Shown piece by piece: positions 1 to 64,000 of a stretch of DNA of 64,000 bases. The stretch comes from Mammaliicoccus vitulinus (GTDB lineage: Bacteria; Bacillota; Bacilli; Staphylococcales; Staphylococcaceae). The stretch lies in assembly GCF_029024305.1 (NCBI RefSeq), contig NZ_CP118974.1, forward strand, positions 1,426,001 to 1,490,000, read 5' to 3'. The position numbers were made by a program, and so were the translations under genes. The notes below the pieces were generated by a model. The model had not been told where the DNA came from. It did not search any database and saw nothing but the letters and a program-made list of their open reading frames with translations. Each line of letters begins with the position of its first letter. Within the stretch, counting starts at the first letter, position 1.

Positions 1-1520
1 TGTTTGATTTGATCTGACTTAGGACCAAAAATAGCTTGAATATTATTACCGACTTCTAGCACACCTGAAGCACCTAAACTTTTCAGTTCATCTTTATTAA
101 CTTCAGATTTGTTTAACACTTCCACACGAAGTCTTGTAATACATGCATCTAAATGTTTAATGTTTTCTTTTCCACCCATAGCATCTAAAACATCAAAAGG
201 TAATTCTGCTACTGAGCTATTGTGCGTTTTTGTTTCTTTATCTTCTCTACCCGGTGTTTTTAAATTGAATTTCTTAATAGCGAATGTAAATAAGAAGTAA
301 TAAACTAACGCATATACAATACCTACTGGAATTACTAATAATGCATTCGTACGATCCCAGTTTAATAATCCGTATAATATATAGTCAATAAATCCACCTG
401 AGAACGTCATACCTATTTGAATGTGCAATAAGTGCATCACTAAGAATGATGTACCTGCTAAAACAACATGAATACCATAAAGTACTGGTGCTACGAATAA
501 GAATGAGAATTCTAATGGTTCAGTTATACCAGTTAAGAATGATGTTAAACCTGCAGATAGCATTAAACCACCTACAATTTTTTTACGCTCTGGACGCGCT
601 TGACGGTAAATCGCATATGCTGCTGCTGGTAAACCGAACATCATAAATGGATATTTACCTGTTGTAAATGCACCAGCTGTAAATGGCACGCCATCTTTAA
701 CTTGTGCCATAAAGATTCTTTGGTCACCACGAACTAATTCTCCAGCAGAGTTTACATAGTTACCAAACTCGAACCAGAATGGTGAATAGAATATATGATG
801 TAATCCGAATGGGATTAAAGCACGTTCTATAATACCAAATATAAATGTCGTCAATGCTAAGTTTTTATCTAATAAGAATGTAGATAAATTATTTAAACCA
901 TCTTGTATTGGTGGCCAAGCAAATGAAAGTGCAATACCTGCCACAATCGCAATAACTGATGTAATAATTGGAACAAATCGTTTACCTGCAAAGAATCCTA
1001 AGAATGGTGGTAAACTGATATTATAATATCTGTTGTAGCACCATGCGGCAAGTGCCCCCATTATAATACCACCGAACACCCCTGTTTGAAGTGTTGGTAT
1101 CCCTAACACTAATGCATTTGCAGGATCTTTAGCTGTTTGGCCTAATGTTTTAGCGCCTTCAGCATAACTATAAATATCATCAATCGAAATACCTTTAACA
1201 ACACCCATAGTTGTATTCATAATTAAATAACCAACTAATGCTGCTAAAGCTGCAACGCCATCTCCTCCTGCTAAACCTAAAGCGGTACCGAGTGCGAATA
1301 GTAATGGTAAATTATCAAAAATAATTTGACCCGATGATTCCATAACTGATGCAACCATAACAATAACATCAGATTTTAACCAAGGTGCAATTTCAACGAA
1401 CTGAGCATTCTGCATTGCATTCCCGAATGCAAGTAAAATACCGGCTGCTGGTAATATTGCAACTGGTAACATTAAAGCTTTACCAATACGTTGCAATTGA
1501 CCAAAGAATTTCTTAAACAT
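1..1520 (-). CDS. ptsG: Glucose-specific PTS transporter EIICB(A), 3' end outside window
   Basis: Membrane component of the phosphotransferase system that imports and phosphorylates glucose. The minus-strand frame is open from the window edge to an ATG at 1520, preceded by a strong AGGAGGGGT ribosome site. The N-terminus begins [20 protein letters not shown], followed by many hydrophobic helices of an EIIC domain ([19 protein letters not shown]). The EIIB domain follows, with the phosphorylated cysteine in [11 protein letters not shown]. The C-terminal remainder, possibly including an EIIA domain, lies outside the window. A GlcT-type RAT/terminator precedes it and glcT lies directly upstream, so it is very likely antitermination-controlled. 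A glucosamine or maltose-type EII is a less likely alternative. Confidence 0.9.
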
Positions 1521-1570
1521 ATTAAAACCCCTCCTATTTGTTTAACTTTATAAATTACGCCATGAAAAAA

Positions 1571-1638
1571 GGCATGAGCAAAGAAACTTACCTAAGTGGT
1601 AAAATTTATTTGCTCATGCCTGATCGTATCAGTAACAC
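1571..1638 (-). promoter_or_regulatory. RAT antiterminator overlapping a rho-independent terminator (GlcT target)
   Basis: On the minus strand, GTGTTACTGATACGATCAGG (about 1619-1638) runs into a hairpin with arms GGCATGAGCAAA and TTTGCTCATGCC (1571-1620), followed by six T. This matches the layout of the Bacillus ptsG ribonucleic antiterminator as I remember it: an imperfect RAT stem sharing bases with the 5' arm of the terminator. GlcT binding would block the terminator when glucose is present. It lies between glcT and ptsG. Confidence 0.9.
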
Positions 1639-1643
1639 GCAAC

Positions 1644-2480
1644 TTATAAGTTATTATTGAAGTGTTGGATGTGCATTGTTAAATATGCCAATTCTGATTG
1701 ATAAACTGGTTTCTTCAACTGTGTTTGCATCATCTTCACTATCTTTACGGATATATTATAACACACTGGATATTGCGCTTTCAATAGCATTTCAATATTA
1801 GTTGCGTCTGGAATTCGTTCATCAGCTAAAACTCTTTGAATTGCAAAGTGAAGGTGCCTAACAAAACGACTATAATTAATACTATCTTTATTTATATTAA
1901 CTTCAAGGCCCTCTTCTATTATTATAATTGCTTTTTGTATAATTTCTTTTATGTTGTGAATATCGTGAAGTGAATGTTTTACTTCAGCTGAATGTATATG
2001 TAAAGCAATGAAACCAGCTTCCGATTCAATGAATTGTAAGTTTAGCTTTTCGTTTAATGCTTTAACAGCTTTTTCAGCAATTTGATATTCTCTTGGATAT
2101 AACAGCTCTGTTTCTTTTAAAAATGGATTATGAACATGAATGCCTTCTTTAACACGTTTGATTGCAAATAAAATATGATCAGTTAATGAAATTAACGTTT
2201 TTTCACTTACACTTCCACCTAACTGTTTATCAATACCATTTACAACTTCTAAAACGATCGTGAACACTTGTTCATTTGTACCATCTAATAATTGTTTATA
2301 TTTGTTTTTATCATTTTCAGATTCAAGCAAATATACTTTTTCTATTAAATCCGTATTAATTTCTTCACCCTGTTTTTTACCAAAACTAATCCCCTTACCA
2401 ACTAATATAACTTCTTTTTCATAATAGTTAGCAACTAACACATTATTGTTTAATGTTTTTTCTATAATGTATTTTCCCAT
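1644..2480 (-). CDS. glcT: GlcT-type BglG/LicT family transcriptional antiterminator
   Basis: RNA-binding antiterminator that lets transcription continue into the glucose PTS gene when it is not phosphorylated by the PTS. It has 278 residues, typical for the family. The N-terminal coantiterminator domain (about 1-55, IEKTLNNNVLVANYYEKEVILVGKGISFGKK) is followed by two PRD domains with conserved histidines (DHILFAIKRVKEGIHVHNP; ALHIHSAEV; RFVRHLHFAIQRV; TMHIQHF). Its target RAT lies just past the stop codon and ahead of ptsG, which strongly supports the GlcT assignment over LicT or SacT. The ATG at 2480 is the only plausible start. Confidence 0.93.
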   Translation of the reverse strand: MGKYIIEKTLNNNVLVANYYEKEVILVGKGISFGKKQGEEINTDLIEKVYLLESENDKNKYKQLLDGTNEQVFTIVLEVVNGIDKQLGGSVSEKTLISLTDHILFAIKRVKEGIHVHNPFLKETELLYPREYQIAEKAVKALNEKLNLQFIESEAGFIALHIHSAEVKHSLHDIHNIKEIIQKAIIIIEEGLEVNINKDSINYSRFVRHLHFAIQRVLADERIPDATNIEMLLKAQYPVCYNISVKIVKMMQTQLKKPVYQSELAYLTMHIQHFNNNL

Positions 2481-2580
2481 ATATTAAACCTCATTCTGAA
2501 GACCTATTACATATTATACAATTGATGATAATATAATGATAGATATATTTATATCAATAAAGTTAAGGACGTGCAAGCAT

Positions 2581-3567
2581 ATGAAGAACATAAATCCATA
2601 TATATTTAGTATATTATCTGTCTTATTACTATCAATCATTTTTTATCCGAAACACCAAGCCCAAGCAGTAACTGAGGAAGCGTGGGATAATGCAGTCACT
2701 GTTTATGGTGCAGCTTTAGAAAACAATCCAACTGCTAAAGATACTACAGCAAATTTATTAGGCACTAAGAATAGTGACAAAACAACATACGTTAATGCTA
2801 ATGACTTAAATAAATATATAAATATGCAATCGTCAAACGATGTTTTGAAATCGAGTATCCGAATTACTAAAACATCAAAGGGAAGTGGACTCAATTTAAA
2901 CATCAATCAAGATGCAGGTAAAATAACTAAAGTTACCGAAGATACTTACAAGAATGCGTTAATGACTGCTGGTATTAAAGATGCAGACGTTACGATAGCT
3001 TCTAGTGAAGATGTTACTGGAGAAAGTGCTTTAGCTGGGGTTTATAAAGCATTTGAAGCTCAAGGTGAATCCGTCGACTCAAATAGAACACAAGTTGCAC
3101 AAGAAGAATTATCTACTATTAACCAAATATCAGATGAAAATAGTGGCCAAGAAGGTTTCTCACAATCACAGCTAAATAAAACAATAGCAGAATCTAAACA
3201 AGCAGTAGCAGAAAAAACGGGGAATGTTAATGTTAACGAAATCACTAATATTGTAAATCAAAAAATTGAAGACAACGGCTTAACGCAAGTTATTAGTCAA
3301 AATCAAATCAACATGATTGTAAATGTCATTGATAAAGCTCAGAAAGATGGCGTTTTTAGTGGTGAAAATGCAAAAGACTTTATTAATAACTCTAAAGATT
3401 ATGTTAATGATATTGTTAAATCAGATGACTTTAAAGACGCTAAGAAAAAAGCAGAAGATCTAGGTCATAATATTAAAGATAAATTACAAGATGAAGGTTT
3501 CTGGGATAAAATCGTAAATGCGATTAAAGAAATATTCAATTCTATAGCAAATCTATTTAAATCATAA
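2581..3567 (+). CDS. Secreted DUF1002-family protein
   Basis: Predicted exported protein of unknown function. I place the start at the ATG at 2581 (MKNINPYIF), because AAGGA lies about 12 bases upstream and this start puts a clean signal peptide at the N-terminus (hydrophobic residues 5-20, then HQAQA before TEEAW). An ATG at 2536 would add 15 unlikely residues. The mature part fits the DUF1002 family: a globular region to about residue 120 and a helical Gln/Asn/Lys-rich remainder ending in an amphipathic WDKIVNAIKEIFNSIANLF. It is transcribed alone and is followed by a hairpin at 3571-3610. No enzymatic motif is visible. Confidence 0.8.
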   Translation: MKNINPYIFSILSVLLLSIIFYPKHQAQAVTEEAWDNAVTVYGAALENNPTAKDTTANLLGTKNSDKTTYVNANDLNKYINMQSSNDVLKSSIRITKTSKGSGLNLNINQDAGKITKVTEDTYKNALMTAGIKDADVTIASSEDVTGESALAGVYKAFEAQGESVDSNRTQVAQEELSTINQISDENSGQEGFSQSQLNKTIAESKQAVAEKTGNVNVNEITNIVNQKIEDNGLTQVISQNQINMIVNVIDKAQKDGVFSGENAKDFINNSKDYVNDIVKSDDFKDAKKKAEDLGHNIKDKLQDEGFWDKIVNAIKEIFNSIANLFKS

Positions 3568-3570
3568 ATA

Positions 3571-3610
3571 AAAGATCTCTTCATTAGGTTAGTCTAGTGA
3601 AGAGATCTTT
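3571..3610 (+). terminator. Rho-independent terminator after the DUF1002 gene
   Basis: Perfect arms AAAGATCTCTTCA and TGAAGAGATCTTT around a short loop, followed by a T-rich tract. It is directly followed by the repeat box at 3622-3648. Confidence 0.85.
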
Positions 3611-3621
3611 TTATATTTTAA

Positions 3622-3648
3622 AATCTTACGATTTTGAAAGTGCATGCT
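3622..3648 (+). repeat. Dispersed intergenic repeat box, copy A (truncated)
   Basis: AATCTTACGATTTTGAAAG followed by TGCATGCT. The same box recurs at 40573-40599 (inverted), 43602-43640 and 45365-45412, each time directly 3' of a terminator hairpin. Confidence 0.75.
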
Positions 3649-3710
3649 AAATGTTGCAAGACTATCCAAACAAGTAACATTCAGATTTTGACCCAACTCA
3701 AAATAAATAA

Positions 3711-3749
3711 CAACTCATTTCACTGATTTATTCAGCTAGAAATGAGTTG
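3711..3749. terminator. Bidirectional terminator between the DUF1002 gene and alsT
   Basis: Arms CAACTCATTTC and GAAATGAGTTG with T-rich sequence on both strands. Nearly the same hairpin sequence, including its loop, occurs at 45312-45360. Confidence 0.75.
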
Positions 3750-3772
3750 CTATTTTTTATAATATATACGCT

Positions 3773-5344
3773 TTATTGATCTTTATGATCGGATTCGTCA
3801 TTATTATTTTCAAAAGTATCATTTTTAGGTTCTTCATACTTTGTATCATTTTCTGACGATTGATATTGTTTAGTTTTTTCAACTTCTTTAGTCTCTTTTT
3901 TATAAGGATTATCTCCCCATGCTTCTATGTTACTAAAGTTTGCGCTTAAATTCTCAATTTTAAATACAGGATTTAATTTACGTTTTCTTTGTGCTCTATA
4001 ATCTTTTGTAACTTCAAACACAACAGTTGCTAGACCGAATAATGCAACAATATTAATAATTGCCATTAGCCCCATAAATAAATCTGCTGTATCCCATACT
4101 GTTTGAACTTGAACGACAGATCCAACAAATACCATACCTATAACTAAGATTCTAAAAATAAACATCACAATTTTATTCTTAGTTAAATATTCAATATTGG
4201 ATTGTCCATAGTAATAGTTCCCAATAATTGAAGAAAATGCAAACATAAATACTGCGACTGTAAGGAATATACCGCCAAACTCACCTACATGTGTTGTAAG
4301 CGCCTGTTGCGTAACAGCAACACCTTGTTCTGCATCAGCACCAAATTGTAGATCAGTATAAAGTAATAACATGATAGCAGTTGCTGAACAAATAATCATT
4401 GTATCGAAAAATACACCTAACGATTGGATTAATCCTTGTTTAACAGGGTGACTGACTGCTGCAGTTGCTGCTGCGTTAGCTGCAGAACCCATACCTGCTT
4501 CATTTGAGAATAAACCACGCTTAATACCTTGCATGATTGCAAAGCCCATAGCGCCTCCAAATGCTGGATGCAGACCGAAAGCACTTTTTACGATATTTTG
4601 TATCATTGGCCAAATTTGGTCTACATTCATTAACAAAATATAACCAACTAATATAATATATCCGATAGCCATAATTGGCACAATAAACGAAGATACTGTT
4701 GCAATACTTCTAACGCCACCAAATATAACCAATGCTGTAATAATGGCTAAAATAATACCAGTAATAACGTTTGAAAACTCATATTGTTCATTTAAAGAAG
4801 CTGCAATCGTATTAGATTGAACTGTATTAAATACAAAAGCAAATGTGACTGTAATCAGTATTGCGAATACAACCCCTAGCCATTTTTGCCCCAATCCACG
4901 TTCTATGTAATAAGCTGGTCCGCCTCTAAAACCGCCTTCTTTATCTTTAACTTTATATACTTGTGCTAAAGTTGCTTCAAAGAATGCACTTGCAGCACCA
5001 ATAAATGCTATTACCCACATCCAAAATACTGCACCTGGGCCACCTAAAACAATTGCTGTAGCTACCCCAGCAATATTACCAGTACCTACACGTGAAGCAG
5101 CACTAATTGCAAATGCTTGGAATGAAGAAATACCTTTCCTACCATCTTCAAGTGTTTCAGCTTTTTCAAATATCACTCTAAACATCTCTGGCAACCATCT
5201 TAACTGTACAACTTTAGAACTAATTGTAAAGAATACACCAGCTAGTAATAGTAAGAAAATTAAGTTTTGAGTCCAAATTAAATCATTACCCCATTGCACA
5301 AAGTCATGAAACCAACTTGGGATATAACTATCAAAATTCTTCAA
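3773..5344 (-). CDS. alsT: Sodium:alanine (AGCS family) symporter
   Basis: Integral membrane Na+/amino acid symporter of the AGCS family. It has 523 residues: about 11 hydrophobic segments over residues 1-440, then a long charged cytoplasmic tail rich in Lys, Glu, Asp and Asn (ENNNDESDHKDQ at the end), longer than the family minimum. Family signature stretches include RVGTGNIAGVATAIVLGGPG and FSNEAGMGSAANAAATA. The start is a TTG at 5344 preceded by GAGGGATT. It follows parC on the same strand, with an inverted repeat at 5368-5424 between them. Alanine or glycine is the usual substrate; specificity cannot be read from sequence. Confidence 0.9.
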   Translation of the reverse strand: MKNFDSYIPSWFHDFVQWGNDLIWTQNLIFLLLLAGVFFTISSKVVQLRWLPEMFRVIFEKAETLEDGRKGISSFQAFAISAASRVGTGNIAGVATAIVLGGPGAVFWMWVIAFIGAASAFFEATLAQVYKVKDKEGGFRGGPAYYIERGLGQKWLGVVFAILITVTFAFVFNTVQSNTIAASLNEQYEFSNVITGIILAIITALVIFGGVRSIATVSSFIVPIMAIGYIILVGYILLMNVDQIWPMIQNIVKSAFGLHPAFGGAMGFAIMQGIKRGLFSNEAGMGSAANAAATAAVSHPVKQGLIQSLGVFFDTMIICSATAIMLLLYTDLQFGADAEQGVAVTQQALTTHVGEFGGIFLTVAVFMFAFSSIIGNYYYGQSNIEYLTKNKIVMFIFRILVIGMVFVGSVVQVQTVWDTADLFMGLMAIINIVALFGLATVVFEVTKDYRAQRKRKLNPVFKIENLSANFSNIEAWGDNPYKKETKEVEKTKQYQSSENDTKYEEPKNDTFENNNDESDHKDQ

Positions 5345-5367
5345 AGAAATCCCTCAATTCTAATTAA

Positions 5368-5424
5368 TATAGTCATAAAAAAACGCTATCATGATTTTAC
5401 CATGTGCAATTAATTATGACTATA
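5368..5424 (-). terminator. Inverted repeat downstream of parC
   Basis: Twelve-base perfect arms ATATAGTCATAA and TTATGACTATAT flank about 33 bases that contain a run of seven A (T in the transcript). It probably serves as a terminator or attenuator between parC and alsT. Confidence 0.5.
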
Positions 5425-5429
5425 TATTT

Positions 5430-7844
5430 TTATTCTATTGCTTTTTCTTCAAAATAAGCATTTATAATTTGTCCGAAATCATTTTCATCAATAATAAACC
5501 TACCGTTAGTATATCGTTCACTATAATTAAAGTCTTTCGTGTTAACTTTTATACGATCTTTTTCTGATAAAATGACACACGTTTCTTGCTCTGAACTTGT
5601 TAGTGCTGTAATAATTGTATGTGACTTAGATTTTAATTCTTTTAATATCATTAAACCACGCTGAGCTCTTTTGGCAGGTACAAATTGATTAGCCTTCATT
5701 CTTTTCACAGAGCCACGATCTGTAATGATGAATACAAATTTATCATCTGGTAATGTTTCCGTCATAACGACACTGTCATTCTCTTTTAAGTTTATAGATT
5801 TAACGCCTGCTGCTTTTAACCCAATATCAGACAATTCATCAGTATCATACGTTAAACTCATACCGTTTTTTGTAATAACCGTAATAAGTTCGTTGTCTGT
5901 AATTTTCAGAACAGATACAACCTCGTCGTCGCCCTTAAGTTTAATTGCAACTAAAGGTTTTGTAATTCTAGAAGCTTTAAATTTATCATTTGTAGACTTT
6001 TTAATCATGCCATCTTTTGTAGCAATAATATAACTAGATGTTTGCTTGAAATCAGTTTCTTTATATACAGAAACAATTCTCTCATCATCACCTATCGGAA
6101 TCATTTGAGAAATATGCTTCCCTAAATCTTTCCATTTTAAGTCAACAATTTCATGCACAGGGATAAATAAATAATTACCTTGTGAAGTGAATACGATTAA
6201 TGTATCTTGTGTATTCATCTTTTCATGCATTAATAAGTAATCACCATCTTTAAGCCCAACATCTTCAACACCACTCGCGATATAACTTCTATTAGATGTG
6301 CGTTTAATATATCCGTCATGTGTAACAGAAACAATCGTTTCCTCACTAGGTACAAGTATTTCTTTTTCTATCTTAATTTCAGTTATTTTTTCTTCAATTT
6401 CAGTTAATCGGTCATCTGCAAATTCTTTACGAATCGCTCTTAATTCACTTTTAATAACTTTTAATAAAGAATTTTCATTTTGTAGAATATCTTTAAGTCT
6501 ATCTATCGTTTTTTGTAATTCATCAAATTCTTTTTCAAGTGAAACAATATCTGTATTTGTTAATCTATATAATTGTAACATTACAATAGCTTCAGCTTGT
6601 TCTTCTGTAAATTCATATTTAGCGATTAAGTTCTCTTTAGCATCTCGTTTATTTTTCGATGCTCTTATCGTTTCTATTACTTTATCAAGAATAGATAAAG
6701 CTTTAATTAAACCTTCTACAATATGCATTCTCTTTTCAGCTTGTGACAATTCATATAGAGAACGTTTCGTCACAACTTCTTTTTGATGCGCAATATAACT
6801 TTCAAGAATTTGTTTTAACCCAAGTAATTCTGGGCGTCTATTATTTATCGCTACCATATTGAAATGATAAAGAACTTGTAAGTCAGTATTCTTATATAAA
6901 TAATTTAGTACACCTTCACTATTTATATCTTTCTTAAGTTCAATTGCTATTCTTAAACCGTTTCTATCTGTTTCATCTCGAACTTCAACGATACCTTCAA
7001 TTTTTTTATCCGCTCTCAGTTCATCTATTTTTTTAACGAGCGAACCTTTGTTTACTTCAAAAGGCACTTCAGTGACAATAATCTGTTCGCGGCCACCTCT
7101 AATGGTTTCAATTTCAACTTTACTACGAACGACTATTTTACCTTTACCAGTTTGATATGCTTTTTTAATACCGTCTAAGCCTTGTATAATACCACCTGTA
7201 GGAAAGTCAGGACCTTTAATATGCCCGATCAATTCATCTATAGAAGTGGTAGGTTTATCGATTAATTTCAGTGTCGCATCAATCACTTCACCTAAATTAT
7301 GTGGTGGAATATCTGTCGCATAACCTGCTGAAATCCCTGTCGAACCGTTGACTAATAAATTAGGATACCTAGCTGGTAATACCATTGGTTCCATTGCAGT
7401 GTCATCAAAGTTTTGTATATGTTCTACTGTCTCTTTATCTATATCTTGCAGAAGAACTTCAGCTAATTTACTTAATTTCGCTTCTGTATAACGCATAGCT
7501 GCTGGTGGATCATTATCGATACTCCCATTGTTACCATGCATTTCTATTAGTACATGTCTTAACTTCCAATCTTGACTCATACGAACCATCGCTTCATAAA
7601 CTGATGAGTCACCATGAGGATGGTAGTTACCAATTACATTACCAACAGTTTTAGCACTCTTTCTAAAATTTCTTTCAAATGTATTACCATCTTTATACAT
7701 AGCAAATAAAATTCTACGTTGTACAGGCTTTAAACCGTCACGTACATCAGGAAGTGCGCGGTCTTGAATAATATATTTACTATATCTCCCAAATCTATCA
7801 CCTATGACATCTTCTAAAGGAAGGTTTTGAATTTGTTCAACCAT
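5430..7844 (-). CDS. parC: DNA topoisomerase IV subunit A
   Basis: Type IIA topoisomerase subunit that, with ParE, decatenates daughter chromosomes. It has 804 residues, near family length. The breakage-reunion domain is at the N-terminus, with the active tyrosine Y119 in [11 protein letters not shown] coiled tower follows, and then C-terminal beta-pinwheel repeats from about residue 495. Quinolone-determining positions are wild type: S80 and E84 in [12 protein letters not shown]. The start ATG shares one base with the parE stop (TAATG), indicating translational coupling. Confidence 0.97.
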
Positions 7845-9847
7845 TATTTAACTTCCCCCTCTAACGATTCTATTTCATCATCAAGTACTTGAATGTCTTC
7901 ACTTTCAAGTATACTTTGATCTTCTTGCATACCGAATTGCACGTGTCTTTCAATCCATTCTCTACGAGGCTCAACTTTATCGCCCATTAACGTCGTGACT
8001 CTACGTTGTGAACGCACTTCATCATCAATACTCACTCTAATTAATGTTCTCGTTTCTGGATCCATCGTTGTTTCCCATAATTGGTCAGCATTCATTTCAC
8101 CTAAACCTTTATAACGTTGTAGGGAGAATCCTTTTCCAATTTTTTTCATCAATTCATCTAAATCTTCATCCGTCCAAGCATACTCAACTTGTTTGCTTTT
8201 ACCTTTACCTTTTTCTAATTTATATAAAGGTGGTAATGCAATATATACTTTTCCAGCTGCTAATAGCGGCCTCATATATTTAAAGAAGAAAGTTAGCAAT
8301 AAGACTTGAATATGAGCACCATCTGTATCAGCATCAGTCATAATAATGACTTTATTGTAATTACTATCTTCAACATTAAAGTCAGCTCCAACGCCTGCTC
8401 CAATCGTATGAATGATCGTGTTAATCTCTTCATTTTTAAAGATATCATCTAGTTTAGCTTTTTCAGTATTTATGACTTTACCTCTTAACGGTAAAATCGC
8501 TTGAAATTTACGGTCTCTACCTAATTTAGCTGAACCCCCTGCGGAATCACCCTCAACTAAATAAAGTTCGTTTTTTTCAGTGTTTTTACTTTGTGCTGGC
8601 GTTAATTTACCAGACAATAACGTTTCTTTACGTTTGTTTTTCTTACCATTTCTTGCCTCTTCACGCGCTTTTCTTGCAGCTTCACGAGCTTGAGAAGCTT
8701 TAACAGCTTTTTTAAGTAAAGATTTAGATAGCTGTCCCTTCTCTTCTAAATAGAAAGGTAGCTGGTCAGACATAACAGAATCTACTGCTGCACGAGCCTC
8801 ATTTGTCCCGAGTTTAGATTTAGTTTGCCCTTCAAATTGTAATAAATCTTCAGGTATTCTCACAGAAATAATAGCTGTTAACCCTTCACGAATATCACTA
8901 CCGTCTAAGTTTTTATCCTTTTGTTTAATCTCACCGATTTTACGAGCATACTCATTAAACACTCTTGTAAAGGCAGCTTTTAATGCTGTTTCATGTGTAC
9001 CACCATCTTTAGTACGAACATTGTTAACAAAGCTTAAGATTGTTTCAGAATATTGATCATTAAATTGAAAACTGATATCAACTTCTATTTGATTTGACTC
9101 GCCAGTGAATAGCGCGACATCATGAAGTACATCTTTACCTTCATTTAAATATTTAACGAATTCTTTAATACCATCTTCATAATGATAAAAGACTTCTCTA
9201 GGCTCATCACTTCTTAAATCAGTTATTTTAATTTTCAAAGCTTTTAATAAGAAAGCAGATTCTTGTAATCTCTCACATAACGTCTCAAAATTATAATGAG
9301 TAGAAGTTTTAAAGATTTTAGAATCCGGTTTAAAATGAACAGTTGTACCCGTTTTACGTGTTTTCCCCTTTTTTTCTAATGTTGTAACTGGTGTACCGCC
9401 GTCTTTAAATTTTTGTTTGTAAATATAACCATCTCTATATATTGTTACTTCCAACCATTCACTTAAGGCGTTGACAACTGATGCACCTACACCATGCAAT
9501 CCTCCAGCTGTTTTATAGCCACCTTGGCCAAATTTCCCGCCTGCATGAAGTACTGTGAAAATAACTTCAGGTGTTGGTTTTCCAGTTTTATGTAATCCTG
9601 TTGGCATCCCTCTCCCATTATCAGAAACAGAAATACTATCATCTTTATGAATTGTCACTTCGATTTCAGTTCCAAATCCATTTAAAATTTCATCAACAGA
9701 ATTATCTACTATTTCATATACTAAATGGTGAAGTCCGCGAACATCTGTTGAACCAATATACATTCCGGGTCTTTTTCTTACTGCTTCTAACCCTTCCAGT
9801 ACTTGTATTGAATCTTCACCATATTGAACTTTTGCTTCTTTATTCAA
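7844..9847 (-). CDS. parE: DNA topoisomerase IV subunit B
   Basis: ATPase subunit of topoisomerase IV. It has 667 residues: a GHKL ATP-binding domain ([37 protein letters not shown]), a transducer domain, and a TOPRIM domain with [21 protein letters not shown] and DADTDGAHI. The start is a TTG at 9847 behind AGGAGG with 7-base spacing; no better ATG exists. A LexA-type operator lies in the promoter region at 9862-9875, so the parE-parC pair is probably damage-inducible. Confidence 0.97.
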
Positions 9848-9861
9848 TATTTCTCCTCCTA

Positions 9862-9888
9862 CAAACGTACGTTCGTTTTTTAACTATA
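9862..9888 (-). promoter_or_regulatory. parE promoter -10 element with LexA (SOS) box
   Basis: On the minus strand CGAACGTACGTTTG (9862-9875) differs only at the outer bases from the Firmicutes SOS consensus CGAAC-N4-GTTCG. A -10 hexamer TATAGT lies just upstream (9883-9888), so a bound repressor would cover the transcription start. parEC induction by SOS is known in S. aureus. Confidence 0.8.
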
Positions 9889-10050
9889 CATTAGTTATTT
9901 TGTTATAAATCCCTAGAAAATGCAAGCCCTATCCATAATAGTGGTACAATTTCACTTTACATTGTGACCACTTTAGCATATTTTTAAATAGTAACCGATA
10001 TTGAGTTATGGTAAACTATTAGTACCTGCTATCAAAGGAGTGTTTCAATA

Positions 10051-10629
10051 ATGACATTTGTTGTTATTATACTTAGCTACTTATTTGGATGTTTCCCAAG
10101 TGGCCTTGTGTTAGGTAAATTATTTTATAAAAAAGATATTCGACAATTTGGAAGTGGCAATTTAGGTGCCACAAATACATTTAGAGTACTAGGTAAAAAA
10201 GCTGGGTTTATTGTGATGTTCCTAGATATATTCAAGGGTTTCATTGTAGTTTTCTTCCCATTATGGTTTAATGTAGATATTCCTAGTATATTCGTAGGTA
10301 TTTGTGCAGTTATCGGACATGTATTTCCAATCTTCTTGAAATTTAAAGGCGGCAAAGCAGTTGCTACTAGCGCTGGCGCCGTTCTCGGTGTACATCCGGT
10401 ATTGCTTATCGTACTAGCTATTGTATTCATTATTATTTTGTATTCAACAAAATATGTATCATTATCTAGTATGATTGCGGGTATAGGTTGTGTAATTGGT
10501 GCTATTATCATTGGCGATTTACCATTTTTAATCGTATCCATCGCCATAATGTTAATTCTACTCGTTAGACATCAATCAAATATCGTAAGGATATTTAAAG
10601 GAAATGAACCCAAAATTAAATGGATGTAA
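10051..10629 (+). CDS. plsY: Glycerol-3-phosphate acyltransferase PlsY
   Basis: Membrane acyltransferase that transfers an acyl group from acyl-phosphate to glycerol-3-phosphate, the first step of phospholipid synthesis. It has 192 residues and several transmembrane segments. Signature motifs are [17 protein letters not shown] (about residues 35-51), [19 protein letters not shown] (about 90-108) and a C-terminal [15 protein letters not shown]. The start ATG has AAAGGAGTG eight bases upstream. It is divergent from parE, and the HesB-like gene starts 13 bases after its stop. Confidence 0.96.
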
Positions 10630-10642
10630 AGGAGAATGCACT

Positions 10643-10942
10643 ATGAATTTAGAAATTACTGAAAAAGCTATTGAATGGTTTAAAAATGAATTAGAATTCC
10701 ATGACGATCAAGCATTACGAATTTTCGTTCGCTATGGTGGTGAATTTCAATTAAAACAAGGCTTTTCGCCAGCTTTCACTGTGGATCCTTTAAGTGCTTC
10801 CGAAATAGGTTTTAAAGATGTTAAAAATGACATTCCGTTCTTTATTGATGAAAAAGATTTATGGTATTTTGAAGGTAATGATTTAGTAATTGATTTAAAC
10901 GATAATGGAGAAATTAAATATGAAGTTAAAACTTCAAAATAA
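10643..10942 (+). CDS. HesB/YneR-like protein lacking cysteines
   Basis: Small protein of the HesB/IscA fold (YneR subgroup), about 99 residues. I choose the ATG at 10643 (MNLEITEKAIEWFK), preceded by AAAGGAGAATGCACT; the upstream ATG at 10604 lies inside plsY. The family pattern is visible in ALRIFVRYGG and in the GFKDVKNDIPFFIDEKD region, but none of the three cysteines of true A-type iron-sulfur carriers is present. A role in Fe-S assembly is therefore doubtful. It probably shares a transcript with plsY and is followed by the terminator at 10952-10990. Confidence 0.8.
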   Translation: MNLEITEKAIEWFKNELEFHDDQALRIFVRYGGEFQLKQGFSPAFTVDPLSASEIGFKDVKNDIPFFIDEKDLWYFEGNDLVIDLNDNGEIKYEVKTSK

Positions 10943-10951
10943 ACTATAAAA

Positions 10952-10990
10952 AGCAGATGTATTTCGTTTATCAAGCGAAACACATCTGCT
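10952..10990. terminator. Bidirectional terminator
   Basis: Arms AGCAGATGT-TTTCG and CGAAA-ACATCTGCT with A and T tracts on either side. It serves the plsY unit from the left and the thioesterase gene from the right. Confidence 0.85.
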
Positions 10991-10995
10991 TATTT

Positions 10996-11442
10996 TTATA
11001 GTTTACGATCAATACCTTGTTCAGTTTCTTCATGAATTTTTAAATATGCTTCATGCCATTCAGGAAAACTTTTATCTAATCTAATTGGTCTGTTTGATCC
11101 TTTTTTCAAGCAAACATGTGTCGTAGTGCCTGTAGAAACTATTTCTCTATTTTCATTCAATATTTCATATGAATATATCGACCTAATTGGTGAGTAATGA
11201 GAAATCCACGTTTTGATGATCACTTTTTCAGGATACGTAATAGATTGTTTATATTTAATATTCAAATCCACTACAGGAGAAATAATGCCTGCCTTCTCCA
11301 TATCTGCATAACTAAATCCAGCTTTATAAATGTAGTCTGTTCGTGCAACTTCTAGCCAAATTGCATAATTGGCATGATAAACAACACCCATTTTATCTGT
11401 TTCTGCGTACCTTACATCTATTGGTGTTTCACTATATATCAT
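10996..11442 (-). CDS. 4HBT-type acyl-CoA thioesterase (YneP-like)
   Basis: Hot-dog fold thioesterase of the 4-hydroxybenzoyl-CoA thioesterase family, 148 residues, cytoplasmic. The N-terminal active-site motif is complete: YAETDKMGVVYHANYAIWLE (about residues 12-31), with the catalytic Asp at position 16. The natural acyl-CoA substrate is unknown. Its place next to plsY and aconitase matches yneP in Bacillus. The start is the ATG at 11442 behind AGAGGGATTGAAGA. Confidence 0.88.
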   Translation of the reverse strand: MIYSETPIDVRYAETDKMGVVYHANYAIWLEVARTDYIYKAGFSYADMEKAGIISPVVDLNIKYKQSITYPEKVIIKTWISHYSPIRSIYSYEILNENREIVSTGTTTHVCLKKGSNRPIRLDKSFPEWHEAYLKIHEETEQGIDRKL

Positions 11443-11493
11443 TCTTCAATCCCTCTTTCTAAATTCCTTATCTTAATCATACCACAAATAGAA

Positions 11494-11525
11494 AAGAGTC
11501 TGGAACATTAATGTCCCGGACTCTT
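11494..11525 (-). terminator. Terminator downstream of aconitase
   Basis: Hairpin AAGAGTCTGGAACATTAATG with the complementary arm CATTAATGTCCCGGACTCTT. On the minus strand it ends in a T tract. Confidence 0.8.
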
Positions 11526-11531
11526 AATATA

Positions 11532-14237
11532 TTAAGCTAATTTATTTCTTAAAACCATTTGTAGAATACCACCGTGTCTGTAGTAATCAATTTCAACTTC
11601 AGAATCGAATCGAGCTAATGCTTCGAATTCAGTTACTTTACCATCTTCACTAGTTGCAGTAACTTTTAGAATGTCACGAGGTTTAACACCTTCATGAATG
11701 TCTACTGAAATTGCTTCTCTACCAGTCAATCCTAAGCTATCAGCTGAATCACCTTTTTTAAATTGTAAAGGTAATACACCCATCATAACAAGGTTTGAAC
11801 GGTGAATACGTTCATAACTTTGAGCTATAACTGTTTTAACACCTAAAAGGTTAGTACCTTTAGCAGCCCAGTCACGAGATGATCCCATACCATAGTCATT
11901 ACCAGCTAATACACATAAGCCGATGCCATTTTCTTGATATTTCATTGAAGCATCAAAGATAGGCATTACTTCTTCAGTTGGCCAATATGTTGTATATCCA
12001 CCTTCAGTACCTGGCGCTAATTGGTTCTTAATACGAATGTTAGCAAATGTACCTCTCATCATTACTTCGTGGTTACCACGACGAGAACCGTATGAGTTAA
12101 AGTCTCTAATTGCAACACCATTTTCTTGTAAGTACTTACCAGCTGGTGTATCTTTACCAATTGCACCGGCAGGAGAAATATGGTCAGTTGTAACTGAGTC
12201 CCCAAATTTACCCATTACACGTAAATCATTTAAAGGTTGGATATCTGCTGGTACTGTAGATAAGCCTTCAAAGAAAGTAGGATTTTGGATATAAGTTGAA
12301 GTTGGATCAAAGTCATATAACGGTTGATCTGTTGTTTCAATTGAGTTCCAAACTTCGTTAGATTCAAATACTGAATCGTATTCTGTTTTAAATAATTCAG
12401 GTGTTACGACAGAAAGAACTGTATCTTTAACTTCTTGAATTGATGGCCAGATGTCTTTTAAGTACACATCTTCACCATTTGAATCTTTACCTAACGGATC
12501 CTTTTGTAAATCAACATTCATTGTTCCAGCTAACGCGTATGCTACTACTAATTGTGGTGAAGCTAAGTAGTTTGCTTTAACTAGTGGATGAATACGACCT
12601 TCAAAGTTACGGTTACCTGATAATACAGAAGTAACAAGTAAATCTTCGTCTGCTATAGCCTTTTCAATTTCTGGTAATAAAGGACCAGAGTTACCGATAC
12701 AAGTTGTACAACCATAACCAACTAAGTTAAATCCAAGTTCGTCTAGATATTCTTGTAATCCTGCATCTCTTAAATAACCTGTAACAACTTTAGAACCAGG
12801 CGCTAATGATGTTTTAACGTAATCAGGTACTTTTAATCCTTTTTCAATAGCTTTTTTCGCTACTAATCCAGCACCTAACATAACATATGGATTTGAAGTA
12901 TTCGTACAAGACGTGATAGCTGCAATTGCAATATCACCTGTAGTCATTGATGTCTTCCTACCATCTGCTAATTCAATATCAACTGTTTTGTCAAATTCTG
13001 ATTTATCAAATCCATGACCTTGGTTACCAGCAGGAGCCGTAACTGAGTCAACAAATGATTCTTTCATATTGCTTAATTTAATTAAGTCTTGTGGACGTTT
13101 AGGTCCTGATAATGAAGCTTCTACAGTAGATAAATCTAAATCCACAACATCAGTATATGTTGGTTCTACTTTTTCAGCTTTGAAGAACATGTTGTTTTCT
13201 TTTAAATATTTTTCTACAACTTGTACTTGTTCTTCACTACGACCTGTTAAGCGTAAATAACTTAATGATTCTTCGTCTACTGGGAAGAATCCACAAGTTG
13301 CACCATATTCAGGTGCCATGTTAGCAATTGTAGCTCTATCAGCTAATGGTAACTTTTCAACACCAGGGCCAAAGAATTCTACAAATTTACCAACAACGCC
13401 TTTTTTACGTAACTCTTCAGTCACACGTAAAGCTAAGTCAGTAGCTGTTGTACCTTGAGGTAATTCATTCGTTAATTTAACACCGATTACTTCAGGAACT
13501 GGGAAGTATGAAGGTTGACCTAACATACCAGCTTCGGCTTCAATACCACCGACACCCCAACCAAGTACGCCAATACCATTAATCATAGTAGTATGAGAGT
13601 CAGTACCTACTAGCGTATCTGGATATGTTACAAGTTCGTTTTCTTCTTCTCTAATGTGAACAACGCTTGCTAAGTATTCCAAGTTAACTTGGTGAACAAT
13701 ACCAGTAGCTGGTGGTACAGCACGGTAGTTGTCGAACGATTTAGTTGCCCAGTTTAAAAACTGATAACGTTCAATATTACGTTCAAATTCTAGCTTCATG
13801 TTCATTTCTAATGAATTCGGTAATGCATAACTATCTACTTGTACAGAGTGGTCAATAACTAGATCAACTGGCACTTCTGGGTTGATTTTAGAAACATCTC
13901 CGCCTACATCATCCATTGCTTTACGTAATGAAGCTAAGTCAACTACTGCAGGTACACCCGTGAAATCTTGTAGGATAACACGTGATGGTTTAAATGGTAC
14001 TTCTGCATTTTCATCGTTAGATTTACCCCATTTTGCTAAATTCATGATGTGTTCTTCTTTAATCACACGACCGTCAAATTGTCTTAATACCGATTCTAAT
14101 AATACACGTATAGAATATGGTAGTTTGTCCACATTAGATAAACCTAATTCATCTAACGTATTCAAGCTATAAAACGTGTAAGTTTTGCCATTCAATTCAA
14201 AAGACTTTTTAGATTGTTCTTTTAAACTTGAGCTCAT
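11532..14237 (-). CDS. acnA: Aconitate hydratase
   Basis: TCA-cycle enzyme converting citrate to isocitrate through a 4Fe-4S cluster; it can moonlight as an RNA-binding protein when the cluster is lost. With the start I choose it has 901 residues (ATG at 14237, MSSSLKEQ, behind AAAGGGGGAACAAAA). The ATG at 14264 would place the ribosome site inside the coding region. Cluster cysteines are in [11 protein letters not shown] and [13 protein letters not shown]. The swivelling domain contains [11 protein letters not shown] and [12 protein letters not shown] possible CcpC/CcpE dyad lies upstream at 14365-14381. Confidence 0.97.
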
Positions 14238-14549
14238 TTTTGTTCCCCCTTTAAAATTGTGCAAGTTAATGCTTCATATACAATTGTATAATCAATACTT
14301 TAGTAAAACAATACATTACTCTTAAAAATAACTATATTTATCATTCAAGTTTATGATACGGAACCATAAGTTTTACTTATGTATATTCAGTTATTCATAA
14401 TAATTAGTTATTAATTGATAACTATTATCAACTAAAGGACTAAAATCTTTCGGGAAAAGTGAAACCATATACAAAAAAATTGAGGTTGAGACAATTATTT
14501 TGTCTCAACCTCAATATATCATGCTTTAATTTAAAAGATGCTTATTAAT
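14238..14549 (-). promoter_or_regulatory. Intergenic region upstream of acnA with CcpC/CcpE-type dyads
   Basis: This AT-rich stretch of about 310 bases holds no ORF. At 14365-14381 lies CATAAGTTTTACTTATG, a perfect ATAA-N7-TTAT dyad of the kind bound by CcpC or CcpE at citB/acnA promoters. At 14404-14430 there are overlapping inverted repeats (TAGTTAT-N6-ATAACTA and TTGATAA-CTA-TTATCAA). The opuD terminator fills 14481-14513. The operator assignment is inference from the known motif. Confidence 0.5.
14481..14513 (-). terminator. Terminator downstream of the BCCT transporter
   Basis: Arms TGAGGTTGAGACAA and TTGTCTCAACCTCA. The same GAGACAA-loop-TTGTCTC core recurs in the terminator at 54541-54579. 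Confidence 0.85.
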
Positions 14550-16175
14550 TTAATCTTCCATTTCTCTCTCTAAACGTCTTTGTTCTTTGAGTTCTTGTTC
14601 ATACTCACGTTTAGATTTTTCTACGTATTCTTTCATACGATGTTTATTTGGTGTAATGGATAAACCAAGATATTTTCTTTCTTGGTTAGCATCTTTATAA
14701 AACGCAATTATCATTAATATGATAATAAAACTAAATGGGAATGCCGATATGATCGCTGCAGATTGTAAAGCACCTAGTCCGGCATTACCGCCTGATAGTA
14801 ACAATACAAATGCAATCAATGACTGAGCTATACCCCATATGACTTTTACCATACCTGATGGATTTAATGAACCGTGAGTCGTTTGCATTCCAAGTACAAA
14901 TGTAGCTGAATCAGCAGATGTAACAAAGAATATACAAACTAACGCTAATGCTAATATAGATAAAGCTGTACCCATTGGCATTTCATTAAATACACCAAAC
15001 AACTGAGTTTCTGTTGACATTTTAAATACTTCTGGTACTTTTTTACCGACTTCGATACCTGTAACGCCAAATACACTAAACCAAATAAAACTAATGATTG
15101 TAGGTACAAGCATAACGCCTAAAATAAATTCACGAATAGAACGTCCTCTAGATACTCGTGCGATAAATATACCTACGAATGGACTCCAACTCATCCACCA
15201 ACCCCAATAGTAAAGGGTCCAAGTATTTAGCCATTTATTTTTTTGCTCATTTAATGGTGCAACATCAAAACTATTAAATAAGAAACCGTCAAACAGTGCA
15301 CCTGTTGATGATGTAAACATATTTAAGATTAAAATTGTTGGACCTAAAATTAAAGTAACAACTAATAATATTGAAGCTAAAACTAGATTTGTATTACTTA
15401 AATATTGAATACCTTTACTCAAACCACTCCAAGCACTAGCTAGGAATAGTATAGTAACAATAATAATAATAATCCCTTGTACAACAATGTTATTTGGAAC
15501 ACCAAATAAGTATTCTAAACCACCATTGATTTGTAAAGCACCCATACCTAATGAAACTGCAACCCCTACTACTGTTGCAAATACAGATAATACATCAATG
15601 ATCGTACCTATCGGGCCATCAACTTTATTTCCTAATAATGGTCTTAAAGTTTTAGATAATAAGCCTGGTTCACCTTTTCTAAATTGTGCATAAGCAAGTG
15701 CTAATGCTACAACTCCATAAATGCCCCAAGCATGGAAGCCCCAATGTAAGAAAGTAGAACGCATTGATTCAGTCATTGCTTCTCTTGTTTCTGGATCAGC
15801 AGTTGGAGGTGATAGATAATGAGACATCGGTTCAGCTGCTCCATAAAAGACCAAACCTATACCCATTCCAGCACTAAATAACATCGCAAACCATGAAACT
15901 GTATTGAATTCTGGTTTATCCTGTGGTCTACCAAGTTTCAACTTACCAATTGGGCTGAATATGATAAATATACAGAAAAATACCATACCAATAGTAATAA
16001 TCATGTAGTACCAACCAAAATATGTAGAAATCCAACTACTAATGTCGCTTGTTACATCGCCAAACTGTGTTGGAAAAATAGCTCCAATTGCCACAATAAT
16101 ACCTATAACAATTGCAGATGCCGTAAAAACATTCGATAGTTTCCTACCATTTGGTTGCATTGGCATATTAGACAT
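14550..16175 (-). CDS. opuD: BCCT-family glycine betaine/osmolyte transporter
   Basis: Sodium-coupled betaine/choline/carnitine transporter that imports osmoprotectants. It has about 541 residues and twelve hydrophobic segments. Family signatures are [18 protein letters not shown] and the tryptophan-rich [20 protein letters not shown]. The charged C-terminal tail ([18 protein letters not shown]) resembles the osmosensing tail of BetP/OpuD. I prefer the ATG at 16175 ([10 protein letters not shown]), seven bases from GGAG; the ATG at 16181 is too close. Divergent mscL next door fits an osmotic-stress context. Confidence 0.92.
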
Positions 16176-16370
16176 TTTCATTCTCCTCTCAAATTTACAA
16201 ACTCGTATTTATGTATTCCCGTTTTGACTGTTCATAATCCTATTAATTTTAAAAGTCAATATAAAACAGCAACATGCAACACTTTAACAAATAATAGGAA
16301 TAAAATCAAATTGACTATTTCAATTTTTAGTAGTTTAATGTATGATAATGTCGACAAGGAGGTGTTTAAT

Positions 16371-16730
16371 ATGTCATTATTAAAAGAATTTAAAGACTTT
16401 GCGTTGCAAGGTAACGTTTTAGATTTAGCAATCGCCGTTGTTATTGGTGCTGCCTTTAACAAAATTGTTACATCATTAGTTGAAAACGTCATTATGCCAC
16501 TTATTGGTTTAATATTCGGAGAAGTTGACTTTGCTGAAAAATGGTCACTTATGGGTATTAAGTATGGTTTATTCATACAATCTATTATCGACTTCATAAT
16601 AGTTGCCTTCGCTTTATTCATCTTTATCAAAATTGCAAATACTGTAATGAAAAAAGGTGAAGTTGAAGAAGAAGTTGACGAGCAAACTGTATTACTTACA
16701 GAAATCCGCGATACTTTACGTGAAAAGTAA
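16371..16730 (+). CDS. mscL: Large-conductance mechanosensitive channel
   Basis: Membrane channel that opens under tension to release solutes on hypo-osmotic shock. It has 119 residues, normal length. The pore helix is [26 protein letters not shown] (described by its ends: D24 region to P45 region), a second helix lies at about residues 66-90, and a charged C-terminal bundle follows. The ATG at 16371 has AAGGAGG eight bases upstream; a longer frame beginning at 16155 crosses the divergent promoter and is rejected. It lies opposite the osmolyte transporter gene. Confidence 0.96.
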
Positions 16731-16750
16731 GTTTTACATATTAGTAAATA

Positions 16751-16794
16751 AAAAGCACCCATTAATCGCCTTAAGACGGTTAATGGGTGCTTTT
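16751..16794. terminator. Bidirectional terminator between mscL and the Sco1-like gene
   Basis: Near-perfect hairpin, arms AAAAGCACCCATTAA and TTAATGGGTGCTTTT, T-tract on both strands. Confidence 0.9.
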
Positions 16795-16811
16795 TATTGT
16801 GGATGTTTATA

Positions 16812-17432
16812 CTAATCTTCAATTGGTCCTTCTTCTACTAACGTTTTCACATCTGCCACAATTTCTGATTTTGGAAACTTTTTATCTCCCGCGTCTTGAC
16901 CGCTATACGACTTAACAATCTTACCGTTTTGATCAATTAAATAGAAGCTTGTACCATGCGTAACTTGTGTGCTACCTTTTGGCGGCGGTGCTACTATTGA
17001 CTTAAAGTTATCTTCTGCATATTGCTTAATAAACTTGAAATCGTAATTTGTAAGCAATGTCCATTTATTTGGAGGCACATTGTATTGCTTAACATAGTCT
17101 TTCAATTTCTTAGGTGTATCATTTTTAGGATCTACGCTAAAACTTATAACGCTATAATCCTTCACACCATCTTTTTCTAACTCGTCTATTACCGTGCTCA
17201 TGTTATAAGTCATGGGTGGACAAACTGTCTCACAGTTTGTAAAGATAAAATCAGCTATATAAACTTTACCTTTCATGTCTTTCTGTGAAAACTTATCCCC
17301 ATTTTGATCAGTAACATTAAAAGACTGCATTTTATTACCGAATTGACTATCTGGTTCAATCGCGTTATTGCTACACGCGCTTACGATTAACATAATGCCC
17401 GCAATTAAACTCAATAATATTCCCTTTTTCAT
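16812..17432 (-). CDS. Sco1/SenC family lipoprotein (copper metallochaperone or thiol-disulfide reductase)
   Basis: Membrane-anchored thioredoxin-fold protein involved in assembling the CuA site of cytochrome oxidase. It has 206 residues. The lipobox IVSAC places the lipid-modified Cys at residue 20. The metal-binding triad of Sco proteins is complete: C67 and C71 in NCETVCPP, and H159 in QVTHGTSFY. The start ATG has GGGAGTG upstream. It is transcribed alone towards mscL, and the shared terminator lies between them. Confidence 0.93.
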   Translation of the reverse strand: MKKGILLSLIAGIMLIVSACSNNAIEPDSQFGNKMQSFNVTDQNGDKFSQKDMKGKVYIADFIFTNCETVCPPMTYNMSTVIDELEKDGVKDYSVISFSVDPKNDTPKKLKDYVKQYNVPPNKWTLLTNYDFKFIKQYAEDNFKSIVAPPPKGSTQVTHGTSFYLIDQNGKIVKSYSGQDAGDKKFPKSEIVADVKTLVEEGPIED

Positions 17433-17527
17433 CTCAACACTCCCATAACTCTGTTACTTAAAATATATCAAATAAAATTCTCTACTTAAATACGTATTTT
17501 AAGCTATTTATGTCTTTGATGTGTCAA

Positions 17528-20500
17528 TCAGTTATAACTAAAAGATGTTGTGCTTAAAAATCCATTTTTATTAACTTTTAAAATAGTCGGTATTCTCGTC
17601 TTCAATTCCGATACGTGTGAAATAATGCCAACTAAACGACCTGATATTTGTATGTTAACTAAAGTATCTAATGCTGTTTCTAAAGTTTCAGAGTCTAATG
17701 TACCAAATCCTTCATCAATAAACATCGATTCTAAATGTATCGCACCCGCTTCTTGCTGCACAACATCCGATAAGCCTATCGCTAAAGATAAAGAAGCTTG
17801 GAACGTTTCTCCACCTGACAACGAAGTAATATGCCTTGTTCTATTAGAAAAACGATCAAATACTTCTATCTCTAACCCACTCAGTCCTTGAGACTTTTCT
17901 TTTTTGCGCACAAGCTGATATCTATTATTCGTCATTCTAAGGAAATGTCTATTAGCATTATCTAAAATATGATTTAAATAATAAATAAGCACATAATTCT
18001 CTAAAGATAATTTCTGACTGTTTTTACCATTCATAATTCTTGATAGCTCAATCATTTCTGCTTGCTCTTGTAAATCATGCTCAATCTTATCTACTACACC
18101 TTTTATAGCAGTTGATTTTTGCTTGTTTTGATCTATTTTCAATTGAAGCTGATTCAACTGCTTAACAATGACCGATAACGTTTCTTTTGCATCATTCAAT
18201 AAATGCTCAGTTTTCAAAGTATCTGGTCTTTCTTTATCCTTCACTTTTTTACCTAATTCTTTAACAACCGCTTCTACTTCTATATATTTTTTATCAAATT
18301 GGTTAATTTTTTCTTCATGTTCATCAATGTCATTAATTTGTTGTAACAACTCATCTAATTGTTCATAAGATGTAATTTGATGTTGTTCCATCTCTCTGCT
18401 TAAATAATCACGTGTTAATTTGATTTGTTCCTCTATCATCGATTTACGCTCTTTAACAGTAGCTGCTTTCATTTGAAGGCCTTGCTTATCTTCTTTGCAC
18501 TTGTCCACTTGAACATTTAATTGATTTAACTCGTCATCATATACTGTTAATGCTTTTTCATATTGCTGTACTTGCTTCTCAAATTGTACGACCTCATCAA
18601 ATTTTGTTTCTTGCTTAAAATAGATGACATCATTCTCATATATCGTTATTTGGTTTTTCAAATCATTCAGTTGCAATTCATTTTGCGTTAAACCTTTTTC
18701 AATGTCGTGAATTTGGTTTTGCAAACTTTGCTTATATTGTCTACGCTCTCTATATAGCTGAATCTCATTTACGAGTTGATTAATTTGTTCCGTCGTATTG
18801 TCTATTTCTGTTTGTACGTCTGAAATATCCATTAATTTGTCTAACTGTTCTTTCGTTAATTTCAATCTTTCGTTATAAGTTGTCATCTTATAAATAACAC
18901 CTTGTAGGCTTTGCTCCACTTCTAATTGTTGAGCTTTCTCTTTTCTTAAACTTTCAAAATCATAATCTCCATTAATCGTTTCAATCATTGATCCACATAT
19001 AGGACAATCATCACCTTGATGTACATGCTGTTGAATTTTTAAAATTTCATCTTCTACACTTAATATGTCAAACTGTCGCTTAACTTTTAGCTTTTCTTCA
19101 AAATGAGCTTTCTCTTTTTCCAGTTTAACGAGTTCACTTGTATATGCTTGCTGTTTTTCTAATAATTCAAGCTTTTCATGATACTGCTTTTGTTTAGTTT
19201 GAAGATCTTGTAAGTTGAGCTTTAACGTTTCTTGGTGTTTTGTCTTATTTTGTTCTTCAGACTCATCGTAACTGATAGCATTAAGTTTATTTTTAAAAGT
19301 TTGTAATTCTTGTTTATCTTTATCTGTCTCTTTATTCAATGCTTGTTGTTCTTCTATAACTTTTGGAAGTTTAGTTTCCGCTTCTAGATACTTATTTAAA
19401 CTCATTTTGATATGTTTAGTATTTTGCACAAATTGTCTATACTGTTCTATCTTCACACTATCCTCATTTAATTTTGAAAGACGCTCTGTTAATTCATTTA
19501 ATTTCAACTTATTACGTTCTATACTTTGTTGTAGTTCCTCTTCATTCTTTATTTCGAGATTTAACGCCTGTTCTTTATCTGTTAATTGATTATATTGATA
19601 TGTCATGCTTTGAACTGTTTTTAAATACTTTAAATGTTTTCGTAAATCATTGATTTCTGCTTCATCTTTTCTTAATGCTTTTAGTAATGCTTCTTTTTCA
19701 TATAAAGTGTTAAAGTTTTCGTTTAATGTTTTTTCGTTTTCAAAAGCTTTCTCTATTTCACTAACTTGTTTTTCTTGCTTCTCTTTCTCTGCTAACGACA
19801 CTTTTAACTTTTCATTACCCACTTTATCGTATAAATCTATTGAAAGCATGATTGTTTGATATCGATATCCTTCAATAGCCTTTATATCTTTGAGATGTTC
19901 ATCTTCAAAGTCGTGCATATCACTCATATATTGAGATATTTTTTGATAATGACTTTCTATTAGCGCTAATTCCTTCTTCATCTCTGATTCTAACTGTTCT
20001 TGTAATTCTTCAAACCTATCACTATCAAATAGCGTTCTAAGTATACTGCGCTTATCCGTGCTATTTGATACTAAAAATTGTTTGAACTCACCTTGTGGGA
20101 GAATAAGTATTTGTCTAAACTGCTTCACATTCATATGTAATAACTGCTTTAAGTAATCATTACTAGTATTAATAGACTTTGTCTCGAGTTCCCATTTGTC
20201 ATTTACTTTCTTATATACTTCAACAGTAGCATTCGTAGGATTCTTATTGCCTTCTTTTATGTATTTTACCGTTCTCGTAACGAGGTACGATTCACCTTTA
20301 ATTTCAAATTCAAACTGAACTTCTGTAGGTAACTTTGGATCTGCAAAGTGACTTCTCAAATCTACTTCTTCTCTGGACTCTGTAGATGTCTTACCGAACA
20401 ATGCATATACCATCGCATCAAAAATCATCGTTTTACCTGATCCTGTCTTACCACATATTAAGAAAAGCTGGGATTTAGATAAATGTCTAAAATCAACTTT

Positions 20501-20551
20501 CTCATCAATAAACGGGCCAAAGTATTGCATATTTAATGATAAAGGTCTCAT
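17528..20551 (-). CDS. sbcC: Exonuclease subunit SbcC
   Basis: SMC-like ATPase subunit of the SbcCD nuclease, which trims DNA hairpins and protein-blocked ends. It has 1007 residues. Walker A is GKTGSGKTMIFDAM (about residues 34-47), and the ABC signature is SLSGGETFQASL near the C-terminus, followed by Walker B SMFIDEGFGTLD. The middle is long coiled coil interrupted by the zinc hook CPIC (C516 and C519). The start ATG lies one base after the sbcD stop (TAA-T-ATG). Confidence 0.96.
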   Translation of the reverse strand: MRPLSLNMQYFGPFIDEKVDFRHLSKSQLFLICGKTGSGKTMIFDAMVYALFGKTSTESREEVDLRSHFADPKLPTEVQFEFEIKGESYLVTRTVKYIKEGNKNPTNATVEVYKKVNDKWELETKSINTSNDYLKQLLHMNVKQFRQILILPQGEFKQFLVSNSTDKRSILRTLFDSDRFEELQEQLESEMKKELALIESHYQKISQYMSDMHDFEDEHLKDIKAIEGYRYQTIMLSIDLYDKVGNEKLKVSLAEKEKQEKQVSEIEKAFENEKTLNENFNTLYEKEALLKALRKDEAEINDLRKHLKYLKTVQSMTYQYNQLTDKEQALNLEIKNEEELQQSIERNKLKLNELTERLSKLNEDSVKIEQYRQFVQNTKHIKMSLNKYLEAETKLPKVIEEQQALNKETDKDKQELQTFKNKLNAISYDESEEQNKTKHQETLKLNLQDLQTKQKQYHEKLELLEKQQAYTSELVKLEKEKAHFEEKLKVKRQFDILSVEDEILKIQQHVHQGDDCPICGSMIETINGDYDFESLRKEKAQQLEVEQSLQGVIYKMTTYNERLKLTKEQLDKLMDISDVQTEIDNTTEQINQLVNEIQLYRERRQYKQSLQNQIHDIEKGLTQNELQLNDLKNQITIYENDVIYFKQETKFDEVVQFEKQVQQYEKALTVYDDELNQLNVQVDKCKEDKQGLQMKAATVKERKSMIEEQIKLTRDYLSREMEQHQITSYEQLDELLQQINDIDEHEEKINQFDKKYIEVEAVVKELGKKVKDKERPDTLKTEHLLNDAKETLSVIVKQLNQLQLKIDQNKQKSTAIKGVVDKIEHDLQEQAEMIELSRIMNGKNSQKLSLENYVLIYYLNHILDNANRHFLRMTNNRYQLVRKKEKSQGLSGLEIEVFDRFSNRTRHITSLSGGETFQASLSLAIGLSDVVQQEAGAIHLESMFIDEGFGTLDSETLETALDTLVNIQISGRLVGIISHVSELKTRIPTILKVNKNGFLSTTSFSYN

Positions 20552-20552
20552 A

Positions 20553-21680
20553 TTATTCAGTCGCTCCTTTATTCAGATGTTTTTCTAGCAGTTGAATGAC
20601 TTTATCTTTCTTAATACCTTCTAATGTTTCTTCAGTCACATGATTATAGAAAGATTCAATAATTTCAAGATCACTTAATGTATGCACATCTACATCTATC
20701 TCATCATATGCTACTTCATAATCTTGTCTTGATATTTGTAGCGTATTAGGATAAATGTTTCTAATCTTCATTAGTGGATCCGTCACATGATCCATATCTG
20801 TTAACTTAAAATGAAAGTAGTCATCTTTATTTTTAATTTTAACTTCCTCATGTATAACATCCTCATAGCGCGCATTCACAACATTAAATGAACGTCTTGG
20901 TTCAAGAGGGATAAATGTTTGCTTAAATCCTTTTTTCTCGATATCAAATAATCGATAACCTTTTGCCTGATTTGCCTCAGAGAACGAATATTGCATTGGC
21001 GTTCCCGCGTAAAATATATAATCTGATTGAATTGCAAACGGGTGATGTAAATGCCCTAATAATACCGCATCAAAAGCATTAAATGTATTTGCAGTAACTG
21101 TTTCAATTGTACCGATTGAAAGTGGTCTTTCAGAGTCTGATGATGCTCCACCTGCTACAAACAAATGTCCAATTAATATATTTGTTTCGTCTTTATTCAT
21201 AACCTTCTCTATTTCACCAACAATATGTTCCGTCGCTTCTTGATGTGTATGGATGTCCTTAACCTCGAATACTTGTCTTACGTCAGCTGGTGTAAAATAA
21301 GGCATAACATATATATTGACGTCATTCATTTTTATAGGTTCCAATAATTGATCATAACTCGTCATGATTTTTAAACCTGTTTTTTCAAACCATTTTTCAC
21401 CGTAATTAAGACGCTCTTTTCCGTCATGATTACCACTAATTGCGATGATTGGTGTATCAAGTTCTAAATTAATCATTGATAATGCATCTTCCAAAACAAC
21501 CATCGCTTCTTTATTAGGATAGTGTAAGTCATATAAATCACCGCTAATTACAACAACATCTGGATTATGTTCTTTAATTGCATCAAATAATTGATTGAGT
21601 ATAAATTTTTGGTCTTCTATTAATGATTGGCCATTAATCGTCTTACCGATGTGCCAGTCAGCAGTATGTAATATTTTCAT
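20553..21680 (-). CDS. sbcD: Exonuclease subunit SbcD
   Basis: Mre11-type metallophosphatase nuclease subunit of SbcCD. It has 375 residues. Metal-binding motifs in order are TADWHIGK (about 6-13), SGDLYD (46-51), SGNHD (about 82-86) and LLGHLHHP (about 210). The start ATG follows AAAGGAGCATTATA. It is the first gene of a two-gene operon with sbcC. A degenerate LexA-like site lies upstream at 21696-21709, consistent with known SOS control of sbcDC in S. aureus. Confidence 0.96.
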   Translation of the reverse strand: MKILHTADWHIGKTINGQSLIEDQKFILNQLFDAIKEHNPDVVVISGDLYDLHYPNKEAMVVLEDALSMINLELDTPIIAISGNHDGKERLNYGEKWFEKTGLKIMTSYDQLLEPIKMNDVNIYVMPYFTPADVRQVFEVKDIHTHQEATEHIVGEIEKVMNKDETNILIGHLFVAGGASSDSERPLSIGTIETVTANTFNAFDAVLLGHLHHPFAIQSDYIFYAGTPMQYSFSEANQAKGYRLFDIEKKGFKQTFIPLEPRRSFNVVNARYEDVIHEEVKIKNKDDYFHFKLTDMDHVTDPLMKIRNIYPNTLQISRQDYEVAYDEIDVDVHTLSDLEIIESFYNHVTEETLEGIKKDKVIQLLEKHLNKGATE

Positions 21681-21695
21681 TATAATGCTCCTTTA

Positions 21696-21709
21696 CAAAT
21701 ATTTGTTAG
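21696..21709 (-). promoter_or_regulatory. Possible degenerate LexA box upstream of sbcD
   Basis: CTAACAAATATTTG on the minus strand, two mismatches from CGAACAAATGTTTG. It is between the ribosome site and the likely promoter. Weak on sequence alone. Confidence 0.35.
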
Positions 21710-21755
21710 ACAGGTTGAAATGCTTCATTTATACTTAATTTAAGGAGTGATTTCA

Positions 21756-22262
21756 TTGAGTAACGCATTTATATTTTTTATAGTTTTATGGTGCATAGTA
21801 TTTATTTCGTTACTTGCAATTGGTGGATTCTTTATGTTCCGTAAATTTTTAAAGCGCATGCCTAAAGATAACGGTATGAGTGAACTAGATTGGCAAGAAT
21901 ATTACATTCATAAGGCTTTACCTTTATGGAATGACGAGGCGCGTAGTTTATTAAACGAATTAGTTTCACCGGTACCTGATTTATTTAGAGATGTCGCTAA
22001 AGAAAAAATAGGTGGTCGAATATCTAAAATAGCTTTAGAAGAACATGCCACAACAATTGAACTCGATCATATTATGCGAGGTTATATAGTAGCGACACCA
22101 AAAAGGGATCACAAATTTATGAAGAAAAAGCTAACAGAACTTAATATTGATTATACACCATATTTAAATTTGTTCGAATTAGCAGACGACGAAAAAAATA
22201 AATTTTCTATCTTTGATCATAGAGAAGAAATTTCCGAAGCAAAAACAACGCACACTCAATAG
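21756..22262 (+). CDS. DUF2621 (YneK-like) membrane-anchored protein
   Basis: Conserved protein of unknown function with one N-terminal transmembrane helix (about residues 4-26) and a soluble domain of about 130 residues containing DWQEYYIHKALPLWNDEAR. The start is a TTG at 21756, eight bases after AAGGAG; the GTG at 21747 lies inside that ribosome site and is rejected. It is about 168 residues long. Its neighbours ccdC, ccdA and yneF are the same as in Bacillus, but its strand is opposite. Its end overlaps the shared terminator at 22242-22281. Confidence 0.8.
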   Translation: MSNAFIFFIVLWCIVFISLLAIGGFFMFRKFLKRMPKDNGMSELDWQEYYIHKALPLWNDEARSLLNELVSPVPDLFRDVAKEKIGGRISKIALEEHATTIELDHIMRGYIVATPKRDHKFMKKKLTELNIDYTPYLNLFELADDEKNKFSIFDHREEISEAKTTHTQ

Positions 22263-22281
22263 ATGAGTTGTGCGTTGTTTT
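22242..22281. terminator. Bidirectional terminator between converging yneK and ccdC homologues
   Basis: Perfect arms AAAACAACGCACACTCA and TGAGTTGTGCGTTGTTTT; it includes the ends of both reading frames. Confidence 0.9.
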
Positions 22282-22751
22282 TAATTTACGATAGACATTT
22301 GGTCTTTTAACTTTTTATATTTTAAATACATAGCTATTCTCCACGGTACAATCATGCTAAATGCTAGCAAGAAAAACATACCTGCTAATTGACCTGGATC
22401 AATTGAATCACTTAAGAAGAATTTACCTACACTTCTGATGATTAATAAAGTAATCAAAATGACTGGAAACAGTTTAGATCGTTTCATGTATATTTTTGAA
22501 TCTTTAATTTCAAAGTTCGAAGTAAAAATCAGAAACAATGAAAAGAATAACCCAACTAAAACGGCTTCTATAATTTCTCCACCATTTAATCTGAAATATG
22601 GCACCACATACATTAATGCACCTGTTGCCATAAAAAACGGCGGCAATACAATTTTTTTAGTATTAGTTGGATAATTTTGAGCTTTCATTCTAACAACAAT
22701 AACTGCTAAACCCATTAAAGCAGCTATTACAAATGAAAAAAGCAAATACAT
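22281..22751 (-). CDS. CcdC-like (DUF1453) membrane protein
   Basis: Integral membrane protein of 156 residues with about five hydrophobic segments, resembling CcdC/YneJ of Bacillus. The family has no assigned activity; it travels with ccdA. The start ATG at 22751 follows AAGGGGTTTTAGAT. The gene is 38 bases downstream of ccdA on the same strand, so co-transcription is likely. Confidence 0.8.
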   Translation of the reverse strand: MYLLFSFVIAALMGLAVIVVRMKAQNYPTNTKKIVLPPFFMATGALMYVVPYFRLNGGEIIEAVLVGLFFSLFLIFTSNFEIKDSKIYMKRSKLFPVILITLLIIRSVGKFFLSDSIDPGQLAGMFFLLAFSMIVPWRIAMYLKYKKLKDQMSIVN

Positions 22752-22789
22752 ATCTAAAACCCCTTATAAGTACGAAATTTCATTTATGG

Positions 22790-23476
22790 TTATTCCAAAC
22801 CTATAGATTGGAAAAATATCGTTATCTCTGTTAACAAATCAAAGAACAATAATATCCCCATAATTATCATAATTATACCACCAAACTTCATGATAGCAAC
22901 ATTGTACTTTTTAATAATTTGTAATTTTGTTATAAAGAACGTCAATACAAAGAATGGAATACTAAATCCTAGCACATATAACAACATATACAATAATGCT
23001 TGTGAAGAGTTAGTAGCTGCTAATGTGCCAATTGCTGCGATAATTGGTCCGTTACAAGGTGTCCAACCTGCTGCAAATGCCATACCAATTAAAAATGTAC
23101 CGACATAACCTGATGGCTTAGTTTTAAAATTAATTTTACGGTCTTTCATTAAAAATTGAGGTTGAAATACACCTAATATAATGAGACCAAATACGATGAT
23201 AATAATTGCACCTATTTGTCTTATTAAAGTTTGGTAGTTAATGAGCATACCCGAAATATATCCTATACCCATACCTAATATCATATAAATGAAACTAAAT
23301 CCTATTAAAAAGGTAATTGTATGTAATATCGCATTACGACTAAGTCCTTTACTTTTCAAATCATCATAACTCATTCCAGTTATATATGAAACAAATGCAG
23401 GATAAATTGGTAATACGCAAGGAGATACAAAACTTAATATGCCTGCACCAAACGCTACAAAAACTGTTAATTCCAC
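22790..23476 (-). CDS. ccdA: CcdA-type thiol-disulfide electron carrier
   Basis: Membrane protein of the DsbD/CcdA family that passes reducing equivalents from cytoplasmic thioredoxin to extracytoplasmic thiol proteins. It has 228 residues and about six transmembrane helices. The redox cysteine pair is in SFVSPCVLPIYPA (helix 1) and GWTPCNGP (helix 4). The start is a GTG at 23476 behind AGGGGGGACGATT. A likely client in this window is the Sco1-like lipoprotein at 16812-17432, but that is inference. Confidence 0.93.
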   Translation of the reverse strand: MELTVFVAFGAGILSFVSPCVLPIYPAFVSYITGMSYDDLKSKGLSRNAILHTITFLIGFSFIYMILGMGIGYISGMLINYQTLIRQIGAIIIIVFGLIILGVFQPQFLMKDRKINFKTKPSGYVGTFLIGMAFAAGWTPCNGPIIAAIGTLAATNSSQALLYMLLYVLGFSIPFFVLTFFITKLQIIKKYNVAIMKFGGIIMIIMGILLFFDLLTEITIFFQSIGLE

Positions 23477-23566
23477 AATCGTCCCCCCTCACTCTTAATT
23501 CTATTCTATCAAATTACAAATAAGTTAAAACACTTTTATTTGAACAATAAGTGAAACCTCAAGATA

Positions 23567-23603
23567 AAAAGCCAATTACACGATAATAGTGTAACTGGCT
23601 TTT
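23567..23603. terminator. Hairpin terminator between ccdA and yneF homologues
   Basis: Arms AAAAGCCA-TTACAC and GTGTAA-TGGCTTTT with A/T tracts. Confidence 0.8.
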
Positions 23604-23652
23604 AAAAATATCACGATTATACGTTTTATTTTTACTTATGATTAATATAAGA

Positions 23653-23883
23653 CTATTTAGTTTTTTGATCCATATTCTTATTCATCATTGTCATCATTTG
23701 GTTAATTTTCTTTTGAGATGGTTTTTGACCCATTTGCATCATCATCATACGTAACATTTCTTCATTAATTGGTGGATTCTTTTTCAAGTAATCCATCATA
23801 TATTTACGTGCAAGGAAAAATCCAATTGCAAGCCCACCGATTAATGCCACGATGATTAATAATATAGCTAACCATGTTGCCAT
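23653..23883 (-). CDS. UPF0154 (YneF-like) membrane protein
   Basis: Small single-pass membrane protein of 76 residues. The start is the ATG at 23883 (MATWLAILL); a GTG at 23895 lies within the ribosome site AAGTGGGTG. The transmembrane helix spans about residues 3-26, followed by the family motif [20 protein letters not shown] and a Met-rich stretch [19 protein letters not shown]. Function unknown. It sits between tkt and ccdA as in Bacillus. Confidence 0.9.
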
Positions 23884-23965
23884 TATTTCACCCACTTTCT
23901 GTATCCTTTAAAAGTTTACTAAATTCATTACATTTTATCAAGACGAAACTTGATGTTTAAAATAA

Positions 23966-24000
23966 AAAAGCCTCAGCCAAATTTCTTGGATGAGGCTTTT
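23966..24000 (-). terminator. Terminator downstream of tkt
   Basis: Arms AAAAGCCTCA and TGAGGCTTTT with a complementary inner stem and a T tract on the minus strand. Confidence 0.85.
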
Positions 24001-24009
24001 GTTAAATAA

Positions 24010-25998
24010 TTAGAAGCTTAATACTTGATTTAATACGTTTTCTTTAGTGAATCCGTATTTTTCTACGACTAGGTCACCAGGAGCACTTGCACCGAATGTA
24101 TCAATGCCAATAACTTTACCTTCAAGACCTACATATTTATGCCAACCTAGAGATGAAGCCATTTCTATAGCGACACGTTTCGTAATTGAAGATGGTAGTA
24201 CTGATTCTTTATACGCAGCATCTTGTTGATCGAAAGCATTCCAGTTAGGTAATGATACAACTTGTACCCCTTTACCTTGTGCTTCGATATCTCTTGCTGC
24301 ATCTACAGCTAAAGATACTTCTGAACCAGAAGCTAGCAATAAGTATTCAGGTTCGATTTCTGAACGATATACAACATATCCGCCTTTACGAACTCCTTCT
24401 TCTAATACTGATTCTTCAACATCTAAAGCAGTTAAGTTTTGTCTTGTTAAAACTAATGCTGTTGGTGTTGATTTAGATTCTAACGCAACTTTCCATGCTA
24501 CTCTTGTTTCGTTACCATCAGCTGGACGAATAACATTTAAGTTTGGAATTGCTCTTAAACCAGCTAATTGTTCTACTGGTTCATGAGTTGGACCATCTTC
24601 ACCTACAGCGATTGAATCATGAGTAAATACGAATGTTGATGGTATGCCCATGATTGCTGAAAGACGAACTGCTGGTTTCAAGTAGTCACTGAATACGAAG
24701 AATGTTGCACCATAAGGTTTAACACCACCGTGTACAGTCATACCATTAACTGCTGCTGCCATTCCGAATTCACGAACACCGAACCAAATGTTACGTCCTT
24801 CTGGTGTTTCGCTGTCAAAGTCTGCTTCGTCTTTAACATTTGATTTGTTTGATGATGCTAAGTCAGCTGAACCACCAAAGAATGCAGGAACTGATTTACT
24901 TAAGGCTTGAATCACTTCTCCTGAATCTGCACGGGTAGCACTACTATTGCCAGCATCATAAACTGGTAATTCTTTAGCATAATCAGCTGGTAATTCATTA
25001 GAGATAGCTTGTTTAAATGCTTCACCTAATTCAGGATATGCTTTTGTATATTCTTCAACTAATTTATCCCAAGCTGATTCATCTTCGTTAGCACGTGTTA
25101 ACATTGTTTCGCTAAATACATCATAGACTTCTTGTGGTACATTAAAGCGTTTAGAAGGATCTAAGCCGTATGCTTTCAATGCTAATTCACGTTCTTCTTC
25201 TCCAAGTGGATTACCGTGAACACCATTTGTACCAGCTTTATTAGGAGAACCGTAACCTATAACTGTTTTGATTTCGATCATCGTTGGACCTTCTAAAGTT
25301 TTTGCTTCAGTGATGGCTTTATCAATAGCTTCAAGGTCATTGCCATCTTCTACTAAGATATAACTCCAACCATATGAAGTGAATCTTTCTTTAACATTTT
25401 CAGAGAATGCTTTATTTAAATCACCATCTAATGAAATATCATTAGAATCATATAGCGTGATTAATTTATCAAGTTTCAAATGACCAGCTAATGAAGCGGC
25501 TTCGTGAGAAACACCTTCCATTAAATCGCCATCACTTGCTAATACATAAGTGTAATGGTCTACTACATCATAATTTTCTTTATTAAATTTACCTGCTAAA
25601 TGTTTTTCAGCCATTGCCATACCAACACTCATAGCAAAACCTTGTCCTAATGGTCCAGTTGTAACTTCAACGCCATCAGTATGATTAAACTCTGGATGTC
25701 CAGGTGTTTTTGAATCCCATTGTCTAAAGTTTTTCACTTCTTCAAGTTCTAAACTACCTGAAACATGTAATAAACTATATAATAACGCTGAACCATGTCC
25801 TGCAGATAGAACAAAACGGTCTCTATTAAAATAGTTTTTAGACTGAGGATTAAAATTTAAATGCTTAGTCCATAAAGTATATGCCATAGGTGCTGCACCC
25901 ATTGGTAAACCAGGGTGTCCTGAATTTGCTGCTTCAATAGCATCTATACTCAAAGCACGAATTGAATCTACTGCAAGTTGATCTTTTTCATTAAACAT
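24010..25998 (-). CDS. tkt: Transketolase
   Basis: Thiamine-diphosphate enzyme of the pentose phosphate pathway, moving two-carbon units between sugar phosphates. It has 662 residues, normal length. The N-terminal ThDP region contains [12 protein letters not shown] and [16 protein letters not shown]; the pyrimidine domain contains [19 protein letters not shown] with the transketolase signature. The C-terminal domain ends near [10 protein letters not shown]. The start ATG at 25998 follows AAAGGAG with about nine bases of spacing. It sits alone between two terminators. Confidence 0.97.
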
Positions 25999-26083
25999 AA
26001 ATGTAGTCTCCTTTATTCTTGTAATCCCTTTTCATTATACATGAAAAAAATTAGAAAATTAATTATTATCTCTTAATTTATAT

Positions 26084-26320
26084 TTATTTCCTAATATTAT
26101 TATTTTTTTGAATTTCTTTTACTTTTTCAGGTGTTACGTCATTTCCTTCTGGATCTATTACTTTAGTATTTTCTATAGTGCTTTTGAAGTTTCCTCTAAA
26201 AGCTTGTAAATACTCTGCTCGCAATTTAGTTTGTTCTTTAGCTTCTGTCTCTGACAAACCTTCTGTCTTTTTTTTATTAGCGAGTTCATTAATTCTATCT
26301 ATTTTAGTTTTTTCTAACAT
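26084..26320 (-). CDS. DUF896 (YnzC-like) small cytoplasmic protein
   Basis: Conserved Firmicutes protein of about 78 residues, all helical at the N-terminus: MLEKTKIDRINELANKKKTE followed by EAKEQTKLRAEYLQAFRGNF, the family core. In Bacillus the homologue is in the lexA/SOS neighbourhood. I choose the ATG at 26320 behind AAAGTGGGGATAAA; upstream starts would extend it by an unlikely MVSFMYVESGDK. Function unknown. Confidence 0.88.
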   Translation of the reverse strand: MLEKTKIDRINELANKKKTEGLSETEAKEQTKLRAEYLQAFRGNFKSTIENTKVIDPEGNDVTPEKVKEIQKNNNIRK

Positions 26321-26356
26321 TTTATCCCCACTTTCTACATACATAAAAGATACCAA

Positions 26357-26394
26357 AAAACACGAGTAAATCCAAATGGATTTACTCGTGTTTT
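26357..26394. terminator. Bidirectional-looking terminator before sosA end
   Basis: Perfect 17-base arms AAAACACGAGTAAATCC and GGATTTACTCGTGTTTT. It terminates sosA, which comes from the right. Confidence 0.9.
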
Positions 26395-26398
26395 ATAA

Positions 26399-26608
26399 TT
26401 AATCTATAGACCCTACTATTGTATTTGAATCAGATAAATGATTAGGTTGTTTATGTTCGTGTTGTTTAATTTGATGATCTGTCATCTCGTACGTCTGTTC
26501 TGTTGTATAGATATCATTTGACTGAGCTAAATATAAATATCCTATTAATAGAGTCATTAAGAATACTGCCACATATACTAATATTGTCTTCTTAACTGTA
26601 ATTGTCAT
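26399..26608 (-). CDS. sosA: SosA-type SOS-induced cell division inhibitor
   Basis: Small membrane protein of 69 residues, divergent from lexA, in the position of Bacillus yneA. The N-terminus MTITVKKT is followed by a transmembrane helix (about 9-27) and a hydrophilic extracellular part with His/Gln/Thr-rich sequence (TDHQIKQHEHKQPNH). SosA of S. aureus has this layout and blocks septum completion during DNA damage. I use the ATG at 26608, about eight bases from AGGGGG; the TTG six bases upstream is too close. The promoter and gene start carry two LexA-like boxes. Confidence 0.85.
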   Translation of the reverse strand: MTITVKKTILVYVAVFLMTLLIGYLYLAQSNDIYTTEQTYEMTDHQIKQHEHKQPNHLSDSNTIVGSID

Positions 26609-26616
26609 AATCAATT

Positions 26617-26720
26617 CCCCCTAGAACGTTTGTTTGTATTTTTATGATAACAGAACAACTGTTCGTAGTCAATAAAAATACGAACAAATGTTTGTTCGAA
26701 GGAAACGTATGTGCTATAAT
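26617..26720. promoter_or_regulatory. Divergent sosA/lexA promoter region with three LexA boxes
   Basis: For lexA, TTGTTC (26692-26697) and TATAAT (26715-26720) are 17 bases apart, and CGAACAAATGTTTG (26681-26694) overlaps the -35. For sosA on the minus strand, TTGACT (26667-26672) and TATCAT (26644-26649) are also 17 bases apart, with CGAACAGTTGTTCT (26652-26665) in the spacer. A third site AGAACGTTTGTTTG (26623-26636) lies just ahead of the sosA ribosome site. All three fit the GAAC-N4-GTT(C/T) core. Confidence 0.88.
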
Positions 26721-26752
26721 ATGGTTAAATAATTTATTGGGAGCGTGCGACT

Positions 26753-27373
26753 ATGAAAGAATTAACTAAACGTCAATCTGAAATATATCAATTCATCAAA
26801 CATATAGTACATACGAAAGGTTATCCACCTAGTGTACGTGAAATTGGTTTAGCGGTTGGCTTAGCATCAAGTTCTACAGTACATGGTCATCTATCTAGAT
26901 TAGAGGAAAAGGGATATATCAAACGTGACCCAACTAAACCTCGTGCAATCGAAATAATCGAAACAACTGGTGAAAACATTAACCAAGAGAATACTATCCA
27001 TGTTCCGGTTATAGGTAAAGTTACAGCAGGTATTCCAATTACAGCTGTTGAGAACGTTGAAGAGTACTTCCCATTACCTGCTCATTTCACTTCTACTCAT
27101 AATAGCAATATCTTTATTTTAGATGTTATTGGAGATAGTATGATTGAAGCTGGCATACTTGATGGTGATAAAGTAATTGTTCGCAGTCAATCCATTGCAG
27201 AGAATGGAGATATTATCGTTGCCATGACTGACGATGATGAAGCAACTGTTAAACGCTTCTATAAAGAAGAAACAAGATATAGACTACAACCTGAAAATAA
27301 TACAATGGAACCTATTTATTTAGATAACGTAACAGTATTAGGTAAAGTCGTAGGATTATTTAGAGAAATGTAA
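26753..27373 (+). CDS. lexA: LexA repressor of the SOS response
   Basis: Self-cleaving transcriptional repressor, 206 residues. The winged-helix DNA-binding domain covers residues 1-70 ([20 protein letters not shown]). The scissile bond is A92-G93 in VTAGIP. The catalytic dyad is S129 (GDSMIEAG) and K167 (ATVKRF). The start ATG is about ten bases after GGGAG. Its own promoter carries a LexA box over the -35, so it is autoregulated. A terminator follows at 27381-27411. Confidence 0.98.
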
Positions 27374-27380
27374 CCATATA

Positions 27381-27411
27381 AAAAAGGAGATGCAATCGCA
27401 TCTCCTTTTTT
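27381..27411 (+). terminator. Terminator downstream of lexA
   Basis: Arms AAAAAGGAGATGC and GCATCTCCTTTTTT with a tight loop and T run. Confidence 0.9.
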
Positions 27412-27453
27412 TCATATTCCCTTTATCGAGTTCTTATTACTAATGTCATATAT

Positions 27454-27537
27454 TTATGAAACATCTTTTTTATTTAATAATTCTTTAATACGTTCTAATA
27501 CATCTAAATCTTTATGCTTTATTTCTTTACTTTCCAT
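27454..27537 (-). CDS. Possible 27-residue peptide
   Basis: In the 309-base gap between lexA and the CAP-domain gene, an ATG at 27537 with AAAGGGG nine bases upstream opens a 27-codon frame. It encodes a highly charged helical peptide (MESKEIKHKDLDVLERI, then KELLNKKDVS). The good ribosome site and biased composition favour a real small gene. No homologue is recognised, so it may be chance. The rest of the gap is AT-rich with no clear feature. Confidence 0.4.
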   Translation of the reverse strand: MESKEIKHKDLDVLERIKELLNKKDVS

Positions 27538-27682
27538 GTAAAACTTCCCCTTTATATGTTATTCCACCAATCAAATTATTAGAAACAACATGTGTTAAAC
27601 ATTTAAGGAAATATGAAATATGACTTATCTCGATACAATTATATCAAAGTTGCTCAGATAGAATATTTATCTATCTCTCTTC

Positions 27683-28699
27683 TTATTGTTGTGTGATGTA
27701 GTTTTCCGTCCAATAAGGCTGTAAATCTTCGCCTATATCAACACCTACACCTAACTCTTTATAATCTTTATTTAAAATGTTCTTTCTGTGTCCCAGTGAA
27801 TTCATAAGACCATGATGTGCATAAATACTACTTATTTGACCATATGCTAAGTTTTCACCAGCAGTAATATAGTCAAAGCCATCATTATCTAATCTATCAA
27901 ATGGAGATAAACCTTGTTTATTAGTATGATCAAAATAATCGTTATCAACCATATCTTGACTATGCTTTCTTGCAGTTTGACTTACATTTTCATTATAAGA
28001 TAATGTCGGTAAGCCAAATTGAACACGCTCAGCATTTATAAGATCAAAGTTTTGTAATTCTAATGCATTTTTATAATCATCAGATCCTGCATGATATTGG
28101 TTCGTTCGTTTATCTTCAGTTGATGATGCTATTTGCATTATACCTTTAATTTGATTATTCTCATGTTTATCATAAAAAACGGTTGTATAGATGTTATCAA
28201 ATTTGAAAACATCGTAATCTTCATCATTTTGAATGAGCTTCACTTTTTCTTTTTGAATTTCTTTTTCTGGTTCACCAAGTATAGAACGAACTTTTTCCTT
28301 GTTCATTTTACTTGTGATCCCTTTTTGGGATGTTATTAAGTCTTGGTTCGTATATAAACCTGTTACTTTGTCATTATCATAACTTACCATTACAAATTCA
28401 TGGTAATCATTATGATATACATGCCATTTCTCGTTATACTCATTAGCGGTTATACGCTTTGGTTTGCCAAGTTTCTTTTCAACTTCACTTTTTGTTTGAT
28501 TGATTTGAATATTATTAATCGCAAACTCTTGGTCATTTGGTGTTTTAAGTTCAACTTTTTCAGCTGTTTGTTCGTGTAGTAATCCCTGTTGAACGGTTAA
28601 TACTCTTTGTTGAATTTGTCTAGACAAATCTGAATCAGGGACAGGCTTGATCAATGTTACAAACAATAACAATAAAAATAAGTAAAATACTTTTTTCAA
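27683..28699 (-). CDS. Exported CAP-domain (SCP/PR1-like) protein
   Basis: Secreted or membrane-tethered protein of 338 residues. The N-terminal hydrophobic segment (about 4-19) is followed by a CAP-associated domain (about 55-195, with INQTKSEVEKKLGKPKRIT and a second similar KVRSILGEPE unit) and a C-terminal CAP domain (about 212-335) with conserved HSQDMVDNDYFDHTN, AGENLAYG and GHRKNILNKDYKELGVGV. The start is a TTG at 28699 after GAGGTGACGAC. Bacterial CAP proteins of this kind have no settled enzymatic function. Confidence 0.9.
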   Translation of the reverse strand: MKKVFYLFLLLLFVTLIKPVPDSDLSRQIQQRVLTVQQGLLHEQTAEKVELKTPNDQEFAINNIQINQTKSEVEKKLGKPKRITANEYNEKWHVYHNDYHEFVMVSYDNDKVTGLYTNQDLITSQKGITSKMNKEKVRSILGEPEKEIQKEKVKLIQNDEDYDVFKFDNIYTTVFYDKHENNQIKGIMQIASSTEDKRTNQYHAGSDDYKNALELQNFDLINAERVQFGLPTLSYNENVSQTARKHSQDMVDNDYFDHTNKQGLSPFDRLDNDGFDYITAGENLAYGQISSIYAHHGLMNSLGHRKNILNKDYKELGVGVDIGEDLQPYWTENYITQQ

Positions 28700-28718
28700 G
28701 TCGTCACCTCACCTATAT

Positions 28719-29696
28719 TTAGTCACGGTCACCATTAAAGATTGAATTTCGTACAATTACGTAGTCAACTTTTGTAATAGAATGTAAGTCTTTTCCACCT
28801 GCATATGAAATCGAACTTTGTAAATCCTGTTCTATTTCAACTAAAGTATCTTTTAATGAGCCTTTATGTTCTACAAACATTTTTTTACCTTCTACGTTTT
28901 TACGTTCACCTTTTTGGAACTCAGACGCACTACCAAAATACTCTTTATATAATTTACCTTCTAATTCAACTGTTTCACCTGGTGATTCCTCGTGCGCAGC
29001 AAATAATGAACCAACCATTACCATGCTTGCACCAAATCTGATTGATTTAGCGATGTCACCATTCGTTCTAATACCACCATCAGCAATCATAGGTTTTCTA
29101 GCAGCTTTACTACATGAATTAATAGCAGCTAATTGCCAACCACCCGTTCCAAATCCAGTTTTAATTTTAGTGATACACACTCTTCCTGGTCCAATACCTA
29201 CTTTAGTAGCGTCTGCACCAGCATTTTCTAGCTCACGAACACCTTCAGGCGTACCAACATTACCAGCAATTAAAAATGTTTCTGGAATGTGTTGCTTAAT
29301 GTGTTTAATCATTCTAATAACTTGCTCAGAATGACCATGTGCTATATCTATCGTTATATATTCAGGAACTAGTCCCTCATTAGAAAGTTGTTCAACAAAA
29401 GTATATTCATTGTCTTTTACACCTACAGATATAGATGCAAATAAGTTTTGACTTTGCATTTTCTTGATAAATGGGATACGTCCCGCTTCATCAAAACGAT
29501 GCATGATATAAAAATAATCGTTACTAGCAAACCACTCAGCGAGTTCTTCATTCATAACTGTTTGCATGTTAGCTGGTACTACTGGTAATTTAAATGTTTT
29601 TGGTCCGAATTTAACAGAAGTATCGCATTCTGAGCGACTTTCTACTATACATTTGTTTGGAATTAATTGTACATCTTCATAATCAAAAATTTTCAT
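28719..29696 (-). CDS. guaC: GMP reductase
   Basis: Purine salvage enzyme that reduces GMP to IMP with NADPH. It has 325 residues from the ATG at 29696 ([15 protein letters not shown]), which is eight bases from GAGG; the TTG at 29714 would sit upstream of that site. The IMPDH/GMPR active site is visible as [11 protein letters not shown] with the catalytic Cys, followed by the phosphate-binding [17 protein letters not shown]. It lacks CBS domains, which separates it from IMP dehydrogenase. Confidence 0.95.
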
Positions 29697-29784
29697 ATCA
29701 ATGACCTCTTTCAAAACTATTAATAATAATCCATTAGTTACTATACATGGTTAACTGCTAAAAGTAAACGAAATAAGTCTATTA

Positions 29785-30729
29785 TTATTTATTTAATGCT
29801 TTATCAAGTGTTTTTATATTTTCTTCCATTAAAGATTGATACGAGATATTGTTCTCTTTTTCTTCGTCTTTAGTTAGTACCTCTAAGTTATGGAACTTGA
29901 GTGGTTTGCTATCTGTATCTTTTTTAATGATATCTGTAATTTTTGAACTTACATTTTGTTCATATAATATATATGGTGTTTTAGCTTGATTAATATTTTT
30001 TATAATTTCTAGTATTTCTTTTTGACTAGGTTCTTCATTATTCATTCCGGTAACACCAGTTTGTTTAAAATGATATCGATTAGCTAAATAACCTAAAGAG
30101 TCATGAGATATAAACACTGTATCTCTTTTTGGATGATCTGTAATGTTTTTTAATTTTTGATCAATGCCATCAATCTCTTTAATTAATGTTTTGTAATTTT
30201 CCTCATAGTCTTTTTTATGTTCAGGATCCTTTTTAACAAGTTTATTCTTTATCGATTTAGCCGCTTCTTTATTAGCGATAGGATCTAACCAAATGTGAGG
30301 GTCTTGTGCGTTTACTTCTTCTTCACCATGATCATGTTCATGTTCCTCCCCATGCTCGTGATGATGTTCTAATAGGTCACTTTCATTTAATTTCGAAATG
30401 GCTTCTAATTTATGATCATCATTTTTAATAGTAGAACTTATCTTTTTAGAGACTGGATCAAGTTCATTAGATGAATATATAAAAAGATCACTTTTAGCAA
30501 CATTAAGCATTTCTTTTTGAGTTGGTTCATAATTGTGTAAATCTGTTCCGCTTGGGTAAATCGAATCTACTTCGACATGTTCTCCCCCAATTTGTTCAGC
30601 AAAGCTTTCATAAGGATAATTTGTAGCATAAATTTTTAATTTGTCATTTTTGGAAGATTGATTTCCACAGCCCGATATAAATACAAGAATTACAATCATT
30701 AAACTTAAACTTTTGTAGATACTTTTCAT
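29785..30729 (-). CDS. Zinc (AdcA/ZnuA-type) ABC transporter substrate-binding lipoprotein
   Basis: Cluster A-I metal-binding lipoprotein, 314 residues. The lipobox FISGC marks lipid attachment at about residue 21. A histidine-rich loop HHHEHGEEHEHDHGEEE (about residues 121-137) is typical of zinc-specific members. Metal-ligand contexts DLHNYEPTQKE, DPHIWLDP and FISHDSLGYLANRY are present. No permease or ATPase gene is adjacent, so it must work with components coded elsewhere. The zinc-independent L33 gene is divergent from it. Confidence 0.9.
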   Translation of the reverse strand: MKSIYKSLSLMIVILVFISGCGNQSSKNDKLKIYATNYPYESFAEQIGGEHVEVDSIYPSGTDLHNYEPTQKEMLNVAKSDLFIYSSNELDPVSKKISSTIKNDDHKLEAISKLNESDLLEHHHEHGEEHEHDHGEEEVNAQDPHIWLDPIANKEAAKSIKNKLVKKDPEHKKDYEENYKTLIKEIDGIDQKLKNITDHPKRDTVFISHDSLGYLANRYHFKQTGVTGMNNEEPSQKEILEIIKNINQAKTPYILYEQNVSSKITDIIKKDTDSKPLKFHNLEVLTKDEEKENNISYQSLMEENIKTLDKALNK

Positions 30730-30822
30730 CTGATAACTCCTAATTTAGTATTTTCTTTAATTATAACAATATACGCTTTTACACTTCATATCGCAATCAT
30801 ATAAAATCAAAATAATTTCGTG

Positions 30823-30876
30823 TTGATAACCATTTTGAAATGTGATAAAATTTAAAACGTAATGATTACTGAATAG
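30823..30876 (+). promoter_or_regulatory. rpmG promoter with Zur box
   Basis: TTGATA (30823-30828) and TAAAAT (30846-30851) are exactly 17 bases apart. Directly downstream, over the expected start site, lies AACGTAATGATTACTGA (30856-30872), whose core GTAAT-G-ATTAC is a perfect dyad and matches the Firmicutes Zur consensus TCGTAATNATTACGA with a few outer mismatches. Zinc-bound Zur would block transcription. Confidence 0.75.
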
Positions 30877-30890
30877 AAAGGCTGATGAAC

Positions 30891-31040
30891 ATGCGTGTCA
30901 ATATCACGTTAGCATGTACGGAAACTGGCGACAGAACCTATATTACAACTAAAAATAAACGTACTAATCCAGAGCGTATTGAAATGAAAAAATATTCTCC
31001 AAGATTAGGTCGTCATACGTTACATCGCGAAACTAAATAA
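30891..31040 (+). CDS. rpmG: 50S ribosomal protein L33, zinc-independent (C-minus) form
   Basis: Ribosomal protein of 49 residues, [20 protein letters not shown] at the N-terminus and [10 protein letters not shown] at the end. Zinc-ribbon L33 has two CxxC pairs; here only one Cys remains (C9) and the others are Thr or Ser (CTET; KYSPRL). This is the C-minus paralogue that replaces the zinc form under zinc shortage. The start ATG has AAAGGCTG upstream, and a Zur box covers the promoter start. It is divergent from a zinc-binding lipoprotein gene. Confidence 0.95.
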
Positions 31041-31068
31041 GTTCTTATTTTTAAGCAATATACGACAT

Positions 31069-31102
31069 AAAAAGTCATTTCAACTATATGAAATGACTTT
31101 TT
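31069..31102 (+). terminator. Terminator downstream of rpmG
   Basis: Arms AAAAAGTCATTTCA and TGAAATGACTTTTT, then T-rich sequence. Confidence 0.88.
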
Positions 31103-31245
31103 ATTTTTTATCTTTCTCTTTTTTTATCGCTTTAAAGCATTTATGCGTTAAAATTTTTGTTGCTTATTTTATGATTACCTAATAAAATATAATGTATATT
31201 TTCATTTCAGAAGAGTTTTCAAATATAGAAAGTATGGTGATTTAT

Positions 31246-32691
31246 ATGGAAGAAATGAAACGAGGATTAAAGACAAGACATATATCTATGATCGCAATCG
31301 GTGGATCAATTGGTACTGGCTTGTTTATGGCTAGTGGTGCAGTAATTACACAGGCTGGACCTGCTGGTGCACTTGTAGCATATTCTATTATCGGTGTTAT
31401 GCTTTACTTTTTAATGACCGCTATTGGTGAATTGGCAACATTCTATCCTGTTTCAGGATCATTTAGTGCTTATTCAAGTAGATTTATAGACCCGTCTGCT
31501 GGCTTTACAGTTGGCTGGTTATACTGGATTATATGGGCACTCGTAACAAGTGTAGATATTTTAACAGCTGCAAAAATCATAACATACTGGGATGTTTTCC
31601 AAAATATCAATCCATTTGTGTGGAGCATCATTTTTCTAGTTATTTTATTTTTACTTAATGCTTTTACAGTAAAAGCATTTGGGGAAGCTGAATATTGGTT
31701 AAGCTTTATTAAAGTAGCAACTATTATTATCTTTTTAATAGTAGGTGTACTTATTATATTTGGTATTTTAGGTGGTAACGAACCACTAGGTTTAACAAAC
31801 TTCACATATAAAGACGCACCTTTTGTGAATGGCATGTCAGGATTCCTAGGTGTACTTCTTGTAGCAGGATTTAGTTTTGGTGGTACAGAAGTTGTTGCTG
31901 TAACTGCTGGAGAATCAGAAAATCCTAAAGAATCTATGCCTAAAGCAATCAGACAAGTATTTTGGAGAATTTTATTATTTTACATTTTAGCAATTGCAGT
32001 TATTGCAGCTATCATTCCATATACAGACCCATTATTATTAAACAAATCAAATACAGTTACACAAAGTCCGTTTACGATTGTATTTGATAGAGTTGGCATT
32101 GCTTTTGCCGCTTCAATTATCAATGCAGTCATATTAACCGCGCTTATTTCAGCAGGTAATTCTGGATTATATGCAACAAGTAGATTACTTTACTCATTGG
32201 CACAACATAAGCAAGCACCAAAATTTATTAACAAATTAAACAAAAATAACATGCCATTTATTTCGTTATGTGTGACAATCGTGTTAATCTTTTTATCCAT
32301 TATATACGCAACTATCAATACAGATGGATACTACAGATTGTTAAACATGCTTGGCGCACTCGTAACACTCGTATGGTTGATGAGCATCATCAGTCATATT
32401 CGTTTAAGAATGGCAATTAAAAAGCAAGGACAATCAACAACCGATACATTAGAGTATAAAGCACCATTGTATCCATTGGGACCTATAATTGTTATTGCTG
32501 TCATTGCCTTTTTACTAATTGGTCAATCATTTGATAGTATTATGACGTTAAACTACCCAGTATTAATTGAATCATTCTTACCAATCATTTTAGGAATTGT
32601 TGTTTATTTCGTTCATAAAATCACGACAAAATCTAAAATTATCAAACTTAAAGATATCGATTTATCTAAACATCAATATAATAATAAATAA
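31246..32691 (+). CDS. Amino acid permease (APC family, lysine/GABA-permease-like)
   Basis: Proton-coupled amino acid transporter with twelve predicted helices, 481 residues. I use the ATG at 31246 (MEEMKRGLKTRHISMIAIGG), with GGTGA five bases upstream. The first helix carries the APC signature GGSIGTGLFMASG; a later loop has AGFSFGGTEVVAVTAGESENP, characteristic of the AAT/LysP subgroup. It is transcribed alone, near the aspartate-family genes; a lysine role is plausible from context but not provable. A terminator follows at 32694-32732. Confidence 0.88.
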   Translation: MEEMKRGLKTRHISMIAIGGSIGTGLFMASGAVITQAGPAGALVAYSIIGVMLYFLMTAIGELATFYPVSGSFSAYSSRFIDPSAGFTVGWLYWIIWALVTSVDILTAAKIITYWDVFQNINPFVWSIIFLVILFLLNAFTVKAFGEAEYWLSFIKVATIIIFLIVGVLIIFGILGGNEPLGLTNFTYKDAPFVNGMSGFLGVLLVAGFSFGGTEVVAVTAGESENPKESMPKAIRQVFWRILLFYILAIAVIAAIIPYTDPLLLNKSNTVTQSPFTIVFDRVGIAFAASIINAVILTALISAGNSGLYATSRLLYSLAQHKQAPKFINKLNKNNMPFISLCVTIVLIFLSIIYATINTDGYYRLLNMLGALVTLVWLMSIISHIRLRMAIKKQGQSTTDTLEYKAPLYPLGPIIVIAVIAFLLIGQSFDSIMTLNYPVLIESFLPIILGIVVYFVHKITTKSKIIKLKDIDLSKHQYNNK

Positions 32692-32693
32692 TG

Positions 32694-32732
32694 AAAAGCA
32701 TTCACTCAGTTATATTTTGAGTGGATGCTTTT
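32694..32732 (+). terminator. Terminator downstream of the permease
   Basis: Arms AAAAGCAT-CACTCA and TGAGTG-ATGCTTTT. Confidence 0.88.
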
Positions 32733-32841
32733 CTTATTTTTTTATTTATGCACTTATAATTTAGTGATGAACTTTTTCATATGGCATCATATATAGTATA
32801 ATAAACATTAATAATGAATATTTAACAAAGAAGGTGTAATA

Positions 32842-33156
32842 ATGGCTGGTCAAACTAATTTATTTGATGACGTTATGGAACAAGATGAGCGCTTTGTGAT
32901 TGTTGTACAAAGTATTTATGATACAAATGCTCAACTCGTCAAAAAAACATTAAGAGAATATACAAGTTTAACAAGAGAACAGATGCAATCCTTATTTGAT
33001 CATCTTAAAGATTTATATTTAACTGAACCTTTTGAGGAGAACCAAGCATTCTTTGATATTACTGTTTATACAAATCAAGACTATGCAGCTGACCAAATTT
33101 ATGCGCATATTAAAAGAAAAAAACATAGTCACGAATGGACGCATACAAGTAAATAA
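32842..33156 (+). CDS. Uncharacterised 104-residue protein, operon partner of the PRTase-like gene
   Basis: I do not recognise this protein. It is soluble, acidic in its N-terminal half (NLFDDVMEQDERF) and basic at the end (HIKRKKHSHEW), with no signal peptide or membrane segment. The start ATG at 32842 has AAGAAGGTG upstream. The next gene begins 12 bases after its stop with its own strong ribosome site, so the two are almost certainly co-transcribed and probably work together. Confidence 0.75.
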   Translation: MAGQTNLFDDVMEQDERFVIVVQSIYDTNAQLVKKTLREYTSLTREQMQSLFDHLKDLYLTEPFEENQAFFDITVYTNQDYAADQIYAHIKRKKHSHEWTHTSK

Positions 33157-33168
33157 AGGAGTAATGAT

Positions 33169-34566
33169 ATGTCCCACGTAAGCAAAGTTTTTCCTTTAGA
33201 TAACGAAAAGCAAGTTGAAGTAAAAGTCGTTAAAAATAGATTTGATTTTGAAATTGATGAAATGTTGGCAATTACACAAGAAGAAAATTCTGAATTTCCT
33301 TTTATTCCTGTTTCACCTTGTTTAGGTTATTCTAGAGGACTTTACCCGGAACATCCTTTACTTATTGGTTTATTATTAGGTTTTTTATACCATGAATCTT
33401 TAACTGGTGAAACAGATGAACGCATTCATAGTATTGCGAAAGCAATCAATAGTAAAAATCGCGGTAAAATGATTCAAGCATTAAATATAATAGAGGCAAA
33501 TAAACTCGGTCACTACCCACCCACTCGTTTCATTGGATTAAGCGAACGTGCTGTTAATTTAGGCCAATCAATATTTAGTTTATTTGAAGATGAAGTTATG
33601 TTTTTAGCCTCTACAAGAGATAAAATCATATCACATCCACCTTTGTTAGATCATAAAGATATCGTTGATCCACTAGAACGTTTATTCTTTTATACAAAAG
33701 ATAAAGATTTCTTTGATAACGACGAACGTATTGCTATTATTGACAACCATTTATTAAATGGTAATTCTGTCTTAAACCTTATTAAAAAGATTTATGATAA
33801 ATACCCTGAAAGAGAAACGTTTACTGTATTAACACCGATAGATTTAAGATCATCAAGTGTTAAAGAATCTTTTTCTAGCTTAGAAAAATCTTTGAATATT
33901 AAAATTAATATTATATCGCTCATGACTTTTGATGTTGAAGTTCAAGAAATAGAGCATGCAACCGAAGATTTAATACAAAACGAATTTTTAGAAAATCAAC
34001 ATCAAGAAACTAAAGTACAATATCATTCTTTTAGAAATGTTATTAATGATCATTTCATCGTAAAAGCACAAAATATGTTACGAGATGAAACGATTCATGA
34101 TAATCCATATTTCATTTCAACAGGTAGATTTACATTGAATGGCAAAGAACAACAAACTTCTGAAGCGTTGTTTCAGCGTATGGGAGAGTTGTTAAATGAT
34201 TTACTAGATGATTCACCGAAGCTCGTTATTGGCGTTGGTGAGTTCTTGTATGCGCCTCTCCAGATTGCTCGTTATTTACCTGGCAAAGATGTATATGTGC
34301 AAGGAACAACAAGATTTAATTTTGATTCAAGTACTTTAAAACACTCTAATAAAAAAATAAGCTTTATGTCTCCACTCGAAAGAACGATCACACATTATTT
34401 ATATAATTTAGATATAGATCAATATGATGAAATCATTGTTTTTGTAGAAAGATTACGACATAAAACTGAAATTGATGATTTAGTACAACAGTTAAAAATA
34501 CTCGGTGCTAAGTCTATACTCGTTATTGAAATGACTTCAATTTCATTTAATGAAGACCGATATTGA
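33169..34566 (+). CDS. Divergent phosphoribosyltransferase-like/TRSP-domain (StiP-type) protein
   Basis: Cytoplasmic protein of 465 residues. The middle (about 113-230) resembles the phosphoribosyltransferase domain of tellurite/stress (Ter) operon proteins: GHYPPTRFIGLSERAVNLGQ, FLASTRDKI, and a PRPP-loop equivalent IIDNHLLNGNSVLNLI (190-205). The C-terminal part matches the TRSP-type region: TGRF (318-321), LVIGVGEFLYAPLQIARYL (352-370) and VYVQGTTR (375-382). Key residues are changed: the usual VDDE-TTG is IDNHLLNG, and the usual E-HSH motif is DHKDIVDP. It may be catalytically altered. Family placement is from memory of the motifs and is moderate. Confidence 0.6.
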   Translation: MSHVSKVFPLDNEKQVEVKVVKNRFDFEIDEMLAITQEENSEFPFIPVSPCLGYSRGLYPEHPLLIGLLLGFLYHESLTGETDERIHSIAKAINSKNRGKMIQALNIIEANKLGHYPPTRFIGLSERAVNLGQSIFSLFEDEVMFLASTRDKIISHPPLLDHKDIVDPLERLFFYTKDKDFFDNDERIAIIDNHLLNGNSVLNLIKKIYDKYPERETFTVLTPIDLRSSSVKESFSSLEKSLNIKINIISLMTFDVEVQEIEHATEDLIQNEFLENQHQETKVQYHSFRNVINDHFIVKAQNMLRDETIHDNPYFISTGRFTLNGKEQQTSEALFQRMGELLNDLLDDSPKLVIGVGEFLYAPLQIARYLPGKDVYVQGTTRFNFDSSTLKHSNKKISFMSPLERTITHYLYNLDIDQYDEIIVFVERLRHKTEIDDLVQQLKILGAKSILVIEMTSISFNEDRY

Positions 34567-34580
34567 CAACCAAACATTAA

Positions 34581-34620
34581 AAAAGCAGTAGAAATTCAAA
34601 TTTGAATTTCTGCTGCTTTT
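34581..34620. terminator. Bidirectional terminator
   Basis: Arms AAAAGCAG-AGAAATTCAAA and TTTGAATTTCT-CTGCTTTT between the PRTase-like gene and the converging HAD gene. Confidence 0.9.
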
Positions 34621-34664
34621 TAGATTTTTAAGATATTAGTATCTCAAGAAAGTGTTATACCTTA

Positions 34665-35471
34665 TTATTGAGCCAGTATTTTTTCTAATGCTGTTACAAT
34701 ACCGTCGTTATCATGATCATCTGTAACTAAATCTGCAATACCTTTTATTGTATCGTTAGCATTTCCCATCGCTACGCCAACAGCAGATTTTTCTAGCATG
34801 TCTGAATCATTTAAACTATCACCAAATGCAATCACTTCAGAAAAACCAGCGTTAATTTGATCAAATAATTTTTGTAATGATTTCCCTTTCGAAACTTGTC
34901 CATCCATAAATTCTAAAAAGTATGGCTTACTTATCGTTGAAGATACTTCATGACTAAATTCACCATTAAGTTCGCTATTTGCTTTTGCAATATTCTCTTC
35001 GTAATCAACGCCCATCACTTTAGGTACATCTTCGTTAATAACATCTTTAATATCATCAACTTTTTTCATAGGAAGGCCCGTTAAATCACTTTCGATATTC
35101 ATATATTCGTGCGTTCTATCATGTATAATTTGATCGTCTATATATGTTAAATAGAAGAAGTTTTGTGTTCTACAATAATCGATAATTTTATTTGCATCAT
35201 CTTTATTGATCGTTTGTTTAAACACAACATTATTATCTTTCGCATCTATAACAAATGCGCCATTATAGCTGACAATGTATCCACCATTATTTTTTAAATC
35301 TAGTGCATCAGCGTGTTTCATCATACCAGCTGTCGGTCTTCCAGATGCAAGTATTAATTTCATACCTTCTTTTTGTTTTTCTTTTAAATATGTATATGTT
35401 TTTTCACTTATCTCATTTTTTGAAGTTAAAAGTGTATCATCCATATCCATTACTATGTATTTATATGCCAT
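34665..35471 (-). CDS. Cof-type HAD-IIB family phosphatase
   Basis: Haloacid dehalogenase-type phosphatase, probably acting on sugar phosphates or nucleotides such as FMN or PLP. It has 268 residues. Motif I is DMDDTLLTSKNEI (about 8-20), motif II is LASGRPTAGM, motif III lysine is in QVSKGKSLQKLF, and motif IV is AFGDSLNDSDML. A type IIB cap lies between motifs II and III. The start ATG has AAGGAGATAAAC upstream. It lies downstream of the threonine genes, separated by a hairpin. Confidence 0.92.
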   Translation of the reverse strand: MAYKYIVMDMDDTLLTSKNEISEKTYTYLKEKQKEGMKLILASGRPTAGMMKHADALDLKNNGGYIVSYNGAFVIDAKDNNVVFKQTINKDDANKIIDYCRTQNFFYLTYIDDQIIHDRTHEYMNIESDLTGLPMKKVDDIKDVINEDVPKVMGVDYEENIAKANSELNGEFSHEVSSTISKPYFLEFMDGQVSKGKSLQKLFDQINAGFSEVIAFGDSLNDSDMLEKSAVGVAMGNANDTIKGIADLVTDDHDNDGIVTALEKILAQ

Positions 35472-35492
35472 GTTTATCTCCTTAAAATATAA

Positions 35493-35531
35493 TGATGCTT
35501 ATATTCTATCATATACAGAATATAAGCATCT
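35493..35531 (-). terminator. Hairpin downstream of thrB
   Basis: Perfect arms GATGCTTATATTCT and AGAATATAAGCATC around a nine-base loop. The minus strand continues into an AT-rich tract. It could partly isolate the HAD gene from the thr operon. Confidence 0.65.
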
Positions 35532-35541
35532 CATCATTCGT

Positions 35542-36453
35542 TTATAAATTAATAATTTTTTGGCTAACACCATATCGATTGATTGTGACTAATTCAGATT
35601 CACAATCTTGGAATCTATTTTGCAATTCTCTAACGAGTTTACCACTCAACTCTTTTTTAATTAAAGTTAAAACTGTAGGACCAGCACCACTAATTACTGT
35701 AGCGTATGCCCCATACTCAAGCGCTAATGCTTTAATGTTTTCAAAGTTAGGAATTAAATGTTGTCTATATGGTTCATGAAAACCATCTTTCATCATCATT
35801 TTACCTGCCAATTCATAATTATGTTGAATTAAAGCACTAATCATTGTATTACTTATTGCGCTATATTTGACAGAGTCTTTCAAAGATAATGTTTCAGGTA
35901 ATACTTTACGTGCCTTTTCCGTCGATAATTCATATTCAGGAATTGTAGCAATAACATCAACTTTTGGAATATCTATATATGAAACATCTGTTTGTTTCAC
36001 TTCAGGATCATAAACACCGAGCACTAAACCACCATAAATTGTAGGCGCTACGTTGTCTGGATGACCTTCAATTTCAGTTGCAAGCTGCAATAATTCGTAT
36101 TTAGATAACTTTAAGTTTGCAAAATAGTTTGCGAGAAATAATCCAGTCACTAGAGCTGAAGCTGAACTACCTAAACCTCTTGCTAAAGGGATATCGCTAT
36201 ACATTTTCAAATTTAATGCTGGCATACTTTTAGAGAATTTTGCTGTAGCTGTTTGAGCAATTTTTGTAATATAGTGTTGTTCATCATTTGGTAATCCTTT
36301 CAAATGTGGACCTATATGTTCAAAATGCCATTTTTTATCTTCTGAAAGATGCGCCTCAACCTCTAAATATTTATCAAGAGCCATTCCGATAGAATCAAAA
36401 CCTACTCCTAGGTTAGCTGTTGACGCTGGTACTTTAAGCTTTAACTTTTTCAT
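35542..36453 (-). CDS. thrB: Homoserine kinase
   Basis: GHMP-family kinase that phosphorylates homoserine, the penultimate step of threonine synthesis. It has 303 residues. The N-terminus [20 protein letters not shown] and the ATP-binding loop [17 protein letters not shown] are typical, and a C-terminal [17 protein letters not shown] completes the family pattern. Its ATG overlaps the thrC stop (ATGA), indicating translational coupling. It is the last gene of hom-thrC-thrB. Confidence 0.97.
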
Positions 36454-37514
36454 TTTAATGCACGCTCAATATAATCAATAATAGCTTGTTCATCATTCTC
36501 TAATGGTGTAATTGGCGAATCTAACAAGTCGATAGCTGTATCTGGATCTTTCAATCCATTACCCGTTAAGATAGCAACAACAGTTTGATTAGGCTCTAAT
36601 TTACCTTGTTCATGTAACTTTAACAATCCAGCAATAGAAGCGTTACTTGCAGGCTCACTGAAGACACCTTCTTTACTCGTCATCAGTTTATATGCTTTTA
36701 AGATTTCTTCGTCAGTCACGCTATCTATTAAGCCTTTAGATTCATCTCGTGCAGCTTCTGCTAACTTCCAGCTTGCTGGATTACCAATTCTAATTGCAGT
36801 AGCTACAGTTTCAGGGTTTTTAACAACTTTACCTTGAACGATTGGTGAAGCACCTTCTGCTTGAAAACCGCACATTACTGGTAAACCTGATTGGTTTAAG
36901 TTATCGAATTCTTTGAAACCTTTCCAATATGCTGTAATATTCCCAGCATTCCCTACTGGTATCGCAAATAAATCTGGTGCTTTGCCATCAAGTTGTTCAA
37001 CAATTTCAAATGCACCTGTTTTTTGACCTTCGATTCTATAAGGGTTAACAGAGTTAACTAATGCAATTTCGCCGTTTTCTGCTACTTTTTTAACGATGTT
37101 CAATGCTTCATCAAAATTACCTTTAATTGATACAATTTCAGCACCATACATCACAGCTTGAGCTAATTTTCCAAGTGCAATTTTACCTTCTGGAATTACA
37201 ACAATCGCTTTTAATCCAGCTCTAGCTGCATATGCCGCAGCAGATGCTGAAGTATTACCAGTCGAAGCACAAATAACAATTTTCTTTCCTTCTTCTTTAG
37301 CTTTTGCAACGGCCATAACCATTCCTCTATCTTTAAATGATCCAGTTGGGTTAAGTCCTTCAAATTTAGCAAATAAATTGATATTTAATTTATCTGATAA
37401 ATATGGTAAATGTATTAAAGGCGTATTTCCTTCATTTAAAGTTAATTTAGGTGTACTTTCATTTACCGGTAAATATTCTTTATAATTATGAATTAATCCT
37501 TGCCATCTTCCCAT
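36450..37514 (-). CDS. thrC: Threonine synthase
   Basis: Pyridoxal-phosphate enzyme that converts O-phosphohomoserine to threonine. It has 354 residues from the ATG at 37514 ([16 protein letters not shown]), directly after the hom stop (TAA-T-ATG); the longer frame back to 37550 would overlap hom. The PLP lysine is in [15 protein letters not shown] and the phosphate-binding loop is [13 protein letters not shown]. It overlaps thrB by four bases. Confidence 0.96.
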
Positions 37515-37515
37515 A

Positions 37516-38793
37516 TTATTTGTCTCCTTCAATTGGATAGTATTTAACAATGTTTAAGCCGTTTTCTTTTAATGATTTAATTGGCAACTCGTCAATACCT
37601 CTAATAACAATACCGTAAGTATTTTCTGTACGTTGCTCTACTTTCACGCTTCTATGAAACTCTATAGTCGCTTTAATCTCATCTCTTAAAACGTCTTCTT
37701 CTTTGTCGGTTTCAACAATTATGAAATGACTATTTTTTAACGGGAATTTAACAACTTCTTCTTCAACGATTTCTTTAGTTCGTTCAGTCTTAAGTTCGAA
37801 GTGAGGCGGTAAAGTATGTAAATCAGATTCAAATTGTAAAGCTACATTTAATAAATCTGAAACGACTGCACTACCTGTAGCTAAACTTCCTGCACCTTTA
37901 CCATAAAACATCGTATCTCCTACAGCGTCACCTATAACATATATAGCATTATACTCATCTTCAACATGAGACATTTGATGACTATTTGGAAGTAATGTTG
38001 GTTTTACACTTGCAACCACTTCACCGTTTTCGTATTTCCCTTGACCTATTAATTTTATTTTGTATCCTAATCTTTCTGCAACTTTAATATCTTCAATTTC
38101 AACATCTGAAATACCTACTCTTTCGACATCATCCAAGGAAATAACTCTATTAAATGATAAATAGCTCGTAATGACAACTTTACGAGCTGCGTCTACACCT
38201 TCAACATCATCAGTTGGATCGGCTTCTGCATATCCTAAATCAGTTGCAAGTTGTAATGCTTCTTCATAAGATTTACCTTCTCGAGTCATTTGGCTTAGTA
38301 TAAAATTAGATGTCCCATTAAATATACCCATAAATTGATTGATATTATTTGCATTTAATCCATTATTAATCGCATTAACAATAGGTATACCACCTGCAAC
38401 ACTTGCTTCATACTTTAACGCAACTTTATTTTTTTCTGCTAAGTCTTCTAAGACTCTTAAATGTACAGCTAACAAATCTTTGTTTGCTGTAATAACATGA
38501 ATACCTTTAGATAAGAATGCTTTCAACCATTCTACAGTTGGTTCAATTCCACCCATTACTTCTACAACGATATCTAATTCATCATCATTTAAAATATCGT
38601 CAATATTTTCAGTTAAATGATAGCTAGAAGTATTAATTGCTCGCTTCTTACTCGTTGAGTTAACGAGAATATGTTTAATATGTATAGATTTACCTATTGT
38701 ATCTTCTATTTGCTCTTTATTTTCTTCTACAATCTTTACGACGCCTGTTCCGACAGTGCCGAGACCTAATACTGCTACATTTAATACTTTCAT
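37516..38793 (-). CDS. hom: Homoserine dehydrogenase
   Basis: NAD(P)-dependent oxidoreductase producing homoserine from aspartate semialdehyde. It has 425 residues from the ATG at 38793 ([15 protein letters not shown]), preceded by AAGGTGAGTGAGAAA. Upstream starts to 38859 would lengthen it past the nucleotide-binding motif. The Rossmann motif is [10 protein letters not shown], the catalytic region is [23 protein letters not shown], and the C-terminal ACT regulatory domain (about 350-425) suggests threonine feedback. First gene of the operon, divergent from lysC. Confidence 0.96.
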
Positions 38794-38990
38794 TTTCTCA
38801 CTCACCTTAAATATATTGTTCTTGTTAAAAATACAAATGTCTACTTGAAATAGACTCAACTTTATTATAGTATAAATTCATTAAAGTTTTTTGTAAAGTT
38901 TGAATAATTAGAATTAATAGTAATATTATCATTATTTCTAGCTTTGTAAAGAGTTACAATTACATTACCCCCAGTAAAAGGACTGATAAA
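38794..38990. promoter_or_regulatory. Divergent hom/lysC promoter region
   Basis: On the minus strand TTTACA and TATACT are 17 bases apart, followed by an overlapping TATAAT (38866-38871), giving a good promoter for hom-thrC-thrB. I found no riboswitch, T-box or leader terminator in this AT-rich segment, so aspartate-family control here does not seem to use an RNA device. Confidence 0.55.
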
Positions 38991-40364
38991 ATGAAAGTTT
39001 CAAAATTTGGCGGAAGTTCCGTCGCGAATAGTGTACAAATTAAAAAAGTATTAAACATTATCAACTCTGATGATGAAAGAAAAATTGTCGTTGTATCAGC
39101 GCCAGGTAAAAGGTTCAAAGAAGATATTAAAACAACAGACTTACTCATCCGTTTATATGACAAAGTAATCAATAATTTGGATTATTCAAACAAACTACGA
39201 CAAATTATTGAACGTTATGAAGAAATTGTTACAGAGCTTGAAATGGACGATGCTATTTTAAAAGAAATAAAGGATAACTTGCTATACTTAATTGATGTAT
39301 ACAAAAATCAACCTGAGCGATTATTAGATGCATTGAAAAGTTGCGGAGAAAATTTTAATGCAAAAATCATTGCACAATATAATAATCAGTTAGGCTATCC
39401 AACACGTTATTTATCTCCAAAAGAAGCAGGCATTATTGTGACAGATGAACCAGGAAATGCCATGATATTAGAATCATCATATGAAAAAATTTATCAATTG
39501 CGTGAGTACGATGAAACCCTTATTATACCTGGGTTCTTTGGGTATTCTGAGAACGACGATATCGTAACATTTCCGCGTGGAGGTTCTGACATTACTGGCG
39601 CTATTTTAGCTAGAGGTATAAAAGCAAGTCTTTACGAAAACTTCACTGATGTATCAGGTATATTCCGTGCAAATCCAACAGTGGTTTCGCAACCAGAAGT
39701 GATCCCAGAAATCACATATCGAGAAATGCGTGAATTATCTTATGCAGGATTTGGTGTCTTCCATGACGAAGCTTTAGAGCCACTATACAAAGATCGCATT
39801 CCCGTCGTTATTAAAAATACGAACAGACCACATGATAAAGGCACTTTCATAGTAAGTGAAAGAGAAATTTCAAACTTATCTCATATTGTTTCTGGCGTAA
39901 GCTGTGACAAAGGTTTCACAATCATTAATGTCAAAAAATACTTAATGAATAGAGAAGTAGGATTCACAAGAAAAGTTCTTAGCATATTAGAAGAAGAGAA
40001 TATTTCTATCGAACACATTCCTTCTGGTATTGATAATTTAAGTATTATCATGAGAAGCGCACAAATAAAAGGAAAAGAAGAACGCGTGTTAAATAAAATT
40101 CGAGAAGAAATCGAAGTCGATGAACTTACTATAGATTATGATTTAGCTATATTAATGATTGTTGGCGAAGGCATGAACAAAGCAATCGGCACAGCAGCAG
40201 GCGCTACAAAAGCGTTAAGTAAAAATAAAGTTAACCTTAATATGATTAACCAAGGTTCTTCAGAAATTTCAATGATGTTTGGTATAGATGAACAATATTC
40301 TGATATAGCTGTTCAAGCAATATATAACGAATATTTCGCTAAAGAAACTACACAAATTATTTAA
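38991..40364 (+). CDS. lysC: Aspartate kinase
   Basis: First enzyme of the aspartate family pathway, phosphorylating aspartate. It has 457 residues, monofunctional. The N-terminal KFGGSSVANS is the kinase signature; the substrate-binding region is TFPRGGSDITGAILARG. Two C-terminal ACT domains (about 310-457) imply amino acid feedback. The start ATG follows AAAAGGACTGATAA. It is transcribed divergently from hom. lysC is used for family recognition; the isozyme subtype (threonine or lysine inhibited) cannot be decided here. Confidence 0.93.
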   Translation: MKVSKFGGSSVANSVQIKKVLNIINSDDERKIVVVSAPGKRFKEDIKTTDLLIRLYDKVINNLDYSNKLRQIIERYEEIVTELEMDDAILKEIKDNLLYLIDVYKNQPERLLDALKSCGENFNAKIIAQYNNQLGYPTRYLSPKEAGIIVTDEPGNAMILESSYEKIYQLREYDETLIIPGFFGYSENDDIVTFPRGGSDITGAILARGIKASLYENFTDVSGIFRANPTVVSQPEVIPEITYREMRELSYAGFGVFHDEALEPLYKDRIPVVIKNTNRPHDKGTFIVSEREISNLSHIVSGVSCDKGFTIINVKKYLMNREVGFTRKVLSILEEENISIEHIPSGIDNLSIIMRSAQIKGKEERVLNKIREEIEVDELTIDYDLAILMIVGEGMNKAIGTAAGATKALSKNKVNLNMINQGSSEISMMFGIDEQYSDIAVQAIYNEYFAKETTQII

Positions 40365-40371
40365 ATCATTT

Positions 40372-40413
40372 AAAAGAGCGTAAATTCTTTATACAACAAG
40401 AATTTACGCTTTT
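40372..40413 (+). terminator. Terminator downstream of lysC
   Basis: Arms AAAAGAGCGTAAATTCTT and AAGAATTTACGC-TTTT. Confidence 0.88.
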
Positions 40414-40497
40414 TACTTTATGATAAATAGAACCCGTGATTTTATCATGTCAGGCTTCACTTGATAAATAGCAAAAAATCTTTATAATTACTTCGCA

Positions 40498-40599
40498 CGA
40501 TTTTGTAAAGTGCTGACGCCTGAGGGAATAGTATGCGAGAGAGACTACAGGCTCGAACCATACCCCTAGGCAAGCATGCACTTTCAAAATCGTAAGATT
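40498..40599. repeat. Dispersed intergenic repeat, copy B (longest, palindromic)
   Basis: This is the fullest copy of the repeat, about 100 bases, and it is an imperfect palindrome. The outer arms are ACGATTTTGTAAAGTGC on the left and GCACTTTCAAAATCGT on the right. Inner segments GCCTGAGGGAATAGTATGCGA and the reverse complement of TCGAACCATACCCCTAGGC also pair approximately. It fills most of the 314-base gap between lysC and the nucleotidyltransferase-like gene, with terminators on both sides. Confidence 0.75.
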
Positions 40600-40604
40600 C
40601 AAAA

Positions 40605-40644
40605 AAGAGATATTCAGTAGGCTATAACCTACTGAATATCTCTT
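40605..40644 (-). terminator. Terminator downstream of the nucleotidyltransferase-like gene
   Basis: Perfect arms AAGAGATATTCAGTAGG and CCTACTGAATATCTCTT. On the minus strand a T run leads straight into repeat copy B. Confidence 0.88.
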
Positions 40645-40678
40645 TATTTTAAGTATAAGTATTTTTGTCCCAACCTTT

Positions 40679-41272
40679 TTATGTTTCTGACAAAATAATT
40701 TGATTTAATTTATCTTTTCCAATTACTTTTCTAAGCATGAAAAATTGATAATAACTTAAGTGCTGAATCAGTCTTTGATATTTATATATGTCGTCTTGTC
40801 TCAGTTCATGATATAGTTTATACATCATTTGAATCTCTGGACGTAAATATTTAACATCAGTTTCTAAACTATGAAAATATATTTTATAGTCTTCCACTTC
40901 TATATTGTGATCATGTCTAAATTGCCATTTGTCATCTTTCGTCTCATAAATATACACTATAATAATCCTACATTGTGCTTTTTTATCATATACATAAAAC
41001 TTAGTATAATTATAAAGATCGCTAGCATTGATTTCTTCTAGTTCGTATAAAGGTGTTTTGACTACCAACTGATATTGGTGTTCTAAAAAGTAATTTGTCA
41101 ACAAATCTACTTCTTCTCTACTTACTGTTATACTCATTAGTTCCTTTGTATATGTGTACTCGTTTAGAAATAAATCAATCGCACATTGTCCACAAACAAT
41201 ATATTGAAATGGGTAGTCAGACATAATCTGTTTTAATTCATCTATTGATAAATATTGTTCGTTTCTTTCCAA
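40679..41272 (-). CDS. Nucleotidyltransferase-fold protein with degenerate active site
   Basis: Cytoplasmic protein of 197 residues that I recognise only by fold. The N-terminal YIVCGQCAIDLFLNEYT resembles the GGxA-DLxLG start of aminoglycoside-type nucleotidyltransferases, and YLRPEIQMMYKLYHELRQDD followed by a basic helical tail resembles their C-terminal part. The expected R-x-H-x-D metal-binding motif after it is absent (TYTKELMSITV). It may be a non-catalytic relative. The start is a TTG at 41272 behind AGGAGG with eight-base spacing. A near-consensus cre site lies just upstream. Confidence 0.6.
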   Translation of the reverse strand: MERNEQYLSIDELKQIMSDYPFQYIVCGQCAIDLFLNEYTYTKELMSITVSREEVDLLTNYFLEHQYQLVVKTPLYELEEINASDLYNYTKFYVYDKKAQCRIIIVYIYETKDDKWQFRHDHNIEVEDYKIYFHSLETDVKYLRPEIQMMYKLYHELRQDDIYKYQRLIQHLSYYQFFMLRKVIGKDKLNQIILSET

Positions 41273-41287
41273 ATCAGGTACCTCCTA

Positions 41288-41301
41288 AGTAAGCGTTTTC
41301 A
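41288..41301 (-). promoter_or_regulatory. Candidate cre (CcpA) site
   Basis: AGTAAGCGTTTTCA matches TGWAANCGNTNWCA at 13 of 14 positions and lies just upstream of the ribosome site of the gene at 40679-41272. Confidence 0.5.
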
Positions 41302-41354
41302 TTCTCCTTTCATTTTATCAGTTTTGTAATAATTATCCAATAGCTATTTATTGT

Positions 41355-41684
41355 TTAATCTTTACGATTTAGTGAATCTTCTTTAGTAAAACCATTTGGA
41401 TATCGTCTTTCAAGCTTTGCTATGTTGGACATGGCTATATCATTTAAATCCATATCGAGTGCTTTAGCGCAACAAGCGATATACCACAATACATCCCCTA
41501 ACTCTTTCTTTAATTCTTGCTCGTCTAATTCATGACCATGAAACACATGTTTTTTTACGATATCAGCGACTTCGCCTGCTTCTCCTGTTAGTCCTAAAGC
41601 ACCATTAATTAAGCTTTGTTCTGGATCTCTTTTTATGTCTGACATCGTTCTTAATGCGAGTTGTTGATACTCATTTAATTCCAT
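41355..41684 (-). CDS. MazG-like nucleotide pyrophosphohydrolase
   Basis: All-alpha NTP pyrophosphatase of the MazG/dUTPase superfamily, about 109 residues. I use the ATG at 41684 (MELNEYQQLALRT), behind AAAAGAGGTAGCATT; the ORF start at 41702 overlaps the upstream gene. The metal-binding motif is GEAGEVADIVKK with the second half KKELGDVLWYIACC. Substrate unknown; house-cleaning of non-canonical nucleotides is the usual role. Confidence 0.88.
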   Translation of the reverse strand: MELNEYQQLALRTMSDIKRDPEQSLINGALGLTGEAGEVADIVKKHVFHGHELDEQELKKELGDVLWYIACCAKALDMDLNDIAMSNIAKLERRYPNGFTKEDSLNRKD

Positions 41685-41688
41685 AATG

Positions 41689-42573
41689 CTACCTCTTTTC
41701 AATTTGATTTTTTAACAATTGTATAACAGATTGTGTGCCGTTATCATCAAATCCTGCCTCACTAAGGGCATCATATACTTCTTTTGCTTTAAGTAAACCA
41801 GGCATATATAGTCCCATTTTTTCACTTTCTTCAATCGCGATTTTCATATCTTTTATAAAATGTTTAACATAGAATCCAGCTGCATAATCATTTTTAACCA
41901 TTCTTGGTCCTAAATTAGATAATGACCAGCTACCTGCTGCACCGTGTTCGATAGAATTGAACACTTTTTCTATATTTAAACCTGCTTCTTCTGCATAAAT
42001 AATTGCTTCTGCTACACCTAACATTCCAGCTGCAATCGCTATTTGGTTAGATAATTTCGTATGTTGACCATTACCACTTTTACCTTGATATACAACGTTT
42101 TTGCCAATAACTTTGAAGATGTTCTCTACTTGACGATATGCATCTTCATCTCCTCCGACCATAATTGTTAGTGCTGCATTTTTCGCACCTACATCTCCAC
42201 CTGAAACAGGTGCGTCTAAACTTTTAATATTTTGAGATTTAGCTTTTTTATAAATTTTTTCAGCTAATGCTGGACTTGAAGTTGTCATATCAATGACTAT
42301 GCTACCTTCTTTAGCGTGGTTTAAAATGCCTTCTTCACTTAAATAAATGGATTCAACATCTTTAGGGTATCCTACGATAGAAATAATAACATCACTATTC
42401 TGCGATAATAATTTAACCGTATCACACCACTCGGCACCTTGTTCAACTAGTGAATCAGCTTTTGATTTTGTTCTATTAAAAACATTTACTGTATATCCCT
42501 CTTTAATTAAATGCTCTGCCATAGATTTCCCCATGACACCAGTTCCTACAAATCCAATTGTTTGTTTAGTCAT
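41689..42573 (-). CDS. 3-Hydroxyisobutyrate dehydrogenase-family NAD(P) oxidoreductase
   Basis: Beta-hydroxyacid dehydrogenase, 294 residues from the ATG at 42573 (MTKQTIGFVG) behind AGGGGGCATTTTTG. The nucleotide-binding motif is GFVGTGVMGKSMAEHL, the substrate-binding loop is DAPVSGGDVGAKNA, and the catalytic lysine is in GNGQHTKLSNQIAIA. It could act on hydroxyisobutyrate, glyoxylate or succinic semialdehyde; the sequence does not decide. The MazG-like gene follows 4 bases after its stop, so they are probably co-transcribed. Confidence 0.88.
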   Translation of the reverse strand: MTKQTIGFVGTGVMGKSMAEHLIKEGYTVNVFNRTKSKADSLVEQGAEWCDTVKLLSQNSDVIISIVGYPKDVESIYLSEEGILNHAKEGSIVIDMTTSSPALAEKIYKKAKSQNIKSLDAPVSGGDVGAKNAALTIMVGGDEDAYRQVENIFKVIGKNVVYQGKSGNGQHTKLSNQIAIAAGMLGVAEAIIYAEEAGLNIEKVFNSIEHGAAGSWSLSNLGPRMVKNDYAAGFYVKHFIKDMKIAIEESEKMGLYMPGLLKAKEVYDALSEAGFDDNGTQSVIQLLKNQIEKR

Positions 42574-42828
42574 CAAAAATGCCCCCTATTTTTATCATAT
42601 ACAGTCATTATACCGATTTATCAGAAAAATCTAAATCATTGAACATATAGACAATCATAAATTTTACAATCCATTTACATAAAACAAACATTATTTAAGG
42701 TTTATTATTAAAATTGAAAAAAACTATAAAAATTTATTAATGAATTTAGTTTGATTTTAATTTATAGTGGTATTCAATTAATGTTGATACATAAGTGTCA
42801 AACATATAAATAGAAAAGAGGTTCTAAC

Positions 42829-43545
42829 ATGAAGAAATTTATAATGTTGCTATTATCTTCATTCCTATTTTTAGCAGCTTGTGGCAATGGAGATAGCGAT
42901 AGTAGCAAAAATGATTCTTCTGCAAGTAAAGATTCATCTAAATCTGACGATTCTTCAAAATCAGGAGATAGTAAATCCGATAAAGATTCTAATTCTGATA
43001 GCGATAGTAAATCTAACAATGATGCTAACGCTGACTCTGAGAGCAATGATAAACCTTCTGAAAGTACAGATAATAACAATTCAGACGCTAGTAATAGCAG
43101 TGCTTCTTCTGACTCTAATTCTAACAGTTCCAATTCTTCAGATGACAATGGAACTTCAAGTTCTGATGCAACAAGTAACGCCAGTAATTCAAATAATAGT
43201 TCAGCTGATGCAAATGCTTCATCAAATAATAATTCGGCTCAAAGCAATGCGAATCAATCAGCTGCAAATACAAGTTCAGCTACAAATGCAAATGCTTCTG
43301 CAAGCAATAATCAAACAGTTTCAGCACTTGGATCTGAACAAGCACAACAAATTTATAACGAAACAGGCTCTAATGCCTATTTAAACTCCATTAATGCAGA
43401 TTGGAGACAAAAGTACGAAGGTGGACTAACTAACCCTGAAAAAGCTTCTTTAAATGCATTAGAGATAGGTAATTATAACGGTCCTGAACAACCTGAATTA
43501 TTCTATAATGCATTAGTTCAAATTCAACAACAATATGCACAATAA
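42829..43545 (+). CDS. Low-complexity Ser/Asn/Asp-rich lipoprotein
   Basis: Predicted lipoprotein of 238 residues. The signal peptide MKKFIMLLLSSFLFLAAC ends in lipobox LAAC (Cys18). Residues about 19-160 are almost only Ser, Asp, Asn, Lys, Ala, Thr and Glu, grading from Lys/Asp/Ser to Asn/Ala/Ser, likely an extended surface spacer. The last 75 residues are ordinary sequence (SEQAQQIYNETGSNAYLNSI, then NADWRQKYEGGLTNPEKA) and may form a small domain. The start ATG follows AAAAGAGGTTCTAAC. No known family is recognised. Alternative frames here are artefacts of the repetitive codons. Confidence 0.85.
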   Translation: MKKFIMLLLSSFLFLAACGNGDSDSSKNDSSASKDSSKSDDSSKSGDSKSDKDSNSDSDSKSNNDANADSESNDKPSESTDNNNSDASNSSASSDSNSNSSNSSDDNGTSSSDATSNASNSNNSSADANASSNNNSAQSNANQSAANTSSATNANASASNNQTVSALGSEQAQQIYNETGSNAYLNSINADWRQKYEGGLTNPEKASLNALEIGNYNGPEQPELFYNALVQIQQQYAQ

Positions 43546-43548
43546 ATT

Positions 43549-43590
43549 AAAGGTCTCTTCATTAGGTTATAACCTAGTGAAGAGACCTTT
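43549..43590 (+). terminator. Terminator downstream of the lipoprotein gene
   Basis: Arms AAAGGTCTCTTCA and TGAAGAGACCTTT with inner ATTAGGTT-AACCTAGT pairing; similar in sequence to the hairpin at 3571-3610. Followed at once by repeat copy C. Confidence 0.9.
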
Positions 43591-43601
43591 TTATATTTTT
43601 A

Positions 43602-43640
43602 AATTTCATGATTTTGAAAGTGCATGTTTGTCTAGGGGTA
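43602..43640 (+). repeat. Dispersed intergenic repeat box, copy C (truncated)
   Basis: CATGATTTTGAAAGTGCATG followed by TTTGTCTAGGGGTA, matching the right half of copy B, directly behind a terminator hairpin. Confidence 0.75.
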
Positions 43641-43681
43641 GCACGAAGACTAATCATAACCTTGAAATGTTAAGTGTGTAC

Positions 43682-44221
43682 TTAATTCAGCATATACTGG
43701 TTTATTTGTTCGATAAAATAATCTTTCATCTCATTGATAATCCATTCATCTGGCATACCATCAACTGTTGTTTTCCAATTCGTATGAATTTCTAATGAAC
43801 GGTGCGGACATTCAGTTTCACTAAATTCTAAATGTAGTCTCACTGTTTCCCTATTTGGCGTTAAATTATAATCTATCATGTCTGTCGCTATTGTTCGAAA
43901 TGTTTCTTGTTCATTTAATAAAAATTCTTCATCCGTACTTGAAAGAGATTCTAACACTTCGTAACCGATATATTGTTCATTGCCAATAGGATGAGCAGTA
44001 TGCCATGCGATATTTTCAGTATCGATTGCTTGCCATTGTTGATTCCGATCAATATAGTAATGTGCGATCCCTTGTACATATCGTTCTTCAGGTGCATTTA
44101 TTAATACTTCGCGCCATTCATTTGCATTTAATTCACTGGCATCATTATGAATAACTACACCTAATAGAGGTTCGGTTCTTTTCTGCATATCGTAATTAAT
44201 ATAATCATTTTGTGATGTCAT
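43682..44221 (-). CDS. N-acetylmuramoyl-L-alanine amidase (Amidase_2 fold) without signal peptide
   Basis: Zinc amidase of the T7 lysozyme/PGRP fold, 179 residues. The metal ligands fit T7 lysozyme spacing: H25 (GVVIHNDAS), H130 (RLHLEF) and C138 (TECPH), that is 105 and 8 residues apart. The core also has AHYYID and IAWHTAHPIGNEQYIGYEVL. Unlike chromosomal autolysins it has neither signal peptide nor wall-binding repeats, so it resembles a phage endolysin catalytic domain or needs another export route. The start ATG has GGGGGAGG upstream. No phage genes are adjacent. Confidence 0.85.
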   Translation of the reverse strand: MTSQNDYINYDMQKRTEPLLGVVIHNDASELNANEWREVLINAPEERYVQGIAHYYIDRNQQWQAIDTENIAWHTAHPIGNEQYIGYEVLESLSSTDEEFLLNEQETFRTIATDMIDYNLTPNRETVRLHLEFSETECPHRSLEIHTNWKTTVDGMPDEWIINEMKDYFIEQINQYMLN

Positions 44222-44349
44222 CGTTATCCTCCCCCATAAATATTAACTTTTATTTATCTTAACATAAATAATTCATGAACTTGAAACTGTTTATACATCT
44301 AAATAAATGGTAATGTAATAAAAGAACGATTACAGGAGGTTATATATTT

Positions 44350-45273
44350 ATGACACAACATTTTCATAAAGGCATATTATTTTATCATAAAGCAGCTGGA
44401 CAAGGTAATATATACAAAGAACTTGGACAAGTTACTGAAAACTTAACGCAGCTTTGTGATGACTTAACAATAAAATTAAGTAAAGAAGAAGGACAAATTA
44501 AATCGTATTGCAAAGAAATCGCTGAAAATAATCATGTTAGTTCTTTTGATGTTTTTTTCATACTAGGTGGCGATGGAACTTTAAATGAACTTATAAATGG
44601 CGTTGTAGAAAACAATCTACAAATACCGATTGGTGTGTTGCCTGGAGGAACATTCAATGATTTTACAAAAACGTTAAATCTTTCTCAAAAACCAATGCAA
44701 GCATCTCAAGATTTATTAAATAGTCAAATTAAATCGTTTGATGTTTTAGATGTAAATGGTACATATGCACTTAACTTTGCTGGTATAGGCTTAATGGTTC
44801 AAAATGCAGAGAACGTTGAATCTAATCAAAAAGAATTATTTGGTAAGTTCAGTTATGTATTTTCTACAATAAAAACAGTTTCAAATCCTGAAATTTATAA
44901 CTATAAATTAATAGCAGATGGAAAAGAGTATTCTGGTGAAACTTCCATGATTTTAGTAGCAAATGGTCAAAATGTTGGTGGTAGTAAAATTCCATTAGAA
45001 GATTTATCACCAAACGATGGCAAGATGAATATCTTTATATTCGACAAACAAAACTTTAGTATCATTAATGACTTTTTCAAAGTAAAAGATAGCATGAATT
45101 GGAATGAAATTAGCGAAAGTATCACACATATTTCTTGCGAATCAGCATCTTTAGAAACAGATCCACATGCAAAATTAGACATAGATGGCGAAATATTATT
45201 TGAAACACCAGTGGATATTAAATTATTAAAAGATCAAGTTAAACTACTATATTTAGATATTAATAATCAATAA
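44350..45273 (+). CDS. Diacylglycerol/lipid kinase family protein
   Basis: Soluble lipid kinase of the DagK/YegS family, 307 residues. The nucleotide-binding motif GGDGTLNELINGV is at about residues 73-85, followed by PIGVLPGGTFNDFTKTL; the metal-binding DG appears in LSPNDGKMNIFIFDK and the C-terminal LDIDGE. The start ATG follows ACAGGAGG. In staphylococci members recycle diacylglycerol from lipoteichoic acid synthesis; whether this is that enzyme or a paralogue is not clear. Single-gene unit. Confidence 0.88.
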   Translation: MTQHFHKGILFYHKAAGQGNIYKELGQVTENLTQLCDDLTIKLSKEEGQIKSYCKEIAENNHVSSFDVFFILGGDGTLNELINGVVENNLQIPIGVLPGGTFNDFTKTLNLSQKPMQASQDLLNSQIKSFDVLDVNGTYALNFAGIGLMVQNAENVESNQKELFGKFSYVFSTIKTVSNPEIYNYKLIADGKEYSGETSMILVANGQNVGGSKIPLEDLSPNDGKMNIFIFDKQNFSIINDFFKVKDSMNWNEISESITHISCESASLETDPHAKLDIDGEILFETPVDIKLLKDQVKLLYLDINNQ

Positions 45274-45311
45274 ATATCAAAAAAGAAGCTGGTACATAAA
45301 TCCAAACTCAA

Positions 45312-45360
45312 AAAAACAACTCATTTCACTGATTCATTCAGCTAGAAACGAGTTGTTTTT
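45312..45360. terminator. Terminator downstream of the lipid kinase
   Basis: Arms AAAAACAACTC and GAGTTGTTTTT; loop and arms almost identical to the hairpin at 3711-3749. Followed by repeat copy D. Confidence 0.85.
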
Positions 45361-45364
45361 CTAT

Positions 45365-45412
45365 AAAATTTACGATTTTGTTCGTGCAGGTTTGCCTAGG
45401 GTATGGTTCGAT
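45365..45412 (+). repeat. Dispersed intergenic repeat box, copy D (truncated)
   Basis: ACGATTTTGTTCGTGCAGG followed by TTTGCCTAGGGTATGGTTCGA, aligning with the right half of copy B (CTAGGGGTATGGTTCGAGC in inverse orientation). Confidence 0.75.
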
Positions 45413-45420
45413 TATAAGAA

Positions 45421-45463
45421 AAAGAGTAGGAATTCAATTTTAATTATGAATTTCTACTCTTTT
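45421..45463. terminator. Hairpin downstream of the TM2 gene
   Basis: Arms AAAGAGTAG-AATTCA and TGAATT-CTACTCTTT. Belongs to the convergent TM2-domain gene; T runs on both strands. Confidence 0.8.
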
Positions 45464-45519
45464 TTAATTTCTAGGAAATTTATGTCCTAGACACTTTTGC
45501 TATTTAGTTTCAAATACTA

Positions 45520-45723
45520 TTAAACTTGGATGTTCCCTTGTTCATCTGATGGTCTTAGAAGTGCTAAAACAGCACTTATTATCGCTATAATATGTGGGAT
45601 TCCCGTCCAACAAAAAGCTAAATGTAACAAACCTACTACGGGCTTTTGTGCATAAAATTTATGAACACCAAAGTTGCCTAATAGAACTGCTAATGCAATA
45701 TATATCCATTTATTAACTAACAT
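45520..45723 (-). CDS. TM2-domain membrane protein
   Basis: Small membrane protein of 67 residues with two hydrophobic segments (about 5-20 and 30-58) joined by the TM2 signature GNFGVHKFYAQKPVVGLLHL. Such proteins have no defined function. The start ATG is behind AGGAGGGGTATA. The family identity is clear from the GxxGxHxFY motif. Confidence 0.88.
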   Translation of the reverse strand: MLVNKWIYIALAVLLGNFGVHKFYAQKPVVGLLHLAFCWTGIPHIIAIISAVLALLRPSDEQGNIQV

Positions 45724-45831
45724 TATACCCCTCCTTCAACTATAAATTCATTATATCTCCTACTTTATAGTAATACCCTAATGTGAACTAACAATATCAT
45801 ATATAAAGTGACGTTTTTGTAACATAAAAAA

Positions 45832-45868
45832 AACCTGCCGACATAGTCAGTGACTTTATCGGCAGGTT
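45832..45868 (-). terminator. Terminator downstream of the gene at 45880
   Basis: Arms AACCTGCCGA and TCGGCAGGTT with paired inner segments and a long T run on the minus strand. Confidence 0.88.
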
Positions 45869-45879
45869 AACAATCATTT

Positions 45880-46089
45880 CTAGTTCCCTAAATAATCGTT
45901 AAACTCAGCTATAAATTGTTCTTTATCGTTTGCTGAATGATAGTTTAACCCGCCTAACATAATCGACTGGCTACTTACTGTAATAAAGTCATAATCAATG
46001 GAATGTTTCAAAAATATATTTTTTGCATCTTCTTGATTGTAATTATTCTTTAGGTTTTCAAATACTAAAATCTTCTCATCAAAAAACAT
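45880..46089 (-). CDS. Uncharacterised 69-residue protein
   Basis: I do not recognise this protein. It is small, acidic and soluble, starting MFFDEKILVFENLKNNYNQE. The ATG at 46089 has GGAGG six bases upstream (GGAGGCAGTTATG), and a strong terminator follows, both of which support a real gene. It lies in a group of three short unknown genes. Confidence 0.65.
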   Translation of the reverse strand: MFFDEKILVFENLKNNYNQEDAKNIFLKHSIDYDFITVSSQSIMLGGLNYHSANDKEQFIAEFNDYLGN

Positions 46090-46245
46090 AACTGCCTCCA
46101 AAAAAAACTTAATATATAAATACTACAAAACTATATTAAGTGAGGCTAGGGGCAATTGATGTAAATTAATACAAATTAAACTTCTATACACAATGTGTGT
46201 AAAATAACAAAACAAATTTGAGTGATAGTTAATGATTTTGACCGT

Positions 46246-46410
46246 TTATGATTCTTTAATAAATTCTGCTTCTAAATGCTCAATCATTTTTTTCGCTTTT
46301 TTTAATCCAGGAGACTCAGTTTCTTCTTTTTTGTATTGAAGTTCCACTAAATTAAAATCCACTTCTTTTTTTAAAGTACTCCACATTTCATGATAAACAC
46401 TTTCATCCAT
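46246..46410 (-). CDS. Uncharacterised 54-residue protein
   Basis: Small soluble, charged, probably helical protein (MDESVYHEMWSTLKKEVDF, ending MIEHLEAEFIKES). The ATG at 46410 has TAGGAGGTTATTCATC upstream; an alternative start at 46431 would place the ribosome site inside the frame. It is divergent from the gene at 46536. No family recognised. Confidence 0.6.
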   Translation of the reverse strand: MDESVYHEMWSTLKKEVDFNLVELQYKKEETESPGLKKAKKMIEHLEAEFIKES

Positions 46411-46535
46411 GATGAATAACCTCCTATTCATAAATCTAACACTTAATATTTACCCTTATATTATATAAACAATCATTTATATAATATTTTTAATATGATA
46501 GACTTTATATAATATATTATATAGGAGTGTTTCTA

Positions 46536-46727
46536 ATGGAATTTAGTACCGCGATAAAAAAAGGGTTAAAAGCCAACAAGAACGTTTATATTATGACTGT
46601 TGATCATATCGAGATTAAAGTAGAAGAGTTACTTAAAGATGGTTTCGAACATCTTTTAATTGAAACACCTGATCACATCATAAATGTAGCGAAGAAACAA
46701 ATTATTTATGTTCAAACTGATAAATAA
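46536..46727 (+). CDS. Uncharacterised 63-residue protein
   Basis: Small soluble protein starting MEFSTAIKKGLKANKNVYIM and predicted to be mostly beta strands after a first helix (VEELLKDGFEHLLIETPDHI). The ATG at 46536 has ATAGGAGTG nine bases upstream. It converges on the DUF1722 gene with no gap. No family recognised, though the length and strand pattern would be compatible with a small beta-barrel. Confidence 0.6.
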   Translation: MEFSTAIKKGLKANKNVYIMTVDHIEIKVEELLKDGFEHLLIETPDHIINVAKKQIIYVQTDK

Positions 46728-47096
46728 TTAATGTAAAATTGTAGATTCTAATAAATATGTTTGTTCATATTTCACTGCTAACTGATGTATAAATTGCAGT
46801 AATTCATGAGCGCTAATATGATTGCTTTGAAATTGCTCTTTATATTTTATATATTGAGCTTTTTCCTCGTTGGTTGCAATTTTTTTGAAATATCCCCACA
46901 TATGATCAAATGTATTCATAATTGATCCTTTAGTTGGCTCTGTTTTTTTAGCTGTTTTAATTTTAAATTCTAACGCTTCATACGACAAGTTACCTTTTAG
47001 TGATTCTCTAATATCTAAATATGCCTTTTGGCTATGCATCATTACGTTATATTTTTCATATCTCCACAATTTTTCAATCTCTGACCTACTTTTCAT
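46728..47096 (-). CDS. DUF1722 (YbgA-like) protein
   Basis: Helical domain protein of 122 residues. The DUF1722 core is plain: EKLWRYEKYNVMMHSQKAY at the start, then MWGYFKKIATNEEKAQYIKYKEQF, and LLQFIHQLAVKYEQTYLLEST. In E. coli YbgA sits beside the photolyase gene phr. Here it is co-transcribed, four bases behind a DNA-glycosylase-like gene, so a photodamage repair link is suggested, not shown. The start ATG follows AAGGTGATGAA. Confidence 0.82.
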   Translation of the reverse strand: MKSRSEIEKLWRYEKYNVMMHSQKAYLDIRESLKGNLSYEALEFKIKTAKKTEPTKGSIMNTFDHMWGYFKKIATNEEKAQYIKYKEQFQSNHISAHELLQFIHQLAVKYEQTYLLESTILH

Positions 47097-47100
47097 TTCA

Positions 47101-47574
47101 TCACCTTCTCACATTGCAACGAGGTGCTATATTGTCTTGAGACCACTTTAAATATAGTAATTTTTGATATTCTAAGTATGCTTTATCACTTAGTAGTTTA
47201 CAATCACCGTATACATAAAATGGCGGTAATTTTTCATTTGAAAGCACACCATCTTGAAGTCCTAAGTTAATGACTTCACCCATTGTTTGAATTTTATGTT
47301 CAAATTCAAGCGATCTTTTTCCGCCTCTTCTTTTATGTTCTTTATCCATTTCTAATAATATTTGATATGCATCTAATAAATAAGGTTGGCCATTATTAAA
47401 CACATGTTTTACAATCGGATGATTAAGATAACGGGTATCGCCTTTTATATATCCCAACTTTGCTAGACAAACATTAATAATCTGGTATAGTTCTAATACT
47501 TGTTTAGACAGTCTGCGATTATCTAAAAATTTAGCACTTATTTCATGATCTTCACTTATTCTAAAGATTTGCAT
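47101..47574 (-). CDS. Pyrimidine-dimer DNA glycosylase-like (MSMEG_6728-type) protein
   Basis: Protein of 157 residues resembling the family annotated as pyrimidine dimer DNA glycosylase/endonuclease V-like: SAKFLDNRRLSKQVLELYQI near the N-terminus, then YLNHPIVKHVFNNGQPYLLDAY and KEHKRRGGKRSLEFEHK. The N-terminal MQIFRIS lacks the exact T4 endonuclease V start (Thr2), so activity is uncertain. The ATG at 47574 has GAGGTATAAGCATAT upstream. It is the first gene of a pair with DUF1722. Confidence 0.6.
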   Translation of the reverse strand: MQIFRISEDHEISAKFLDNRRLSKQVLELYQIINVCLAKLGYIKGDTRYLNHPIVKHVFNNGQPYLLDAYQILLEMDKEHKRRGGKRSLEFEHKIQTMGEVINLGLQDGVLSNEKLPPFYVYGDCKLLSDKAYLEYQKLLYLKWSQDNIAPRCNVRR

Positions 47575-47651
47575 ATATGCTTATACCTCTTCTCATCATT
47601 TATTCATCATAACAACTCCAAAAACAAATCAATTTTGAAACTATCTATATA

Positions 47652-48143
47652 CTAGTCATGCAAATCGATTTGATAAAATACTAAATCCAACCAAGTTGCG
47701 AATTTATATCCCACTTTTTCAAGTGTACCAACGTGTTTAAAACCTTTTCGCTTATGAAGTATCACACTACCCTCGTTTGATGAATCGATACCTGCTACCA
47801 TCGTTCTATATCCATTTTCTTTTGCAATTAAAATTAATTGATCTAATAACTGTGAAGCAATGCCTTGTCTTCTATAATTAGGGTTTACATAAATGGAATG
47901 CTCAATCGTATATTGGTAAGCTGCCCAATCTCTAAAAGGACCGTAAGAAGCAAAACCAGCAACTTCACCATCTTTTTCAAATACTAGTACTGGAAGATTG
48001 GATTTCAGTTTACTATTAAACCATTCTTTTCTTTCCTCAAGATTTGTTTTCTCGTATGTATAAACAGTTGTTGTATGAACAATTGCATCATTATAAATAT
48101 TTAATATACCATTCAAATCATGCTCAGTTGCATTTCTAATCAT
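47652..48143 (-). CDS. GNAT family N-acetyltransferase (phosphinothricin-type)
   Basis: Acetyl-CoA-dependent acetyltransferase, 163 residues. The N-terminal IRNATEHDLNGILNIYNDAI and the central SYGPFRDWAAYQYTIEHSIYV are characteristic of the Pat/Bar/YwnH subgroup; the acetyl-CoA loop is YRRQGIASQLL. Likely substrates are small amines such as amino-acid analogues. The start ATG has GGAGGATACTTA upstream. Single-gene unit. Confidence 0.9.
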   Translation of the reverse strand: MIRNATEHDLNGILNIYNDAIVHTTTVYTYEKTNLEERKEWFNSKLKSNLPVLVFEKDGEVAGFASYGPFRDWAAYQYTIEHSIYVNPNYRRQGIASQLLDQLILIAKENGYRTMVAGIDSSNEGSVILHKRKGFKHVGTLEKVGYKFATWLDLVFYQIDLHD

Positions 48144-48275
48144 TAAGTATCCTCCGACATCTTTTTAATTTATTTAATCATATCAATCCACCTTAAAAAG
48201 TAAAGACTTTGATATAATATGTGTATATGTTTTTTTAATGAAATCATAACGATAAATAAAATTGGAGTTGATCAG

Positions 48276-48797
48276 TTGTTCGAGTCAATCAAATTTACAC
48301 GAGACGTTTTAGAGGAACATCATACCATTCAAGACCTAAATATAGAACCTTTGAATATCGAATATGAAAGCTGTTATTTCCGACTCGCTAATCATACATA
48401 TAGAAGTAGACGCGCTAAAAAGACACCGAATAAAAAAGGATATTTCGTCGTATTTTGGGTTAAAGATGAAAACAATAAGAACAGACCCTATACTTATGGA
48501 GAATCAGCAGACAAACTGATCATTACGATAATGGATGCCGCTAAAAAAGGTCAATTCATCATTCCAAAAGAAGTACTGCTTAAGAAACATATTATAAGTC
48601 ATAATAATATAAAAGGAAAAATGGCTATGAGAGTTTATCCTAGTTGGGAAGAAAATTTAAATAAGACAGCTACCCAAACACAAAACTGGCAACAAGATTA
48701 TTTTATAGATTTATCAGATAGCGTTGATTCTCAAAATATTGCTAAATTATATCAAAAGGTATTCAAAAATAAAAAAAATCATCCAATCCGAAAATGA
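48276..48797 (+). CDS. mepB: MepB family protein
   Basis: Cytoplasmic protein of about 173 residues in the MepB family, first named from the S. aureus mepRAB multidrug operon; function unknown. Family stretches are SCYFRLANHTYRSRRAKKTP, GYFVVFWVKDENNKNRPY and KGKMAMRVYPSWE. The start is a TTG at 48276, eight bases after GGAG; the ORF start at 48219 has no ribosome site. Here it stands alone, without mepR or mepA nearby. The terminator at 48772-48822 overlaps its last codons. Confidence 0.85.
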   Translation: MFESIKFTRDVLEEHHTIQDLNIEPLNIEYESCYFRLANHTYRSRRAKKTPNKKGYFVVFWVKDENNKNRPYTYGESADKLIITIMDAAKKGQFIIPKEVLLKKHIISHNNIKGKMAMRVYPSWEENLNKTATQTQNWQQDYFIDLSDSVDSQNIAKLYQKVFKNKKNHPIRK

Positions 48798-48822
48798 GTC
48801 TAACGGATTGGGTGATTTTTTT
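48772..48822 (+). terminator. Terminator overlapping the mepB end
   Basis: Arms AATCATCCAATCCG and CGGATTGGGTGATT followed by T8. Confidence 0.9.
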
Positions 48823-48849
48823 TAAGAAAGGAAATGATATTTCAAGCTC

Positions 48850-49467
48850 TTATTTATTTTTATTTTCTTTTTCAATTTCTCGTGCTAAATTTTTATCATT
48901 ATGGTCATCACTATGATTTAAGTTAATTACAATATTTTCTTTATCGGTTTCGCTACGTGTTTGACTTAATTTATAAGCAGCTTCGATTTTATTTATTTTT
49001 ACTTTAAACCCTACTATACCTTTAATTTGTTTTTGAGTTTGAGGTGATAAATTATCCCATGTTGCTCCATCTTCATGATGGCTTTCATATTTATCCAACA
49101 GTTTTTTCAAATCTACTTCTAGCTGTGCTTCGTTTAATAAACGCCCTTTCCCATACACATGAATACTTTGATAATCCCATGTTGGAATATCTTCTGTTTC
49201 GTACCAAGTTGAAGAAATATACGCATGTGGACCTTGAAATATGATCAGTACATTGTCATTATTCTCAATCGTTTTCCATTGATTATTATTTTTAGCAAAA
49301 TGTCCAGAAATCACTAATGCATCATTTGTTTCTTCAATGTTAACTGGTAAATGTGTTGCAATTGGCATTGTTCCATCATTTGTAACAATCGTTGCAAAAT
49401 TATAAGTTGTTAAAAACTTCTTAATTTCTTGATAATCCTTCTTTTGATAATGTTTTGGAATATACAT
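48850..49467 (-). CDS. PaiB-family FMN-binding protein
   Basis: Split-barrel flavin-binding protein, 205 residues, annotated in Bacillus as a transcriptional repressor (PaiB). Family stretches are MYIPKHY at the start, ATHLPV, HFAKNNNQW, YISSTWY, VPTWDYQSIHVYG-like sequence (IPTWDYQSIHVYGKG) and the C-terminal AAYKLSQTRSETDKENI. The tail after that is acidic and His-rich. The start ATG follows GAGGGGGGGATTTT. No paiA-like acetyltransferase is adjacent. Confidence 0.88.
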   Translation of the reverse strand: MYIPKHYQKKDYQEIKKFLTTYNFATIVTNDGTMPIATHLPVNIEETNDALVISGHFAKNNNQWKTIENNDNVLIIFQGPHAYISSTWYETEDIPTWDYQSIHVYGKGRLLNEAQLEVDLKKLLDKYESHHEDGATWDNLSPQTQKQIKGIVGFKVKINKIEAAYKLSQTRSETDKENIVINLNHSDDHNDKNLAREIEKENKNK

Positions 49468-49584
49468 AAAATCCCCCCCTCACTTAATAATATACTAGAT
49501 TATAAAAAAAGGTTTAATTGAAAATTATTGTAACAATTCATCATTTATTTCGAGCATAGTTTGATACTTCATTTTTCACAATAA

Positions 49585-49617
49585 AAAACCCTTGAAGCTA
49601 TATGCTTCAAGGGTTTT
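49585..49617 (-). terminator. Terminator downstream of glnA
   Basis: Perfect arms AAAACCCTTGAAGC and GCTTCAAGGGTTTT with a T run on the minus strand. Confidence 0.92.
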
Positions 49618-49622
49618 AGCAA

Positions 49623-50963
49623 TTAATATTGCTTCATATATTGTTCTCTTTCCCATTCAGACACTTGGGTACGATAGTAGTCCCACTCTAATGATTTAGA
49701 TTGAATGAATTGGCGATAGATATGATTTCCTAATGCTTTTTTAATAACTGTATTTTCTCTCATTGCTTTAACAGCTGTGTAAAGTGTAGATGGTAAGTCT
49801 TGAACGCCTACTGATTCACGTTCTTCTCTATCCATTTCATAGATGTTTTGATCTACTGATTCTGGAGGTGTTAATTTGTTTTTAATACCATCTAAACCAG
49901 CTTCTAAAATTGCTGCTAATGCTAAGTATGGATTAGCTGCTGGGTCTACTGAACGAATTTCAACACGTGTTGATAATCCGCGTGATACTGGAATTCTTAC
50001 CAATGGTGAACGGTTTTGTCCACTCCATGCAATGTAACATGGCGCTTCATAACCTGGTACTAAACGTTTATATGAATTTACTAATGGGTTACATACTGCT
50101 GTAAATCCACGTGCGTTTTTCAAGATACCCGCAATAAAGTGAAATGCATCATCTGTTAATTGCATTTCTCCGTTAGGATCGAAGAATGCATTTTCTTTAC
50201 CATTGAATAAAGAAACGTTAAAGTGCATACCACTTCCGTTCACGCCAAATAATGGTTTCGGCATGAATGTTGCATGTAAATTATGTTTACGAGCGATTGT
50301 TTTTACAACTAATTTGAATGTTTGGATGTTGTCACATGCTGTAATTGCATCAGCATATTTGAAATCTATTTCATGTTGACCTGGTGCTACTTCGTGGTGA
50401 CTAGCTTCAATATCAAAGCCCATATCTTCTAGTTCTAGAACGATATCACGACGACAGTTTTCACCTAAGTCTGTTGGTGCTAAGTCAAAGTATCCACCAT
50501 TATCATTTAGTTCTAATGTTGGTTCTCCTTGTTCATCTAATTTGAATAAGAAGAATTCTGGCTCAGGCCCTAAGTTGAAATCTGTATATCCGAGTTCTTC
50601 CATTTCTTTTAATACACGTTTCAAGTTTGTACGTGGATCACCAGGGAATGGGGAACCATCCGGACTATATATGTCACAGATTAATCGTGCTACTTTACCT
50701 TTACCTGCAGTCCAAGGGAAAATTACCCAAGTATCTAGGTCAGGACATAAATACATATCCGATTCTTCAATTCGCACGAATCCTTCAATTGAAGAACCGT
50801 CAAACATCATTTCGTTGTTTAAAACTTTTTCTAATTGTGCAATTGGTACTTCTACGTTCTTGATTGTTCCTAAAATGTCCGTAAATTGTAATCTTAAATA
50901 ACGCACGTTCTCTTCGTCAGCAAAATGAAAAATGTCTTCCTTTGTAAATGATTGTTTAGCCAT
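49623..50963 (-). CDS. glnA: Type I glutamine synthetase
   Basis: Central enzyme of nitrogen assimilation, joining ammonia to glutamate. It has 446 residues, the short GSI-alpha type of Firmicutes. Signatures are [61 protein letters not shown] and [15 protein letters not shown]. The start ATG has GGAGGATAATCAC upstream. It forms a dicistron with glnR. In Bacillus the feedback-inhibited enzyme controls GlnR and TnrA; the same GlnR partnership is expected. Confidence 0.97.
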
Positions 50964-50981
50964 GTGATTATCCTCCAGTTT

Positions 50982-51338
50982 TTATTTAAAAAATCTTGAT
51001 AAATCTCCACGGTTAAGTGGTCCTTCTGTTTTAGAAGTTCCTCTAATTACCCGCTCTCTCATCTTCAGTTCTTCATCAGAAAGGTCGTTTTGTTCTTGTA
51101 AAAGAATTTGTTTAATCCCTTTCATGTTAAAACCTTTTTCGATAAGATTTTTAATTTCAAGTAATCTTTCAAGGTCATTCAAAGAAAATAACCGTTGATT
51201 ACCTTCAGTCCTTTTGGGTGAGACTAGCTCATTGCTTTCATAATATCTGATTTGTCTTGCTGTAAGCTCTGTTAACTTAATCACAACACCAATAGGGAAC
51301 ACGGCCATGTTTCTTCTAATTATGTCTCTTGACAGCAC
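50982..51338 (-). CDS. glnR: GlnR, MerR-family repressor of glutamine synthetase
   Basis: MerR-type regulator of 118 residues that represses glnRA when glutamine is plentiful. The winged helix is at about residues 12-80 ([40 protein letters not shown]), and the C-terminal tail [19 protein letters not shown] is where glutamine synthetase acts in the Bacillus homologue. The start is GTG at 51338 after AAGGAGG. A GlnR operator lies at 51404-51420. Confidence 0.95.
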
Positions 51339-51382
51339 GACCGCCTCCTTCTATTAAGAACTTAAAATAAATTTAGCACATA

Positions 51383-51420
51383 AATTTTCAGAAAACAAAT
51401 AAATGTTAGAAAACCTTACA
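51383..51420 (-). promoter_or_regulatory. glnRA control region: GlnR operator and CodY box
   Basis: TGTTAGAAAACCTTACA at 51404-51420 is a perfect TGTNA-N7-TNACA GlnR/TnrA site. At 51383-51397, AATTTTCAGAAAACA matches the CodY consensus AATTTTCWGAAAATT at 13 of 15 positions. The two sites are seven bases apart, upstream of glnR and just past the lyase-like gene. Confidence 0.75.
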
Positions 51421-51426
51421 TAAAAA

Positions 51427-52674
51427 TTATAATACAACAAGTTCATTATTGATTAAATTTTTTACAGCTCGTGTAATAGCTAGTTTAACATGTTCATAAG
51501 TGAGACCACCTTGTATATACGCCTCATACGGTGCTCTTATAGGGCCATCAGCAGTTAATTCAATTGATGATCCTTGAATAAATGTACCTGCCGCCATAAT
51601 GACATCATCTTCATAACCTGGCATATAACTTGGTAAAGGACTAAAATGCGCATTAATTGGTGATGCGTGTTGAATTGACTGACAAAATGCAATCATTTGT
51701 TCTTTTGTATCAAATGTAACGGACTGTATAATATCAGTTCGTTTATCTTGATAATGTGGTGTAGTTGTCATATTTAACTTTTGTAATAATAATGATGTGA
51801 ATAAAGCACCTTTCAGACTTTGGCTGACAACATGCGGCGCTAAAAAGAATCCTTGATACATTTCAGGTAAACTTCCTAAAGATGCACCCGCTTCTTTACC
51901 TATTCCTGGTGCCGTTAAACGATACGCACATCGTTCGATTAGATCACGTTTCCCCGAAATATATCCACCTATTTTAGCAAGTCCACCACCTGGATTCTTA
52001 ATAAGTGATCCCGCTATAAGATCTGCACCTATTTCAATAGGTTCTCTATCTTCTACAAATTCTCCATAGCAATTATCTACAAATATAATGATATTTGGAT
52101 ATTTAGCTTTAATAAGTTTTATAGCAACTTCAATTTGATCGATGGTTAATGAAGGTCTTGAACTATATCCTTTCGATCTTTGAATTGCAATGACTTTTGT
52201 GCTTTCGTTGATGCTTTCAAAAACGGCGTCCATATCTATCTCATGCTCTTTTAATGGAACTTCGTTATATGAGATACCTTGTTCTAGGAAACTGCCAATA
52301 CCATTTCCATTCACACCAATAACTTCTAACAGTGTGTCATATGGTGTACCTGTTATATATAATAATTCTTCACCATATTTAAGCTGACTATTTAGCGCCA
52401 ACGTTATGGCATGTGTACCAGAAATAATTTGTGGACGAACTAAACTATCTTCTGCTTTAAATACTTTACTGTAAACTTCTTCTAAATGATCACGTCCAAT
52501 ATCATCATAACCATATCCTGTTGTGCCTACTAAATCCGATTCAGTAATTTTCACATCATGAAATGCATCTAATACACGTTCTTGAGCAGTCAATGCATTT
52601 TCTTCTATGCCATCGAAATACGGTCTTAATTCAGTTTCTACTTCTTTGATTAATTTATTTAATTTTTGTTCCAT
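51427..52674 (-). CDS. PLP-dependent methionine gamma-lyase-family protein (YnbB-like)
   Basis: Pyridoxal phosphate enzyme of the Cys/Met metabolism class, 415 residues, in the group often annotated as aluminium resistance protein. The PLP region is IIFVDNCYGEFVE and the lysine lies in DLIAGSLIKNPGGGLAKIGGY. The N-terminus has TTGYGYDDIGRDHLE. Real substrate unknown. The start ATG follows AGAGGTAGAATA. It is 11 bases downstream of hflX, so probably co-transcribed, and is followed by the glnR promoter region as in Bacillus. Confidence 0.88.
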   Translation of the reverse strand: MEQKLNKLIKEVETELRPYFDGIEENALTAQERVLDAFHDVKITESDLVGTTGYGYDDIGRDHLEEVYSKVFKAEDSLVRPQIISGTHAITLALNSQLKYGEELLYITGTPYDTLLEVIGVNGNGIGSFLEQGISYNEVPLKEHEIDMDAVFESINESTKVIAIQRSKGYSSRPSLTIDQIEVAIKLIKAKYPNIIIFVDNCYGEFVEDREPIEIGADLIAGSLIKNPGGGLAKIGGYISGKRDLIERCAYRLTAPGIGKEAGASLGSLPEMYQGFFLAPHVVSQSLKGALFTSLLLQKLNMTTTPHYQDKRTDIIQSVTFDTKEQMIAFCQSIQHASPINAHFSPLPSYMPGYEDDVIMAAGTFIQGSSIELTADGPIRAPYEAYIQGGLTYEHVKLAITRAVKNLINNELVVL

Positions 52675-52685
52675 TATTCTACCTC

Positions 52686-53924
52686 TTATTTTTGTTTATA
52701 ACCTTTAATGTGATATGAATTCGTTTCTTCATCGAATTCTAATGTCTCCACTAAAGTGTGTGTTCTTTGCCAATATAATTGATCAGCATTTGTGGATGGA
52801 ATTGTCATTTCATAATATTCCATCGTTTCTTTAATCATTTGTACTAATTTTTCTTTCACTTTAACTTTATCTTTAACATCTCTTGCAGATACGAATATAG
52901 AATGTTCAGAAACGGCTAATTGAGCACTTTCAACCATGTCTTTTTTATTAAAGACGACTAGCATCGGGATATGTCCCATTTCTAGCTGATTGACTAGAGA
53001 CATTACCGTCTCATATTGTTCCATATGATGAGGATGACTTGCATCTACAACATGAATAAGCAATTGGGCGTACTTCGCTTCCTCTAAAGTTGATTTAAAT
53101 GCTGCAATAAGTGTCGTAGGTAATTTTTGAATAAATCCAACAGTATCGGACAATATGACATTGAACCCATTATTAATCGTAATGGCTCTTGATTTTGGGT
53201 CTAATGTAGCAAACAGTAAGTCTTGTTCAAATGTTTCATCATTTGATAACTGATTAAACCACGAAGATTTACCAGCATTCGTATATCCTATCAATGCAAC
53301 TTGGTAAGCTAGATTTTGTTGACGTCGCTCTCTATATCTTGAACGATGGGAAACAATTGTTTCTAACTGATGCTTTATTTCATTCATTCTCGTTCTAATA
53401 TGTCTTCTATCTGTTTCTAATTTCGTTTCACCTGGACCTCTTGTACCTATTCCGCCTCCAAGACGCGACAAGCTTTTTCCGTGCCCAGACAATCTTGGTA
53501 ACAAATAATCTAATTGAGCAAGTTCAACTTGTAATTGTCCTTCTCTACTAGATGCTCTTTGAGCAAATATTTCTAATATAAGCTGTGTCCTATCGATAAT
53601 TTTCGTATTAAACAACTCGTCTAAATGTTTAGATTGTCCAGTTGTTAATTCATCGTTAGCAATAATAGCATTAACTTCTATGTCGTTTAGTTCTATAAAT
53701 TCAATAACTTCTTCGATTTTCCCTTTACCAAAATAATATTGTTGGTCAGGTCTTTCTCTTTTTTGAGTGAATACTTCTATCACTTCAAGTTGACTCGTTG
53801 TTGCTAAAGATTTCAACTCATCAACTGTTGATTGAAAAGTAGCTTCATCAATTTTTTTATCATGAAAAGCTAGTAATATTACCTTTTCAGTATCACGTTT
53901 AGTCGATTTCATATCATTTTTCAT
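52686..53924 (-). CDS. hflX: Ribosome-associated GTPase HflX
   Basis: GTPase that binds the 50S subunit and rescues stalled or hibernating ribosomes. It has 412 residues. The N-terminal glycine-rich linker is RLSGHGKSLSRLGGGIGTRGPGE, described here in parts: LSGHGKSLSRLGGG and GTRGPGETKLETDRR. G motifs: GYTNAGKSS (G1), DTVGFIQKLP (G3), and NKKD (G4). The start ATG at 53924 is the first of two in frame. It is divergent from the glutathione-peroxidase-like gene and heads a pair with the lyase-like gene. Confidence 0.96.
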   Translation of the reverse strand: MKNDMKSTKRDTEKVILLAFHDKKIDEATFQSTVDELKSLATTSQLEVIEVFTQKRERPDQQYYFGKGKIEEVIEFIELNDIEVNAIIANDELTTGQSKHLDELFNTKIIDRTQLILEIFAQRASSREGQLQVELAQLDYLLPRLSGHGKSLSRLGGGIGTRGPGETKLETDRRHIRTRMNEIKHQLETIVSHRSRYRERRQQNLAYQVALIGYTNAGKSSWFNQLSNDETFEQDLLFATLDPKSRAITINNGFNVILSDTVGFIQKLPTTLIAAFKSTLEEAKYAQLLIHVVDASHPHHMEQYETVMSLVNQLEMGHIPMLVVFNKKDMVESAQLAVSEHSIFVSARDVKDKVKVKEKLVQMIKETMEYYEMTIPSTNADQLYWQRTHTLVETLEFDEETNSYHIKGYKQK

Positions 53925-54032
53925 TTTATCACGCTCTCTTTAATTTCATTTTAACATATAAATCGATATGCATATTGATATGACTTTGATTAATTTTTGA
54001 TTATAATGGAAATAAGAAAAGGAGTGATTGCA

Positions 54033-54506
54033 ATGTCCATTTATGACTTCGAAGTTGCGAAAACAAACGGTGAGAAATATTCATTATCTGAATATAAAGG
54101 AAAAGCAATATTAATCGTTAATACTGCTAGTGAATGTGGTTTCACTCCACAATTTGAAGGATTAGAAGAACTTTATCAAGATTATAAAGATAAAGATTTT
54201 GTCGTACTCGGTTTTCCTTGTAACCAGTTTGGTAATCAAGAACCCGGCGACTCATATGAAGCGTATCAAAACTGTAAATTAAACTACGGTGTCACTTTTC
54301 CTATGCACGAAAAAATAAAAGTTAAAGGTTCAGAACAGCATCCACTTTATGATTACCTTACATCTGCTAAAAAAGGTATTTTAAACGGATCGATTAAATG
54401 GAACTTTACGAAGTTTTTAGTTAACAAAGATGGAGATGTCGTTAATCGTTTCTCTCCACAAAAAAGTCCAGAACAATTAAGAAGTTCTATAGAAGAAGTC
54501 TTATAA
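54033..54506 (+). CDS. Glutathione peroxidase-family (thioredoxin-type) peroxidase
   Basis: Thiol peroxidase of 157 residues from the ATG at 54033 ([10 protein letters not shown]), with AAAAGGAG nine bases upstream; an earlier start at 53997 would hold the ribosome site inside the frame. The peroxidatic cysteine is C35 in [11 protein letters not shown], with [11 protein letters not shown] giving the Gln and a resolving Cys, and WNFTKFLV giving the Trp. Bacterial members without glutathione use thioredoxin. In S. aureus the homologue is called bsaA or gpxA. Confidence 0.94.
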
Positions 54507-54540
54507 AATATAGACACAATATAGAACGTCTTTTTAACAA

Positions 54541-54579
54541 AACAGAGGCTGAGACAATTAATTTGTCTCAGCCTCTGTT
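54541..54579. terminator. Bidirectional terminator between gpx and hfq
   Basis: Perfect arms AACAGAGGCTGAGACAA and TTGTCTCAGCCTCTGTT; same core as at 14481-14513. Confidence 0.92.
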
Positions 54580-54594
54580 ATTCGTCACAAGATT

Positions 54595-54822
54595 TTATTC
54601 GTTTTCTTTATTTTCTTCGTCTTGCGCATCTACGAAAGTTGAAATAGCATGTTTGTAAATTAGATTTTCTTTCCCTTGAATATCTAATAGCACAACATTA
54701 TCGTCAAAATTGACGATTTTGCCTTTCATTTGAAATCCATTCAGTAAAAATACTGTCAGTTCAGTACCTTCTGATTTGAACTTCTCCAATAATACTTCTT
54801 GAATATTTTCTTTCTCTGCCAT
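54595..54822 (-). CDS. hfq: RNA chaperone Hfq
   Basis: Sm-like ring protein of 75 residues that binds RNA. The Sm1 stretch KSEGTELTVFLLNGFQMKG and the Sm2 motif NLIYKHAIST (the Y-K-H of the proximal face) are both visible. The C-terminal tail is short and acidic (DAQDEENKENE), as in staphylococci. The start ATG has GGGG upstream. It is 13 bases downstream of miaA, the conserved miaA-hfq order. Confidence 0.96.
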   Translation of the reverse strand: MAEKENIQEVLLEKFKSEGTELTVFLLNGFQMKGKIVNFDDNVVLLDIQGKENLIYKHAISTFVDAQDEENKENE

Positions 54823-54835
54823 ATGACTTTCCCCT

Positions 54836-55765
54836 TCACTTGGATAATTGGATTACGTTGTCCGCGATTTCTGATAAAGACTGTTTATCCCGTTGAAACC
54901 AAGTAACATTCATTTTATTTTTAAACCATGTCATTTGACGCTTGGCGTACCTTCGTGAATTTTGCTTGATTTGTTCTTTAGAAGTTTCTATGTCTATTTC
55001 TCCCTTAACTACAGGTATTAATTCTTTGTATCCAATGGCTTGCATACTTTGCGAATATTCATACCCTTCCTCAACAAGATTAGACACTTCTCTTAATAAT
55101 CCTCGCTGCAACATCATGTCCACACGCATATTAATTCTTTCATATAATATTTCGCGCGACATTTCTATCCCAACTAATATTGTACTATATTTTCCAGAAA
55201 ATGTCTGGCTTTTCTTTCTTTCACTTAAAGTTTTTTTAGTTTTCAAGTAAAATTCAATAGATCTCTCAACTCTTTTACGATTGTTTGGATGCACTGTTGA
55301 CGCGGTTTCTGGGTCAAACTCTTTTAAATAATTGTGCAATTCAATATTTGTAAAATTAGATAATTCTTTTAATTTATTTTTAATAATTTCCATTTTTTCC
55401 GAACTAATATCTTCTTCTTCAAGTTGATAATCGTACAGAACAGATTGAACATACAATCCCGTTCCACCAACTAAAATTGGTAATTTACCTCTACTATGAA
55501 TATCATCTACTACTTCTGTGAAATCTTGTTTAAATTTGTAAACAGAATATGGTTCATCAGGTTCATAAACGTCGATTAAGTGATGAACGATACCTTCTTT
55601 TTCTTCTTCGGTCACTTTTGCAGTACCGATATCTAACCCTTTATATATTTGAAAAGCATCACCGTTTATAATTTCCCCATTTAACGCTTTAGCTAATTTA
55701 ATACTCAATTCTGTTTTGCCAACAGCAGTTGGACCTACTATTGCAATTAATGGTTTATCATTCAT
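54836..55765 (-). CDS. miaA: tRNA dimethylallyltransferase
   Basis: Adds the dimethylallyl group to A37 of tRNAs reading codons that start with U. It has 309 residues. The P-loop is AIVGPTAVGKTELS at the N-terminus, the substrate motif is DAFQIYKGLDIGTAK, and PILVGGTGLYVQSVLY and RYAKRQMTWFKNK complete the family pattern. Its ATG lies eight bases inside the end of the upstream hydrolase gene, so translation is coupled. Confidence 0.97.
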   Translation of the reverse strand: MNDKPLIAIVGPTAVGKTELSIKLAKALNGEIINGDAFQIYKGLDIGTAKVTEEEKEGIVHHLIDVYEPDEPYSVYKFKQDFTEVVDDIHSRGKLPILVGGTGLYVQSVLYDYQLEEEDISSEKMEIIKNKLKELSNFTNIELHNYLKEFDPETASTVHPNNRKRVERSIEFYLKTKKTLSERKKSQTFSGKYSTILVGIEMSREILYERINMRVDMMLQRGLLREVSNLVEEGYEYSQSMQAIGYKELIPVVKGEIDIETSKEQIKQNSRRYAKRQMTWFKNKMNVTWFQRDKQSLSEIADNVIQLSK

Positions 55766-56711
55766 TGGGGGATTCCTCTTTTTCTAATAATTTAATTTGC
55801 ATGATTAACCAATTATATAAATGTTCGTAAACGGCATATTGATTCGTTTCAAATAAGACTTCATGACGTTTATTTTTATATAATTGTACGGTGACATGTT
55901 TAACACCTGAACGTTTATAAATAGAAGCTAATTGTTTAATACCTTTTCCAAACCCACCGAAATGATCTTCTTTTCCTGATACAAGTAAAATAGGCATATT
56001 AAAATTTTGCTTTTTAATGAAACTTGGCTTTTTAGTTTGTACAGTTGCTTTGACGGTTTCTAATAACACTTTATGCGAAACTGGAAATCCAGCATAGGTA
56101 TCTTGTTCGTATTGTTCACGGTTCTCATCACTTTCGCTAATCCATTTATTATCTTTGTTTAAATCTTTATGTTCTCGGTTCGTTGTTTTAAATGCAATAT
56201 TGTTAATAAATTTAGACTTAGTGCTACTACCTAAAAACAAATTCACTATTTTTAATCCATATAAATTCAATTTACCTCGTAAATTAGAATATACGACCGT
56301 ACCTGATAACAATAAAATATCAACATCATCTGGATAGTCATGTACAAATTTTCTAGCAATTAACGAGCCCATTGAATGGCCTAGTAATATATAAGGCAAA
56401 TCTGAATTTAATTCATTTCTAAAAGTGTCTCCTACCTCTTTTACGTCATCTACTAAATCTTGTAACGTATTAAAATGCCCTCTCGTAGACTCTTCAATAT
56501 TAATGCCATGCCCACGGTGATTATGGCGAATAACATGAAAACCTCTCTTACATAAATATTCTACAATGTGATCATATCTATCTTTATGTTCAGCCACACC
56601 ATGCAAAATATGTATGATGCCTAATGGTTTTTCATCTGATTTATCTATCGTAACTTCTAAAGTTTGTCCTGTAGATAAAGTGATTCTATGATTAAATCGT
56701 CTCAAAGACAT
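55758..56711 (-). CDS. Alpha/beta hydrolase (monoacylglycerol lipase/lysophospholipase-like)
   Basis: Serine hydrolase of 317 residues. The nucleophile is in LLGHSMGSLIARKF, the oxyanion region is IIHILHGVAEHKDRY, and acidic and histidine residues appear in VSGKEDHFGGFGKG and YKNKRHEVLFE. No signal peptide. It probably cleaves lysolipids or monoacylglycerols. The start ATG follows AGGGAGGCGA. It heads an operon with miaA and hfq; the link to the downstream glycerol genes is only proximity. Confidence 0.88.
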   Translation of the reverse strand: MSLRRFNHRITLSTGQTLEVTIDKSDEKPLGIIHILHGVAEHKDRYDHIVEYLCKRGFHVIRHNHRGHGINIEESTRGHFNTLQDLVDDVKEVGDTFRNELNSDLPYILLGHSMGSLIARKFVHDYPDDVDILLLSGTVVYSNLRGKLNLYGLKIVNLFLGSSTKSKFINNIAFKTTNREHKDLNKDNKWISESDENREQYEQDTYAGFPVSHKVLLETVKATVQTKKPSFIKKQNFNMPILLVSGKEDHFGGFGKGIKQLASIYKRSGVKHVTVQLYKNKRHEVLFETNQYAVYEHLYNWLIMQIKLLEKEESPNE

Positions 56712-56823
56712 TCGCCTCCCTTTGAATCATTATAGCAAATTCTATACTGCTTAAAAATATATTAACCACACTATATATTAATACTGTTATTTTTTCATTC
56801 ATGTACATTTTAGCACAAAAAAA

Positions 56824-56853
56824 CTGCCCAAAATTTTCATAACTTTTGGGCAG
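56824..56853 (-). terminator. Terminator downstream of glpD region
   Basis: Arms CTGCCCAAAA and CTTTTGGGCAG with A-rich sequence to the left, T-rich on the minus strand. It ends the glpD transcript, which stops at 56904. Confidence 0.85.
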
Positions 56854-56903
56854 CTTATGTTCACTCTAACATTTGTTAGAATTTAATATACTTTATATTT
56901 TTA

Positions 56904-58580
56904 TTATTTTACGATTGCTGGTTGATCGTTTGGATTAACCGCTTCTTTAATTGCTTGTTCTAATTCTTCTTTATATACACGTTTGCTGTCATTATCGTAA
57001 TTTAATACTTTCGCCATTACTTCAACAATAGCGTCTTTATGTTCTAACACATAGTTGATATCGAAGTATAAACGTCCTGAACGACGTACTAAGAAGTCAG
57101 TTGGTTTATGAACCATTTCTTTTTGAATGCTGTAAATTACTTCAGCATATACTTCTATTGGTAAATTAACATCTGCAACTTGCGTAGCGTGCGCTATTTC
57201 AAATACTTCATCTACGTTTGAACCGTATTTTCTAGCTAAGTAACGTGCTGCATCTTCTGATAAGTTGTAGTTTTTAGCTTCTTTAACTTTGCTTTCAACA
57301 AATGATTCATAATTTTTACTACCACCAACGTTACCACCAGAAATATAAGTTTCTTTAGTGTTACATGGTTTGAATGATAATTTGTATTCTTCTTTTAGGC
57401 GTTTGCTTAATAAGTTAACAATGTCTTGAGCCATGTGACGGTAACCTGTTAATTTCCCACCTGCAATCGTAAGTAATCCTGAGTCGCCTTCCCAAATTTC
57501 ATCTTTACGTGAAATTTCTGAAGGATCTTTACCTTTTTCGAAGATTAATGGTCTTACGCCAGCCCATGTAGATTCTATATCTTTATCTTCTACTTTAACT
57601 GTAGGGAACATATAATGAATTGCATCAAGTAAATATTGACGGTCTTCTTCTGTAACTTTAGGTGATGATTTATCATTGTCATATATCGTATCTGTAGTAC
57701 CTACATATGCTTTTCCATCTCTAGGAATTGCAAAGATCATTCTGCCATCATTTTCAGTATCAAAGTATACTGCTTGTTGTAATGGGAATACACTTTGATC
57801 GATTACAATATGCACACCTTTAGTTAATCTAAGTTGTTTATTGTTTGTTGAGTAGTCTTTACCTCTTACTTCATCTACCCAAGGTCCTGCTGCATTAATT
57901 ACTCGTTTACCTTTAATTTCAAAAATTTCATTTTGTAATAAGTCAGTAACTTCTATACCAGAAATTTTATTCTTTTTGTCATATAAGAAATCATTTGATT
58001 TAGCATAGTTTATGATATCCGCACCAAATTCACGTGCACGTTTCATTACTTCAATTGTTAAACGAGCATCATCAGTACGATATTCAACGTAATATCCGCC
58101 AGCTTTTAAACCATCTTGCTTAACAAGTGGTTCTTTATTAATTGTTTCATCTTTACTTAACATTGTACGACGTTCTGCTTTTTTAACGCCCGCTAAGAAG
58201 TCATATACTTTTAGGCCGATAGAAGTTGAGAAAGGCCCCATGCTTCCGCCTTTATGCAATGGTAATAACATCCACTCTGGAGTTGTTACGTGTGGACCAT
58301 TTTCATAAACAATTGCTCTTTCTTTCCCTGTTTCAGCAACTACGCCTACTTGGAATTGTTTTAAATAACGTAAACCACCGTGAACTAATTTAGTACTTCT
58401 TGAACTTGTACCTTGTGCAAAGTCTTGCATTTCAACTAAAGCTACTTTCATTCCACGTTGAGACGCATCTAATGCGATACCTGCACCAGTAATACCTCCA
58501 CCTATAACTACTACGTCATAATCTGTCTTTTTAAGTTGATCTTTAACTTGATTACGGTTTAATGCTGATAATTGTTGCAT
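56904..58580 (-). CDS. glpD: Aerobic glycerol-3-phosphate dehydrogenase
   Basis: FAD-linked membrane-associated enzyme oxidising glycerol-3-phosphate to dihydroxyacetone phosphate. It has 558 residues from the ATG at 58580 ([10 protein letters not shown]), eight bases from AGGAGG; the ATG at 58586 is too close. FAD motif [20 protein letters not shown] at about 25-44, then [18 protein letters not shown] and [14 protein letters not shown]. It is preceded by its own leader terminator (58612-58656). Confidence 0.97.
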
Positions 58581-58611
58581 AATCATTTCCTCCTATTAAA
58601 ATGTAAAAAAA

Positions 58612-58656
58612 TGAGAGACTCATCCCTACAATAAATTGTACGAACAAAGCCTCTCA
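58612..58656 (-). promoter_or_regulatory. glpD leader terminator, likely GlpP antitermination target
   Basis: On the minus strand a hairpin with arms TGAGAGGCT and AGTCTCTCA ends in a T7 run, 31 bases before the glpD start. A terminator ahead of the gene it would switch off is the hallmark of antitermination; GlpP is coded nearby and controls glpD this way in Bacillus. Confidence 0.75.
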
Positions 58657-58697
58657 CGTCTCTACGGAATATTAACTTACCTTAATGATAACACAAC

Positions 58698-61036
<2,339 letters not shown>

Positions 61037-61078
61037 ATTAAACACCCTCCTATAATTTACGTGCTAATACATAAAAAT

Positions 61079-61157
61079 CCCTCTACAAACATACAGCTAT
61101 ACCTAATATTCGTATAATTATTATACAAATTAATGGCATAGTTTTAGTTATAGAGGG
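61079..61157 (-). promoter_or_regulatory. glpFK leader terminator, likely GlpP antitermination target
   Basis: On the minus strand, arms CCCTCTATAA and TTGTAGAGGG lie 79 bases apart end to end, followed by ATTTTTA, about 40 bases ahead of glpF. The region between has further inverted repeats (TTTGTATAAT-AATTATACGAA) that could form the alternative antiterminator. Confidence 0.7.
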
Positions 61158-61193
61158 TCTCATTTACTCATCTCATATATTAACTTAATTAGA

Positions 61194-61222
61194 AGTATAA
61201 TACTTAATGAAAACGTTGTCAA
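61194..61222 (-). promoter_or_regulatory. glpFK promoter with perfect cre site
   Basis: On the minus strand TTGACA (61217-61222) and TATACT (61194-61199) are 17 bases apart. TGAAAACGTTGTCA (61208-61221) fits the cre consensus TGWAANCGNTNWCA at every position and overlaps the -35, so CcpA would repress glycerol uptake during growth on glucose. Confidence 0.88.
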
Positions 61223-61228
61223 ATTAAT

Positions 61229-61762
61229 TTACCAAATTGATACATCGCTTGATGTGATGTATTGGGCACCGCTTTCAATAGCAAGGTTAATTTCTTCTTC
61301 TGTATTGATTAATCCACCTGCAATAATACGCTTACCAGTTTGATCGCTAATTTCTTTTATGACTTTAGTTGCAACGCCTGGAAGAACTTCTACTAAATCC
61401 GGATCTGATTGTTTAATCAGTTCAATACTTCTACTTAATGCAGTGCTGTCTAGAATAAACACTCTTAATATCGTTAATGTATTTAATTTCTTTGCACGTT
61501 TAATAATTTTAGATTTAGTTGAAATCACACCGTGAGGCTTATATTGTTGTATAACATATTCAACAGCTGCTTCATCATTAGACAAACCTTTTATAAGATC
61601 AATATGCAACATAACCTCTTTATTATGCTTTTTCATTTGTTCTAAAATACCTTGCAAATGACCTATATGTGTATCTAATAGTACGCAGCGATCATAATCC
61701 ATCTTAAAGAACTTTTCCATGTCTTTCATAGATCGAATAGCCGGCAAAATATATTTATTCAT
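61229..61762 (-). CDS. glpP: Glycerol uptake operon antiterminator
   Basis: RNA-binding antiterminator that, with glycerol-3-phosphate, allows transcription through leader terminators of glpFK and glpD. It has 177 residues with a TIM-barrel-like pattern: LPAIRSMKDMEKFF, DTHIGHLQGILEQM, HIDLIKGLSNDEAAVEY, GVISTKSKIIKRAKK and IAGGLINTEEEINLAIESGA. The start ATG has AGGAGGATAAG upstream. It follows mutL by nine bases and is probably read from the mut operon. Confidence 0.95.
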   Translation of the reverse strand: MNKYILPAIRSMKDMEKFFKMDYDRCVLLDTHIGHLQGILEQMKKHNKEVMLHIDLIKGLSNDEAAVEYVIQQYKPHGVISTKSKIIKRAKKLNTLTILRVFILDSTALSRSIELIKQSDPDLVEVLPGVATKVIKEISDQTGKRIIAGGLINTEEEINLAIESGAQYITSSDVSIW

Positions 61763-61771
61763 CTTATCCTC

Positions 61772-63784
61772 CTACATAACTCTTTTAAATAATTTCTCTA
61801 GTTCATAAGTCGTTAATTCAATAATAATCGGCCTACCGTGTGGACAAGTGAATGGATCAGTCGTCTCTCTTAATTCATCAATTAAGTGACTCATTTCATG
61901 ATTTCTTAAATAATGATTGGCTTTAATCGATTTTTTACAACTCATCATAATAGCCGCGTCTTCACGCAATTTTTTAATATCCACTTTTTCATGTTTTAAT
62001 ACATAATCTATCATATCTTTTATGATTTCTTCTGCATCGACATGTGGCAACCATACAGGATATTCACTAACCATGTAATCATGATGTCCAATCGTTTCTA
62101 AAAATATACCCGCTTCTTCTAAAGGATGAAGATATTTTTCGATAATCATATGTTCATCACGCGAGAAGTTAAAAGTTAATGGCAACAATAAGCTTTGTGT
62201 TTCATTTGTCACTTCGCCAATTTTTTCTTTAAAGAATTCATATTTTATACGTTCTTGAGCAGCATGTTGGTCAATCATAAACATTCCAGTATCATTTTGA
62301 GCAATAATATATGTTCCATGTACTTGTCCAACAACTTCCATATAGGGCACGCGTGGTGTGTCTGATTTAGCTTCTTGCACATCAATATCATTAGAGTTGG
62401 CGATTCTGTCAGCCGAATCTATAAACGGCTCATTTTCAATGACATCATTAGATTCGTGATTCATCTCTTTTTCTATTTCAGTATGCACTTCGTTAGCATG
62501 CATATCATCATGTTCTATATGCGTAGCAACATCTTCTTGTATAACAGAATGGTGATCTTTTTTATTTTTAAATTGCCATTGCTGTGAACCTACATTATTG
62601 GACGATTTCTGCTTTGTATCGTTTTCAGTAAGTTTATCAATATCATTCGACGGTACTACTGTATCCTCATTCATTTGAGGTAGAGGGTTTATAGGTTCTT
62701 GCTTTTTGCGAGCTTCAAAATCCAATTTCTGTTGCTCGAAAATTTCTTTTTGTGACTTTTTAGGCTTGTGCTGATCTAAAGAAGTATCCGGTATAAGAGA
62801 CAAACCTCTAAACGCCTCTTTAATTTTGTTATTAATCAAATCATACAATAACTGCTCTTTAGAAAGTCTAACTTCTAGTTTAGTCGGGTGAACGTTCACG
62901 TCTACTAATATAGGATCCATTTCAATATTGATATAGGCAATTGGATAACGTCCAATTGGTAAAAGTGTATGATACCCTTCAATAATTGCTTTATTGAGAA
63001 CAAAATTCTTGATATACCTTCCATTTATAAAAATAGAAATATAATGTCTATTACTTCTCGTATGTTCAGGTTTGCAGACGAAGCCGTTCATTACATAATC
63101 GTCTGTTTCACCTTTTATTTCTACTAAGTCTTTAGCTATTTTCATACCATATATTTCAGCCATTACTTCGTTCGTTTTACCAGATCCATTTGTTGAAAGT
63201 ACGTTTTTATCATCTGATACAAGATTAAACGAAATATTCGGGTGGCTCATCGCCATTCTATTGACAATATCCGTTATTTTACCCAATTCAGTATATAGAC
63301 TTTTAACATACTTTAATCTTGCTGGCGTATTATAAAATAAATCTTTCACAAGGATATCTGTACCTTTTTTAGCTTTTGCAGGTTGTCGTTTAATAATTTC
63401 TCCATTTTCAACCTGCACTTCATGACCTAGCATACCATCTGTGCAAGTTTTCATCGTGACTCTACTTACTGATGAAATACTCGCTAATGCTTCGCCTCTA
63501 AAGCCTAACGTGCGTATATGAAACAAATCATAGTCATTATTAATTTTACTAGTTGCATGTCTTCCAAATGCTTTATCGATATCTTCTTCTTCAATCCCAG
63601 TTCCGTTATCTACAACTCTAATGGATTGTATGCCTGATTCTTTAATTGTTATGTCAATTTGAGTTGCTTGTGCATCAATAGCATTTTCCAATAATTCTTT
63701 GACGACAGAAGCAGGTCTTTCTACAACTTCTCCAGCGGCTATTTTATTGGCTAAAGATAATTCAAGTTCTTTAATTTTTCCCAA
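61772..63784 (-). CDS. mutL: DNA mismatch repair protein MutL
   Basis: GHKL ATPase and latent endonuclease of mismatch repair. It has about 670 residues. ATPase motifs are [44 protein letters not shown]; the endonuclease motif [12 protein letters not shown] and the C-terminal CPHGRP are intact, as expected in species without MutH. A long acidic, Asn/Asp-rich linker separates the domains (about 345-480). No ATG is available; I take the TTG at 63784 (MGKIKEL), which fits homologues. A GTG at 63793 is the alternative. Confidence 0.95.
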
Positions 63785-63798
63785 CGCACTCACACTTT

Positions 63799-64000
63799 CT
63801 ATTTAAGTTGATTTTGTATTTCTTGAAGTTTCGTTAATGCTTCTATTGGTGTTATATTCATTAAGTCTATCGATTTAATTTTCTTTTCAATTTCTGATGG
63901 GCTTTGTTCTTCAAACAATTGGAATGACGGTTGATTAAATTTTTCAACTTCACGTTCTGTTTTCGTATTTGATTCTAATTCTTGAAGAATCGCATGCGCT
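63799..64000 (-). CDS. mutS: DNA mismatch repair protein MutS, C-terminal fragment
   Basis: Only the last 67 codons lie in the window. The translation reads through a helical A-x-x-IL-x-x-LE start ([15 protein letters not shown]) into [16 protein letters not shown], then [20 protein letters not shown] and a TAG stop at 63799. This is the standard MutS C-terminus, and it is directly upstream of mutL. The rest, including the ATPase, is outside. Confidence 0.9.

Follow-up and report, generated by a model that had tools for sequence, protein, structure and literature searches.

A divergent PRTase_2–TRSP protein encoded behind an older Staphylococcales gene in Mammaliicoccus

INTRODUCTION

The 64 kb window of Mammaliicoccus vitulinus DNA analysed here (the whole stretch, numbered from its first letter, with all features below on the + strand) carries, 3′ of lysP, two adjoining genes for proteins of 104 and 465 amino acids, termed P1 and P2. 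It raises the question of what a protein resembling the PRTases (phosphoribosyltransferases) of Ter operons is doing in such a setting. The initial annotation called P2 a divergent ‘StiP/TRSP’ PRTase-like protein with key residues replaced, paired it with an unfamiliar partner away from any Ter genes, and suggested a reduced or repurposed stress system. In the one canonical Ter operon that we read, the genes encode TerD, TerC, a C–C bond lyase, the PRTase–TRSP protein, StiP–PELOTA, a HAD-like protein, YceG and TelA. To our knowledge, neither a product nor a role has been determined for the PRTase–TRSP protein. One paper describes the Ter system as using PRTases to make a signal of nucleoside or nucleotide type (PMC7824862).

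RESULTS

Layout of the two-gene unit

Both open reading frames lie where the initial annotation had placed them, P1 at 32842–33156 and P2 at 33169–34566, 12 bases apart. A terminator-like hairpin 3′ of lysP (32693–32733; a 17-pair stem and then a T run) separates that gene from the unit, and another with a 19-pair stem and a T-rich tail follows P2 (34580–34621); the region thus has two such sites, where shuffled sequences lead one to expect 0.5. Upstream of P1 is a promoter-like site, TTTTCA-17-TATAAT (32774–32802), which matches the consensus at 10 of 12 positions. As the consensus promoter scan overall gave no more sites than shuffles did, the promoter argument for the pair rests on conservation, i.e. 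on a CTTTTT...TATAGTATAAT block and a AAGAAGGTG ribosome-binding site that have an identical placement upstream of P1 in all eight Mammaliicoccus genomes. The P2 gene has its own AGGAG ribosome-binding site (33157–33161; AAATAAAGGAG) immediately 3′ of the P1 stop codon, and this site and the 12-base gap are the same in 8/8 genomes. Given the common promoter-like block, the short gap, the position of the ribosome-binding site and the flanking terminators, P1 and P2 are probably co-transcribed. Small additional open reading frames separate P2 from the HAD gene in one species (L061, 10131–11919) and lysP from P1 in a second (L064, 6896–8222), the P1–P2 junction being intact in both. No Rfam match was found in the 64 kb window.

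P2 belongs to the PRTase_2–TRSP family

The family call is borne out by Pfam, which places both expected domains above their cut-offs: PRTase_2 (PF15609) at residues 40–252 (33286–33924; 75.1 bits, cut-off 28.8, E 6.6e-21) and TRSP (PF12500) at residues 318–442 (34120–34494; 74.7 bits, cut-off 25, E 7.7e-21). The TRSP part of the original label therefore stands; the StiP part does not, since StiP is a separate family (PF11202), which was absent among the Pfam matches of P2 and whose gene follows that of the PRTase_2–TRSP protein in the canonical operon, so that P2 is properly a PRTase_2–TRSP protein. No DNA-binding domain was recognized in P2 by Pfam, and solved structures gave no significant sequence match. 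The AlphaFold model of P2 (pLDDT 89, pTM 0.91) was compared with known folds, and its PRTase half matched adenine PRTase (APRT) with a Z score of 13.1 over 170 residues (rmsd 3.0), followed after the adenine PRTases by xanthine PRTase and PurR (1p4a, Z 11.3). On this model the half is predicted to have a type I PRTase fold of the adenine-PRTase kind, although the alignment used for modelling contained canonical relatives, so that the fold does not count as evidence separate from the family call.

Ter-operon PRTase_2–TRSP proteins, e.g. those of Lysinibacillus, Ureibacillus and Paenibacillus, resemble P2 in domain order, length and predicted fold, and have approx. 23–33% identity with it and common invariants at E126, TR149–150, D192, GxGEF, TTR, YN and E427. 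They differ from P2 in that its catalytic motifs are replaced, it lacks Ter partners, it lies in a different operon and it is restricted to one genus. P2 is a genuine member of a known family, of which it forms an unusual and well-conserved branch. Two other family members may be recorded here. A contig labelled Arthrobacter beigongshangensis carries a Firmicute-type PRTase_2–TRSP gene with 33% identity to P2 (L112, 10001–11320), by horizontal transfer or through a contaminated or mislabelled assembly, and a Pelosinus MAG (L105) encodes a PRTase_2–TRSP protein with a long C-terminal extension, which apparently represents fusion to the product of the next gene, StiP-like by eye.

Most catalytic motifs of the PRTase_2 domain are replaced

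All of the P2 motifs quoted in the initial annotation are present, and alignment with family members likewise upholds its statement that the PRPP-loop and E-HSH residues have been replaced. In P2, VDDE..TG has become IDNHLLNG, the FEEEHSHA loop has become HKDIVDPL (DIVDPL in place of the EEHSHA motif) and TTRSP has become TTRFN, with the Ser and Pro of TTRSP changed in every genus member. The former PRPP loop (residues 187/188–200; 33727–33768) reads IAIIDNHLLNGNSV, the canonical form being VVLVDDEITTGKT. Among 103 other family members, very distant ones included, GFAETATALG, EEHSHA, VDDE..TG and TTRSP persist. Against these 103, P2 keeps 25 of 50 family-invariant positions (the genus proteins range from 44 to 50%); the family member that comes closest to it in divergence has 80%. 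GFAETAT, EEHSHA or EAHSHA, [DE]DE..TG and mostly TTRSP are present even in Clostridia members whose TRSP scores lie close to or under the P2 score, and distance alone therefore does not explain the loss of motifs from P2. In a 76-member comparison, each of the 31 changed positions other than 168 and 169 had one and the same new residue throughout the five genus sequences.

Some elements survive, namely E126, T149, R150, D192 and G198, although in M. stepanovicii an Ala replaces this last, the glycine of the PRPP-loop motif; with these residues in place, P2 may still have some phosphoribose binding or catalysis. Conservation of the former pocket within the genus is only slightly, and not significantly, above that of the rest of P2 (53 of 463 circular shifts were as high), and lends no particular support to a kept pocket.

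The losses are unevenly spread, with 14 of 35 invariant positions kept in residues 1–260 (the N-terminal and PRTase part) and 11 of 15 in TRSP. Within the genus, residues 376–456 are 80–88% invariant compared with 69% overall, and this pattern of substitution suggests that the better-kept TRSP half carries the retained function of P2. TRSP may itself represent a second unit of PRTase-like build: in the model, the PRTase core recurs with all eight of its strands and helices at an offset of approx. 232 residues, residues 351–456 (34219–34536) corresponding to residues 119–225 (33523–33843), and the invariant E126...T149-R150 is mirrored with equal spacing by E358...T381-R382. A profile comparison of the two halves was weak (P 0.002 one way and 0.06 the other).

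P2 is restricted to Mammaliicoccus and is under strong selection

The P2 gene was present in all eight Mammaliicoccus genomes and in none of 52 other Staphylococcales genomes sampled, orthologues occurring in the genus only, with identities of 92% (Mammaliicoccus fleurettii), 89% (M. sciuri), 84% (M. lentus) and 83% (M. stepanovicii). No second PRTase_2 gene above the cut-off was found in this genome, and no P2 relative was found in viral contigs. TerD (PF02342) and StiP, the two partner families searched, were absent genome-wide from 8/8 Mammaliicoccus genomes, in keeping with the earlier remark that Ter partners were missing.

In the family tree, approx. 3.8 changes per site fall on the genus stem, whose exact placement is subject to long-branch caution, and each within-genus branch has at most 0.1. 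Within the genus, P2 has dN/dS values of 0.02–0.08 (approx. 0.05), like those of lysP, thrB, hom and lysC, these values being rough since several pairs have a dS close to saturation. A long stem followed by such constraint indicates a protein that has been rewritten and then preserved, and not one that is decaying. In one genome (G007) the orthologue is split by an A-run frameshift (L064, 8550–9949), and both parts still have a dN/dS of approx. 0.035, so that the frameshift is either recent or a sequencing error; P2 is intact in the other seven species.

P1 is older than its pairing with P2

Strong matches to P1 were found in every sampled Staphylococcaceae genus and in neighbouring families, with identities outside the genus of approx. 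51–70%; a loose threshold gave matches in 53 of 60 relatives, and a 299-genome sample of the class contained none beyond the order. P1 is therefore a clear member of a 104-residue orphan family of Staphylococcales, in which a PRTase-like gene lies downstream only in Mammaliicoccus. It had no accepted match in Pfam, NCBIfam, PADLOC, PHROG or the PDB, and its model (pLDDT 82) is a fairly confident small alpha/beta protein; fold matches to Top7, kinesins and Asf1 were rejected as weak (best Z 5.5). In most other genomes of the same family examined, P1 adjoins lysP, toward the HAD-thrB-thrC-hom genes, without P2. Outside the family its neighbours were tryptophan dioxygenase/kynureninase genes, a pyrimidine nucleoside phosphorylase gene and a peroxidase gene (one case each), a variety from which gene context gives P1 no function.

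P1 is thus a separate gene, older than its pairing with P2 and spread across Staphylococcales, and the pairing is specific to Mammaliicoccus. Either P2 was added behind P1 in this genus or it was lost elsewhere, gain being the simpler reading. The two-gene unit of the initial annotation holds in all eight genomes, although its unfamiliar partner proves to be a gene of long standing in Staphylococcales, where it occurs beside lysP as well. The statement in that annotation that Staphylococcus aureus has no such pair fits its absence from all sampled genera of the same family, but P1 itself is present there. As P1 is old and lies beside lysP in genera without the PRTase, the pair is new to Mammaliicoccus rather than a Ter operon in reduced form; the word ‘repurposed’ in the initial annotation suits the strong purifying selection that followed a burst of change.

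DISCUSSION

Can P2 still carry out phosphoribosyl transfer? Loss of VDDE alone was rejected as proof of inactivity because of what the same genome encodes. The PRPP loop of its uracil PRTase (Upp), VDPMLATG, is also without the second acidic residue, that of Xpt is IDDFLANG, and a 274-residue protein, which we call PurR-like on account of length, loop and fold family rather than through a dedicated model, keeps VDD (VDDFMRAG) while belonging to a non-enzymatic family. These host loops show that the PRPP loop by itself decides nothing on catalysis. The Xpt loop (IIDDFLANG) and the single-acid loop of Upp recall IIDNHLLNG of P2, and the PRTase fold is common to all three, but the likeness noted is limited to fold and loop; the profile match places P2 in PRTase_2, and P2 carries a second domain. 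The PRT domain of PurR binds PRPP and ppGpp, has no enzymatic activity and serves regulation (PMC8789054). In Firmicute PurR, as may be the case in P2, which we infer to be non-enzymatic, the fold of an enzyme has been reused; PurR, however, has retained VDD and possesses a DNA-binding domain, whereas P2 has lost one Asp, lacks any recognizable DNA-binding domain and has a TRSP half.

We suggest the following history. P2 descends from the PRTase–TRSP enzyme of a Firmicute Ter operon, and in the ancestor of Mammaliicoccus it stood without its pathway, TerD and StiP being missing, lost most conserved residues of the PRTase site and became fixed downstream of the old gene P1. It would no longer perform the ancestral phosphoribosyl transfer, a loss which we infer because both the other motifs and the partners have gone. 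Its PRTase-fold scaffold and better-kept TRSP half may serve to bind a ligand resembling a nucleotide or phosphoribose, or else a protein, for which P1 is a candidate, and its role may be regulatory, in the way that PurR has put the PRTase pocket of an enzyme to new use. Rewritten motifs, absent Ter partners and a transcript that is probably shared with an unrelated, older gene make a new job for P2 probable. Whether that job is the one suggested by the analogy with PurR, i.e. that P2 is a retired Ter PRTase now acting as a ligand-binding or regulatory protein, seems to us an evenly balanced matter. The fuller version, in which a Ter enzyme captured by one genus would act jointly with P1 as a two-protein regulatory unit and sense a nucleotide-type signal through the retired PRTase site, we regard as improbable.

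These readings have to be weighed against others. That P1 and P2 are functionally unrelated, P2 having merely landed 3′ of a handy promoter, is a serious contender which we nevertheless hold in some doubt: every other sampled Staphylococcales genus has P1 but no P2, and relatives of P2 occur without P1, but the contiguity, gap and ribosome-binding site of the pair are kept in 8/8 genomes, even where the flanks have changed. Another reading keeps P2 an enzyme with changed chemistry, a transferase or hydrolase of PRTase fold whose replaced residues form a new active site for a new substrate. The replacements are fixed and not drifting, D192 and the NG turn resemble the Xpt loop, one acidic residue at the loop suffices for uracil PRTase and purifying selection is strong. 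On the other side, P2 has lost the family's acidic and histidine motifs, M. stepanovicii lacks the loop glycine and the genes next to P2 include no pathway partner, and we consider this reading possible but rather unlikely.

Survival of a Ter-like stress system in reduced form would accord with the descent of P2 from Ter-operon proteins, but is quite improbable in a genus without TerD or StiP and with the putative PRTase active site rewritten. Decay of a remnant of a lost Ter operon, to which the loss of motifs and the frameshifted G007 copy might point, is very improbable indeed for a protein that is constrained like neighbouring housekeeping genes, is intact in the seven other species and still shows constraint in both parts of its one split copy.

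P2, without its catalytic motifs and pathway, is still strongly selected, and so sets the residues on which chemistry depends in the PRTase_2–TRSP family apart from those that folding or partner binding requires. Its pairing with P1 provides, in addition, a lead to the function of a conserved and unannotated protein that is found across the staphylococci.

Follow-up and report, generated by a model that had tools for sequence, protein, structure and literature searches.

A DUF1722 gene is paired with a gene for a predicted T4 endonuclease V-fold protein in Mammaliicoccus vitulinus and may serve a photodamage response without photolyase

Introduction

In a 64,000-nucleotide stretch of the Mammaliicoccus vitulinus chromosome (hereafter the window), a DUF1722 gene directly follows a gene whose product resembles DNA glycosylases, and the question is why these two genes sit together. 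A first-pass annotation made from the sequence alone had read the pairing as a hint of a photodamage or nucleic-acid repair function that works without photolyase. In an attempt to evaluate this reading, we analyzed the families, predicted structures and junction of the two genes, and their distribution relative to photolyase, UvdE and TudS in genomes of the family, the class and the phylum.

Results

Organization of the locus

Both genes lie on the minus strand of the window, and the features of the locus are as follows.

46728-47096, minus strand: stand-alone DUF1722 (PF08349) gene of the YbgA type, 122 aa, all-helical product
47097..47110, minus strand: Pyr_excise/DUF1722 junction, where the DUF1722 Shine-Dalgarno sequence AGAAGGTGAT, read from the sequence, overlaps the last Pyr_excise codons and stop
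47101-47574, minus strand: Pyr_excise (PF03013) gene, 157 aa, product with predicted T4 endonuclease V fold
47575..47651, minus strand: leader of the pair, with a Shine-Dalgarno-like AGAAGAGG ahead of the Pyr_excise start codon

The two open reading frames and the gap of four bases between them (47097-47100) were confirmed as annotated. The junction reads ...AGA AGG TGA TGAA ATG, where AGAAGGTGATGAAATG places the ribosome-binding site of the DUF1722 gene inside the end of the Pyr_excise gene. A Shine-Dalgarno sequence located in this way suggests that translation of the pair is coupled. Further upstream, 77 bases separate the Pyr_excise start from the stop of a GNAT acetyltransferase gene on the same strand (47652-48143), whose top NCBIfam match is the arsinothricin acetyltransferase ArsN1b at 125.8 bits, under the cut-off of 210.

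No LexA/SOS box was found at the pair, while boxes do occur at a lexA-like gene of the same window. In that region (26399-27373), several SOS-box-like sites (26623-26698) lie at the gene at 26753-27373 on the plus strand, with a small divergent ORF (26399-26614) beside them; we take the former to be the lexA-like gene and the latter to occupy the sosA position, both names being our assumption.

Predicted T4 endonuclease V fold and changed catalytic positions in the upstream protein

The upstream gene had been likened to pyrimidine dimer DNA glycosylases, with the MSMEG_6728 family as the suggested relative. That family assignment fell, since the MSMEG_6728 model (NF038085), whose cut-off is 100 bits, shows only a weak N-terminal similarity to the 157-aa protein (20.3 bits). 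PF03013 matches the protein at 52.1 bits (cut-off 23, E 8.5e-14), and also matches 15/15 members of group A1. An AlphaFold2 model computed from an alignment of 41 sequences (mean pLDDT 93.3) was aligned by VIA-align with T4 endonuclease V (2end) over 121 residues at an rmsd of 3.2 A and a Z of 10.6, a range (below about 13) in which the tool warns of unspecific scores for helical proteins and in which the PF03013 match here agrees with the T4 fold. In this alignment, model residue 1 pairs with T4 residue 2, and the next unrelated chain reached only Z 6.0. Foldseek returned T4 endonuclease V (1enk) at an insignificant E of 4.3, yet with TM scores of 0.46/0.52 that stood far above the rest of the list. 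The E-x3-RG motif of the T4 enzyme is likewise present, as E79, R83 and G84.

Sequence-level links to the T4 enzyme are faint: in the PDB, neither the window protein nor its family profile retrieved the T4 enzyme by sequence, which was hit only by the profile built on the remaining PF03013 clades, and weakly (E 0.014). When the profiles of the two PF03013 groups were compared directly, the match was weak (E 0.019) and the alignment slipped. On the evidence of the model and the PF03013 match, we assign the T4 endonuclease V fold to the protein, and the structural relation to glycosylases presumed by the first-pass annotation is thereby borne out.

The catalytic positions tell a different story from the fold. 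According to the part of the source used here, T4 endonuclease V employs its N-terminal Thr amine together with a glutamate, Glu22 in processed numbering (PMC3285167). Among 41 aligned staphylococcal-type sequences, the N-terminus M1-Q2 is invariant in all, as are an LDNRRLSKQ stretch and the RC at the C-terminus, which is longer than that of the T4 protein, and the T4 N-terminal Thr (gene residue 2) is absent. Judging by the invariant stretch and by the common starting point of the two chains in the structural alignment, T4 Arg22-Glu23 (gene numbering) corresponds to R21-L22 of the window protein, in which no acid occurs at residues 19 to 27. Outside this subfamily, all 17 aligned PF03013 proteins have a Glu that aligns to T4 Glu23; the clostridial fusions described below retain it, with the preceding Arg replaced by Ala or Val in 4/5. 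As neither Thr2 nor Glu23 is conserved, catalysis by the staphylococcal subfamily is putative. Hence the likeness to a pyrimidine dimer DNA glycosylase stood as regards family (PF03013) and fold, and found no support as regards T4-type chemistry.

The protein might still be an ordinary T4-type pyrimidine-dimer DNA glycosylase/AP lyase that uses its own N-terminal amine and some other acid for Glu23, with DUF1722 as an accessory DNA-binding subunit. The T4 fold, with model residue 1 aligned from T4 residue 2, agrees with such an enzyme; the invariant MQ N-terminus is what would be expected if the N-terminal amine were used; D18, E28 and E79 are invariant acids that could substitute; and the complementarity with photolyase reported below points the same way. 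However, all 41 sequences have Leu where T4 has Glu23 (or Arg, should the helix be shifted by one residue), set against the Glu kept in the 17 other PF03013 proteins aligned, and a Gln at position 2 should leave the initiator Met in place, given the specificity of Met-aminopeptidase. We therefore regard an unmodified T4-type glycosylase as unlikely.

The window protein is 71% identical to its homologue in a genome of the same genus (G018). A tblastn search with the staphylococcal Pyr_excise gave no match in phage or plasmid collections, nor in viral contigs, and the only matches in PADLOC (anti-phage defence, E 0.0088) and PHROG (phrog_624, 'DNA binding protein', E 0.0012) were weak.

The DUF1722 protein and a possible tRNA target

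The DUF1722 identity given by the first-pass annotation was upheld by PF08349, which matches residues 15-121 of the 122-aa protein at 72.9 bits (cut-off 22.5, E 3.4e-20). The AlphaFold2 model has a pLDDT of 96.6, and none of the solved chains with which it was compared is clearly related to it (best Z 3.9). An initial iterated profile of DUF1722 was discarded because it began to collect PF03013 proteins.

In the portions of the RudS paper that we draw on, RudS is described as a TudS-DUF1722 fusion that strips s4U from tRNA, its DUF1722 binding tRNA on the anticodon side by docking and mutagenesis, and light-responsive operons with photolyase are noted for some RudS genes (PMC11417400). The searched text of PMC11417400 contains none of the terms 'UvdE', 'Pyr_excise', 'glycosylase' or 'endonuclease'.

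Because DUF1722 is reported in that source as the tRNA-binding half of RudS, a tRNA target is possible for the window pair: DUF1722 might bring the T4-fold partner to tRNA photoproducts, such as the near-UV 4-thiouridine-8/cytidine-13 crosslink, which would then be bound or processed. Besides the anticodon-side binding, the departure of the active site from that of a DNA glycosylase fits such a role, and ThiI (the s4U synthase) was matched in 17/17 genomes tested, the window genome among them. On the other hand, the other DUF1722 partners, UvdE and photolyase, are known for DNA substrates, and overexpressed stand-alone YbgA, in the same partly consulted source, left tRNA s4U unaffected (PMC11417400). 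RNA as the target appears to us improbable.

A further alternative is that of a split RudS, in which the stand-alone DUF1722 and a stand-alone TudS act in trans and the neighboring gene is incidental; such a split is speculated on in the part of the RudS paper considered here (PMC11417400). The window genome does carry a stand-alone TudS elsewhere (C1:2175123-2175554), but far from the pair. In the largest genus of the family, TudS occurred in 16/67 genomes with DUF1722 versus 11/17 without (p 0.003, ignoring kinship), an anti-correlation that speaks against the split, and single proteins joining PF03013 to DUF1722 exist. We give this alternative very little credence.

Stand-alone and divergent DUF1722 copies were also seen in other contexts. 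DUF1722 was found on 12 plasmid records, all from Lactiplantibacillus or Lacticaseibacillus; three inspected ones had no photolyase, UvdE or PF03013 annotated nearby in an incomplete gene table. One Lactiplantibacillus plasmid (L284, NZ_CP113425.1) carries, some 2.5 kb from its stand-alone DUF1722, a gene for a Y-family DNA polymerase. Two unannotated records labelled Staphylococcus phage (OR844997.1 and OR850145.1, hits H13 and H14) carry a DUF1722 that is 47.5% identical, and could be host DNA. In the same order, a 378-aa protein (L236, 4048-5184) has a C-terminal DUF1722 preceded by 260 residues without a Pfam match. The class sample further contains divergent DUF1722 proteins of 160-241 aa (L226-L235, L239-L240) with no photodamage gene nearby, which possibly have other functions.

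The pairing recurs in Staphylococcaceae

Among 108 Staphylococcaceae genomes, DUF1722 was present in 87 and PF03013 in 31, and all 31 also had DUF1722 (Fisher p 4e-4, ignoring kinship). The recurrent pairing that the first-pass annotation had expected of a gene-neighbor survey was found: 13 of the 31 PF03013-bearing genomes have the two genes no more than 500 bp apart, and the pairing reappears beyond the family, also in the form of fusion proteins. Pyr_excise precedes DUF1722 in eight of the 13 close pairs, one has the swapped order at 476 bp, and four are convergent and spaced by −4 to 4 bp; in Jeotgalicoccus marinus the two ORFs overlap by 4 bp. In one of the remaining genomes the genes are 882 bp apart, and in 17/31 they are more than 1.5 kb apart, several of these by 6-27 kb on the same contig. 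The distant genes and the four convergent pairs indicate that a single operon is not required. Neighbor clustering of 86 family DUF1722 loci placed most copies at several different sites with no photodamage genes alongside. In single genomes of the family, DUF1722 is duplicated (G054) or truncated or broken (G079, G104).

In the family, DUF1722 accompanies PF03013 or photolyase, which seldom occur together

Photolyase, required to match both Pfam domains (PF00875 and PF03441), was found in 49/108 family genomes, and no photolyase match was obtained in the 2.65-Mb window genome. UvdE was found in 0/108, the window genome included. Genomes with PF03013 rarely carry photolyase (3/31 versus 46/77 of those without; Fisher p 1.3e-6, ignoring kinship), and the same pattern was observed within the largest genus (2/14 versus 45/70; p 8e-4, ignoring kinship). 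Taken together, at least one of PF03013 and photolyase occurred in 74/87 genomes with DUF1722 versus 3/21 others (p 1.3e-9, ignoring kinship), and in the largest genus in 57/67 versus 2/17 (p 2e-8, ignoring kinship); neither was present in 13/87 DUF1722 genomes. Four family genomes carry DUF1722 directly ahead of photolyase, at a distance of 15-27 bp.

DUF1722 is joined to UV-damage enzymes in other lineages

The survey was extended to a class sample of 378 and a phylum sample of 398 genomes; in the latter, TudS and UvdE were assigned by local profiles made from Pfam-checked members. DUF1722 was present in 92/378 class-sample genomes. Outside the family, 60 class loci were evaluated, the remaining class matches being for the most part weak ones from genus g275, plus a small number that were second matches or fell below the cut-off. 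In these 60 loci, DUF1722 was fused to TudS in 21 and to UvdE in 2, had PF03013 immediately downstream in 16, and had no photodamage gene within 500 bp in 21. The 16 pairs, spaced from an overlap to 24 bp, came from all 14 DUF1722-bearing genomes of genus g14 and two of genus g332, and in them DUF1722 is followed by a PF03013 gene of another clade than the staphylococcal one.

The phylum sample gave 30 DUF1722 matches in 27 genomes. Twenty-eight of these were fused to TudS (10), UvdE (13) or PF03013 (3), or adjoined PF03013 (2), and the other two were poor, one broken and one under the cut-off. DUF1722 occurred in 8/25 PF03013 genomes versus 19/373 others (p 8e-5, ignoring kinship), leaving 17/25 PF03013 genomes without it; the control genome of Lactococcus lactis likewise has a PF03013 match and no PF08349 match. 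Both domains exceeded their Pfam cut-offs in three clostridial-type proteins with N-terminal PF03013 and C-terminal DUF1722 (L021, L026 and L027), and two further PF03013 fusions were sub-threshold for DUF1722 (L029, 17.3 bits against 22.5; L030, not reported by Pfam). In the scanned UvdE-DUF1722 fusions, Pfam recognized UvdE in 10/10 and DUF1722 above the cut-off in nine, the tenth scoring 21.5 against 22.5. By raw count, PF03441 was found in 0/34 non-family genomes in which DUF1722 is fused to UvdE or is either paired with or fused to PF03013. In one phylum-sample genome (L051), a RudS (TudS-DUF1722) gene and a photolyase-like gene run in the same direction and overlap by 4 bp.

In a tree of PF03013 domains, the staphylococcal, g14/g332 and fusion groups are separate, with 21/39 inner branches poorly supported and a long-branch warning; this separation suggests repeated, independent joining of DUF1722 and PF03013. 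A chance or historical neighborhood of two independent genes could be argued from the 17/31 family genomes with distant genes and the four convergent pairs. It is opposed by the occurrence of the pairing in three separate PF03013 clades and in both gene orders, and the existence of single-polypeptide fusions in particular makes coincidence highly implausible. In the literature searched, with most subscription papers outside reach, we found no description of these fusions or of the photolyase complementarity.

Discussion

The strongest result of this analysis is the association of DUF1722 with enzymes that act on UV-altered pyrimidines, and it accounts for why the two window genes sit together. 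The recurrent pairing, the fusions and the complementarity with photolyase, with neither photolyase nor UvdE matched in the window genome, favor the photodamage role without photolyase at which the first-pass annotation had hinted. We consider that the pair is probably a small photodamage-response operon that replaces photolyase, consisting of a T4-fold partner with an altered active site and a nucleic-acid-binding DUF1722. In such an operon, the upstream T4-fold protein would recognize UV-damaged pyrimidines and process or mark them, by a chemistry presumably altered in keeping with its N-terminal Met-Gln and the Arg-Arg-Leu that stands in place of Arg-Glu, and the downstream DUF1722 protein would be its helical nucleic-acid-binding partner. 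The nucleic acid served may be photodamaged DNA or tRNA, both being possible. The joint action of the two proteins, their binding to damaged nucleic acid and the chemistry are what we infer from these distributions and models.

Several known systems resemble the window pair in part. The product of the upstream gene shares the fold and the E-x3-RG motif of T4 endonuclease V, and differs from it in having neither the Thr at its N-terminus nor a Glu at the catalytic position, in its extended C-terminus and in its pairing with DUF1722. We take ybgA and phr to form an operon in E. coli. In Shewanella, by the part of the source considered, ybgA is the first gene of an operon with phrB that is listed under the sigma factor RpoE2 (PMC4336711). 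These operons have in common with the window a stand-alone DUF1722 adjoining a photodamage enzyme, whereas the partner in the window is a T4-fold protein in a genome without photolyase. RudS likewise contains DUF1722 and has a link to UV stress, with some of its genes in light-responsive operons according to the portion used (PMC11417400); unlike in RudS, the window DUF1722 is a stand-alone protein and its neighbor is not TudS. A further parallel is offered by the clostridial UvdE-DUF1722 and Pyr_excise-DUF1722 fusions, in which DUF1722 is joined to a UV-damage enzyme and, in the latter, in the same order as in the window. Those are single polypeptides, however, and their Pyr_excise belongs to another clade that has kept T4 Glu23.

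More speculatively, and with doubt on our side, DUF1722 might be a general photodamage adaptor that was recruited separately by at least four unrelated families (photolyase, UvdE, T4 fold and TudS), the staphylococcal T4-fold partner having lost its glycosylase residues and been re-tooled, perhaps for photodamaged tRNA. If true, this would amount to an undescribed photolyase-independent photorepair or photoresponse system.

The only DUF1722 function that we found in the literature is that of the tRNA-binding half of RudS, and stand-alone copies such as E. coli YbgA are unexplained. The fusions, and the way in which DUF1722 tracks either photolyase or the T4-fold protein, turn this into a testable hypothesis, namely that DUF1722 serves photodamage enzymes generally. 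The staphylococcal T4-fold subfamily with its changed active site offers a test of whether this fold has been turned to a different chemistry or nucleic acid, and the pairing, which recurs mostly where light-driven DNA repair is missing, points to a little-described means of handling UV damage.
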